Part shown: piece by piece, positions 1 through 37,841 of the stretch
Numbering within the stretch: the first letter of the stretch is position 1
Layout: every line of letters starts with the position of its first letter
Source of the DNA: a virus
IMG/VR virus record: IMGVR_UViG_3300023223_000827
Span: 1-37,841 of that record
Length of the DNA stretch: 37,841 nt
Strand: one strand, 5' to 3'
The notes under the pieces: model-generated
The model's input: the letters and a program-made list of their open reading frames with translations, nothing else
What the model was told of the DNA's origin: nothing
Databases searched by the model: none
Translations under genes and position numbers: made by a program

Positions 1-311
1 AGTACATCAATGCCAGGTATACAAATCCGTTAATTTTTCTCGCTGAGACGTTCAACAGGCCAGCTGAGGAGCTGGCTAAAGAGCTGGGATGTACCAAGTA
101 TCAGGCCTTCCAGATACAGCGAGACTGCGCGGTGAAGCTGGCCGACTTCACTAATCAGAAGATGCCTAACAGCGTTGATCTGGGCCTGGATGGTGACGTG
201 TCGCTGGTGATTCAGACGAATTATCAACCGCCAGCTGGACAGCCAGGTGATGCTGCGATTGACCAGGGCGACGTCGTGATAATCACAGGAAATGACGACG
301 ACAACCACTAG
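1..311 (+). CDS. terS: Terminase small subunit, C-terminal part (continues from the right end of the window)
   Basis: The frame is open from base 3 to a TAG at 309-311 and encodes about 102 residues with no start of its own. It begins YINARYTNPLIF, and the right-hand end of the window finishes in the same frame with WSKYI. Removing the shared 9 bases joins the two parts into one 168-residue protein. The joined protein has an acidic N-terminus, a GRPVGSRNKTT segment and a helical region (LAETFNRPAEELAKELG), as in small terminases of BPP-1-like podoviruses. It would recognise the packaging site and load DNA onto the large subunit. The tail is acidic (GNDDDNH). The assignment rests on the GRP.GSRNK segment and on position just before terL. 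The overlapping opposite-strand frame is a shadow. Confidence 0.8.
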   Translation, partial: YINARYTNPLIFLAETFNRPAEELAKELGCTKYQAFQIQRDCAVKLADFTNQKMPNSVDLGLDGDVSLVIQTNYQPPAGQPGDAAIDQGDVVIITGNDDDNH

Positions 312-715
312 ATGTTGTGTTTGATCCGGCATCAATCATCGTAAAAACATTACTCCATTGATATCATTGAAACTCTAAGTATGCAGAATGATGATTATGC
401 ATACCTATAAGGCTTTCGGCGTTTCGGTACCGAGCCATGCAAAAAACTCAAATCGATTGTTCGTTTTGAAGATTTCGACGGGTGGCCCTTCAAAACGCGA
501 CCCCCCGCCCCCCTTCCCATGGTCGTTAGTGTGGCGTTTTGTGATAATTCGGGATTTGAGTGCCGGAAAAATTTAACAGACGTCATGGGGGTGTGGGGGG
601 AGCTGCATTCCAGACAAAAAGCCGGACTGATGAGGCCCGGTTGATTTTTATTAAATTCTGGGGTAGATGTTGGGTCGGGCGCTTTCGGTAATGATCTAAA
701 CATGGGAAATTTTAT
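312..715. other. Non-coding gap between small and large terminase genes
   Basis: No convincing gene is seen in these 404 bases; the short frames on either strand lack ribosome binding sites and family resemblance. The stretch holds a 7-base inverted repeat (GTATGCA at 379-385 with TGCATAC at 398-404) and a C-tract/G-tract pair listed separately. A small hairpin (AGCCGG 620-625 with CCGGTT 637-642, one G-T pair) is followed by a broken T-rich run and could be a weak terminator or processing site. A gap this large is unusual in an otherwise tightly packed late operon. Its place between terS and terL would suit a packaging site, which is inference. Confidence 0.5.
501..600. repeat. Opposed C-tract and G-tract (possible long stem or G-quadruplex)
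   Basis: C6-G-C6 lies at 501-513, with CCC again at 516-518. G5-TGT-G6 lies at 587-600. The two tracts can pair across a loop of about 73 bases. Each G-rich strand could also form a quadruplex. Nothing similar occurs elsewhere in the window. Confidence 0.45.
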
Positions 716-2224
716 TTGTCCACTGGAAATCCAAAAGTACAACAGCTTGTCTGGTCACCGCCTGGTCCTGTGGCGGCGGCGTTTATGCAGAGTAGCGCCA
801 AGGTTCCTTTGATCAACGGGCCGATCGGGTCCGGTAAGACGGCGGCGGCGTTGCTTAAGGGTGTAAAATTGGCCGGGCATCAAAGACCGTCAACAAAGGA
901 TGGGGTGAGAAAGTTTAAATTTACCGTTGTGCGGGATACCTATCGCCAGCTTTGGAAAACGACAATTCCATCATGGCATTCTTGGATGTCTAAAAAACTT
1001 GGCCATTGGTCTGGCGGCAAGGATGGTCCTGCTATACATGAACTAAATTTGCCGCAACCTGATGGTACAATGCTGGAATATATTGTTGAATTTATCGCTA
1101 TTGGTGAAAATTCTGCTGAGAGCATTATGCGTGGGTATGAGCCGACTGCGTTCCTATTGGAAGAAATGGATTTGTTGGCAGAGGATGCTTATACCTTCGC
1201 GGTTGGTCGTGCTGGCCGTTATCCGCCTATGCGTGAGGGGGGGCCTTCATGGCATGGAGTTGTTGGAACCTATAATGCGCCTGAGCTTGATACATGGCTG
1301 CATGAAATGGTTTTGAATCCGCCTGAGGGTGTAGAGGTTTTCGAACAGCCCGGAGCGAGATCCCCTGGAGCGGAAAATTTACATAATCTGCCGCCTGATT
1401 ATTATAAAACCCAGATCGAGCTGAATAAGGCCAAACCAAATTACATTAAACGATTTATTGACAACGAGGCCGGGTATAGTAGCGCCGGTAAGCCTATTTA
1501 TGAAAATTTCAGTGATAATCGGCATGTTGCCAAGGAGGAGCTGGAGTTTCTACCAGGTCTGCAATTGGAACTTGGTCTTGATGCTGCATTGCATCCTGCA
1601 GCGATATTTTTCCAGCAATTACCGAATGGTCAGAAACGTGTAATTGATGAGCTTGTCCCTGGTCGTTGTGGTGTTACGAATTTTTCCAGACAGTTGGTTG
1701 ATAAGTTAAAGCGGGAATATCCTCAGGCGCTTTGGGATAATATCATGGGGCATTGTGATCCGTCGGCTGCGGATGGTGGTGAGGGTGAGGATGTGTGTTG
1801 GCTAGAAGCATTCCGGCAGAAAACGGGCTTGAAAGTTCGCCCTGCTGTATCGAATGCACTTGGGGCCCGCATAGATCCGATTCAGGAATCCCTGTTGCGT
1901 AATATCAACGGAACTGAGCCGGAATTCCTGATCTCGACAAAGTGTAAAATACTTCGCAAGGGATTTAACGGCGGATACCGATATGCAAAAATAACTGGAA
2001 GTAATTCACGGTTTAGTGATATACCCGAAAAGAATGAATACAGTCATCCGCATGATGGGTTGCAATATGTTGTGATGAGTGTCAAGGGTTCTGTTGCTGT
2101 CAGTTCATGGATTGATCAGCGTAAGCAGGGTAATTTGAGCCACAAAACAGCAATTTTGAATGCGGATGATCCTAGAGTGCAAAATAATTATATGAAAAAT
2201 CAACCTCGGAAAGCGAGTATGTAA
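716..2224 (+). CDS. terL: Terminase large subunit
   Basis: This is the packaging motor: an N-terminal ATPase that pumps DNA into the prohead and a C-terminal nuclease that cuts the concatemer. The 502 residues are normal for the family. Walker A is GPIGSGKT at residues 35-42 and Walker B is AFLLEE at 145-150. Two candidate metal-binding aspartates of the RNase H-like nuclease are D289 (GLDAALHP) and D348 (GHCDPSAADGG). The start is TTG at 716, after a GGGAAA stretch. The ATG at 702 is out of frame, and no in-frame ATG precedes the conserved VWSPPGPVA segment. The gene opens the head operon; the next gene begins 1 base after its stop. Confidence 0.95.
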   Translation: MSTGNPKVQQLVWSPPGPVAAAFMQSSAKVPLINGPIGSGKTAAALLKGVKLAGHQRPSTKDGVRKFKFTVVRDTYRQLWKTTIPSWHSWMSKKLGHWSGGKDGPAIHELNLPQPDGTMLEYIVEFIAIGENSAESIMRGYEPTAFLLEEMDLLAEDAYTFAVGRAGRYPPMREGGPSWHGVVGTYNAPELDTWLHEMVLNPPEGVEVFEQPGARSPGAENLHNLPPDYYKTQIELNKAKPNYIKRFIDNEAGYSSAGKPIYENFSDNRHVAKEELEFLPGLQLELGLDAALHPAAIFFQQLPNGQKRVIDELVPGRCGVTNFSRQLVDKLKREYPQALWDNIMGHCDPSAADGGEGEDVCWLEAFRQKTGLKVRPAVSNALGARIDPIQESLLRNINGTEPEFLISTKCKILRKGFNGGYRYAKITGSNSRFSDIPEKNEYSHPHDGLQYVVMSVKGSVAVSSWIDQRKQGNLSHKTAILNADDPRVQNNYMKNQPRKASM

Positions 2225-2225
2225 C

Positions 2226-2447
2226 ATGGGCGGATTATTCAGAGGGCCATCATTGCCACCACCATCAACACCAGCACCACCACCTCCAGCAATCAATGAT
2301 CCTGCTGTCGAGGAAGTCAGGCGAGCTGAGCTGAAACAAGCCAGGCTAGCATCCTCAGCATCTCAGACAGCCTTTGGTGGTTTGCTTACAAATCCTGTCA
2401 CGGGTGGCGGGGCTTCGATTGGGACAAATGTTCTGTTGGGATCTTGA
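2226..2447 (+). CDS. Small proline-rich protein between terL and portal
   Basis: This 73-residue protein is not recognised. The N-terminal third is rich in proline (SLPPPSTPAPPPP), followed by a charged helix (VEEVRRAELKQARL) and a glycine-rich tail. It starts 1 base after the terL stop and ends 2 bases before the portal ATG, so it is co-translated with packaging genes. The position suggests a head accessory or packaging role, but no motif shows one. No clear Shine-Dalgarno sequence is seen; coupling to terL is likely. The T-to-C bias at third positions matches its neighbours, so it appears to be a genuine gene. Confidence 0.7.
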   Translation: MGGLFRGPSLPPPSTPAPPPPAINDPAVEEVRRAELKQARLASSASQTAFGGLLTNPVTGGGASIGTNVLLGS

Positions 2448-2449
2448 TC

Positions 2450-4087
2450 ATGGCGATTGATGTCAAAAGTGAAGTTGCTGCGTTCGCGCCGATGAAAACC
2501 GAGAGATCAACTACGGATCAGGTCTGGCAGCAAATCAGAAACAACATGCAGCCTGATGATCAGAGTTTTACCGGCAAGGATGCCGCGGGCTCTACAAATC
2601 GTTCAGAAGTCCTGGACGGTGCTGGTGAAAAAGCCGGTGAGTTGACGGCTTCTGCACTTCATAATTCACTTTCAAATCCCTCTACACGCTGGCTTGATCT
2701 GTCTGGTGTTGTTGGTCGTGCCAAACTTGATGATGCTGATACGTTATGGTTGATGGAAGCGACTTCCGATGCCCTGGCGATGTTTGATTCCGGTGATTCC
2801 GGTTTTTCCGCTGCTCAGCAAATCAAATATCGCGCTACAGTTTTTTATGGCATGGCGGGTGTATTTATCGAGGAAAAGCCCGGTGTCGGAGCCTTTTTCC
2901 TATCTGTTCCACTGCAGGAAATTTATGTCAATGAGGGGCCGGATGGCCGTGTTAATGAGGTGTGGCGGGAATTTGAGTTGACGGCGTCGCAGGCTGTAAA
3001 ACAATTCAATCGTCCGGGTGATCTTCCGGGTGACGATGTACTTGAAAACATGAAAAAGCCAGAAGATCAGCAGAAAAAAACAAAATTCCTGCATATAACC
3101 CGGCCACGAAATAGTATTTCTGATGGTATCGGGCCAAAATCCATGCCGATAGAATCGGTTTATATCAATCTCGAAAAGGAAACGCTTGTTCGTGAGAGTG
3201 GTTTCCCGGAATGGCCGTGGTCGGTTCCGCGCTGGAGCAAGCGAGCTGGTGAAAAATATGGCCGTGGGCGTGGTCATATTGCATTGCCTGATGTTAAAAT
3301 GGCTCATCGTCTGGCAGGGGCAACGATTGAATCACTTGAGAAGAATGTTGATCCTGCCTTGCAGCTTCCAGATGATGGTGTGATGGGTATCCCCACGCTG
3401 GCCAGGGGCGGATTGAACTATGTCCGATCTGATTTGTTCCGTCATGGTGATCCGATTCGGAAAATTCATGCAGGCGGTGCAACAAATCTGGGTATTGATT
3501 ATTCAAACCGTCTTGATGATCAAATCCGTGATGCGTTTCTGAACAGCTTGTTGTCGATCTCTGCAGATCCGCGTATGTCGGCAACGCAGGTTGTGACGCT
3601 GGATCAGAAATCTGAAAACATCCTTGGTCCGATTATCGGATCATTTGAGGCAGAAGATCTTGACCCGATGGTCAACCGTGTTCTGGGTATTGGTATCCGG
3701 TCCGGCCAGATTCCGCCACCCCCTGAAAACCTGCAGGGCAAGCCTCTCAAAATTATTTATACATCGCCATTGGCCAGGCGGCGGCGTTCCGGTGAAGTTG
3801 TGGCCATTGCAAAAACATTTACCGTTCTGGCTCCCATGGCACAAATCCGGCCTGATATCTGGGATAATTTTGATTTTGATGCTACGGCAAGAATCGTTGC
3901 CGGTGTCGAAGGTGTGCCACCAGGCGTATTGAGGGCGTTTAAAGAAGTTGAGAAAAAACGGGCTATTGATGCTGCCAAGCGTCAGGAAATTGAACAGATC
4001 GAACAGGCTTCGACTGTTGCTTCTGCTGCCGGTGCTGCTGCGCCTGCCCTGCAAATTCTGCAAGGGGGAAAAAGTGAAGCCAGCTAA
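2450..4087 (+). CDS. Portal (head-tail connector) protein
   Basis: This 545-residue protein would form the dodecameric ring at the capsid vertex through which DNA enters and leaves, docking terminase and then the tail. Length, position after terL, and segments such as QVWQQIRNNMQPDD near the N-terminus and the helical Ala-rich C-terminus fit the T7-type head-tail connector family. A TTG six bases upstream is also in frame, but ATG 2450 is preceded by GGGA at an 8-base distance. The stop overlaps the GTG of the next gene. Confidence 0.9.
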   Translation: MAIDVKSEVAAFAPMKTERSTTDQVWQQIRNNMQPDDQSFTGKDAAGSTNRSEVLDGAGEKAGELTASALHNSLSNPSTRWLDLSGVVGRAKLDDADTLWLMEATSDALAMFDSGDSGFSAAQQIKYRATVFYGMAGVFIEEKPGVGAFFLSVPLQEIYVNEGPDGRVNEVWREFELTASQAVKQFNRPGDLPGDDVLENMKKPEDQQKKTKFLHITRPRNSISDGIGPKSMPIESVYINLEKETLVRESGFPEWPWSVPRWSKRAGEKYGRGRGHIALPDVKMAHRLAGATIESLEKNVDPALQLPDDGVMGIPTLARGGLNYVRSDLFRHGDPIRKIHAGGATNLGIDYSNRLDDQIRDAFLNSLLSISADPRMSATQVVTLDQKSENILGPIIGSFEAEDLDPMVNRVLGIGIRSGQIPPPPENLQGKPLKIIYTSPLARRRRSGEVVAIAKTFTVLAPMAQIRPDIWDNFDFDATARIVAGVEGVPPGVLRAFKEVEKKRAIDAAKRQEIEQIEQASTVASAAGAAAPALQILQGGKSEAS

Positions 4088-4436
4088 CGTTTTGAACAGG
4101 TTGCGGCGGATATTGTCACAGCGTTTTGGTCGCAGTGATGATCAGAATGTGAACATGACAAAGCTGGTTGAAGCCTATCAGGTTTTTGCGGAGACAGATG
4201 TCGGCAAGATTGTTTTAAATGATCTGCTGGAATTTACGGGTATTGAAAAAGATCCGTATTGTGAAGGTGATTCCCATGGAACGAGCCGATTAGTGGGTGC
4301 GCAGCGTGTTGGTCGTCGAATTTTGACATTTATGGGCACTGATTTGCGACAGTACATGATTTTAGAAAAGGAAATGCGCGATGAACACAAAGAACATAAA
4401 AAATCAACCAGAGAACAAACAGCCATCCTCGAATAA
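4074..4436 (+). CDS. Bbp19-like structural protein
   Basis: The protein has 120 residues. The stretch from FAETDVGKIVLNDLL through GIEKDPYCEGDSHGTSRLVGAQRVGRRIL matches the pattern of the Bbp19 family of BPP-1: a phosphate-loop-free helical protein with a conserved (A/S)..EG.R.V...I core. It sits in the same place, just after the portal. The start is GTG at 4074, preceded by AAGGGGGAA; it overlaps the portal stop by 14 bases. Upstream sequence in this frame is a shadow of the portal gene. The 3' end overlaps the next gene by 56 bases, so the charged tail (KEHKKSTREQ) is dual-coding. Its function in the virion is not established. Confidence 0.75.
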   Translation: MKPANVLNRLRRILSQRFGRSDDQNVNMTKLVEAYQVFAETDVGKIVLNDLLEFTGIEKDPYCEGDSHGTSRLVGAQRVGRRILTFMGTDLRQYMILEKEMRDEHKEHKKSTREQTAILE

Positions 4437-5232
4437 CGGTAAGGTCCTGCAGCCTGCTGATTATGAGAAGCTGCGCGTTACTGTAACAAAACTTAATCCT
4501 CAGGATGAGGCTCACTGGAATAAGTCCGGTGGCCCTAATATGAATTATATCAATGAAGCCATGGGGATGGTGATCACGGCTGATCATATGAAAACTGCCG
4601 GTGTCGATGGATGGAATCGTGAGGTTTCACAAAAGCTAGCGGATGATCTGGTTGATCGTGAAGTTGTTAAAAAGAAGATTGATGAAAAAGTCGGTGGTGA
4701 AAACGGTGGAGGTGAAGGCAACGCTAAAACTGTACCTGGTCCAGTTGAGATTGGTGGCGAAGATCATCAAAAAATCATGGAAGAATTTCCTGCTCCCGAA
4801 ACTCCGCTTGAACGTGAAGAGCGTGAGCGGCAGGAGGCCAGATCCATGAGCTTGGAAAATGATCAGGGAAAAGCCAATAAGCATGATGAGAGTGCGGCAA
4901 AGATCCGCGCTCAGGTCGCAGCTCAGAAAAAAGCCGATATAAAACACGAAAAAAATCTGGCGGCAAAGAAGAAACAGCAAGAGGCTGACGATGAGATCGC
5001 TGTAACTGAGCGTCAGGAGCGTGTTGCTCTTGAGCCTTCTGTGCATGGACTGGTTGATATGGATAAAGGACCAGGTCCGGATGATGTTAATCCTATGATC
5101 CGCATTGATCGGCTTGAACGGGCCGTTTTGACCTTATCCAAGATCCTGCTGGATACGCCAATGACGCCGGTCCAGCGTGGCAAGCTTGCCAATTGTGTTG
5201 CCCTTCTCGATCCGTCTTCTGATGAAGATTGA
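4381..5232 (+). CDS. Charged protein of the head operon, function unknown
   Basis: This 283-residue protein is very hydrophilic. It contains KLNPQDEAHWNKSGGPNMNYINEAMG around residues 37-62, a short module found in many phage proteins of the form LDP..D..W...G.P. A long Lys/Glu/Ala coiled-coil stretch (about 150-215) and a C-terminal RLERAVLTLSKILLD helix follow. ATG 4381 has AAAGGA 8 bases upstream. It lies between the Bbp19-like gene and the scaffold; a scaffold-associated or assembly role is a guess from composition and position. It may be a second scaffold component. Confidence 0.75.
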   Translation: MNTKNIKNQPENKQPSSNNGKVLQPADYEKLRVTVTKLNPQDEAHWNKSGGPNMNYINEAMGMVITADHMKTAGVDGWNREVSQKLADDLVDREVVKKKIDEKVGGENGGGEGNAKTVPGPVEIGGEDHQKIMEEFPAPETPLEREERERQEARSMSLENDQGKANKHDESAAKIRAQVAAQKKADIKHEKNLAAKKKQQEADDEIAVTERQERVALEPSVHGLVDMDKGPGPDDVNPMIRIDRLERAVLTLSKILLDTPMTPVQRGKLANCVALLDPSSDED

Positions 5233-5262
5233 TCATTAATCAAGTTTTAAATGGAGTTACCC

Positions 5263-6261
5263 ATGTTAATTAATTTCAATCGTATTTGTCGTTCTCCTGC
5301 TGATGATGGCGGCGCTGCTGCTGCTGCCGGTGGTGATGCCGCTGCTGCTGCCGCTGCTGCTGCCGGTGGTGGTGGTGATGCCGCTGCCGCTGCCGCTGCC
5401 GCTGCCGCTGCCGCTGCCGCTGCCGCTGCCGCTGCCGCTGCTGCTGGTGGTGGTGATGGTGGTGGTGATGCCCTGTTGGGCGGCGGCGGTGCTGCTCTGC
5501 CAGTAAAGCCCGAATGGGCAGTGGGAATGTCAGATGATAGCTGGAAGTCTGTTGCTGCAAATGATTATAAGAACCTTGATGATGTTGTCGCGGCTCATAA
5601 TAATCACCAGTCAAAAATCGGTTCTGACAAGTTTATTGTTCCCGGTGAAAACTCAACGCCTGAGGATTGGGATGCCGCCTATAATGCGCTTGGTCGCCCT
5701 GCCGAGGCAAAGTTATATGAGATTCCCATGCCGGAAGGTTTTGAGCCGACAGAAAGTGATCTGGCTTTTCATGAGAGTTTCAAGGGTAAGGCTCATGAGC
5801 TTGGCCTGAATCAAAAGCAGCTCGCTGGTCTGGCGGACTGGAATAATGAACATCTGGCAAAGGCCGCTGTTGATCTGGAAGCTGCGCAAAGTGCAGCGGC
5901 TGAAAAAACCAAGGCATCATTGCGGCAGCATTATGGTGCCGAGGCCGATAACAAGCTGGAAGCTGCTAATGCATTTTTGAAAAATATCGCTGGTGCAGAA
6001 GTTTCATCTATGTTTAAAAACTCAGATCTCAGCCGTCATTTTCCAACGGTTGACTGGGTTATCAAAATGGCGGAAATGGCTGCTGGTGAGGGCGGTCTTG
6101 TTGGTGCCGGTGATGGTGGTGGCGGTGGGCCTTCGCTTGCTGCCCAGATCAAAACAGCGATGGCAGATCCGATATATAATGATGCGAAAAACCCAGGTCA
6201 TAAGGAATTACGGGCGCAAGTCGGAAAAATGCGTAAGATACTGAATGAAAGTAAAGCTTGA
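5263..6261 (+). CDS. Putative head scaffolding protein with Ala/Gly repeat
   Basis: The 332-residue protein precedes the capsid gene, where T7- and BPP-1-like phages place the scaffold that shapes the prohead. Residues 15-75 are almost only Ala and Gly. The folded part (about 80-300) contains VGMSDDSWKSVA, YEIPMPEGFEPTESDLAFHE and long helices (LAGLADWNNEHLAKAAVDL), and ends in a basic helix (AQVGKMRKILNESK) as scaffold capsid-binding ends often do. ATG 5263 is chosen because GGAG lies 6 bases upstream; ATG 5251 lacks a binding site. The N-terminal tract is encoded by a pure hexanucleotide repeat, so its length may vary between isolates. Confidence 0.8.
   Translation: MLINFNRICRSPADDGGAAAAAGGDAAAAAAAAAGGGGDAAAAAAAAAAAAAAAAAAAAAAGGGDGGGDALLGGGGAALPVKPEWAVGMSDDSWKSVAANDYKNLDDVVAAHNNHQSKIGSDKFIVPGENSTPEDWDAAYNALGRPAEAKLYEIPMPEGFEPTESDLAFHESFKGKAHELGLNQKQLAGLADWNNEHLAKAAVDLEAAQSAAAEKTKASLRQHYGAEADNKLEAANAFLKNIAGAEVSSMFKNSDLSRHFPTVDWVIKMAEMAAGEGGLVGAGDGGGGGPSLAAQIKTAMADPIYNDAKNPGHKELRAQVGKMRKILNESKA
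5380..5442 (+). repeat. Hexanucleotide tandem repeat GCCGCT, about 10 copies
   Basis: GCCGCT is repeated about ten times without interruption inside the scaffold gene, encoding polyalanine. Interrupted GCT and GGT triplet runs flank it from about 5310 to 5490. All three forward frames and the reverse frames stay open through it, giving artefactual Pro-Leu and Gln-Arg frames. Confidence 0.95.
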
Positions 6262-6513
6262 AAAAATAATTCAGGAAGCATAGAACGTAATAAGAGGTGG
6301 TTTGCAGAAAGTCTTTTTGTTGTTGTGGTAATTCCATTTGAGGTTGATGTGAACCGCCTCTTTCAAAATCCGGGTTGTCGTCCATTTGGTCGGTCCGGTG
6401 CCTGATTAAAGTGATCTGTGAGGCGGGCGCACCATCCCGCAAGGAAGGGTCCGGTTTCCGGGGTGTCTTTCCGAATTTTTGTTCAAACTTAAATTCGGGA
6501 AAGGATACCGAAA
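6262..6513 (+). promoter_or_regulatory. Structured leader upstream of the capsid gene
   Basis: These 252 non-coding bases contain several inverted repeats. AAGAGGTGGTT at 6292-6302 pairs with AACCGCCTCTT at 6352-6362 (one G-T pair). GCGGG near 6423 pairs with CCCGC near 6436. CCGAATTT at 6471-6478 pairs with AAATTCGG at 6491-6498, ending just before the capsid ribosome binding site. No ORF with a binding site is seen. A late promoter, RNA processing sites or a translation-enhancing leader for the most highly made protein are plausible; none is proven. Confidence 0.55.
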
Positions 6514-7404
6514 ATGGGAAGCCAAATTGATGTAGCATACGTGGATAATTTTAGTGAAAATATCCATATGCTCGCTCAGCAAAAAGAATCTAAATTGATG
6601 CCAACGGTTCGCAATGACGTTTCTACCGGAAACGGTGGGCAGTTCTATTTTGATCGTCTCGGCCTGGTCGAAGCGAATGAAGTTATCGGGCGGCATGTTG
6701 ATACGATTCTGAATGATCCGCCTCACTCCAGACGTGTGATTATCCCGCGTGATTTTAGTATTGCGTCGATGCTGGATGATGCGGACGTAATTCGTATTAT
6801 CAGCCAGGGGGCTTTTGATTCTAAATACGAAATGGCCCAGCTCAACGGTCTGCATCGTAAACAGGATGATTTGATCATCGTAGCCGGTCTTGGCGATTCA
6901 ATTGCCATTGATGAGGATCGTGGTCAAACGGTGGTTCCTCTGCCTTCGTCTCAAAAGGTTCTGGCTGGTGGTACAAAGCTGACAAAGGCGAAAATTCTTT
7001 CAGCAAAACTGATTCTCGACAATAACGATGTTGGTGAAGAGTTGAAACGTCTTGCCGTGGTCAGTCCGTCCGGAATTAATGATCTTCTGGAAGATTCGGA
7101 AGTTGTCAGTTCTGATTTCAACACCGTTAAGGCGCTGGTCAACGGTGAAATTGATACATGGCTTGGTTTTAAGTGGATCAAGACAACCCGTCTACCGTTG
7201 CTTGTGCCTGGTGGCACGGTTCGTCGAACGATGTTTTATACAGAGGGTGCGATAGGTGTAGCGTTGCCTCAGGCGATCAACACATCCGTTGATAAGCGGC
7301 CTGATAAAAATAACGGCGAACAGATTTTGTCAAAGTTCTCTCAGGATGCAACGCGCATTGAGGAAGAGCTGTTTGTTGAGGTGCAGTACGACGAAGCTGC
7401 TTAA
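6514..7404 (+). CDS. Major capsid protein (Bbp17-like)
   Basis: The 296-residue shell protein would have the HK97 fold. It starts with VAYVDNFSENIHMLAQQKESKL, then GGQFYFDRLG, an E-loop-like basic segment (NDPPHSRRVIIPRDF) and LDDADVIRI; the C-terminal half contains FKWIKTTRLPL. These match the pattern of capsid proteins of BPP-1-like podoviruses. ATG 6514 follows AAAGGA at 8 bases and the hairpin-rich leader. The scaffold gene lies upstream and a cement protein downstream. A hairpin directly after the stop probably limits read-through or protects the message. Confidence 0.92.
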   Translation: MGSQIDVAYVDNFSENIHMLAQQKESKLMPTVRNDVSTGNGGQFYFDRLGLVEANEVIGRHVDTILNDPPHSRRVIIPRDFSIASMLDDADVIRIISQGAFDSKYEMAQLNGLHRKQDDLIIVAGLGDSIAIDEDRGQTVVPLPSSQKVLAGGTKLTKAKILSAKLILDNNDVGEELKRLAVVSPSGINDLLEDSEVVSSDFNTVKALVNGEIDTWLGFKWIKTTRLPLLVPGGTVRRTMFYTEGAIGVALPQAINTSVDKRPDKNNGEQILSKFSQDATRIEEELFVEVQYDEAA

Positions 7405-7416
7405 TCTGATCAAGGT

Positions 7417-7453
7417 GCTGCGGCTTATGGCCGCAGCGTCCTGATTATTTTTA
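7417..7453 (+). terminator. Hairpin after the capsid gene
   Basis: GCTGCGGC (7417-7424) and GCCGCAGC (7430-7437) form a perfect 8-base stem with a 5-base loop. A T-rich stretch begins 7 bases later, further away than in a classical intrinsic terminator. It may be partial, tuning cement protein output, or an mRNA-protecting 3' hairpin. Confidence 0.6.
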
Positions 7454-7477
7454 ATTTTAATTTAAGGAGATGGTTTA

Positions 7478-7960
7478 ATGGCCGTCACAAATGAAAACTC
7501 GTTACAGATTGGCAGGATTCTCGCTGGTGCAATCAAAAACCTGACAACGGATCTTATGGGTCGTATGCGTAAGATGCGGTTCGATTTCACCCAGGGCGCT
7601 GCTGCGGGGGATGCGACTTCTACAATGTCCCTGATTATTCTGCCGCCTGGTCGCAATCGTATTTATCTGCGCGATTGCATTGTTGCGTTTAGCGCCTTTG
7701 GTGCTGCGCGTGTCCTTGATATTGGCTATGCGGCTTATACAGATCGTGATGGTAATGCCGTTGCGGCTGCTCCGGCTGCATTTGTCAATGATTTGGATGT
7801 GTCCTCTGCTGGTACGTCCTCATTTGCTGGTGTGGTTGGTGGTGAAGAGAGTTTCCTGTTTGAGAACAGAGACTCCGTTACCATTATTGGCACGGTGGCC
7901 GGTGGTACGATACCGGCTGCAGCAACATTGAACGGTGACGCGACAATCGTTCGTGATTGA
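7478..7960 (+). CDS. Capsid cement protein (Bbp16-like)
   Basis: The 160-residue protein follows the capsid gene, as Bbp16 does in BPP-1, where it decorates and stabilises the shell. It has a mainly beta pattern (STMSLIILPPGRNRIYLRDCIVAF, then VLDIGYAAYTDRDG) and no signal peptide or membrane segment. ATG 7478 has AAGGAG 8 bases upstream. Hairpins on both sides make it a nearly separate transcription unit, consistent with high, adjustable expression. The identification rests on position, size and the N-terminal RMRKMRFDFT segment. Confidence 0.8.
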   Translation: MAVTNENSLQIGRILAGAIKNLTTDLMGRMRKMRFDFTQGAAAGDATSTMSLIILPPGRNRIYLRDCIVAFSAFGAARVLDIGYAAYTDRDGNAVAAAPAAFVNDLDVSSAGTSSFAGVVGGEESFLFENRDSVTIIGTVAGGTIPAAATLNGDATIVRD

Positions 7961-7968
7961 TTAAAAAT

Positions 7969-8017
7969 GGCCTGTTTTGAGCGGTGTGTACATGCCGTTT
8001 GAGACGGGCCTTTTTTT
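7969..8017 (+). terminator. Strong intrinsic terminator after the cement gene
   Basis: GGCCTGTTTTGAGCGG (7969-7984) pairs along its whole length with CCGTTTGAGACGGGCC (7995-8010) when G-T pairs are allowed. The loop is 10 bases and seven T follow at once (8011-8017). Only transitions separate the arms, so the fold holds in RNA. It ends the capsid-cement unit, though the tail genes downstream must then be reached by read-through or another promoter. Confidence 0.9.
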
Positions 8018-8031
8018 AAGGATTTTGGCGA

Positions 8032-8661
8032 ATGTCTGATAAACGCAAGATTTTCAACCTGGCCCTGGCAGAATACGGTGATGAATCCGTTACTGATCCC
8101 GATACAGATAATACGGTTGCTGCCGGAAGGTTGCGGGATGTTTACGATCAGATTTTTGATAGTGTTCTGGAGCAACATCCCTGGAATGATGCTGTCAGAC
8201 GGGCTCAGCTTGCTGCGGAAGCAACAGCGCCAGTTTTTGGTTATAGTACCAGTTATCTGCAGTCCACGAATCCATACAGCTTGCGTGTTTTGTCTGTGAA
8301 CGATCAGCCTTCCGAATGGTTTCTGAGACGGTCAAATTTTCCGGGTCGTGGCCCAATGGTTGATCCGACGATACCAAATTGGGTTGTCGAAGGTCGCAAA
8401 ATCTTAACGGATTTCGGATCTCCTATTAAAGTTCTGTTTATTGCGCGGGTTAGCGAAGGCGACCTGCGCGAAAGTGTGGCCGGTGTGATTGCCCTTAATC
8501 TGGCGGCTGCAACAGCCTTCAAGGCAACACAAAGCCAGAAAACAGCGGATACGATCCGGCTTAAGGCAGATAAAGCGATTGCCATTGCCAAGAATATTGA
8601 TGCGCAGGAAGGTGGCCGGGTTAATCCATTTAGATCTGATTTTCTGCAGGCCAGACGATAA
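8032..8661 (+). CDS. Tail tubular protein A (gp11-like adaptor)
   Basis: The 209-residue helical protein begins with KRKIFNLALAEYGDESV, typical of T7 gp11-like adaptors that form the ring between portal and tail nozzle. SVLEQHPWNDAVRRAQL in the middle is also characteristic (the HPW motif). ATG 8032 has AAGGA upstream. The stop overlaps the next start (TAATG). Confidence 0.9.
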   Translation: MSDKRKIFNLALAEYGDESVTDPDTDNTVAAGRLRDVYDQIFDSVLEQHPWNDAVRRAQLAAEATAPVFGYSTSYLQSTNPYSLRVLSVNDQPSEWFLRRSNFPGRGPMVDPTIPNWVVEGRKILTDFGSPIKVLFIARVSEGDLRESVAGVIALNLAAATAFKATQSQKTADTIRLKADKAIAIAKNIDAQEGGRVNPFRSDFLQARR

Positions 8662-10865
8662 TGACAAAGGCAACTCCAAAACAAAGAACGTATGGTGCAG
8701 GTGAGTGGACTGAGGATCTTGAGGGTCGTGATGATCTGGCCGGGTGGTGGAATTCCCTCCGTATTCTGAAGAACTGGATTGCGCAGGTTTTCGGATCTGC
8801 CACGCGGCGTCCGGGAACGATTTTTATTGCACCAACAAAAATCAATGGAATCGCAAAGCTGATCCCGTTTGTGTTCAATGTGGTGCAGGCTTACGTGCTG
8901 GAATTCGGAGATGGTTATATCCGGTTTTTCACATTGCGCGGGGTGCTTGAGAGTCCGCCTGCTACGCCATTTGAGATTGTATCGCCCTACGGCGCTGCTG
9001 ATATTGCTGATCTGAAATATACTCAAAGCAATGATGTTTTATATTTATTCCATCCTGAATTTCCGGTTCATAAACTGATCCGGCAGGGTCCTGTTACATG
9101 GGTTATTGAAGAAATAAAATTCAAGGATGGTCCTTATCTGGATGAAAATGCGGATGATACTTTCACCTTGACGCCATCTGCCACAACAGGTTTGGGAATA
9201 TCGGTCGTGGCCAGCCAGGACCTGTTTGCTGCAACGGATATTGGCCGGATTGTTCGTATCGGGTATCTGGCTCAAAGCTGGGCAGCATCCACGACTTATG
9301 TGGTTGGTGATCTGAGGATTGCCAACGGAAACGTCTATCGCTGCAAGATTGCCGGAACATCTGCCGGTACTGGAAATGGTCCATCTGGTATTGGTGTCAG
9401 CATTCCTGATGGCACGGCAGCATGGGATTTTGTAAACACTGGCGGTATCGGCTGGGGTTATGTTGAAATTACAGTCTTTACGGATGCCCAGAATGTCACT
9501 GCTGATGTGATCGCCGCTCTGGGGGGAACGGCGGCAACGGCTGTCTGGCGTTTGGGTCTGTTTTCCGATACCACGGGTTATCCTGCTCACGGGGCTTTAC
9601 ATGATGCCCGCCTGTATCTTGGTGGTGCAAGATTATCAAATCCAAATATGATTGCGGGTTCCCGCGTTGGTGATTTTGAAAATCATACACCTTCTGTTGC
9701 TGATGATGGCCCGATTTTAAAGCCAATTGTTTCCGGCCAGGTCAATGCAATTGAATGGCTTGCTTCTGACAAGGGCCTGATTTGCGGTACGCAGGGCGGA
9801 GAGGCCGTTATGACACCTGATCGTAATTTCGGGGCTATTACACCAACCAATAATGATATTACGATTGAGACGAATGAGGGCTGTGCGTCTATCTTGCCTA
9901 TCGAGGTTTCAAAGGGATATCTGTTTGTGCAGTTCCATAAAAAACGCCTGCATGAACTGGTATTCACATTTGCCGATGATGGCTGGGAATCACCTGATCT
10001 GACCTTGCGGGCGGATCATATTACCGATGATGGCGAGGTTGATGGAATTGTCGAGGCGACAAGGCAACGTCAACCGTGGTCGGTTATCTGGTGTGTTCGT
10101 GCAGATGGTGTTTTGCTCGGTTTGTCATATATGCGTAAAGAACAGGTTGTTGCCTGGCATCGTCATGAAATAGGCGGGAATAATGGCGGCAACGGGTTTG
10201 GCAAGGTGTTGTCTGCTACCACGATTCCGGGGCAATCCAATGATGAATTATGGATGATCGTTGAGCGTGTTATTGATGGCGGTACAAAACGTTATGTTGA
10301 ATTGCTGGCAGATCCTCTGAGAAAAGACGGGGATCGTAAGCAGGCGATAAATGTTGATAGTTCCCTGTCGGCTTTTGAGGCTGTTGCTCAGGATACCTGG
10401 AGTGGCCTCGATCATCTGGAAGGTGAAACGATCAAGGCTATGGTTGATGGTGCTGCGCATCCTGATGTTGTTGTTAGTGGTGGTTCTGTGACACTTGAGC
10501 GTGAAGCGAATGATGTTGTGTTCGGGTATGAGATTGATTCTCATATGCTGCCGCAGCGTCCTGAGGCCGGTTCGCAGCTTGGTACGGCGTCCGGCAAGCA
10601 AAAAATGATTGCTAATATCACGCTCGGATTAAAGCAGTCTCTGGGTATGGAATACGGAAAGGCCCTTGATAAGCTATTTAATGTCGAAGCTCGCAATGTT
10701 GCAGCTCTTATGGATGCACCGCCTGACTTCATTACCGGTTCCAGGCAGTTGCCGCATGACGGCGGCTGGTCGCCGGATAGCGATGTTCATCTTGTCAACA
10801 GGTCTGTTTTTCCTTCTACGCTCACGTATCATGTTTTCAATGTTATTACGGGGGATGGGAAGTGA
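8661..10865 (+). CDS. Tail tubular protein B (gp12-like nozzle)
   Basis: This 734-residue protein directly follows the adaptor gene, overlapping its stop by 1 base. It is predicted to form the tail nozzle. Features matching gp12-like proteins include the early TYGAGEWTEDLEGRDDLAGWWNSLR segment, FVFNVVQAYVLEFGDGYIRFF, YTQSNDVLYLFHPEF, and HGALHDARLYLGG in the middle. The C-terminal half is rich in beta strands (YVELLADPLRKDGD, SQLGTASGKQKMIANITL). There is no membrane segment. The stop shares a GTGA overlap with the next gene. Confidence 0.92.
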   Translation: MTKATPKQRTYGAGEWTEDLEGRDDLAGWWNSLRILKNWIAQVFGSATRRPGTIFIAPTKINGIAKLIPFVFNVVQAYVLEFGDGYIRFFTLRGVLESPPATPFEIVSPYGAADIADLKYTQSNDVLYLFHPEFPVHKLIRQGPVTWVIEEIKFKDGPYLDENADDTFTLTPSATTGLGISVVASQDLFAATDIGRIVRIGYLAQSWAASTTYVVGDLRIANGNVYRCKIAGTSAGTGNGPSGIGVSIPDGTAAWDFVNTGGIGWGYVEITVFTDAQNVTADVIAALGGTAATAVWRLGLFSDTTGYPAHGALHDARLYLGGARLSNPNMIAGSRVGDFENHTPSVADDGPILKPIVSGQVNAIEWLASDKGLICGTQGGEAVMTPDRNFGAITPTNNDITIETNEGCASILPIEVSKGYLFVQFHKKRLHELVFTFADDGWESPDLTLRADHITDDGEVDGIVEATRQRQPWSVIWCVRADGVLLGLSYMRKEQVVAWHRHEIGGNNGGNGFGKVLSATTIPGQSNDELWMIVERVIDGGTKRYVELLADPLRKDGDRKQAINVDSSLSAFEAVAQDTWSGLDHLEGETIKAMVDGAAHPDVVVSGGSVTLEREANDVVFGYEIDSHMLPQRPEAGSQLGTASGKQKMIANITLGLKQSLGMEYGKALDKLFNVEARNVAALMDAPPDFITGSRQLPHDGGWSPDSDVHLVNRSVFPSTLTYHVFNVITGDGK

Positions 10866-11323
10866 TCGTGTTTCGGGAATTTCAAACGAATGATCTGGTT
10901 GATCTGAATTTGCAGGAATTTCAGAAACATATTGACGATCTGATCGGTGATGAGGAATACGGAAAAAAATGTATGTTGTCGGAGCTGGCTTTTACCGGGC
11001 TGCTTGATGGCAGGGTTATCGGAGCTGCGGGTATTCTGAAAACAGATGATCATATCGGGCAATGCTGGATGGTTCTTGGTGATGATATTACGATGCGGGA
11101 TTGGGTTGAAATTGCCCGGAAGAACAAAGAAGTTATCGAGATCGCGCATGGTCTTGGTATGTGGCGTCTCTGGTGTACCGTGCTTATTGGTTTTTATGCC
11201 GGTGAGAGATATGCCCAGCGGCTTGGTTTTGAATGTGAAGGCGTGATGCAGCACTATGACCGGGACGGTAATCATCATGCTTTATATGCGAAAATAGATT
11301 TTGGAGATTTGCATCATGGCTGA
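10862..11323 (+). CDS. gp13-like virion protein with GNAT acetyltransferase fold
   Basis: The 153-residue protein has the C-terminal pattern of GNAT N-acetyltransferases (GFYAGERYAQRLGFECEGVM). T7 gp13, encoded at this position, shows the same distant resemblance and is needed for virion assembly. The acetyl-CoA loop (Q/RxxGxG/A) is not clear, so catalysis is doubtful. GTG 10862 overlaps the upstream stop (GTGA); GTG 10868 is also possible, with GGGA 7 bases upstream. The 3' end overlaps the next gene by 8 bases. Confidence 0.75.
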   Translation: MIVFREFQTNDLVDLNLQEFQKHIDDLIGDEEYGKKCMLSELAFTGLLDGRVIGAAGILKTDDHIGQCWMVLGDDITMRDWVEIARKNKEVIEIAHGLGMWRLWCTVLIGFYAGERYAQRLGFECEGVMQHYDRDGNHHALYAKIDFGDLHHG

Positions 11324-11807
11324 TCCCGCGACACTTGCTGTTATTGGTTCTATTGCCTCTGCCGGTTTTGGGGCTATTTCTGCTATATCTCAATCAAAAT
11401 CCCAGCAAAAAATTGCAGAGAGAAATGCCCAGATCGCAGAACAACAGGCACTGCAGATTGAGCAGGAAGCGGCATTTGAAGAAAGCCTGAAACGATCCAA
11501 AACACAAAAGCTCAAGGCTCGCCAAAGGGCCGCACAAGGCGCGTCCGGTGGTGCTGTTGATGTTGGGTCCAATTTGCTCGTGCTTGAGGAAACGGCTGTT
11601 CTTGGTGAGATTGATGCCTTGACCATTCGTTATCGTGGCGGTGTTTCTGCTGGCCGGGCGCGAGCCCAGGCCGCAACAGATCGTTTTGGTGGGCAGGTTG
11701 CGCGGCAGACTGGTGTTTTAAAGGCTGGTACCTCGTTGCTTACAGGTGTGACAAGTGTTTCCGGTATCGTGGCGGATAATCCCAAAGCGTTTGGACTTGA
11801 TTCATAA
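11316..11807 (+). CDS. Internal virion protein, gp14-like
   Basis: The 163-residue protein has a hydrophobic Ala/Gly-rich N-terminus (PATLAVIGSIASAGFGAISAIS), then a long helix (KIAERNAQIAEQQALQIEQEAAFEE) and a Gly/Ser region. This is the architecture of T7 gp14-type ejection proteins, which insert into the outer membrane during DNA entry. ATG 11316 has GGAG 9 bases upstream. It lies between the gp13-like and gp15-like genes, in the T7 order. Confidence 0.8.
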   Translation: MADPATLAVIGSIASAGFGAISAISQSKSQQKIAERNAQIAEQQALQIEQEAAFEESLKRSKTQKLKARQRAAQGASGGAVDVGSNLLVLEETAVLGEIDALTIRYRGGVSAGRARAQAATDRFGGQVARQTGVLKAGTSLLTGVTSVSGIVADNPKAFGLDS

Positions 11808-11823
11808 TATTTGAGGTTTTGAT

Positions 11824-13950
11824 ATGGCAACAGTGCCACGAATTCAAAGAACAGTCAGTGCGCAAACCGGATTTTCCGGTGCCGGACGTATTGATCCGGG
11901 AGTTTTTTCGGGATTAACCCGTGCAAGTGATGAATTGGCTGCTGCGGCTGGTGAAGCTGTTCAAGCGGTGTTTGTAGAACCGGGCTTGAAAGAAGAGGCT
12001 GAACAAACCGAGCGTGAGGAAAATGAATGGATCACCGCGACAACAGCGTCCTCTGTCGAGCAATGGACTCTTGGTTTTGAAGAGGCAAAGAAAACAGCCG
12101 GTGAGGGGGCTCCTGAATTTACCCCTAAATTTATGGAGGGATATGATGAATGGTTGCCGGGCGTCCTTGACGGAGCGCCAACGCAGCGGGCGCGTGATGA
12201 TATTGCGAGTCGTCTTAATGTCCTGCGGGGTAATCTGTTTAGTAAATCCGTTACGTTTGAAGGGCGGGCCGGTCGTGCGCAGCGCCTGAGCAGTTTTACA
12301 ACGGCGATGGATAATTATTCAGCTTCGGCGGCTATTGATTCTAATCAGATCCCGGCCTTGATTGCTGCTGCCAGCGGTGATCTGGCTGCCGCAGAGAATA
12401 CCTGGATGCTGCCAGAGCAGGTTACGGAATTCAGATCGGCGATTGCTCCAAATATTGCGGCGGCTGGTCTGCAGGGAGATATTCTGAAAGATCCGAAAGG
12501 TGTGCTGGATGAGATTAATGCCTCCAAGCCGGGCGATGGATCTGTTGCCGGTCTGTTGACCAGTGATCAACGCACCAAACTGGCGTCCTCTGCCCGTTCT
12601 GAAATCAACAAACGCAAGACGGCAACGGCTATTCAGAAAAATGCCTTGAAAATTGAAATGGGTGATATCGAATCTATACAGTCTGCCGGTCTTGATGCCG
12701 GTGTTGAGCGTGTAAAGATCCTGCGGCAACAAGTAGATCTGATCGGTGATGCCTCCATGCAAGTGCGTTTACGCAATCTGGAACAACAGGGCATTGCATC
12801 AAAGGAATTCAGAACATGGCAACCGGGCAATTTGCAGAATTTCATTAATGAAAAGCGGTTCTCTCTGGCTGGTAAAGAGGCTTCGCAGGCTGATGCGATG
12901 CTGATCACCACGGCAGAGGACATGCTTTCTGAAATGAATACTACATTAATCAATGATCCTCTGGATTGGGCGGTGCGGTCTGGTCAGAATGTGCCGCCAG
13001 TTGTCTTTTTTGGTGATGATGCTATTGCATCAATGCGAGCCCGGTTTGATGTTGCTGCTGGGTTTGCCCGTGATTTTGGGACTGTGCCGCGATATTTGAC
13101 GAATGAAGATGAGCGGCAATTGTCCAGTATTCTTTCGCAATCCGAAGCTCAGGACAAGGTTCTGGTAATGGCCAATATCGTGCAGGGGTTCGGTGTTGAG
13201 GCGACCAATGTTTTTGCCCGTGTCTCAAAAGATAATCGCCTGATGGCTCATGCTGGCGGATTGACGGTTGAGGGTCCCTTGCAGGCTAAATCAGCGGTTG
13301 AGATCGTCAATGGCTCTGAATCTATCAAAGCGGGAATTGACGTTTTGCCGGGATCAACCGAGGTTAATCAGTGGACAAGTGAATATCTGAATGGTGCCAT
13401 GTCGATGGTTCCGCCAACAATGGGAAGTGTGATTGAAGCGGCCAAGGCGATTTATACGGATCGGGCTATCAAGAGCCCGCCAGAGGAAGGTGATGGCCAG
13501 CGGGATCTCTGGGAACAATCTATGGATTCGGCTCTCGGTGGTTTTGATATCGATGGAACGGTTTTCGGATCTGTCGGAAACTGGAATGATTTTGGTGTTG
13601 TATTGCCGAATAATATTAATAACGCCAAATTTGCAACTTTAATCAATGAGGTCACAGATGAAGATTTGCTGGATGCCTCTGTCGGTGGTGCCGGGCCGGT
13701 GATTAATGATAAAACAAGATCACCGTTGACGGCAGAACAATTCCGCGAGGCTCGGTTGAGTTCTATTGGTGAGGGGCTTTATCTGGTCGATCTGACACAT
13801 ATCGGAGTAGATTTCGCTTTGGGCTCAGGGCCATCCGGGAAATATGTTTTTGATCTGGGCAAGATTAAACAGACGCTGGATGTTCGGGCAGGCCGGGCAA
13901 TGTTCCAATTGCCTGAGTTGCCTCAATTGCCAATTGCCAGGGGTAAATGA
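11824..13950 (+). CDS. Internal virion protein, gp15-like
   Basis: A 708-residue, helix-rich protein in the position of T7 gp15, an ejection protein lining the conduit for DNA entry. The N-terminus (TVSAQTGFSGAGRIDPGVF) and regular helices such as TQRARDDIASRLNVLRGN fit. No enzymatic motif is seen. ATG 11824 follows TGAGG. The stop overlaps the next ATG (ATGA). Assignment is by order, size and helix content. Confidence 0.75.
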   Translation: MATVPRIQRTVSAQTGFSGAGRIDPGVFSGLTRASDELAAAAGEAVQAVFVEPGLKEEAEQTEREENEWITATTASSVEQWTLGFEEAKKTAGEGAPEFTPKFMEGYDEWLPGVLDGAPTQRARDDIASRLNVLRGNLFSKSVTFEGRAGRAQRLSSFTTAMDNYSASAAIDSNQIPALIAAASGDLAAAENTWMLPEQVTEFRSAIAPNIAAAGLQGDILKDPKGVLDEINASKPGDGSVAGLLTSDQRTKLASSARSEINKRKTATAIQKNALKIEMGDIESIQSAGLDAGVERVKILRQQVDLIGDASMQVRLRNLEQQGIASKEFRTWQPGNLQNFINEKRFSLAGKEASQADAMLITTAEDMLSEMNTTLINDPLDWAVRSGQNVPPVVFFGDDAIASMRARFDVAAGFARDFGTVPRYLTNEDERQLSSILSQSEAQDKVLVMANIVQGFGVEATNVFARVSKDNRLMAHAGGLTVEGPLQAKSAVEIVNGSESIKAGIDVLPGSTEVNQWTSEYLNGAMSMVPPTMGSVIEAAKAIYTDRAIKSPPEEGDGQRDLWEQSMDSALGGFDIDGTVFGSVGNWNDFGVVLPNNINNAKFATLINEVTDEDLLDASVGGAGPVINDKTRSPLTAEQFREARLSSIGEGLYLVDLTHIGVDFALGSGPSGKYVFDLGKIKQTLDVRAGRAMFQLPELPQLPIARGK

Positions 13951-16289
13951 TGGGTATTTTTTTTGATAAACCAACTGTTCCCTTGCAGTTGCCCGGCGAG
14001 TCGCTTGGACCGTCAACCGGATTTGTGCAGAATACTATTGCAGCTTATGACGCACAAATGCGGGCCAGAAACAGCAATTCCAAAACGGCTAATCTGACCG
14101 ATGCTTATCAACCGATTGTCGATGCTCTGAATCAAGGAAGATCGTTTTTTCAACGGTTTTCCAATCCGATTGCTAAGGGTTTTGATCAAGACGATTTTGT
14201 CCGCAATCCATTAAATCCCCGTTCATGGTCAAGCACGGCAGAGTTGGAAACAATAATTTGGGATGAGCTGGCGTTGCGGCGGGAAAAGGATCATAACGCT
14301 TTCCCTGATCTGCCGCAAAATCGTGATGATTTGATGAAAGGTGTTACCGATCAGGTAACGCGAGCTTTACAGGAAGAGCAGAATGTTGTCGCTGCGGCTG
14401 ATACACCAGGGATTGTTGGCAATTTTGTCGGGTCTGCCGGTGCGTCGATAACAGATCCTCCCAATTTGCTGGCAATGCTTGTCGGTGCCGGTGAAGTCGG
14501 TATCTTGCGGACGGTAGCAACCGAGGCTCTTATCGGTGGGGCAACCGAGGTTGTGACGCAAAGCTCTGTTATGGAGTATTACAAGGAACTTGGCATTGAA
14601 TACACGGCAGCGGATTTTCTGACCAACGTTGCTGTTGGTGCCGGGGGTGCCGGTGCGTTTGCTGGTGGTGTGAAACTGTCGGCAAAAGGTATTTCAAAAA
14701 CCTGGAATGCTGTCAACCAGATGGGCAACAAACAGTTAAAGAGTGTTCTGGAGCGAGCTGGTACGGAAAATGCACAAACAGATAATATCCTGCGGGCTGC
14801 TGATCTTGCGGATCAGGTTGATGCTGAAAATCCGTTGAAATCAGATGTTTTTTCAAATCAGACATATCGGGATGTTATCGGTACGGCAGAAGAGATTATC
14901 GAAACCGGGGCTGTTTCTGATATCGGTTTTTCTCCCATGGCACCGCAAAAGCCGCTTGGCCGGTCAGATATTGAGGGACGTATTCCGTTATTCAAGCCGA
15001 ATGATCTGGAGCTTGATCCGAAGGCTTTCCAGTTCAAATCAGAAGCCACGGGACCGGGTGGTATCAGTCGGCGGCTTGAGGGTGTCGAGGCATGGGACCC
15101 TGTACGGGCTGGAGAAATTCTCGTATGGCAGGGCGTTGACGGGCGAAATTTTGTTGCCGATGGCCACCAGAGAGTCGGTCTGGCCAATCGTATTCTTGAA
15201 CAAGACCCGAAAGCCGATATCGTAATTCCCGGTCATGTGCTGCGGGAAGCTGACGGTGTTACGCAGGCTCAGGCCAGAGTCGTTGCGGCCACCAAGAACA
15301 TTGCGCAAGGTACGGGAACGGCGGTTGATGCTGCCAAGATCCTGCGCGTTGATCCTGCGTTGATCCGGGGTCTACCGCAAACCTCTGCCCTTGTTCGTAT
15401 GTCGCGGGCCTTGACGGAATTGTCGCCTGATGCTTTTGGGATGGTGATAAATGAGATTATTCCGGCCAATTTCGCGGCGATTGTCGGGCGTTTGGCGACG
15501 GGTAACCCGGATATCCATGCGGCGGCTATGGGAATTCTTGCCAAGGCTCAGCCAAGAAATGTATCCGAAGCTGAAAAAATCATCCGCGATATTCTGGCGG
15601 CAGGTACACGGTCTGAAAAACAACTAGGGTTATTTGGTGAAGAGGATGTGACGGTATCGCTGTTTGCCGATCGAGCTAAAATTCTGGATCAGGCCACGGC
15701 TAAACTGCGTAATGATTCACGGGTTTTCGGCACTCTGATTAATGATGCCGAGAATATTGAGACTGCCGGGAACAAGTTATCGGCAGAAAACAATCTGTTA
15801 AGGAAAGAGCAAAATGTCAAAAGCCTCGAAACGCTCCAGGCGCTCGCGCACCGCAAAGGCGCAATCTCTGACGCCCTTACCGCTGCCGCCAGGCAACACG
15901 CGGACGGCAGCTCCCTCAGTGTCGCCGTCGATCAATTCGTCGATTCAGTCAGACGAAGAGTTGAGCTGGGCGATTTCGAAGGGGTTACAGCTAGCCCAGG
16001 CAGAGGAATTTCAGAACCTACGACTCGCGACCCGGCGAGCCCTGGCACAAGAATCGCAAACGAGCTAGAGGATCTGAAACGGTTTGAAGATCCTGAGGGT
16101 ATTGAGGTTCAGAATCAGATTGATCAACTTGCCGAGGATCTGGCTGATGATGCTGACCAGTTCACCTTGACCGATGTAATTGAGGATACCGAGGGGAATT
16201 TTATTGTGCAGACGGGCCGTATTGGAGATGTGCTGGATGAGATCAAGGCCGACAAAGACTTTATTGAGCAACTGGAGATCTGTTCATGA
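13947..16289 (+). CDS. Large ejection protein with ParB-like (polyvalent protein) domain
   Basis: The 780-residue protein follows the gp15-like gene. Residues about 190-250 are hydrophobic (LLAMLVGAGEVGILR, ADFLTNVAVGAGGAGAFAGGV) and could insert into membranes. Residues about 370-470 resemble the ParB-like domain of phage polyvalent proteins (GEILVWQGVDGRNFVADGHQRVGLA, then AQARVVAATKNIAQGTG). Such proteins travel with the DNA into the host. The C-terminal 130 residues are acidic. ATG 13947 overlaps the upstream stop; ATG 13950 is 6 bases after AGGGG and equally likely. Bases 15814-16068 also contain a second ORF in another frame, and codon use changes there. Together with the next gene it may replace the single large gp16 of T7. 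Confidence 0.75.
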   Translation: MMGIFFDKPTVPLQLPGESLGPSTGFVQNTIAAYDAQMRARNSNSKTANLTDAYQPIVDALNQGRSFFQRFSNPIAKGFDQDDFVRNPLNPRSWSSTAELETIIWDELALRREKDHNAFPDLPQNRDDLMKGVTDQVTRALQEEQNVVAAADTPGIVGNFVGSAGASITDPPNLLAMLVGAGEVGILRTVATEALIGGATEVVTQSSVMEYYKELGIEYTAADFLTNVAVGAGGAGAFAGGVKLSAKGISKTWNAVNQMGNKQLKSVLERAGTENAQTDNILRAADLADQVDAENPLKSDVFSNQTYRDVIGTAEEIIETGAVSDIGFSPMAPQKPLGRSDIEGRIPLFKPNDLELDPKAFQFKSEATGPGGISRRLEGVEAWDPVRAGEILVWQGVDGRNFVADGHQRVGLANRILEQDPKADIVIPGHVLREADGVTQAQARVVAATKNIAQGTGTAVDAAKILRVDPALIRGLPQTSALVRMSRALTELSPDAFGMVINEIIPANFAAIVGRLATGNPDIHAAAMGILAKAQPRNVSEAEKIIRDILAAGTRSEKQLGLFGEEDVTVSLFADRAKILDQATAKLRNDSRVFGTLINDAENIETAGNKLSAENNLLRKEQNVKSLETLQALAHRKGAISDALTAAARQHADGSSLSVAVDQFVDSVRRRVELGDFEGVTASPGRGISEPTTRDPASPGTRIANELEDLKRFEDPEGIEVQNQIDQLAEDLADDADQFTLTDVIEDTEGNFIVQTGRIGDVLDEIKADKDFIEQLEICS
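15814..16068 (+). CDS. Possible overprinted gene inside the ejection-protein gene
   Basis: An 84-codon ORF in the +1 frame relative to the host gene. ATG 15814 is preceded by TTAAGGAAAG, with AAGGA 9 bases upstream, a better start signal than many accepted genes here have. The protein is basic at first (SKASKRSRRSRTAK), then Pro/Ser-rich, then an acidic-to-mixed helix (DEELSWAISKGLQLAQAEEFQNL). No membrane segment or lipobox is present. Within these limits the DNA loses its usual T-rich third positions and becomes rich in CTC, GCG and GCC codons, as expected if two frames are constrained. No family is recognised. A local compositional change without a second protein is the alternative. Confidence 0.4.
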   Translation: MSKASKRSRRSRTAKAQSLTPLPLPPGNTRTAAPSVSPSINSSIQSDEELSWAISKGLQLAQAEEFQNLRLATRRALAQESQTS

Positions 16290-18769
16290 GTATGAAAGAT
16301 TGCATTGAGAAGGGCGTTAAGGAAGGTTTGATGGATAAAAACCGTGGTGATGATGCTGCGGAGCTATTTGACGATCTTGAAACCAATTTCAAGCGGACGT
16401 TGCCGGGTTCTGAGGCTGAGGTCAAGGCTGCTGCGGAAACCATTCGTATTCAGAAAATGGATTTTGCTCACCGGCAGCGCAACAAACTTTTACAAACCCG
16501 TGCTGTGCGGGGAATGACAAAGAATCTCAAGGAATTCAAGACTGTCAAGGGTGAACAGAATTTTGCTGCTGCCCTGCAGGCTCATCTTGAATTTGATGAT
16601 CTGGCAAACTTCACCAATGTTTCTGCCCGCCACCAGGTTATCCGGGGTCAGTTTCATTCGACAATGGAGCGGGTGTTATCGACGTTCTCGCGAGATCTGG
16701 TTGGCCGGGTGCGTAATCCGGCAACTCTTAAAGATATGCTTAAAGAGATATTCGGACAGGATTCCGGCAATGTGGCGGCAAAACACCTTGCAAAGGCATG
16801 GACGGAGACGGCTGAAACGGCTCGTCTGCGTTTTAATCAGGCCGGTGGGCGTATTCCTAAGCGTTCTGACTGGGGTTTGCCCCAGAATCACAACAGCATG
16901 GCCGTGCGGGCCGCTGGGTTCGATACATGGCGCGAATTTATCTTTGATAAACTCGATTATAACCGGATGATCGACGAATCCACAGGCAAGCCGATTATTC
17001 CTGAGCGTGTCGAGCTTGCCTTGCAGGATGTTCATGAGACCATAGCTAATGAGGGTTTTAATAAATTAACACCTTCCGGGCTGGCTCGGGGTCGGTCGTT
17101 GGCAAATCGTCGGCTGGATCATCGTTTTCTTGTGTTCAAGTCTGCCGATGATTGGGCGGCTTATCAGGAGCGATTCGGGGATGGAACGGTTTTTGATACG
17201 ATGTTTGGTCATTTTGATGGTATGTCCAGGGATATTGCCCAGATGGAAATCCTGGGGCCGAATCCGCAGGCCGGTATGCGTTTCATGAAAGGTATTGTCA
17301 TGAAGGATGCTAAGGCCCGCGATACCAAGGGCAGGACGAACAAAAACTCCATAGCTGCCACGTCCCGTTTATGGGTTGCCGATTCGATGTTGAATATTAT
17401 AGATGGGTCTGCCTCAAGCCCGGTTCATTCAACTTGGGCAAACAGCATGGCCGGTCTGCGCAATGTTCTGGTTTCGGCTCAGTTGGGATCTGCTGCCATT
17501 TCTGCCATTACAGATGTTCATTTTCAGCGTATGGCCTCAAATATGGTTGGCCTTGAGCCTATGAAAGTTACTCGGCGTCTCGGTAAATTACTCAATCCTG
17601 CCAATGCTGAGGATCGGGCTTTTGCCGTGCGTATGGGCCTGATTGCAGAAACGGCCTCAACCCTGGCCGCTGCGCAGGCTCGTTATGTTGGTGAGATCTC
17701 CGGTCCTGAAATTACTCGGCGTCTTGCTGATGGTGTGTTGCGGGCTTCCGGACTATCAGCCTTAACGCAATCGGGCAAACATGCGTTCGGTTTGGAGTTC
17801 ATGGGGCTGCTTTCTGATAATGCCGGAAAGTCACTGGATCAACTTGTTGCTGGCAACAAAATGGATCAGGCTTTTGCCCGTGCCTTGCAGCGTTATGGCA
17901 TTGGAAAAGACAAATGGGATCTCGTTCGCAAGACAACACCGCTGGAAGAGCGCGGGGCGAAGTTTCTGCGGCCTGAGGATATCGCAGCCAGAACAGATAT
18001 GAATCCTGCGGCTGCAAGAGATCTGGCAAATCAGGTCATGGAAATGATTTTTACAGAAACCGAATATGCCGTGCCGACTGCCTCGATTCGAGGTCGAGCC
18101 ATTATGGGTGGTGGTTTGCGGCCTGGTACGCTGGCCGGTGAGATTATTCGATCCACCTTGATGTACAAATCCTTCCCGGTAACTTTGGTAATGACGCATT
18201 TACGGCGTGGAATGCTGCAACAAGGTGTCATTCAAAAAGGCCGGTATTTCGGTTCGCTGGTGCTTGGTACAACGGCCTGGGGGTACCTGGCCATGCAAGC
18301 CAAGGATATAAGCAAGGGCAGAGATCCGCGTGAGCTGAATGCTAATACCATGATGGCTGCTTTAGAGCAGGCTGGTGGCCTGGGTATCTTCGGGGACTTC
18401 CTGTTTTCCGACATGAACAGGTTCGATAGATCGCTCGGAGAAACGGTGGCCGGGCCGGTTGTTGGCTTTGTCGGGGACGTTCTGGGGTTGACGGCTGGCA
18501 ATGTTCAACAGGTGATTAAAGGTGAAGATCCTAAAATTGGCAGAGACATAACGCGATTTTTGCAGCATTATACGCCAGGTGGTTCGTTGTGGATGGGGCG
18601 GGCGGCTTATGAGCATATGGTTCTTGATCAATTACAGCGGTTATCTGATCCGCAGGCTGATCGTTCATTTCGTCGTAAGCGGCGGCGGCTGGAAAAAGAT
18701 TTTGGCTCCGGTTATTGGTGGAAGCCTGGTCAGGTTCTTCCATCCAGAACCCCTGATTTAATACCGTAA
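16286..18769 (+). CDS. Large internal virion (ejection) protein
   Basis: The 827-residue protein is the last gene before the tail fibre, where T7 places gp16. It is helix-rich, with an early MSMKDCIEKGVKEGLMDKNR segment and a central region of mixed hydrophobicity (LVSAQLGSAAISAITDVHF). Towards the C-terminus are GSLVLGTTAWGYLAMQAKDI and ETVAGPVVGFVGDVLGL, which could span membranes. The C-terminal YTPGGSLWMGRAAYEHMVLD and the basic segment after it are typical of the last ejection protein in BPP-1-like podoviruses. ATG 16286 has GGAG 8 bases upstream and overlaps the previous stop (ATGA). No lytic transglycosylase motif was recognised. Confidence 0.75.
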   Translation: MSMKDCIEKGVKEGLMDKNRGDDAAELFDDLETNFKRTLPGSEAEVKAAAETIRIQKMDFAHRQRNKLLQTRAVRGMTKNLKEFKTVKGEQNFAAALQAHLEFDDLANFTNVSARHQVIRGQFHSTMERVLSTFSRDLVGRVRNPATLKDMLKEIFGQDSGNVAAKHLAKAWTETAETARLRFNQAGGRIPKRSDWGLPQNHNSMAVRAAGFDTWREFIFDKLDYNRMIDESTGKPIIPERVELALQDVHETIANEGFNKLTPSGLARGRSLANRRLDHRFLVFKSADDWAAYQERFGDGTVFDTMFGHFDGMSRDIAQMEILGPNPQAGMRFMKGIVMKDAKARDTKGRTNKNSIAATSRLWVADSMLNIIDGSASSPVHSTWANSMAGLRNVLVSAQLGSAAISAITDVHFQRMASNMVGLEPMKVTRRLGKLLNPANAEDRAFAVRMGLIAETASTLAAAQARYVGEISGPEITRRLADGVLRASGLSALTQSGKHAFGLEFMGLLSDNAGKSLDQLVAGNKMDQAFARALQRYGIGKDKWDLVRKTTPLEERGAKFLRPEDIAARTDMNPAAARDLANQVMEMIFTETEYAVPTASIRGRAIMGGGLRPGTLAGEIIRSTLMYKSFPVTLVMTHLRRGMLQQGVIQKGRYFGSLVLGTTAWGYLAMQAKDISKGRDPRELNANTMMAALEQAGGLGIFGDFLFSDMNRFDRSLGETVAGPVVGFVGDVLGLTAGNVQQVIKGEDPKIGRDITRFLQHYTPGGSLWMGRAAYEHMVLDQLQRLSDPQADRSFRRKRRRLEKDFGSGYWWKPGQVLPSRTPDLIP

Positions 18770-18782
18770 TTGGAGATAAGTC

Positions 18783-21062
18783 ATGACAATTGATAATGAT
18801 AATAGTTCGTGGAATGATGTTGGCGATAATGTTGTCACTAGCTTTTTCTTCGATAACCTGGTTGTAAAAGATACTGATCTGGATGTTTATCTGGATGGTA
18901 TTCTGAAAACGATTGTGGTTGATTATAATGTTACTGGTGCCGGAACGGATGCAGGCTCGGTTGATTTCATGGTGGCTCCGGGTCTTGGTGTTGCGGTGGC
19001 AATTATCCGAAATACGGAAGAGGATCAACAAACAGCCTATCCATTTAACGGGCCTTTCCCGGCGATCTCTCATGAGGCGGCTCTTGATAAGCTGACCATT
19101 ATTTCCCAGGAAAACACCCGCGATCTGAAAAAGACTCTGCGGTTTAGACAATTCTCTTTGATCGAGAATATCTTTGTTGATGATCCGGTCGGTGACGCTA
19201 TTCTGGTTCATAGCGCCGATGGTCTGACGATTATCAACGGTCCCTCTGTTCAGGGATTGATCACGTCAATTACCGGCGGTGCGACGACCCGTCCGGTTGT
19301 TATTGTGACTGATGACCTGGATGTATCTACCGGGTTTACAACAGAAACTTTCTTTTCGGTATTTCCGGCTGATGCTGATACTCAGGTTGTTATAACGATT
19401 CCGGATGCCACTACGGGCGGATTCGTCGGAGGGCTGGAAGGACAGTTCAAGCTATCTTCTGAGGGATCTATTCTTTTGACGACACCAACCGTTCCGCCTG
19501 AAACCAATATCGATGGTCAAATTGATCAGGTTATTGCCGATCTGGGGGCGGCTTTGACGGTTATCGCGGATGTTGTTAACTCGGAATGGTCGGTATCGCA
19601 GGACAGTCGCCCAACGGAAGGAATTGGCTTGACCATCTTCGCGACGACAACAGCGGATCCGATTATAGCGGGTTATTCTGTCGCCGTTACGAGTAATGAT
19701 GATGGCAGGTATGATGATCCTGCCGTTGTTGTGACTACGGTGGTAATAACCAATGCTGCGATTGATAGATCAACCGCCGAAGAAACATCCGTTTTTATTG
19801 CCGATGCGGGGGCGGTTGGTGATTTACTGGATGCGGATTTGGTGATTACGGTTGTGACAAATATTACCCCATCCAATGCCAGAACAGTTCAGTTTTTCAG
19901 TTCATTATATGTTCGTGATAGCGGTGGGACAGAGGTCTTGATCAAGGAAACAGCAAACAGCGGGATCGTAACATCGCTGGCTGCGGAACAAACTCTTCTG
20001 TTCTCAAATGTGACGGCGGAAATAGATATTACCGATCGTCTGGTCATAAAAACATTTGCTTTCAAGACTTCGGCGGGTGGTACAAATCCGGCTGTTCAGT
20101 TTCCGGTCGGTGGATTGTTGCCGTCTGATATTCCAGCGCGAGTCAAAGTGCCTCAATCGTTGACTTCGGCTCAATCGCATAATTCTCTTTTGGGTTTGCA
20201 GGGTGGTATTCCGACCGAATTTTACCATATGTCGCAAGTTCAGAATGATGGTTTTCCGGGTACCCGCGGTTCCGGTATCGCCGTTGCCAGCACAATTGTC
20301 GCGGGCGCGTCTAAATATGCGGAACTAACAGGCGGCGGAACTGTTGATAAAATCACGGTTGCGATTAACCGGGAACTTATTTTCAAATGTATAGCTGCAA
20401 CCACATTTCCAAACAGCGTTGATATAATCACGGTAGATGGTGTGGATCTTATTATATCCGCCGGGGGCATTGTTGAATTCATTTCGGTTGCTGCGGATAA
20501 AGTACAGGTTTTGAGTGGTGGTGTAGCTGGTGGAGGCTGGATACTTGTTGAAACAGTGACCCTGACCGGCAATGCTTCAGAAGTTTTAGGGGAAGGTAAT
20601 ATTGATGCCGGTTTTGACTATCAAATTCGAGGCAAACAAATAAAGCCTAGCGTAGATTTGACAAATGTTAACGCTTTACGAGTTCAAATTGGCACAGGCG
20701 GTGGTCCAACTTATCAGGTGACTGGCTATAAATCTCTACAGTTAAGCGGTCAAGACGCGGCGGCTCAAGTTGCTGAGGATGCTCAAACCGCTGGTTTCCT
20801 TGCTTCTGCTTTTGGAAATAGTGGGGGTGCAGCAGCAGGAGAAACTTTTGATTTCACAATGGAGATTAACAATCCTGCAACAAATCAAGCTCACCGCAGC
20901 ATTTCTCTATCTTCAGGAGCTGATAACACAGGTCAAGAGAATGCAGGTATATTCGGCAGTAGTCGGGCGACGGCAGAAGTTGGGACAGGATTTAGAGTAT
21001 TGCCAGGTACAGGGGTGCTTCAAACCGGAGAACTTCAACTTTACAAAAGGGCTAATTCATAA
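18783..21062 (+). CDS. Tail fibre or spike protein
   Basis: The 759-residue protein would bind the host surface. The N-terminal 130 residues resemble the T7 gp17 attachment domain (SFFFDNLVVKDTDLDVYLDG, IRNTEEDQQTAYPF, EAALDKLTIISQENTRDLK). The middle is repetitive beta-rich sequence with many T, V, I and D residues. The C-terminal 160 residues (from about 20575) form a separate Gly-rich beta domain ending in LQTGELQLYKRANS. That segment is visibly AT-richer than the rest, suggesting an exchanged receptor-binding tip. ATG 18783 follows GGAG. No reverse transcriptase or template repeat of a diversity-generating element is present, unlike in BPP-1. Confidence 0.85.
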   Translation: MTIDNDNSSWNDVGDNVVTSFFFDNLVVKDTDLDVYLDGILKTIVVDYNVTGAGTDAGSVDFMVAPGLGVAVAIIRNTEEDQQTAYPFNGPFPAISHEAALDKLTIISQENTRDLKKTLRFRQFSLIENIFVDDPVGDAILVHSADGLTIINGPSVQGLITSITGGATTRPVVIVTDDLDVSTGFTTETFFSVFPADADTQVVITIPDATTGGFVGGLEGQFKLSSEGSILLTTPTVPPETNIDGQIDQVIADLGAALTVIADVVNSEWSVSQDSRPTEGIGLTIFATTTADPIIAGYSVAVTSNDDGRYDDPAVVVTTVVITNAAIDRSTAEETSVFIADAGAVGDLLDADLVITVVTNITPSNARTVQFFSSLYVRDSGGTEVLIKETANSGIVTSLAAEQTLLFSNVTAEIDITDRLVIKTFAFKTSAGGTNPAVQFPVGGLLPSDIPARVKVPQSLTSAQSHNSLLGLQGGIPTEFYHMSQVQNDGFPGTRGSGIAVASTIVAGASKYAELTGGGTVDKITVAINRELIFKCIAATTFPNSVDIITVDGVDLIISAGGIVEFISVAADKVQVLSGGVAGGGWILVETVTLTGNASEVLGEGNIDAGFDYQIRGKQIKPSVDLTNVNALRVQIGTGGGPTYQVTGYKSLQLSGQDAAAQVAEDAQTAGFLASAFGNSGGAAAGETFDFTMEINNPATNQAHRSISLSSGADNTGQENAGIFGSSRATAEVGTGFRVLPGTGVLQTGELQLYKRANS

Positions 21063-21748
21063 TGTATACCATAGTCACAGAATGGGTCGGCAATAAGATA
21101 AAGTCTGATTGTCGTGCAGCTGATGAAATAGAAGCTATTGAAAAATTAGCGATTGTCGTTGCTGAAGGATATGCCGATGCGTTTTATGCATTAACGCCTA
21201 TTGGGGATTGTGCTTATTGGGTTGTTGACCCTGTCGCTAAAACGTTGACTTTTGATGCTTCTCAAAACATGTCTGACAAAATAGATAATTTATTATCTGA
21301 TGTAAAAATCAAGATTTCGGGTGCTATGTCGGATCGCCTCAAGCAGGGTATTATCTGGAAATACAACAATGGCGGAACACCTTATTCGATCAGCATCGAT
21401 GAAGGAATGCAAAAACTGTTCAGTTATACCGCTACGTTGCGCGGTGAAGGCCGGACAAATTCACATGCTGGAAAGGTTCGCCAGGGCAATGTTGAATTCA
21501 ATATCAATGATACCGGTATGGAAGAACTTTCCATTTTTGCCGGTGAATGGGGATTGGCGATACAGCGCAAGTCCTGGGATGCTGAGGACGCGGTAACAAC
21601 ATATGTCGATACTCATACTGATGTTGAAAATGTGGCCTATCTTGAATCATTTAATCCATTGACGATCGACTGGACAATTGACTGGTCACAGGATCCCCAG
21701 AATAATGGTAAGGGTTGGACTGATGATACTGTTCTACAGGTTCCGTGA
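21062..21748 (+). CDS. Protein encoded after the tail fibre, possible fibre accessory
   Basis: The 228-residue protein starts inside the fibre stop codon (TAATG) and so is made together with the fibre. The family is not recognised. Residues 1-90 (MYTIVTEWVGNKIKSDCRAADE onwards) share the AT-rich composition of the fibre tip. The remainder (DRLKQGIIWKYNNGGTPYSI, WTIDWSQDPQNNGKGW) returns to the genome average. A fibre assembly chaperone or second fibre component is suggested by position only. The gene ends with an overlap to the following small gene. Confidence 0.7.
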   Translation: MYTIVTEWVGNKIKSDCRAADEIEAIEKLAIVVAEGYADAFYALTPIGDCAYWVVDPVAKTLTFDASQNMSDKIDNLLSDVKIKISGAMSDRLKQGIIWKYNNGGTPYSISIDEGMQKLFSYTATLRGEGRTNSHAGKVRQGNVEFNINDTGMEELSIFAGEWGLAIQRKSWDAEDAVTTYVDTHTDVENVAYLESFNPLTIDWTIDWSQDPQNNGKGWTDDTVLQVP

Positions 21749-21927
21749 TGGCGGGACTGGCATCAAACCGGGATTCAAATAGTAAACTTTCGCAGGCACT
21801 GTCTGAAATATCGAGTCGGCCTGTAACGGGAGGAAATCAAAATGACACCCAGCAAATCGCAAGTCTCCGGGCAAGGCCCATTAAATCCATCCCGGATAAA
21901 AAGAAAAAGAACCGGTCTCGATCATAA
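21748..21927 (+). CDS. Small basic protein, function unknown
   Basis: This 59-residue protein (ATG 21748; an in-frame GTG lies 3 bases before) has no membrane segment and ends in a very basic tail (DKKKKNRSRS). Its start overlaps the preceding stop by 1 base, and its last 86 bases overlap the next gene in another frame. CAGG 8-10 bases upstream is a weak binding site. It is kept because it would otherwise leave a gap of about 90 bases before the next start. It may be only a leader for that gene. Confidence 0.5.
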   Translation: MAGLASNRDSNSKLSQALSEISSRPVTGGNQNDTQQIASLRARPIKSIPDKKKKNRSRS

Positions 21928-22597
21928 ACTGCCGGTTATTTTCGTGATTCTGTGGTTCGTCTGTGAGTTTTTACCGGCCTTGATCCCGTCGGAAACAGGT
22001 ATTGATCTGTATTGGGATTTATATTTTTATTCTGAGGATCTGTCGACGATCTTTCTTGCCCTGTCATTTTATACCGCCCTGTCCTATACGTCGGTTATTC
22101 TCAAGGGTTTGTCTCTGAGCGCGGTTGTGATCTCCATCGGTCTGATTGCAACTAACATCCTGGTTGACGTGGTAGGTTTTCCGCAAAAGCATTCAACCGC
22201 CCTAGTGATCGGCTGTTGTCTATATGCTCTCCAGTTGTACATGACCAGATTTATTTTCAGTGTTAATGAGGAGTATCAGAATCCGGAGCCGGATACGATT
22301 TACCTGGTTGTGACAAAACCACATGACCTGTGGGGGATGGCCGGTTTATTCTGGTCCGGGATTGGCGGCGGGTTTTCCGCTTATGTTAATGGGTATTGTT
22401 ATTGGTTCAGTCGTGAAAAGGGTGTTATGATCAGGGAATACACTCCTGATTATTACAAAGGCAGAAAATTGATTTATTGTGGTCCGGCAACTCTGGAGAA
22501 GACAGAGGATCTTGATTCTCTTGTCGGGCGAAAATGGTCAATCTGGAATAATTGTTTTGTCGTATTTGGTAGGTGGCGGAGAACCTGGCATGTCTGA
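21842..22597 (+). CDS. Four-helix membrane protein with possible cysteine-hydrolase tail
   Basis: The 251-residue protein has a basic N-terminus and four predicted membrane segments (about residues 30-50, 65-86, 88-112 and 120-140). The soluble C-terminal half runs from YLVVTKPHDLWGMAGLF and SAYVNGYCYWFSREKGV to LDSLVGRKWSIWNNCFVVF. The His near residue 160 and the Cys in WNNC resemble the arrangement in permuted papain-like (NlpC/LRAT-type) folds. This is inference from pattern only. GGGAGG lies 8 bases before ATG 21842, one of the strongest binding sites in the window. As first gene of the lysis block it could be a holin or a membrane-anchored hydrolase. Confidence 0.7.
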   Translation: MTPSKSQVSGQGPLNPSRIKRKRTGLDHKLPVIFVILWFVCEFLPALIPSETGIDLYWDLYFYSEDLSTIFLALSFYTALSYTSVILKGLSLSAVVISIGLIATNILVDVVGFPQKHSTALVIGCCLYALQLYMTRFIFSVNEEYQNPEPDTIYLVVTKPHDLWGMAGLFWSGIGGGFSAYVNGYCYWFSREKGVMIREYTPDYYKGRKLIYCGPATLEKTEDLDSLVGRKWSIWNNCFVVFGRWRRTWHV

Positions 22598-22787
22598 AAC
22601 TAAAACATATGAGGACGGACTTCTTGATGGGAAAATTCAATCCCATGAAGATCGTCTTGATGCACACAGCAAGAGGATGGATGGCCATTCTGCAAGACTG
22701 CGTATTCTTGAGCGGGTTGCTTGGGCAATCATGGGCACGGCAGTAATTATTCAATTCTGGCCAGCACTCAACAAATTATTTAACTGA
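22590..22787 (+). CDS. XhlA-like holin-associated membrane protein
   Basis: The 65-residue protein has a coiled-coil-prone N-terminal part (IQSHEDRLDAHSKRMDGHSARLRILERV) followed by one hydrophobic helix (AWAIMGTAVIIQF) near the C-terminus. That is the layout of XhlA/haemolysin-type proteins, which work with holins at the inner membrane. ATG 22590 overlaps the upstream gene by 8 bases. It directly precedes the cell-wall hydrolase, supporting a lysis role. Confidence 0.75.
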   Translation: MSETKTYEDGLLDGKIQSHEDRLDAHSKRMDGHSARLRILERVAWAIMGTAVIIQFWPALNKLFN

Positions 22788-22802
22788 AAAGAGAGAAAGC
22801 GA

Positions 22803-23240
22803 ATGACGAAATATGGTGATATCAGTGCAGTTGATATTCTGGCCAGGACGATTTATGGCGAAGCGCGGGGCGAAAAGTTTTTGGGTAAACTGGCAGTGGC
22901 CTGCGTGGTGATGAACCGTGTACATGCCGATCTCAACAACGATAATAAGCCGGACTGGTGGGGGGAAGGTGTCAAGGCCATCTGCCTAAAACCTTATCAG
23001 TTCTCCTGCTGGCTGGAAAACGATCCGAATCTGGAACACATCACGACAGTGCATGACGGATACGAGGATTTTCTGGTATGCCTGGCCATTGCTGCCGGTG
23101 CCATGGCTGGTGATTTTGAGGATGTGACGGGCGGGGCGACTCATTATCACACTAAGGCGATTATTCCGGCCTGGGCTAATGGTAAAGAGTGGTCTGCACT
23201 GATCGGCAACCACATCTTTTATGCGGGCATCGAGTCATGA
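22803..23240 (+). CDS. Cell-wall hydrolase, SleB (Hydrolase_2) type endolysin
   Basis: The 145-residue protein matches the SleB-type hydrolase family: LARTIYGEARGE near the N-terminus with the conserved Glu (E20), LAVACVVMNRV, the AICLKPYQFSCW segment, and THYHTKAIIPAWA near the end. It should cleave peptidoglycan at the end of infection. There is no signal peptide, so it needs a holin to reach the wall. ATG 22803 has GAGAG 7 bases upstream. Its stop overlaps the lipase start (ATGA). Confidence 0.9.
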   Translation: MTKYGDISAVDILARTIYGEARGEKFLGKLAVACVVMNRVHADLNNDNKPDWWGEGVKAICLKPYQFSCWLENDPNLEHITTVHDGYEDFLVCLAIAAGAMAGDFEDVTGGATHYHTKAIIPAWANGKEWSALIGNHIFYAGIES

Positions 23241-23989
23241 CCCGAAATCTGATCTTTGATTTCGATGGAACCAACAACGGGCCGCTTGATACGTATCCGA
23301 CGAATATCAGAATCATGCATCTGAATTTGTCTGATAACAATCAGGTGGCTTTTTATTATCCCGGACCTGGTGAAGAGAACGAGGGTACCAGCATCGGGGA
23401 ACTGCTCGGGGCGGCTTTTGGAATTGGTTGTCGAGAGATTGTCCAGAGGGCTGTTGATGCTTTTGTTGCCGTGTACATGCCGGGAGACAGAATTTATGCC
23501 AACGCGTTCAGCCGCGGGGCGGTGGTTTCCCGGTTGTTTGCCAAGGCGATCACGGACATGGATTATGAAATTGAGTTGCTGTGTCTTTTTGATACGGTTG
23601 AAGGCGTCGGGCTGTTTGGAAATCTGGATATTTCGCCAAAGGTCAAGCGGGTACGACACGCCGTTGCCCTGCATGAGGACCGAAAAACGTTTGAACCTAA
23701 CCTGGTGAATGCGCGGGACGGGGTTGAGGAAGTCTGGTTCCGGGGTAATCATGCGGATATCGGCGGCGGATATGAAGATGCCGGGCTGAGTAACATCGTT
23801 TTGGATTACATGATCAACCAGGCGGAGCTTGCCGGATTAAAATTTGTATCGATGTCGGAGCGACGAAAGACACCGGGCATGGAGCCACACAGAGAATCCG
23901 GCATATGGAGACGGGAAGACAGAATTATCGGGGTTCAGGTTGATGGTGAATGGACCGGCCTTGCTGGGCGTGAATTCGCATATTCCTGA
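23237..23989 (+). CDS. DUF2235 (Tle1-like) alpha/beta-hydrolase, putative phospholipase
   Basis: The 250-residue protein carries the hallmarks of DUF2235: an N-terminal FDFDGTNN segment (residues 7-14), the nucleophile elbow AFSRGA with Ser92, FDTVEG with Asp119, and GNHADIGGGY with His172. Related Tle1 proteins are phospholipases delivered by type VI secretion. In this family the elbow is usually GFSRG; here Ala90 replaces the first Gly. It is shorter than Tle1 effectors and has no signal peptide or added domain. The ATGA overlap with the endolysin places it in the lysis operon. No Rz/Rz1 pair is visible, so disrupting membranes at lysis is an attractive role; a superinfection or toxin role is the alternative. 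ATG 23237 is chosen over the upstream in-frame extension, which lies inside the endolysin gene. Confidence 0.85.
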   Translation: MTRNLIFDFDGTNNGPLDTYPTNIRIMHLNLSDNNQVAFYYPGPGEENEGTSIGELLGAAFGIGCREIVQRAVDAFVAVYMPGDRIYANAFSRGAVVSRLFAKAITDMDYEIELLCLFDTVEGVGLFGNLDISPKVKRVRHAVALHEDRKTFEPNLVNARDGVEEVWFRGNHADIGGGYEDAGLSNIVLDYMINQAELAGLKFVSMSERRKTPGMEPHRESGIWRREDRIIGVQVDGEWTGLAGREFAYS

Positions 23990-24001
23990 AGACAGCCTAA
24001 A

Positions 24002-24039
24002 ACAAAAAAAAGAACCCCGCCTTTAAACAAGGGCGGGGT
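24002..24039. terminator. Bidirectional terminator between late and leftward operons
   Basis: AACCCCGCC and GGCGGGGTT flank a short TTTAAACAAG loop (about 24012-24039). Read leftward, the stem is followed by a run of eight T (the A-run at 24004-24011), a textbook intrinsic terminator for the operon ending at 24081. Read rightward, the stem is followed by a poorer T run and would end the lysis operon less efficiently. Confidence 0.9.
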
Positions 24040-24062
24040 TAAGTTTGCGAGAGTTTCTTTAT

Positions 24063-24076
24063 GCCATGTACATGGC
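24063..24076. repeat. Palindrome GCCATGTACATGGC, copy 1
   Basis: A perfect 14-base palindrome just beyond the 3' end of the MazG-like gene. Its core CATGTACATG recurs at 25599, 26824 and 36471 and nowhere else that I can see. It could be a protein binding site; here it is not at a start codon of any evident gene. Confidence 0.7.
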
Positions 24077-24080
24077 TAAA

Positions 24081-24392
24081 TTATTCCGGTTTTTCAGTCT
24101 GCATATATACCAGGAGTTTCCGTCTTTTGTCCTGGGCTCCGTTCTCAATCGCAACCGGCAAAATCATTTCTTCTGCTTTAAGCTTGTCAACCATCACCAA
24201 CAAGTTACCGATTTCATGACCTAATCGATAACTGTTGGTGTGGTTCTGGCCGGGTTCGATCTCGTTCATGCCGAAACGCTGAGCCTTGGTGATCCGTTGA
24301 ATGACTTCCGCGCATTCTTCTGTGGTGATCTGAAGAATTTCGTTTTCGTAATCCGTCGGCGGCGGACAGGGTGATTTGTATTTTTGAGTCAT
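24081..24392 (-). CDS. MazG-like nucleotide pyrophosphohydrolase
   Basis: The 103-residue, all-helical protein has TTEECAEVIQRITKAQRFGM (EE..E motif at 25-29) and LGHEIGNLLVMVDKL (60-69). This is the pattern of phage MazG-type NTP pyrophosphohydrolases, which hydrolyse nucleoside triphosphates. The usual second motif is E..D; here the Asp is Asn63, so metal binding or activity may be altered. ATG 24392 has AGAGGA 9 bases upstream and overlaps the preceding gene (ATGA). Last gene of the leftward operon. Confidence 0.75.
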   Translation of the reverse strand: MTQKYKSPCPPPTDYENEILQITTEECAEVIQRITKAQRFGMNEIEPGQNHTNSYRLGHEIGNLLVMVDKLKAEEMILPVAIENGAQDKRRKLLVYMQTEKPE

Positions 24393-24616
24393 GGTCTGTT
24401 ATCCTCTTGGTCTTTGGCTTTAATTAACCAGGTTTCACAAAGGCCAGTATGATCAACAGCGACGCGTTCAAAAAACTCTTGTGGATATTTATTATTAAAT
24501 CCTGTTGTTTTGCCCCCAGCAGGAGTTCCTTTTACTTCAACAATTTCATAACCGTCATCTTGAAGAAACTTGATGAATGCCTCTGTAATTAATTTTCTAA
24601 CTGTTCCAGGGGGCAT
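24389..24616 (-). CDS. Small hypothetical protein
   Basis: The 75-residue protein is not recognised. It begins PPGTVRKLITEAFIKFLQDDGY, continues with a Gly/Lys/Thr-rich stretch (GTPAGGKTTGFNNKYP) and ends acidic. The GTPAGGKTTG stretch is not a proper Walker A. AGGAG lies 6 bases before ATG 24616. It sits between the recombinase and the MazG-like gene and overlaps the latter by 4 bases. Confidence 0.75.
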   Translation of the reverse strand: MPPGTVRKLITEAFIKFLQDDGYEIVEVKGTPAGGKTTGFNNKYPQEFFERVAVDHTGLCETWLIKAKDQEDNRP

Positions 24617-24618
24617 AA

Positions 24619-25218
24619 TTAACTCCTGTTCATTGGATGTGATCTGGAAACGGCTCGCTCCAGATGTTCGGTATCCACCTTTGTGTAAATGGCCGTGGTG
24701 GCGATAGAGGCGTGTCCTAGCAGGTCCTGGATAGACCTTAGATCACATTGGTTGGCCAGCAAGTGACTAGCGAAGCTGTGACGCAGGGCATGAGGGGTGG
24801 CCGTGTCAGGCAGGTTTAAATCGTTCCTGATGTCCCTCATGAGGCGCTGTATGGCGATCGGACCTAATTTGCCTCCACGGGCATTGACAAACAGCGGATT
24901 GTCTCCTGTGAGGCTGTGAGGGCAGGATTTGACGTATTCAATCAGGTAACCCATGACATTTTTCAGAACCGGAACAACCCGTTGTTTATTGCCCTTGCCG
25001 GTGATGGTGATCGAATTGCTATCGAGCTGGAGCTGATCATACTGCGACCTGGTCAAGCTCAGGGCCTCGGAGATCCGCAAGCCGCACCCGTACAGCGTGG
25101 CCAGCACGGCTGTATTGCGGAGACCGATCCAGCGAATATTCGCCATCCTGAGCGCTGACTCAATCGTTTGGATCGCGTCATTCTTGGTCAGTGGCCGGGG
25201 AAGCGGGCGGGGTTTCAT
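24619..25218 (-). CDS. Short tyrosine recombinase (catalytic domain only)
   Basis: The 199-residue protein has the full catalytic set of tyrosine recombinases: R48 (GCGLRISEAL), K75 (GKGNKQR), H143 and R146 (PHALRHS), H169 (LLGHAS) and Y178 (IYTKV). The sequence is closest in style to XerC/XerD. It lacks the N-terminal SAM-like core-binding domain of about 100 residues; the upstream in-frame sequence lies in the previous gene. ATG 25218 is supported by GAGAGG upstream and by the ATGA overlap. It could integrate the phage, resolve dimers or act at a host dif-like site. No attachment site was recognised. The gene is intact, so the short form is probably natural. Confidence 0.85.
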   Translation of the reverse strand: MKPRPLPRPLTKNDAIQTIESALRMANIRWIGLRNTAVLATLYGCGLRISEALSLTRSQYDQLQLDSNSITITGKGNKQRVVPVLKNVMGYLIEYVKSCPHSLTGDNPLFVNARGGKLGPIAIQRLMRDIRNDLNLPDTATPHALRHSFASHLLANQCDLRSIQDLLGHASIATTAIYTKVDTEHLERAVSRSHPMNRS

Positions 25219-25601
25219 GATTTCTTTTCCTCTCGGCGTTGTTTGTGGGCTTTTCTGGCGGCGGAATAGGCCTGACATACTTTGGTGAAGCTGCCCTTTT
25301 CACGCTTCACTCTCCATGCGTCCAGTGCTTTGGCGATGGCAGGCCCTCGACTCTTCCAGAAATTGTTCCATCCCTGCTGGCATATTGATGAACAGAATTC
25401 CTTATCCGGATTGTCGGTCTCGAACACTTCATTGCATTCCTTGCAATTGGTTGTCAGGGGCTTCGGTTTATTGTTGCGTTGTTTCTGTGCGTGTTTGTGT
25501 TCACGGCGGCAAATTTTATTGCAATAAATCTGGTTGACCCGAGGTTCAAGCAGTCCCTTGCCGCACCATTTACACTCCCTGGATGGTGTTTTCGTTGGCA
25601 T
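25215..25601 (-). CDS. Double zinc-finger protein
   Basis: The 128-residue protein has two metal-binding modules: C10-x2-C13 with C27-x3-C31, and C53-x2-C56 with C70-x3-C74. They are followed by a basic helical C-terminus (AYSAARKAHKQRREEKKS). DNA binding is likely, the target unknown. Two in-frame ATGs (25607 and 25601) lie in a copy of the CATGTACATG palindrome; 25601 is 8 bases from AGGAG and is preferred. It overlaps the recombinase start by 4 bases and may partner with it as an excision or directionality factor, which is speculation from position. Confidence 0.75.
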   Translation of the reverse strand: MPTKTPSRECKWCGKGLLEPRVNQIYCNKICRREHKHAQKQRNNKPKPLTTNCKECNEVFETDNPDKEFCSSICQQGWNNFWKSRGPAIAKALDAWRVKREKGSFTKVCQAYSAARKAHKQRREEKKS

Positions 25602-25782
25602 GTACATGGCTCCTGTAAGTGGTTTTCTTTCCGTTCCGGAAAGGCTGGCTCATGGCATCGATCCATTTCTGATGCTCCGGACAGAAATGTTTGTTTGTTG
25701 AAACATCGTTAAAACAAACACTGGCGTCACTCGGTCCGAGATACTGCCATTTGCAGAAACTATGATGAGTTTTTTTAGCCAT
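25570..25782 (-). CDS. GcrA-like Cys/His mini-protein
   Basis: The 70-residue protein has C10-x12-C23-x10-C34-P-E-H37, followed by a basic Ser/Arg-rich tail. The pattern equals the C-terminal zinc-like motif of the alphaproteobacterial cell-cycle regulator GcrA, without its N-terminal DNA-binding part. A sister protein is encoded at 26831-27034. ATG 25782 is preceded by GGAGG at 9 bases and overlaps the repressor gene; the longer in-frame form from 25812 lacks a site. It may bind host sigma factor or other GcrA partners, by analogy only. Confidence 0.65.
   Translation of the reverse strand: MAKKTHHSFCKWQYLGPSDASVCFNDVSTNKHFCPEHQKWIDAMSQPFRNGKKTTYRSHVHANENTIQGV
25599..25608. repeat. Palindrome CATGTACATG, copy 2
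   Basis: The core palindrome covers both possible start codons of the zinc-finger gene (ATGTACATG read leftward). The flanks are GG on the left and GC on the right, so symmetry ends at the core. A protein bound here would block translation initiation DNA or transcription through the start. Confidence 0.65.
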
Positions 25783-26365
25783 TTGGAGCCGCCTCCGGAT
25801 CGGGTGTTTCATTCAGTGCGGCGGTCAGAGATCTATTTAGGTCAAATCCCTTGCCGTTTGAGGCCAGGAAAAAGGCTTCAACCATATTCTCGGTAAAAGG
25901 TACGGGAACATGAGCCCATTTTTCAATATTTGTATGTTCATTTGAATGGTCGGGGGCTGCAGCAAGCGCGGCATCAAGCGGGAATTCTCTTCCTTTATCT
26001 GCAATTTGTGGGCATTTTGCATAAAATGTTGCTGCCATTTCTTTTGTGAAATGATCGGGAATAAGTTTCCAGTCGCTTTTGTGCGGTATTTTTACTTGTA
26101 TAGATATTGGCGGTCCGCTGAGTTGCTGGTTGCAGTTTAAAGACTGAACCGGGAAAAAATAACCGATATTAAGGGATAATACATCGGCATAATGATACAG
26201 AGTCATGGCGGATATTCTGTTTTCGCCTGATTCATATTTGTGTATCTGCTGAGCGCTGACATTTAATTTTCTGCCCACAAAAGCAAGTGTGAGCTTTTGA
26301 CTTTTCCGGGCTTCGTAAAGTTTATGCCCGATAAATTTACTAATATTAGGGTGTTGCGGTGACAT
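25775..26365 (-). CDS. XRE-family repressor with duplicated C-terminal module
   Basis: The 196-residue protein has an N-terminal helix-turn-helix (residues 11-71; LTLAFVGRKLNVSAQQIHKYESGENRISAM in parts), of a type common in alphaproteobacteria. It is the candidate lysogeny repressor, facing a Cro-like gene. No LexA-like peptidase domain is seen. Instead the C-terminus contains two related copies: FTKEMAATFY...FPLDAALAAAPD (106-139) and FTENMVEAFF...FDLNRSLTAALNETPD (157-189). They may be a dimerisation or ligand module. ATG 26365 has AGGAG 8 bases upstream. First gene of the leftward operon. Confidence 0.85.
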   Translation of the reverse strand: MSPQHPNISKFIGHKLYEARKSQKLTLAFVGRKLNVSAQQIHKYESGENRISAMTLYHYADVLSLNIGYFFPVQSLNCNQQLSGPPISIQVKIPHKSDWKLIPDHFTKEMAATFYAKCPQIADKGREFPLDAALAAAPDHSNEHTNIEKWAHVPVPFTENMVEAFFLASNGKGFDLNRSLTAALNETPDPEAAPNG

Positions 26366-26397
26366 TTATTTTTCTCCTGTGAGTTGATAATTCCCTG

Positions 26398-26425
26398 ACA
26401 ATACCGAAAATCGTTACAAGTGCAA
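26398..26425 (-). promoter_or_regulatory. Candidate promoter for the repressor operon
   Basis: Read leftward: TTGCAC (26425-26420), a 16-base spacer, TATTGT (26403-26398). The -35 element overlaps the first inverted repeat of the operator region, as expected for a self-regulated repressor promoter. Confidence 0.55.
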
Positions 26426-26459
26426 CAAAAAAACGTTGCGTTTGCAACAATTATTGTTG
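26422..26459. promoter_or_regulatory. Divergent operator region with overlapping inverted repeats
   Basis: Three linked inverted repeats share GCAAC/GTTGC half-sites: GCAAC (26422) with GTTGC (26435); GTTGCGTTTGCAAC at 26435-26448; and CAACAATTATTGTTG at 26445-26459, a perfect 15-base palindrome around one central base. They lie between the repressor and cro-like genes, so they are the probable binding sites of both. A weak rightward promoter (TTGCGT 26436, TGTAGT 26458) overlaps them. It would start transcription close to the cro ATG. Confidence 0.7.
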
Positions 26460-26472
26460 TAGTGTCTGTTTC

Positions 26473-26682
26473 ATGGAAAATATTAATGATCAAATTGTCA
26501 GCAAAACACTGGCTCAATGGATGAATGATCACCAGGTCACGGATTCAGATCTTGCTGATTTGCTTGTCGTCTCCCGGCAAACAGTCTGGCGCTGGCGGGA
26601 AAAAGGAATTATCCCGCATCCCCGATACAGAAGGGATATTCAGTCTCACGCAGACTGTAATATTGTTTTTGGTGAAACATGA
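26473..26682 (+). CDS. Cro-like helix-turn-helix protein
   Basis: The 69-residue protein has a helix-turn-helix of the form TDSDLADLLVVSRQTVWRWREKGIIP and little else. Its position opposite the repressor makes it the probable Cro counterpart opening the early operon. No Shine-Dalgarno sequence precedes ATG 26473, and the likely transcription start is only a few bases upstream, so translation may be leaderless. The stop overlaps the next small gene (ATGA). Confidence 0.8.
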   Translation: MENINDQIVSKTLAQWMNDHQVTDSDLADLLVVSRQTVWRWREKGIIPHPRYRRDIQSHADCNIVFGET

Positions 26683-26813
26683 TTGGCCGAACGAAACGTG
26701 GCAAGAGATTGCTTTTTAACAGATGGGTAAAATATCTGTTGAGGAGCATGGCCATATTATTTCTGGCGGCTGTGATTGTTGTTTGTGTCATTGCCTATAT
26801 AGCATTCTTTTAA
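26679..26813 (+). CDS. 44-residue single-span membrane peptide
   Basis: A short gene overlapping the cro-like stop by 4 bases (ATGA). It encodes a basic N-terminus (IGRTKRGKRLLFNRWVKYLL) followed by one hydrophobic helix (MAILFLAAVIVVCVIAYIAFF in pieces) reaching the C-terminus. No Shine-Dalgarno sequence is evident; translational coupling to cro is likely. The codons fit the neighbours. Single-span peptides in early operons can act in superinfection exclusion or host takeover; nothing here proves it. Confidence 0.6.
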   Translation: MIGRTKRGKRLLFNRWVKYLLRSMAILFLAAVIVVCVIAYIAFF

Positions 26814-26821
26814 ATTTGGAG

Positions 26822-26835
26822 GCCATGTACATGGC
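26822..26835. repeat. Palindrome GCCATGTACATGGC, copy 3
   Basis: A perfect 14-base palindrome, identical to copy 1, lying between the GGAGG ribosome binding site and the codons of the GcrA-like gene. It supplies two in-frame ATGs (26825 and 26831). Confidence 0.7.
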
Positions 26836-27034
26836 AGATAATCAGATATGTCGTTTCCCGCAGGGTGATGGTCCCGGTGCAGATTGGGATTTTTGTCCAA
26901 AGAATGCTCAGAAAGATTCCGTCTATTGTCCGGAGCATCATAAGCGCTGTTATAATGGCTTTGTCACATCTACCAGAAAGAAAAAAGGCGGAATGCGGTT
27001 CATGCCACCAAAGGCAGCAAGGAATTTAAACTGA
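26831..27034 (+). CDS. GcrA-like Cys/His mini-protein, second copy
   Basis: The 67-residue protein has C7-RFPQGDG-...-DWDFC22-...-YC33-P-E-H36. This is close to the C-terminal region of GcrA (CRWPIGDP...DFHFC...PYC..H). A basic tail follows (TSTRKKKGGMRF). The N-terminal DNA-contacting half of GcrA is absent. ATG 26831 is 8 bases from GGAGG; ATG 26825 is too close. The stop overlaps the next ATG (TGATG). Same motif as the leftward gene at 25570-25782, but the two differ strongly elsewhere. Confidence 0.7.
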   Translation: MADNQICRFPQGDGPGADWDFCPKNAQKDSVYCPEHHKRCYNGFVTSTRKKKGGMRFMPPKAARNLN

Positions 27035-27579
27035 TGCCAGCTTTTAATTTCAAAGAACAATTCGCTCCTGATGTCGAGTCCGGAAAAAAGAGAGGGACGA
27101 TTAGAGCATTCAGAAATGACGGAAAGCCTCATGCAAAAGTTGGCGATACCTTGATGCTTTATACCGGAATGCGAACAAAAGCATGTCGAAAATTAAGGGA
27201 TGCTACCTGCACAAAAATAACGCCTGTTCATATCGCGGAATGGGGTGGATTCCTATGTTTGTTCCTGGATGGTGTCCTGATCCTTGATGATCACGAATTT
27301 GCCAAGGACGACGGATTCGAAACATCGAAACAATTTTACGAATTTTTTGAGAAGACTCACGGATTACCGTTTTATGGGAGCCTGTTTGAGTGGGATCCAA
27401 CGTCGAGTCATGGCGTTAAAGAAAACAAATGTGACTCATATATCCAGTCAGATGGAAAGCTGATTTGTGATAGTTGCATGATCGTTGTTGAGCCAGGCTC
27501 ACCAATTCCGATTTGTGAAAAGACTCGATTCAAAATAGTAACGTCCGTTAACGCACAAACTGAGAAGGAACAAAGATGA
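27034..27579 (+). CDS. ASCH/PUA-like domain protein
   Basis: The 181-residue protein shows the ASCH pattern: FAPDVESGKKRGTIRAFRND, then VGDTLMLYTGMRTKACRKL and CTKITPVHI. ASCH domains bind RNA or modified bases, and phage versions are common in alphaproteobacterial phages. The C-terminal 50 residues contain ENKCDSYI...ICDSC, a possible metal site not typical of the domain. The protein ends TSVNAQTEKEQR, the first of seven related tails in consecutive genes. ATG 27034 overlaps the previous stop by 1 base. Confidence 0.75.
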   Translation: MPAFNFKEQFAPDVESGKKRGTIRAFRNDGKPHAKVGDTLMLYTGMRTKACRKLRDATCTKITPVHIAEWGGFLCLFLDGVLILDDHEFAKDDGFETSKQFYEFFEKTHGLPFYGSLFEWDPTSSHGVKENKCDSYIQSDGKLICDSCMIVVEPGSPIPICEKTRFKIVTSVNAQTEKEQR

Positions 27580-27797
27580 TGGGTATAAGTTGCACGTACT
27601 TTAGCGACATGCGAATGGTTCTTTCAGCGTGTCGTCGCAAAGGTTTTGACGGTGATTATGAGGAGTGGGCAGCGTTTGACAGGCTGTGGAATAATCTGAT
27701 GGCAGCTTGCCCGCCAGAGGGCGCGAGTACAGGCATCATGATGACTAACCGCAAAACTTCCGTTTGTGAGACAGATAAAGGAACAGAAAATGGATAA
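27576..27797 (+). CDS. Small early protein with TSVCET tail
   Basis: The 73-residue protein is not recognised. It is Met- and Cys-rich at first (MMGISCTYFSDMRMVLSACRR), then YEEWAAFDRLWNNLMAACP. The end is KTSVCETDKGTENG, the tail shared with neighbours. ATG 27576 has AAGGA 6 bases upstream and overlaps the ASCH stop (ATGA). It overlaps the next gene by 8 bases. Confidence 0.65.
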   Translation: MMGISCTYFSDMRMVLSACRRKGFDGDYEEWAAFDRLWNNLMAACPPEGASTGIMMTNRKTSVCETDKGTENG

Positions 27798-28338
27798 GCG
27801 CGAGAAAGGGCCGATTGAAATCCTCTGCAAAGAAATCGACTTCCGTTTTGACAAGCGCATGGAAAGCAAAGAAGTGTTTATAGCATTCGTCACTGTTCTG
27901 GTGGTTCAAGTTGCACGGATACGATATATGCAACATCAACTATCTGGCGTGACTAACGTAAAGCCCTCCGAAAAATCAAAGGATATTCTTGTTCGCATTA
28001 ATGATATGCTGCATGAGCCGGATGCTGATGTAATGGTCGAAAAGGCAGCGGCAATTCATAACCATCTTCATTCTATCGGCACGGAGGAAGAATACCCGTG
28101 CGACCATTTGGTTGATATGCTTTCGTCGTGTGTGTCCGCAATCCGGTTCGGGCTAGAGAAGCCGTGCAAATCACGTCACGCAGCATCAGCCGCCGACCAT
28201 ATCTGGAAACATGTCTACGGCATTTCTCTATTCGATAGCTTCACATCGAATTGGCGAAACGATTGGTCACGGGCGCAGCTGCAAGAGGCAATTCTGAATA
28301 TGTCCGTTTGCGAACACGAAAGGAAAGCCGATGTCTGA
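27790..28338 (+). CDS. Early protein of unknown function
   Basis: The 182-residue protein is not recognised. An N-terminal part with a hydrophobic stretch (VFIAFVTVLVVQVARI) is followed by helices and a His/Cys-containing region (YPCDHLVDMLSSCVSAIRFG, HAASAADHIWKHVYG). The hydrophobic stretch is short and may be a buried helix. ATG 27790 has AAGGA 7 bases upstream. The tail reads NMSVCEHERKADV, a diverged copy of the shared ending. Overlaps the next gene by 8 bases. Confidence 0.7.
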   Translation: MDKREKGPIEILCKEIDFRFDKRMESKEVFIAFVTVLVVQVARIRYMQHQLSGVTNVKPSEKSKDILVRINDMLHEPDADVMVEKAAAIHNHLHSIGTEEEYPCDHLVDMLSSCVSAIRFGLEKPCKSRHAASAADHIWKHVYGISLFDSFTSNWRNDWSRAQLQEAILNMSVCEHERKADV

Positions 28339-28537
28339 CATAATGAACGAAGTTTCAAAAATGACGGATGATCGGTTGGCGATTGAATGGCACCGGATTG
28401 CCTGTATCCCAATGGAGCGCGTTACAACCGAAGACCGCACACGAATGTTGGCGCTCGATTTTGAGGGAATGCGGCGGAAGTACGGTTTTAAAAATACGGC
28501 TGTTTCTGAGACGCTGGAGAAGGAGGAGAAAAGCTAA
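28331..28537 (+). CDS. Small early protein, charged helical
   Basis: The 68-residue, charged and mostly helical protein (KMTDDRLAIEWHRIACIPMERV) is not recognised. It ends TAVSETLEKEEKS, related to the shared tail, with the next gene's GGAGAAGGAGG inside those codons. ATG 28331 has AAAGGA 6 bases upstream. The stop shares a base with the next start (TAATG). Confidence 0.65.
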   Translation: MSDIMNEVSKMTDDRLAIEWHRIACIPMERVTTEDRTRMLALDFEGMRRKYGFKNTAVSETLEKEEKS

Positions 28538-28794
28538 TGACCGCCAGTACAGAATGGTTGCTAGGCTTACAGAAGCAAGGCGAGGACAATATATGGCGTC
28601 CTGCTCTTGTAGCCAGAGAAGAGATTGAAACGCTTCGGGCGGCTCTTTGGAAAGCCGAAAGAAAACTCTCTGCGTATGTCGGCGTGTGCGCTGGCGATAA
28701 GGAATTAACGGAGGATATTTTGCCTTCAATCCGCGCTGCATTGCATGGCGATAAACAAACTTCCCTTAATGAGACACTGGAGAACAAGTCATGA
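28537..28794 (+). CDS. Small early protein, coiled-coil-like
   Basis: The 85-residue protein has a long helix (REEIETLRAALWKAERKLSAYVGV). It ends QTSLNETLENKS, very like the tail of the preceding gene. The GGAGAAGGAGG preceding ATG 28537 is a strong binding site. No family is recognised. Overlaps the next gene by 4 bases (ATGA). Confidence 0.65.
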   Translation: MTASTEWLLGLQKQGEDNIWRPALVAREEIETLRAALWKAERKLSAYVGVCAGDKELTEDILPSIRAALHGDKQTSLNETLENKS

Positions 28795-29096
28795 AGATTA
28801 CTGTTGAAGTCGGATCAAAAGGACAGGCGCGGCTCATTGAAACCATGGCCGAAAAGTTGCGGCGAGGAAATAAAAAATCGCTGAAATGGACCAACATGTC
28901 GCCGATCCAACTGCTTAATTTAATGAACCGTGAAGCCGACGAACTCGCTGCCTCGATTGGGTTCTCTCCACGCGGCATGCGTATCCCTCAGAACGGCGAA
29001 CCGTGGAAAGAGGCTGCGGACGTTGCCAACTTTGCAGCGATGGTGGCCGACCGTGCTACCTCGTCCGTTTGTGAGACAGGAGATAGTCATGAGTAG
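28791..29096 (+). CDS. MazG-like early protein A
   Basis: The 101-residue protein contains E48-x2-E51 (NREADELAASIGF) and W-KEAADVANFAAMVADR with E74-x2-D77 and N80. This second motif is the signature of small phage MazG-type pyrophosphohydrolases. The first part (ITVEVGSKGQARLIETMAEKL) is not typical of the family. Ends SSVCETGDSHE, the shared tail in its clearest form. ATG 28791 has GGAG 8 bases upstream. Probably hydrolyses non-canonical or signalling nucleotides; the substrate cannot be read from sequence. Confidence 0.65.
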   Translation: MKITVEVGSKGQARLIETMAEKLRRGNKKSLKWTNMSPIQLLNLMNREADELAASIGFSPRGMRIPQNGEPWKEAADVANFAAMVADRATSSVCETGDSHE

Positions 29097-29412
29097 TACC
29101 GAGAACGAAGAACTGCGTCTTGTCACGCTTTTATCAAATCACATGGTCTTGAAACTTGCAGAGAACAGATTCAAAAGCCATTGGGATTATGAAACGTTAC
29201 AGTTTTTTTCAATGCGCCTTACTCAAGAAAAGAAAGAGTTAATGAGGGCTGTGCAGTCAGGGGCTTCGGCTGAGGATGTTTGGCGTGAAGCCGCCGACAT
29301 AGCCAATTTTGCTGCCATGCTTGCCGATAATTATGCGAAGGGAAATTTCGAAAACCATAAGCCCCAAACTTCCGTATCTGACCAGACAGAGGCCGACAAT
29401 GCCAAATCGTAA
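29089..29412 (+). CDS. MazG-like early protein B
   Basis: The 107-residue protein has FKSHWDYETLQFF, QEKKELMRAV (E47-x2-E50) and WREAADIANFAAMLADN (E67-x2-D70, N73), the standard small phage MazG-type arrangement. ATG 29089 is 6 bases from GGAG; the longer in-frame extension upstream lies in protein A's gene. It ends QTSVSDQTEADNAKS, the last of the seven tails. Proteins A and B share the second motif but little else. The 3' end overlaps the next tiny ORF. Confidence 0.75.
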   Translation: MSSTENEELRLVTLLSNHMVLKLAENRFKSHWDYETLQFFSMRLTQEKKELMRAVQSGASAEDVWREAADIANFAAMLADNYAKGNFENHKPQTSVSDQTEADNAKS

Positions 29413-29479
29413 ACCATTGATCGGAAAGTGTTCGCAAGCCGTGGGCGATTGGTGTCTCAGAAACGGCAGGGTTAATTGA
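29399..29479 (+). CDS. 26-residue ORF between MazG-like B and the next gene
   Basis: MPNRKPLIGKCSQAVGDWC begins this tiny protein. It overlaps both the upstream stop region and the next ATG (TGATG). No good binding site precedes it (GAGG 11 bases away). It may be a translated linker that couples the flanking genes. The two cysteines could bind metal, but nothing supports a function. Confidence 0.35.
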   Translation: MPNRKPLIGKCSQAVGDWCLRNGRVN

Positions 29480-29688
29480 TGCAGTTGAAAATTAAATTCA
29501 AGGATGATGTGCCGTACAGCATGGCAACGCATTTGATTAATAATCTCTTTGAGTATTGCCAGCTTTTTGACTTGGTTTCTGAGGTGTCGATGTCATTCGA
29601 TGATGGCGAAGAAGAACAGTTAATGGATACGGAGCGAAGGCGCGTCCCCCGAATTAAAAAAGGAATTATTGATGAAAATACAGTATGA
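29479..29688 (+). CDS. Small hypothetical protein
   Basis: The 69-residue protein (MQLKIKFKDDVPYSMATHLIN, then FDLVSEVSMSFDDGEEEQ) is not recognised; a ferredoxin-like alpha/beta pattern is possible. ATG 29479 is used because the TTG three bases before is weaker. It overlaps the next gene by 17 bases. The C-terminus is basic (ERRRVPRIKKG) and contains the next gene's AAGGA site. Confidence 0.6.
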   Translation: MQLKIKFKDDVPYSMATHLINNLFEYCQLFDLVSEVSMSFDDGEEEQLMDTERRRVPRIKKGIIDENTV

Positions 29689-30646
29689 CAATAACACTTT
29701 TGGAACGCGCCCTTTAAAGTGGATGGCAAGTGGAGATACCCCACTTGAAGCCCTTCTCATCGCTGATAAAATTTTAGATGATTACAGGGATGACGGATAC
29801 ACCCTCACGCTCAGGCAATTATTTTACCAGTTTGTTGGCCGTGGTCTTTTTAACGCCGATCTATTGTCTGATCCGGAAGAGGGACAGAAAATTTACAAAA
29901 ACTTTGGCACATTGGTTCGCAAAGGTAGAGACAATGGGTTGTTGTCCTGGACAGCCATTGAGGACCGTGGACGTTCATTGAGTGGCCTGTATAGCCATGA
30001 AGAAGATGACCATGAAGTTGTTTACAACCTTGACTCCCTCCTCACAATTGACCATTGGGCTCGACAAGAAGCTTATGTTGAAGTGTGGGTTGAAAAAGAT
30101 GCGCTAAGCAATGTGATCGACAGGGCTTGCAGTGACTTTCAAGTCCCATATCTTGCGACCAAGGGTTATCTGTCATCATCAGAAGCATGGAGTGCTGGTC
30201 AGAGGTTCAAACGACAGCACAACGACGGCAAAAAATGCGTTATGATCCACCTTGGCGACCACGACCCTGAAGGCATTGACATGACCAGGGATAATGATGA
30301 TCGGGTCGCCAAATATTCAAACCTCAATCAAGTCGAAGTCAGGCGCATTGCCTTGAATATGGATCAAGTGATTCAGTACGATCCACCGCCGAACTGGGCA
30401 AAAGCCTCATCAAGCAGGTTTGACGGATATGTCAGCGCATATGGCGACAAATGCTGGGAGCTAGATGCTCTTGAGCCATCTATTATTGTTGACCTGATTG
30501 AAAAAGAAGTTGCTCAATTTGTCGATATGGATGCATGGGAAGAATGTGACGTTCGGCAGGAAGAAAAACGCCACCACCTAAGAAAACTTCATACCCATTG
30601 GGACGAAGTGAAATCCTTCCTCGATGACCTTGGTGATTTCGATTAA
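29672..30646 (+). CDS. TOPRIM protein resembling topoisomerase VI subunit A
   Basis: The 324-residue protein combines a winged-helix-like part and a TOPRIM domain. LTLRQLFYQFVGRGL (residues 45-59) resembles the segment of Spo11/Top6A that carries the DNA-cleaving tyrosine; Y52 is the candidate. VEVWVEKDAL with E141 and IHLGDHDPEGID with D196 and D198 form the metal-binding TOPRIM triad. No partner ATPase (Top6B) gene is in the window. It could be a nuclease or nicking enzyme for replication or recombination. ATG 29672 has AAGGA 7 bases upstream. A 225-base structured non-coding stretch follows its stop. Confidence 0.75.
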   Translation: MKIQYDNNTFGTRPLKWMASGDTPLEALLIADKILDDYRDDGYTLTLRQLFYQFVGRGLFNADLLSDPEEGQKIYKNFGTLVRKGRDNGLLSWTAIEDRGRSLSGLYSHEEDDHEVVYNLDSLLTIDHWARQEAYVEVWVEKDALSNVIDRACSDFQVPYLATKGYLSSSEAWSAGQRFKRQHNDGKKCVMIHLGDHDPEGIDMTRDNDDRVAKYSNLNQVEVRRIALNMDQVIQYDPPPNWAKASSSRFDGYVSAYGDKCWELDALEPSIIVDLIEKEVAQFVDMDAWEECDVRQEEKRHHLRKLHTHWDEVKSFLDDLGDFD

Positions 30647-30871
30647 CAGAGTGCGAAATAGAGGATTTGAATAAGGAATACCCTAGCGAAATGGGAATGT
30701 AGACGATCAGGCGAAGCAACAGTTTAGTAGCCTGATAAGAGTTCCCAAAGTAGGCCAACCACCCATGGCGTATTGGGTGGCCCTAGTAGAAGGGGGATAC
30801 TTCCACTGAACGACTAATGTCCAGCCGGGGTGCGATGCCTGGCACTCTTTTACAAACGAGGGATTTTAGAA
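30647..30871 (+). ncRNA. Non-coding stretch with nested stems, candidate structured RNA
   Basis: There is no gene in these 225 bases. TGGGAA (30692-30697) pairs with TTCCCA (30742-30747) and encloses ATCAGGC (30706-30712) paired with GCCTGAT (30730-30736). Directly after, TAGG (30751-30754) pairs with CCTA (30782-30785) and encloses CCACCCA (30759-30765) paired with TGGGTGG (30774-30780). A third weaker fold, GTGC with GCAC, lies near 30830-30844. No T-run follows, so these are not terminators. A leader or small RNA controlling the primase block is possible. Confidence 0.5.
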
Positions 30872-31160
30872 ATGGGTAAGTCGAACAGAATAGAAATGGA
30901 CTATCGGGGGATGAGAGCAAAACAATTTGCGTCACAGATCCTTCATACATTGCAAGACTATCTCCCGACAGATGGGCGCACCAAGCAGCGTATCTATGAA
31001 CATCTATTTGAAACAGCACACGCTCAGAACGCTCTCATTGTCAGTGTACCGCCAGAATTTGACCTGCTTTCTAAGATGGAATCGGAACGTGAAATAAACA
31101 AACGAATGCTAGAGCCGTTTGTAATGAATTTTGGCGATGTGAAACCATAAACGAGGGATT
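30854..31160 (+). repeat. Repeated 12-base leader AAACGAGGGATT (30854-30865 and 31149-31160)
   Basis: The same 12 bases precede two consecutive genes, the 92-residue protein and the primase. The GAGGG could act as a ribosome binding site for the first (9 bases away), but it is about 17 bases from the second start. The second copy begins at the last base of the preceding stop codon. Confidence 0.6.
30872..31150 (+). CDS. Small protein upstream of primase
   Basis: The 92-residue protein (MGKSNRIEMDYRGMRAKQFAS, then TDGRTKQRIYEHLFETAHAQNA) is not recognised. It is charged and helical, without membrane segments. ATG 30872 is chosen over the in-frame ATG at 30830, which lies in the structured non-coding stretch. 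GAGGG lies upstream. Its place just before the primase suggests a replication accessory role, which is inference. Confidence 0.65.
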   Translation: MGKSNRIEMDYRGMRAKQFASQILHTLQDYLPTDGRTKQRIYEHLFETAHAQNALIVSVPPEFDLLSKMESEREINKRMLEPFVMNFGDVKP

Positions 31161-31174
31161 CTGAGCGATAAATC

Positions 31175-32260
31175 ATGGCTAAACCTGACATTAAAATAAT
31201 AGCGAATTTGCTGACGGACCGGATTGATAGTCTGGTTCATGTGTTATTGCCGCGGGGCAAGCGTCATGGCCATGAATGGCGGGTTGGATCTCTGGCCGGT
31301 GAACCTGGTCATAGCTTGTCCGTAAATATCGGATCGTCGCGGCCTGGTGTCTGGAAGGATTTTAGTTCTTCGACAGATCACGGAGACGCCTTTGATCTGG
31401 TCGCCTGTTGTCTGTTTGGCGGTGATAAAAAACAGGCTCTGGCGTGGGCAATCTCCTGGCTGGGGCTTGATGATTTCAGCCCGGATCGATTGAAACAGAC
31501 TCGCCGGACGGCAGAGAAGCGGAAAAGTGAACGAGAGCTGGAATCCCGACACCAGAAAATGAAGACTCGCAAACATGCCCATAAAATCTGGATCGATGCG
31601 GAGCCCATTATTGCGGGTACGCTGGTTGATAAATATCTAAAGGGACGGGGAATCGATATCAGCAAGCTGGAATTCAGGCCAGGCTCTATCCGTTTTGCCT
31701 CTGCCATTCGGGAGCCGTCCACCAAACAAGATTTTCCGGCAATGGTGACCTGCATCAATGGGGTTACTGGTAATTTTGCCGCGGTTCACCGGACATTCCT
31801 GCAGGTTTTACCGGATGGCCAGGTCGTCAAGGCCGATGTCCGGGACAGTAAAATGGTTCTTGGCTCGTTTAAAGGCGGCTGTATCCGTCTCTGGCGGGGC
31901 GAAGATATAGATCCGGAGACGGGAGAGATTAAACGTGGGTTGCCGTGGGGCAAGATTAAACAGCCTTGCCGCCTGACGATTATCGAAGGTATTGAGGACG
32001 GTTTAACGATTGCCCTGGTCAAGTCCGATCGGCGGATCGCCGCCTCGGTGACGATCGCTCATATGTCGATGATGATGCTGCCAGAGTGTTTCGAGGAAGT
32101 GCAGATCATTGCCGACAACGACAAAGAGGACAGCAAGGCCGCGGCTGCACTCAATACAGCGATCACCAATTTTCAGAAACAGGGCCGGAAAGTTTTTATC
32201 AGCCGGGCTCCTGCCGGGTTTAAGGATGTTAATGAACTGTTGAATAGGGAAGGATCTTGA
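31175..32260 (+). CDS. DnaG-type primase with TOPRIM domain
   Basis: The 361-residue protein makes RNA primers for phage replication. The N-terminal part (VWKDFSSSTDHGDAFDLVAC, residues about 62-82) resembles the zinc-finger-derived module of phage primases. The C-terminal TOPRIM has IIEGIEDGL with E271 and IIADND with D314 and D316, and ends PAGFKDVNELL, the typical close. ATG 31175 has GAGCGA upstream. It is followed by a helicase-like ATPase two genes later, forming the replication block. Confidence 0.88.
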   Translation: MAKPDIKIIANLLTDRIDSLVHVLLPRGKRHGHEWRVGSLAGEPGHSLSVNIGSSRPGVWKDFSSSTDHGDAFDLVACCLFGGDKKQALAWAISWLGLDDFSPDRLKQTRRTAEKRKSERELESRHQKMKTRKHAHKIWIDAEPIIAGTLVDKYLKGRGIDISKLEFRPGSIRFASAIREPSTKQDFPAMVTCINGVTGNFAAVHRTFLQVLPDGQVVKADVRDSKMVLGSFKGGCIRLWRGEDIDPETGEIKRGLPWGKIKQPCRLTIIEGIEDGLTIALVKSDRRIAASVTIAHMSMMMLPECFEEVQIIADNDKEDSKAAAALNTAITNFQKQGRKVFISRAPAGFKDVNELLNREGS

Positions 32261-32263
32261 CCG

Positions 32264-32581
32264 ATGGAAGAACTTAAACCAAACGTTGCCAATGCGCTCA
32301 AACTGATCACCGAAGCTGCGGACAAAGGTGAACGTTGTCCGGTGAATAAAAATATCCCAAGCGCTGGAACGGTAATTCCTGAACTGGTCAGAATGGGGTT
32401 GATCAGGATAGAGGTTTATCAATGGAACTGGCGTGTTGTGGAAATTGTCAAAACTGGCAATAAAACAAAATCCTCACCCTATAACGGCAAGCCTTACAAG
32501 ATTATTGATCATGAGGGAAGGCAAACGAAAAGCATTTCCAACAAGGAACGCAGAAATAATGCGTTATCGTTGAATAGATAG
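32264..32581 (+). CDS. Winged-helix-like protein of the replication block
   Basis: The 105-residue protein (NVANALKLITEAADKGERCP, IPELVRMGLIRIEVYQWNWRVVEI) has a helix-turn-helix and wing-like pattern seen in small proteins of alphaproteobacterial phages and their hosts. The basic C-terminus (RQTKSISNKERRNN) suits DNA binding. It starts 3 bases after the primase stop. A role in replication initiation or gene control is plausible. Confidence 0.65.
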   Translation: MEELKPNVANALKLITEAADKGERCPVNKNIPSAGTVIPELVRMGLIRIEVYQWNWRVVEIVKTGNKTKSSPYNGKPYKIIDHEGRQTKSISNKERRNNALSLNR

Positions 32582-32590
32582 GAATAAATA

Positions 32591-32740
32591 ATGTTTAAAT
32601 ATTTCAATGAATTATTGGGTCTGTTGAGATCTATAAATAGCCGATTAATAAATATTGATGCTCGGTTAATTGCATTGGAGCGTTGCGTTGCCAATCCGGG
32701 CCATGGTTCGTCGTTCATCAAAACCAGTCCACACGATTAA
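32591..32740 (+). CDS. 49-residue coiled-coil protein
   Basis: A short gene of 49 codons plus stop. The first half is helical with heptad leucines and isoleucines (FNELLGLLRSINSRLINIDARLIALERC), then a Gly/Ser/Pro tail (NPGHGSSFIKTSPHD). AGGAAT lies 7 bases before ATG 32591. Small proteins of this form recur in alphaproteobacterial phages ahead of replication genes. Function unknown. Confidence 0.6.
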   Translation: MFKYFNELLGLLRSINSRLINIDARLIALERCVANPGHGSSFIKTSPHD

Positions 32741-32760
32741 TTCATTGCCGGGGTATCTCT

Positions 32761-34632
32761 TTGTCAAATAAAAATAAAACACCAACTGAGCAGGTTGCTG
32801 ACGTTCTGGATGAGGCGGTTGAGGCTCCTGTGCAAGATCAGGAAGATATAGACTTGCCGCCTGACAGCCAGAAAACAGTCCCGGCGGAAACTGTCAGTTA
32901 TAAGGAATTCCAGTATCTGAAAATGGATTGGGATATCGGATTGCCGAAAGGCTGTCCGGTTCAGCCGTTGGGGATCTCCGGAGACGTTCATTATTATCTG
33001 GATGGCCTGGGACAACTGAGGCCGATCAAGGCCAAGGACCACACTAAAAATATTCTCCAGTCAATGTTTGCCGGTAAGATGGAATTTATTTTTGAGGCAT
33101 GGCCGCGGTTTGGGCAGGACGGGAAGCTGGTCAAAGGTGGATGGAGAGCTGAGATCGCCACAAATCAGCTGATGGAGGCAACAGGTAAAAAAGGGATATG
33201 GAACCCATCTGAAAAAGTGCGTGGCCGCGGGGCGTGGAAAGATGCGGAAGGCGATTTGATCCTGCATCTTGGTGGCCAGGTGTTATCCAAAGGCGATATG
33301 TTCCGGCCTGGTATCGTTGACGGGATGGTTTACCCGGCAGAAGAGGCCCTACCTCTACCCCATGCACCAACAAAGGAAAACGTCGATATTGCGGCAAAAT
33401 ATGCCGGGGAAACGCTTGCCCTGCTTGATTCGTGGAAATGGAAGCGTCCGGACATCGATCCGATCCTTACCCTAGGGTGGCTGGCTGCAGGTAAGCTGGG
33501 CGGGGCGTTGGACTGGCGTCCGACGATTTGGATAACCGGCGGATCCAATACCGGCAAATCAACCCTTCAAGAGCTGGTGAAGTCGTATTTGAATAACGGG
33601 ATGATCTGGGTTACCGATTCAACACAAGCCTATGTGCAGCAACGTTTAGGGCACTCCTCGTTGCCAATCCTGCTGGATGAGGCGGAATCAGAAGAGGATA
33701 ACCGTAAAATCAATGCCATGGTCAAGCTGGCCCGGCAGGCCTCCAGTGGGGGCCGGATCGGTCGCGGTGGATCTGATCACAAGGCGGTTGATTTTACCGT
33801 ACAAAGTTCGTTCCTGTTTTCGTCAATCCTGATACCGCCCTTGTTACCGCAGGATCGATCGCGAATAGCCGTTCTGGAACTTCAGCAATTCAATACCAAG
33901 ACGGATTTCAAGATCGACCCTAAATTTCTGCATGAGGCCGGGCTTGTTGCGATGACCCGTTTAATTGCCATGTGGAAGCGGGTTCCGGAGTTTATCGACG
34001 TACACCGTTCGGCTTTGGCTGATGTTGGCCATACAGCGCGGGGGTGTGATCAATACGGGGTATTATTGGGGCTCGCGGATCTGATGCTGAATGATAATCC
34101 GAGTCCGGATCTCGCTAAGAAATGGGCAAAAGAGGTTGACGCATTGGCTATGGCAGAACTATCCGACGATGTTCCGGACCAGGTTCGCTGTCTCAATCAT
34201 CTGCTGACCCATCACGCGGATCACTACAAGAGCGGTACGAATGTCGGGCTGTCTCAGGTGGTTTCAGATGGTGTCGAGGCTTATACCGGCCATGATTATG
34301 AATCGGGTGATAGCTGGTATAAAGTCCTGACTTCCTACGGGATGCGGATCTATAAACAGGATGAAACTGTCTTTCTGGCTGTGGCCAATGGCAACACAGG
34401 CCTTAACAAGATCTACACAAACACGCAATGGGCGGCACGATCCGGGGCCGGTGGTGGCTGGCGGCAAGCCTTGCAACGTCTGGAGGGAGCAATCGCGGGC
34501 GGTCCTATTCATATCGGGGTGACTACCCGTTGTACGCTGATACCGCTTAACCTGGTCCTGAGCCCTGAACAATACGCAAAACACATAAAGGGCACGGCTC
34601 AGGGTGAGCTGATGCCGCGAGATAATATTTGA
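32761..34632 (+). CDS. Helicase-like P-loop ATPase of the replication block
   Basis: The 623-residue protein has Walker A GGSNTGKST at residues 260-268 and Walker B LPILLDEAES with D306-E307. The sequence after it (RIGRGGSDHKAVDFTVQSSFLFSSI) resembles the sensor region of SF3/D5-type helicases. It probably unwinds DNA with the primase encoded upstream. The start is uncertain: TTG 32761, after GGGGT, begins SNKNKTPTEQVADVL. Extending upstream would overlap the 49-residue gene and uses another ATG (32683) with no binding site. The gene ends the rightward operon; a strong terminator follows. Confidence 0.8.
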   Translation: MSNKNKTPTEQVADVLDEAVEAPVQDQEDIDLPPDSQKTVPAETVSYKEFQYLKMDWDIGLPKGCPVQPLGISGDVHYYLDGLGQLRPIKAKDHTKNILQSMFAGKMEFIFEAWPRFGQDGKLVKGGWRAEIATNQLMEATGKKGIWNPSEKVRGRGAWKDAEGDLILHLGGQVLSKGDMFRPGIVDGMVYPAEEALPLPHAPTKENVDIAAKYAGETLALLDSWKWKRPDIDPILTLGWLAAGKLGGALDWRPTIWITGGSNTGKSTLQELVKSYLNNGMIWVTDSTQAYVQQRLGHSSLPILLDEAESEEDNRKINAMVKLARQASSGGRIGRGGSDHKAVDFTVQSSFLFSSILIPPLLPQDRSRIAVLELQQFNTKTDFKIDPKFLHEAGLVAMTRLIAMWKRVPEFIDVHRSALADVGHTARGCDQYGVLLGLADLMLNDNPSPDLAKKWAKEVDALAMAELSDDVPDQVRCLNHLLTHHADHYKSGTNVGLSQVVSDGVEAYTGHDYESGDSWYKVLTSYGMRIYKQDETVFLAVANGNTGLNKIYTNTQWAARSGAGGGWRQALQRLEGAIAGGPIHIGVTTRCTLIPLNLVLSPEQYAKHIKGTAQGELMPRDNI

Positions 34633-34732
34633 CAATCAATCTGCATTGAGGTTACAAAGACAAACGATCCCGCCCAGTTCTGCTTTAGTGCGGCTCAAGG
34701 GTCGGCGCTTTTAAGCCAGCACAAACAGAAAG

Positions 34733-34768
34733 AAACCCGCCAGTATCCAAAGTACTGGCGGGTTTTCT
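34733..34768. terminator. Bidirectional intrinsic terminator
   Basis: AAACCCGCCAGTA (34733-34745) and TACTGGCGGGTTT (34753-34765) form a perfect 13-base stem with a 7-base loop. Rightward, T-rich sequence follows (TTTTCTGTTTTG). Leftward, a less pure T-rich stretch follows. It separates the converging rightward replication operon and leftward methyltransferase operon. Confidence 0.9.
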
Positions 34769-34813
34769 GTTTTGTTGTTTTGTGCGCCGTGCATATGGCG
34801 GTTGAAACAAGTG

Positions 34814-35809
34814 TTATTTTTCGATGATGATCATAACCGTTGAAACCATAGTTCCGCTTTGTTTAAATTCTCCGGCCTCGATGTCTATTTTATATCCGCC
34901 GACCTGGTCAAACCACCGGCGGAATTCAACACACTTTTGATCCTTTCTGTAGAAAGGACCTGGTGACATGATCGAGGTCATTATTCCGGAACCGTTAAGG
35001 CAATAATAAGCCTTCATAACATGGGCAATATCCTGCAGTTTTTCAAAAGGTGGATTCATGGCGATACGGTCATAATCTGCACCAATATATTCGGCTTCAT
35101 GACCTAAAAAATCACCGGCGATTAAGTTGTGACCTTTCAATTCAAGGATGTTTCGTAAAGCTGGCCATATCTCGCAACAATCAACGATTGCCCCTAACCC
35201 GCGGGCCTTGTCGGCAACTCCTCCGGATCCTGCTTCCGGCTCCAGAAATTTATGGCCGGGTTGAACGTTCAGATATTCAAACATCTGGTTTATCAGTTTT
35301 TCCGATGTGGCAAAATATCCGGGGATGTTGGAAAATGAGAGTCCATTAATCATATCCCGGAGTTTGTCGGCCTGTTCTTCAGCGTCTGACTTGCCGGTGA
35401 GCAATGACCATAGGGTTAAACTGTCCTGAGAGTCGATGTAGGGCTTGCCGGTACAGGTTGAGGGCGAATAATACCCGGTTCCGCGGTGCTGTTCGGACCT
35501 GGTCAAGTTGTGAACCGCTTTTTTAGTGGTGATGCGCGGGAGGACGTCCGGCAGATCCGCCAGCTTGCGTAGGGCCTGCTGTGTGCGCTGCAGGTGTTCT
35601 CCGTCCAGTCGGGCATAGGAGGCCTGTTGCATCCGCTTAGGGGTGTTCGTCTGGCGATCAGATAGCTTGTCATCGATCGCGGACTGCATCGAGTCCGCCA
35701 GGTCGCGGAACTTGTCCGCTCTGGCGGTGTTTGGGGTGGCTATGTTCGGGGATCTGCGTTCGGTTGGCCGTGGTTGGTCGTCGTCGATTAGGATGAAATT
35801 GCAATTCAT
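34814..35809 (-). CDS. Adenine-type DNA methyltransferase
   Basis: The 331-residue protein has the S-adenosylmethionine motif FLEPEAGSG (188-196) and the catalytic NPPF (252-255). The order, cofactor motif first and catalytic motif second, is that of gamma/alpha-type amino-methyltransferases modifying adenine at N6. An acidic motif II-like CCEIWPAL follows. The 160-residue N-terminus is Arg- and Gln-rich and unfamiliar. It would protect phage DNA or regulate binding. It is not of the DPPY type used by the host cell-cycle methylase CcrM. ATG 35809 has AGGAG 8 bases upstream. No restriction partner is present. Confidence 0.85.
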   Translation of the reverse strand: MNCNFILIDDDQPRPTERRSPNIATPNTARADKFRDLADSMQSAIDDKLSDRQTNTPKRMQQASYARLDGEHLQRTQQALRKLADLPDVLPRITTKKAVHNLTRSEQHRGTGYYSPSTCTGKPYIDSQDSLTLWSLLTGKSDAEEQADKLRDMINGLSFSNIPGYFATSEKLINQMFEYLNVQPGHKFLEPEAGSGGVADKARGLGAIVDCCEIWPALRNILELKGHNLIAGDFLGHEAEYIGADYDRIAMNPPFEKLQDIAHVMKAYYCLNGSGIMTSIMSPGPFYRKDQKCVEFRRWFDQVGGYKIDIEAGEFKQSGTMVSTVMIIIEK

Positions 35810-35835
35810 TTATTTTGCTCCTGTTTTAAAGTTGA

Positions 35836-36228
35836 TTAATCCCAGAGATTGCCTTGTTTCGGGCCTTTTTCCGGGTCTTTTTCGCAACCAGGTATAACGA
35901 ATTGTTCCCCGGTTTTGGTTAATTCTGTTTTAGGTGTTCGTGCGGCTAAGGCCTCCATATATTCGTCTAGGCTTAGCGCAGGGGATTCATTTAAAGCCGC
36001 TAAAATTTCAGATTTGAATCTTTCATAGAGCTTTGCTAGTGTTTTAGGCATGCCGCCAAAAGCCGCATTATCATCATATGTCGGCCAATTTTTATCCGTA
36101 GTCCAATCGGAATGCTGGTTTTTTCTGAATTCAAAATGTGAACAATTTGAAAGCAAAAAATCGCTGTATTCAACAACGCATCGCCATTGAAAGTTTGCTA
36201 TTTTCATATGTGGGGTGGCGTAAATCAT
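35836..36228 (-). CDS. Hypothetical protein
   Basis: The 130-residue protein is not recognised. It begins MIYATPHMKIANFQWRCVV and has a helical middle (MPKTLAKLYERFKSEILAAL). It ends with a charged stretch (GCEKDPEKGPKQGNLWD). ATG 36228 has AGGA 8 bases upstream; the longer in-frame form from 36291 lies inside the previous gene. It overlaps nothing and lies 26 bases before the methyltransferase start. Confidence 0.65.
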   Translation of the reverse strand: MIYATPHMKIANFQWRCVVEYSDFLLSNCSHFEFRKNQHSDWTTDKNWPTYDDNAAFGGMPKTLAKLYERFKSEILAALNESPALSLDEYMEALAARTPKTELTKTGEQFVIPGCEKDPEKGPKQGNLWD

Positions 36229-36232
36229 TATT

Positions 36233-36442
36233 TTAATCCTGTAAAAATCCGGGTGATTTGCAGTTGTGACAATATGCTTTGTCGTTGGCATCTTCCCAGT
36301 TATACGACTCGATCCAATCTGTTTGATTTCCGCACACAGTACATTCGAGAATTACACCTGGATCACCGGCATCGACCATAAACATTTCGACTTGTGCCGG
36401 TGTGTCAGCTCCTCCAAAAAGATTCATTTGATTTTTATACAT
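36233..36442 (-). CDS. Zinc-ribbon protein
   Basis: The 69-residue protein has ECTVCGNQTD with C34 and C37, and YCHNC with C58 and C61, forming a likely zinc ribbon. The N-terminus (MYKNQMNLFGGADTP) is separate. AGGTGA lies about 5 bases before ATG 36442. It could bind DNA, RNA or a host protein. It is encoded 60 bases after the DnaJ-like gene, with a long inverted repeat between. Confidence 0.7.
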   Translation of the reverse strand: MYKNQMNLFGGADTPAQVEMFMVDAGDPGVILECTVCGNQTDWIESYNWEDANDKAYCHNCKSPGFLQD

Positions 36443-36458
36443 GATGTCACCTGTTGAT

Positions 36459-36492
36459 TGTTTCAGGCACCATGTACATGACACCTGAAACA
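36459..36492. repeat. Inverted repeat containing palindrome CATGTACATG, copy 4
   Basis: TGTTTCAGG (36459-36467) and CCTGAAACA (36484-36492) form 9-base arms. They flank the palindrome CATGTACATG (36471-36480), separated by 3 mismatched bases on each side. No T-run is next to it, so a simple terminator is unlikely. It lies just upstream of the zinc-ribbon gene and after the DnaJ-like gene, where it could act as an operator or RNA hairpin. Confidence 0.7.
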
Positions 36493-36502
36493 GTGTGATT
36501 GA

Positions 36503-37000
36503 TTAAGCCGGGACGTGTGAAACGTGGCTGTATTCCGGGCGGTGTGGTGCCGTTGATCCATATTTAGCGCGGATTTTCTCAAGACTTGTGCGGCCCTGGC
36601 TCTTAGATTTCCAGTTGTCCGGGCGAAAGTTCCACGCTTTTTTCTTGCTGGCGAACTTGTAACCACTGGCTTTGAGCGTGTCTTTATGGGTTCTTGTATC
36701 GCCGGTAACCCATACCCATGCCCCGCAGATCTCGATCAGCAGGCCGGGAAGGTTGATAATTGCGTTAATGGCATCGTTCAGGGCTTCGGGGTAGTCTTGG
36801 TTTGAACATTCCGCGTCGATTGTCCCGGTGAACTCTTTCAGGGTGTCAAAGGCCATATTGATGATTTTCATCATCTCAAGGCCTGCCGGGTTTATGTCGG
36901 GGTGATATTTCTTAGCCGCGGCCCTGTGGGCTGTTTTTACGGTCTCCGGCGTGATCTCTCCATCAAGATCAAGAACCTTGGCAGCATCTGAAGGTTTCAT
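36503..37000 (-). CDS. DnaJ-domain protein
   Basis: The 165-residue protein has a J-domain over residues 1-60 with the HPD tripeptide at 33-35 (AAKKYHPDINPAG). The J-domain stimulates the host DnaK ATPase. The C-terminal part (GAWVWVTGDTRTHKDTLKASG, then FASKKKAWNFRPDNW) is a module often fused to phage J-domains. A hydrophobic middle (INAIINLPGLLIEI) may anchor or fold. ATG 37000 has AAGGA 9 bases upstream and a promoter with a perfect TTGACA behind it. First gene of the leftward operon. Confidence 0.82.
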   Translation of the reverse strand: MKPSDAAKVLDLDGEITPETVKTAHRAAAKKYHPDINPAGLEMMKIINMAFDTLKEFTGTIDAECSNQDYPEALNDAINAIINLPGLLIEICGAWVWVTGDTRTHKDTLKASGYKFASKKKAWNFRPDNWKSKSQGRTSLEKIRAKYGSTAPHRPEYSHVSHVPA

Positions 37001-37037
37001 TTTGATTAATCCTTTTTGTACGTTGTGGTTGAGCTAA

Positions 37038-37066
37038 TCTGTAAAGATTAAAAAAACATTTGTCAA
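37038..37066 (-). promoter_or_regulatory. Promoter for the leftward DnaJ/methyltransferase operon
   Basis: Read leftward: TTGACA (37066-37061), a 17-base spacer, TACAGA (37043-37038). The -35 hexamer is the sigma-70 consensus; the -10 is weaker. It lies about 40 bases before the DnaJ-like start. Confidence 0.65.
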
Positions 37067-37337
37067 CCCTGAATTGATAAATCAGTCAAAATAATCCTGA
37101 TGATCACCTGCTTGTCTAGGGTTAAACCCTACAAAAAATGAGGATTGATGCGCCTTGCGCGGTGCGCTAGGGGCATCAATGCCTTCTAAGTCCCTCACCC
37201 ACCAGAACACTAAAAAACCGGACATACTCGCTCCCTTATCCGAGCCGGGCATTTTCTATCACTCTCGTTATGGTCATATTCACCCCTACCCCATACCCCT
37301 TGATTTCAATCAAGGGAATTCCTGATTTTGTTGATTT

Positions 37338-37346
37338 TGGTATAAT
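37338..37346 (+). promoter_or_regulatory. Extended -10 promoter (TGGTATAAT)
   Basis: TGGTATAAT has the TG extension and a perfect TATAAT at 37341-37346. No good -35 is at 17 bases, which extended -10 promoters can do without. Transcription would run into the CGTAAG repeats and on to the small terminase, so it may be the late promoter, with the repeats downstream as regulator sites. Confidence 0.5.
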
Positions 37347-37351
37347 CAGGG

Positions 37352-37589
37352 CGTAAGGTGGCGTAAGGCCAAACGTAAGGAATAAAGTGTTTGTTATCAA
37401 TGGTCTAACGGTGTCTTACGGAATAACGGGTAAAAATGAAGGCTCGTATGTGTGCGCATATACACGCACACATTGGAGTTAAGAGTAAAAGCGTAAGATC
37501 GTTAGAAATGTATATAAGTTATTGATATATATGAATAAATGACCTAACGTTTGGCCTTACGCGGTCTTACGTTTTTGAATTTGCGTAAG
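37352..37589. repeat. Eight CGTAAG/CTTACG repeats (iteron-like block)
   Basis: CGTAAG occurs at 37352, 37362, 37374, 37492 and 37584, and its complement CTTACG at 37415, 37556 and 37566. Related CTAACG/CGTTAG forms lie between them. GCGTAAGGCCAAACGT (37361-37376) is repeated inverted at 37547-37562 as a 16-base perfect match. Another inverted repeat, ATGTGTGCG with CGCACACAT (37448-37473), lies in the middle. Spacing is irregular. Confidence 0.8.
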
Positions 37590-37636
37590 ATTGATATTCG
37601 AGTAAGTCACTGAAACAATTAAATAGTGGTGTTTTA

Positions 37637-37841
37637 ATGTCTGATACAGAAAGTGAGAATACCGGTATTTCAGCCGCCATTGATCAGGCGATGGATGATG
37701 CCGAAGACGAAAATCTCGGATGGTCCGGACAGCAATTGAGCCTTTTACCGACTGATCCGCTCGCAGGGGCCATAATTGCAGGGAAGGGGCGTCCGGTTGG
37801 GTCTCGGAACAAGACGACGCTGGACTGGTCGAAGTACATCA
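37637..37841 (+). CDS. terS: Terminase small subunit, N-terminal part (continues at position 1)
   Basis: ATG 37637 opens a frame that runs off the window after 68 codons. It encodes an acidic N-terminus (MSDTESENTGISAAIDQAMD), QQLSLLPTDPLAGA, and GRPVGSRNKTTLDWSKYI. The last segment is typical of small terminases of this phage group. The frame matches the 5' end of the window exactly. The ribosome binding site is weak (AGTGG, 7 bases). The gene directly follows the repeat-rich non-coding region. Confidence 0.8.
   Translation, partial: MSDTESENTGISAAIDQAMDDAEDENLGWSGQQLSLLPTDPLAGAIIAGKGRPVGSRNKTTLDWSKYI

Follow-up and report, generated by a model that had tools for sequence, protein, structure and literature searches.

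The question of how phages come to carry series of small early genes is raised by a locus in a virus record of 37,841 bases, referred to here as the window. Seven consecutive genes of this locus, g1 to g7, end in related peptides that are encoded by related DNA, and each of them overlaps the start of the gene that follows.

The array and its genomic setting

The gene content of the window includes a head-tail adaptor, a major head protein, an endolysin and an integrase that is XerC-like by sequence, and the phage is temperate. Facing each other are a minus-strand repressor-like gene (25775-26365) and a small HTH gene at 26473; the array of g1 to g7 is found downstream of this repressor/cro-like switch and upstream of a topoisomerase-like gene (29672-30643) and a primase. 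Judged by this gene order, the region presumably represents an early operon. The topoisomerase-like protein matches phrog_6247 DNA topoisomerase; a weak match to the JetD defence family was also seen (E 0.001). Among the nearest homologues of g1 and the topoisomerase-like gene, several belong to alphaproteobacterial phages and genomes, and this relatedness makes an alphaproteobacterial host plausible. The genes of the array and the copies of the element found at their junctions are as follows.

27034..27579, plus: g1, ASCH-like protein of 181 aa with tail TSVNAQTEKEQR; homologues H65-H78
27541..27558, plus: element copy 1, ACGTCCGTTAACGCACAA; next ATG at 27576; the most diverged copy
27576..27797, plus: g2, 73 aa, no family; tail KTSVCETDKGTENG
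27756..27773, plus: element copy 2, ACTTCCGTTTGTGAGACA; next ATG at 27790
27790..28338, plus: g3, 182 aa, no family; tail NMSVCEHERKADV
28300..28317, plus: element copy 3, ATGTCCGTTTGCGAACAC; next ATG at 28331
28331..28537, plus: g4, 68 aa, no family; tail NTAVSETLEKEEKS
28496..28513, plus: element copy 4, ACGGCTGTTTCTGAGACG, followed by CTGGAGAAGGAG (SD); next ATG at 28537, TAATG overlap
28537..28794, plus: g5, 85 aa, no family; tail QTSLNETLENKS
28759..28776, plus: element copy 5, ACTTCCCTTAATGAGACA, followed by CTGGAGAA (SD); next ATG at 28791, ATGA overlap
28791..29096, plus: g6, 101 aa, MazG-like C-terminal signature WKEAADVANFAAM, paralogue of g7; tail SSVCETGDSHE
29061..29078, plus: element copy 6, TCGTCCGTTTGTGAGACA; next ATG at 29089
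29089..29412, plus: g7, 107 aa, MazG-like (WREAADIANFAAM), paralogue of g6; tail QTSVSDQTEADNAKS
29368..29388, plus: element copy 7, ACTTCCGTATCTGACCAGACA, with an in-frame 3-nt insertion, CCA; next ATG at 29399
29399..29479, plus: g8, possible 26-codon ORF overlapping the g7 tail; TGATG coupling to g9
29450..29473, minus: probable inverted copy 8, AACCCTGCCGTTTCTGAGACACCA, ending 6 nt before the g9 start
29479..29688, plus: g9, 69 aa, first gene after the array, without the tail

A junction element read in one frame

The seven consecutive, co-oriented gene junctions have an element of about 18 nt in common, with the consensus ACKTCCGTTTSTGAGACA. All seven copies point in one direction and lie within coding sequence, at the 3' end of the preceding gene and 5' of the ribosome binding site (RBS), rather than within the RBS or a non-coding gap. 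The element is translated in an identical frame in 7 of 7 cases, giving the motif [T/S]SV[C/S/N]ET; of the other frames, frame 1 runs through and frame 2 mostly stops 11-14 nt in, well before the next start. The S codon of the element precedes the stop by 10-13 codons and the next ATG by 25-38 nt, an SD-like GGA(G) or GAGG is located between the element and that ATG, and every one of the seven genes overlaps the next start by 1-14 nt. The onset of similarity is sharp, with a mean pairwise identity of about 0.25 (chance level) upstream of position -5 and of 0.62-0.76 over the core. When folded as RNA, the junctions showed neither a stable nor a conserved structure (z from -0.67 to +1.5), and the direct/inverted pair at 29355-29500 gave no significant fold (z 0.65).

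Much of this agrees with an initial annotation made from the sequence alone, which had reported seven consecutive genes with TSV-type tails, always in one frame, just before the next ribosome binding site, and with related DNA behind them. All seven tails read as reported, with the genes ending at 27579, 27797, 28338, 28537, 28794, 29096 and 29412, and the same sequence, TCCGTTTGTGAGACAG, was recovered at 27759 and 29064. The accompanying statement that the proteins are otherwise unrelated fails for g6 and g7, which are paralogues (E 7e-8 over 29 residues) and both fall in a MazG-like phage family.

Similarity of the junctions compared to chance

For a leave-one-out analysis, position weight matrices were trained on six copies and the seventh was placed. 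Using a 16-nt core, each copy ranked 1-4 among approximately 75,000 sites on both strands; at other widths the ranks were 1-24. An unsupervised motif search in 60-nt junction windows gave a best 16-nt motif over the seven junctions scoring 152.5, a value reached by 0 of 912 control sets (103.8 +/- 5.1, maximum 129.5), each made up of seven consecutive co-directional junctions from other phage or genome loci and somewhat noisy, since the control ORFs were called automatically and arrays in other phages may be hidden among them. A smaller control run gave 102.8 +/- 4.7 in 150 sets. The leave-one-out ranks, together with a score above the control maximum, exclude chance for the core, and the control junctions from elsewhere are not equally similar. 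The signal is a collective one, as a crude pairwise k-mer count of junctions did not flag the array and a pairwise survey of tails would flag g4/g5 as the sole pair.

Outside the training set, the best site (29450-29473, minus strand) falls at the junction that comes next after the array, just before the start of g9. It lies inside the 26-codon ORF and does not encode the tail. Depending on motif width, the genome-wide probability of such a site by chance is 0.007-0.13, and its position adjacent to the array adds to its credibility; by sequence it is a probable eighth copy of the element, in inverted orientation. No further copy at the level of the inverted one was found in the rest of the window, which confines the element to 27.5-29.5 kb, and copies were absent both from the repressor-cro intergenic region and from upstream of the genes outside the 1.9-kb array. 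A site on the minus strand at 24428-24451, reading HTGLCETW near the 3' end of the gene at 24389-24616 (opposite strand), was rejected as a weak resemblance at noise level.

Coding constraint and gene families

Frame and third-position conservation, which the initial annotation had put forward as a check, were compared over the seven copies. Identity was lowest at the third codon position (73, 73 and 54% at positions 1, 2 and 3), and when alignment columns were permuted, the synonymous fraction had p 0.035 and amino-acid similarity (BLOSUM) p 0.007 in the true frame, with nothing in the other two frames. These values, obtained from seven short sequences, hint at a coding constraint, that is, at selection on the peptide or on the frame. 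The extreme C-termini (EQR, ENG, ADV, EKS, NKS, SHE and AKS) are not conserved, and because the terminal residues vary, the tail does not have the appearance of an ssrA-type degron read at the C-terminus.

The tails were also compared to the families of the genes that carry them. Most homologues of g1 stop a few residues after a W-[ED]-P-like end, just past the conserved domain, and g1 continues for about 60 residues beyond that point. The homologues of g6 and g7 end in varied, unrelated sequences, at a median of 16 residues after an ANFAxM motif. The tail is thus not part of these gene families. In g6 and g7 the motif is followed by 17 and 30 residues, respectively, lengths that are ordinary for the family, so that appending cannot be proven there by length and only the sequence is special; the idea that the MazG homologues simply end earlier was dropped, given the broad range of lengths after their domain. 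No PHROGs family, convincing Pfam match or PADLOC match was obtained for g2 to g6. Furthermore, g7 and g3 were unmatched in 385 sampled genomes from the class of the Hyphomicrobiales MAG behind locus L093, in a search run without a positive control.

Duplicated junctions in other phages

As an array, the element was not found in other phages or in any locus examined, nor in L009, the closest relative by the topoisomerase-like gene (60%). When compared to viral contigs, the exact 18-nt pattern had no matches and a 15-nt pattern had 30 single matches without arrays, and exact peptide patterns from the topoisomerase-like and primase/helicase proteins revealed no relatives there; a search of phages with the DNA of 26400-31000 likewise returned no relatives. 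The initial annotation had suggested looking for the motif at gene ends in related phages, and no array of it was found in those examined. Neither a phage with the same genes and the element nor one with the same genes reordered was found, and as no genome with another order of these genes was found, no breakpoint was seen.

Duplicated junctions of other sequence were encountered in these loci. L009 carries a 54-nt stop-hairpin-SD-start cassette twice (4358-4411 and 4753-4806), between consecutive small genes just upstream of its topoisomerase-like gene, with a strong hairpin (GCCGGGG/CCCCGGC); another junction, about 79 nt long, is duplicated at 1895 and 4033. In L013, near-identical junctions of 48-49 nt (6892-6939 and 7905-7953) flank the topoisomerase-like gene, and shorter junction repeats bearing an RBS are present in L072, L110 and L201. 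As in the window, the cassettes of L009 and L013 consist of duplicated SD and start sequences that bracket genes at the same operon position beside the topoisomerase-like gene; they differ in being of unrelated sequence, and those of L009 are non-coding hairpins that add no tails. Across the panel, both copies lay at different gene ends in 37 of 246 self-repeat pairs, from 21 loci, a count that includes some multi-copy gene repeats and two loci from published phages added as controls. Two neighbouring genes of L290 end in an identical 12-aa sequence, AEVRAQQGRGAA (3639-3678 and 4771-4810), where 36 of 42 bases are identical and the changes in the tail are exclusively synonymous.

Comparison with described systems

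The initial annotation knew of no described system of this kind. This could not be upheld, as close precedents were found in start-associated sequences, the Microbacterium EC motif, boundary sequences and the gp67/gp68 pair of Island3. In Island3, a Mycobacterium phage of cluster I, gp67 and gp68 share their last 18 residues and the corresponding DNA, from which the authors inferred recombination between repeats of about 50 bp, a situation that they likened to boundary sequences; the sister phage Brujita is without the inserted gene (PMC3029335). The similarity was reproduced here, with copies of 47 nt at 96% identity. Both phages thus have adjacent unrelated genes with shared C-termini and DNA, in the same frame and with overlapping stop and start, but Island3 has two long, near-identical copies whereas the window has seven short, diverged ones, and gain or loss is visible only in Island3. 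Corndog carries a 17-bp direct repeat on either side of one gene, and its sister phages have that sequence once (PMC4351075). Lambdoid boundary (linker) sequences are proposed guides of modular exchange, according to the part of PMC3029335 that cites Clark et al. 2001 and Susskind and Botstein 1978. They are short repeats at gene boundaries, and the window element is likewise related at several boundaries; on the other hand, they are known from comparisons between phages, whereas the window element is repeated within one genome and translated.

Microbacterium phages of cluster EC contain an asymmetric 18-bp motif in 12 copies, which all point the same way and lie 5' of the RBS, 21-30 bp ahead of start codons (PMC7302621); we reproduced this in Quhwah. 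This motif resembles the window element in being short, asymmetric and of single orientation, at a similar distance from the start, 5' of the RBS and beside small genes; it differs in being highly conserved, genome-wide and located in non-coding gaps, where the window element occupies coding 3' ends in one operon. In cluster K mycobacteriophages, SAS occur at non-structural genes only, and one inverted copy is present in some of the phages (PMC3203893). Like the window element, they are repeated, asymmetric and tied to the starts of small non-structural genes, but SAS overlap the RBS, 3-7 bp before the start, and occur at many genes, and ESAS is an inverted repeat. Compared to the SAS/EC type, the window element therefore matches in orientation and in distance to the start, but not in RBS or non-coding location, nor in conservation at many loci or in relatives. 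T4-type PeSL are mobile junction cassettes with a stem-loop at the gene junction, a feature missing from the window element, which has no stable or conserved fold. Integron gene cassettes have a 3' imperfect inverted repeat and an IntI-type integrase; the window element showed no stable fold as RNA, and the phage has a XerC-like integrase.

Origin of the shared gene ends

We see about an even chance that the repeated unit is a duplicated gene-junction module, comprising the 3' end of one gene, the RBS and the start of the next, which keeps accreted small genes translationally coupled. Such a module would consist of the last 15-18 codons, an in-frame stop overlapping the next start and the ribosome binding site of the next gene. 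Small genes would have entered the stretch that separates the repressor/cro-like switch from the replication genes, and each of their junctions would have arisen from an existing junction or around one, as short junction sequences recombined with each other or were duplicated. A terminating ribosome would be delivered to the next start, and because only one frame brings it there, every added gene would receive the same DNA end in the same frame. The shared peptide tail would then be the translated part of the junction, without a function of its own. Of the explanations considered, this one best accounts for the tails on unrelated genes, the overlap, the frame, the confinement to a single operon and the recurrent junction duplications of unrelated sequence in relatives, and by analogy it is indirectly supported by the duplicated junctions of relatives and other phages and by the published two-gene case of Island3. 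It corresponds to the first reading of the initial annotation, a coupling or recombination junction, which gave the best fit, with frame, overlap and SD at 7 of 7 junctions; the shuffling that this reading also invoked we infer rather than observe. Against a duplicated module it can be held that the copies are short and diverged and that similarity limited to the core also fits selection on a site, that an inverted copy is unexpected from simple duplication, and that the coding constraint is a hint that the peptide is under selection. Recombinases of phages are able to work on sequences that have diverged (PMC2327257).

The main alternative, possible if somewhat unlikely, is that selection maintains a cis-acting, start-associated element to which a factor of the phage or the host binds, tuning translation or transcription of the small genes, with the frame as a by-product of the overlap. 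It would explain the sharp 16-18 nt core and the inverted copy better than a junction module, and the single orientation at 25-38 nt from the next ATG is consistent with it, as are the precedents of the 12-copy EC motif at 21-30 bp from starts (PMC7302621) and of the SAS, limited to non-structural genes and in some phages accompanied by one inverted copy as in the window (PMC3203893). The copies are, however, far less conserved than SAS or EC motifs, none precedes a gene outside the 1.9-kb array, no conserved RNA structure was found, and the element is coding here, with some coding constraint.

A functional C-terminal peptide common to the seven small proteins and serving targeting, assembly or turnover was the second reading of the initial annotation, and we regard it as unlikely. 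The identical frame in all seven, the constant 10-13 residues after the S, the 3-nt indel that preserves the frame and the excess of synonymous variation restricted to the true frame all speak for a peptide, although the coding statistics are weak. The overlap with the next start, however, already forces frame and length, the inverted copy would not encode a tail, homologues in other phages lack it, and the unconserved extreme C-termini do not fit a tag. The junction module, the cis-acting element and the peptide tag are mutually compatible. That one short element may serve at once as DNA recombination site, translational coupler and in-frame coding tail, such that an inserted small gene would automatically be expressed and tagged, appears quite improbable.

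Very doubtful are stoperator-like binding sites of the phage repressor that would silence read-through of the operon in the lysogen. The copies are asymmetric, oriented with transcription and placed at junctions downstream of a repressor/cro-like pair, with one inverted copy, but they are confined to 1.9 kb and show some coding constraint, and the repressor-cro intergenic region, where operators are expected, has none. Ribosome binding sites read as protein, by coincidence and chance, are a negligible explanation: gene ends containing an SD do force similar tails, as seen for the LEG endings from TTGGAGGGA in L228, but the conserved core lies upstream of the SD, and the motif score, reached by no control set, and the leave-one-out ranks refute coincidence for the core.

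Read as a duplicated junction module, the array extends the published two-gene example to seven genes and is an unusually long case. Together with the duplicated junctions of relatives, it suggests that small genes are recurrently added through the duplication of junctions, which maintains their translational coupling. Where neighbouring genes overlap, a shared gene end is a footprint for which any phage can be searched, and caution is warranted in that C-terminal likeness of neighbouring phage proteins can stem from the junction rather than from a shared function.

Other features of the window

A palindrome, GCCATGTACATGGC, occurs at 24063-24076, 25597-25610, 26822-26835 and 36469-36482, with weaker forms at 22915 and 23468; at up to three mismatches it has 9 matches, compared to 1.75 expected. 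Its ATG is the start of a gene at 25597 (minus) and at 26822 (plus), and because of this coincidence it may be an operator or a start-associated palindrome. In the structural region, a tandem 6-bp repeat, GCTGCC, is present in about 22 copies at 5317-5446 within the ORF at 5251-6261. The phage protein encoded at 36503-37000 on the minus strand carries a DnaJ domain at its N-terminus (Pfam DnaJ, E 6e-8).
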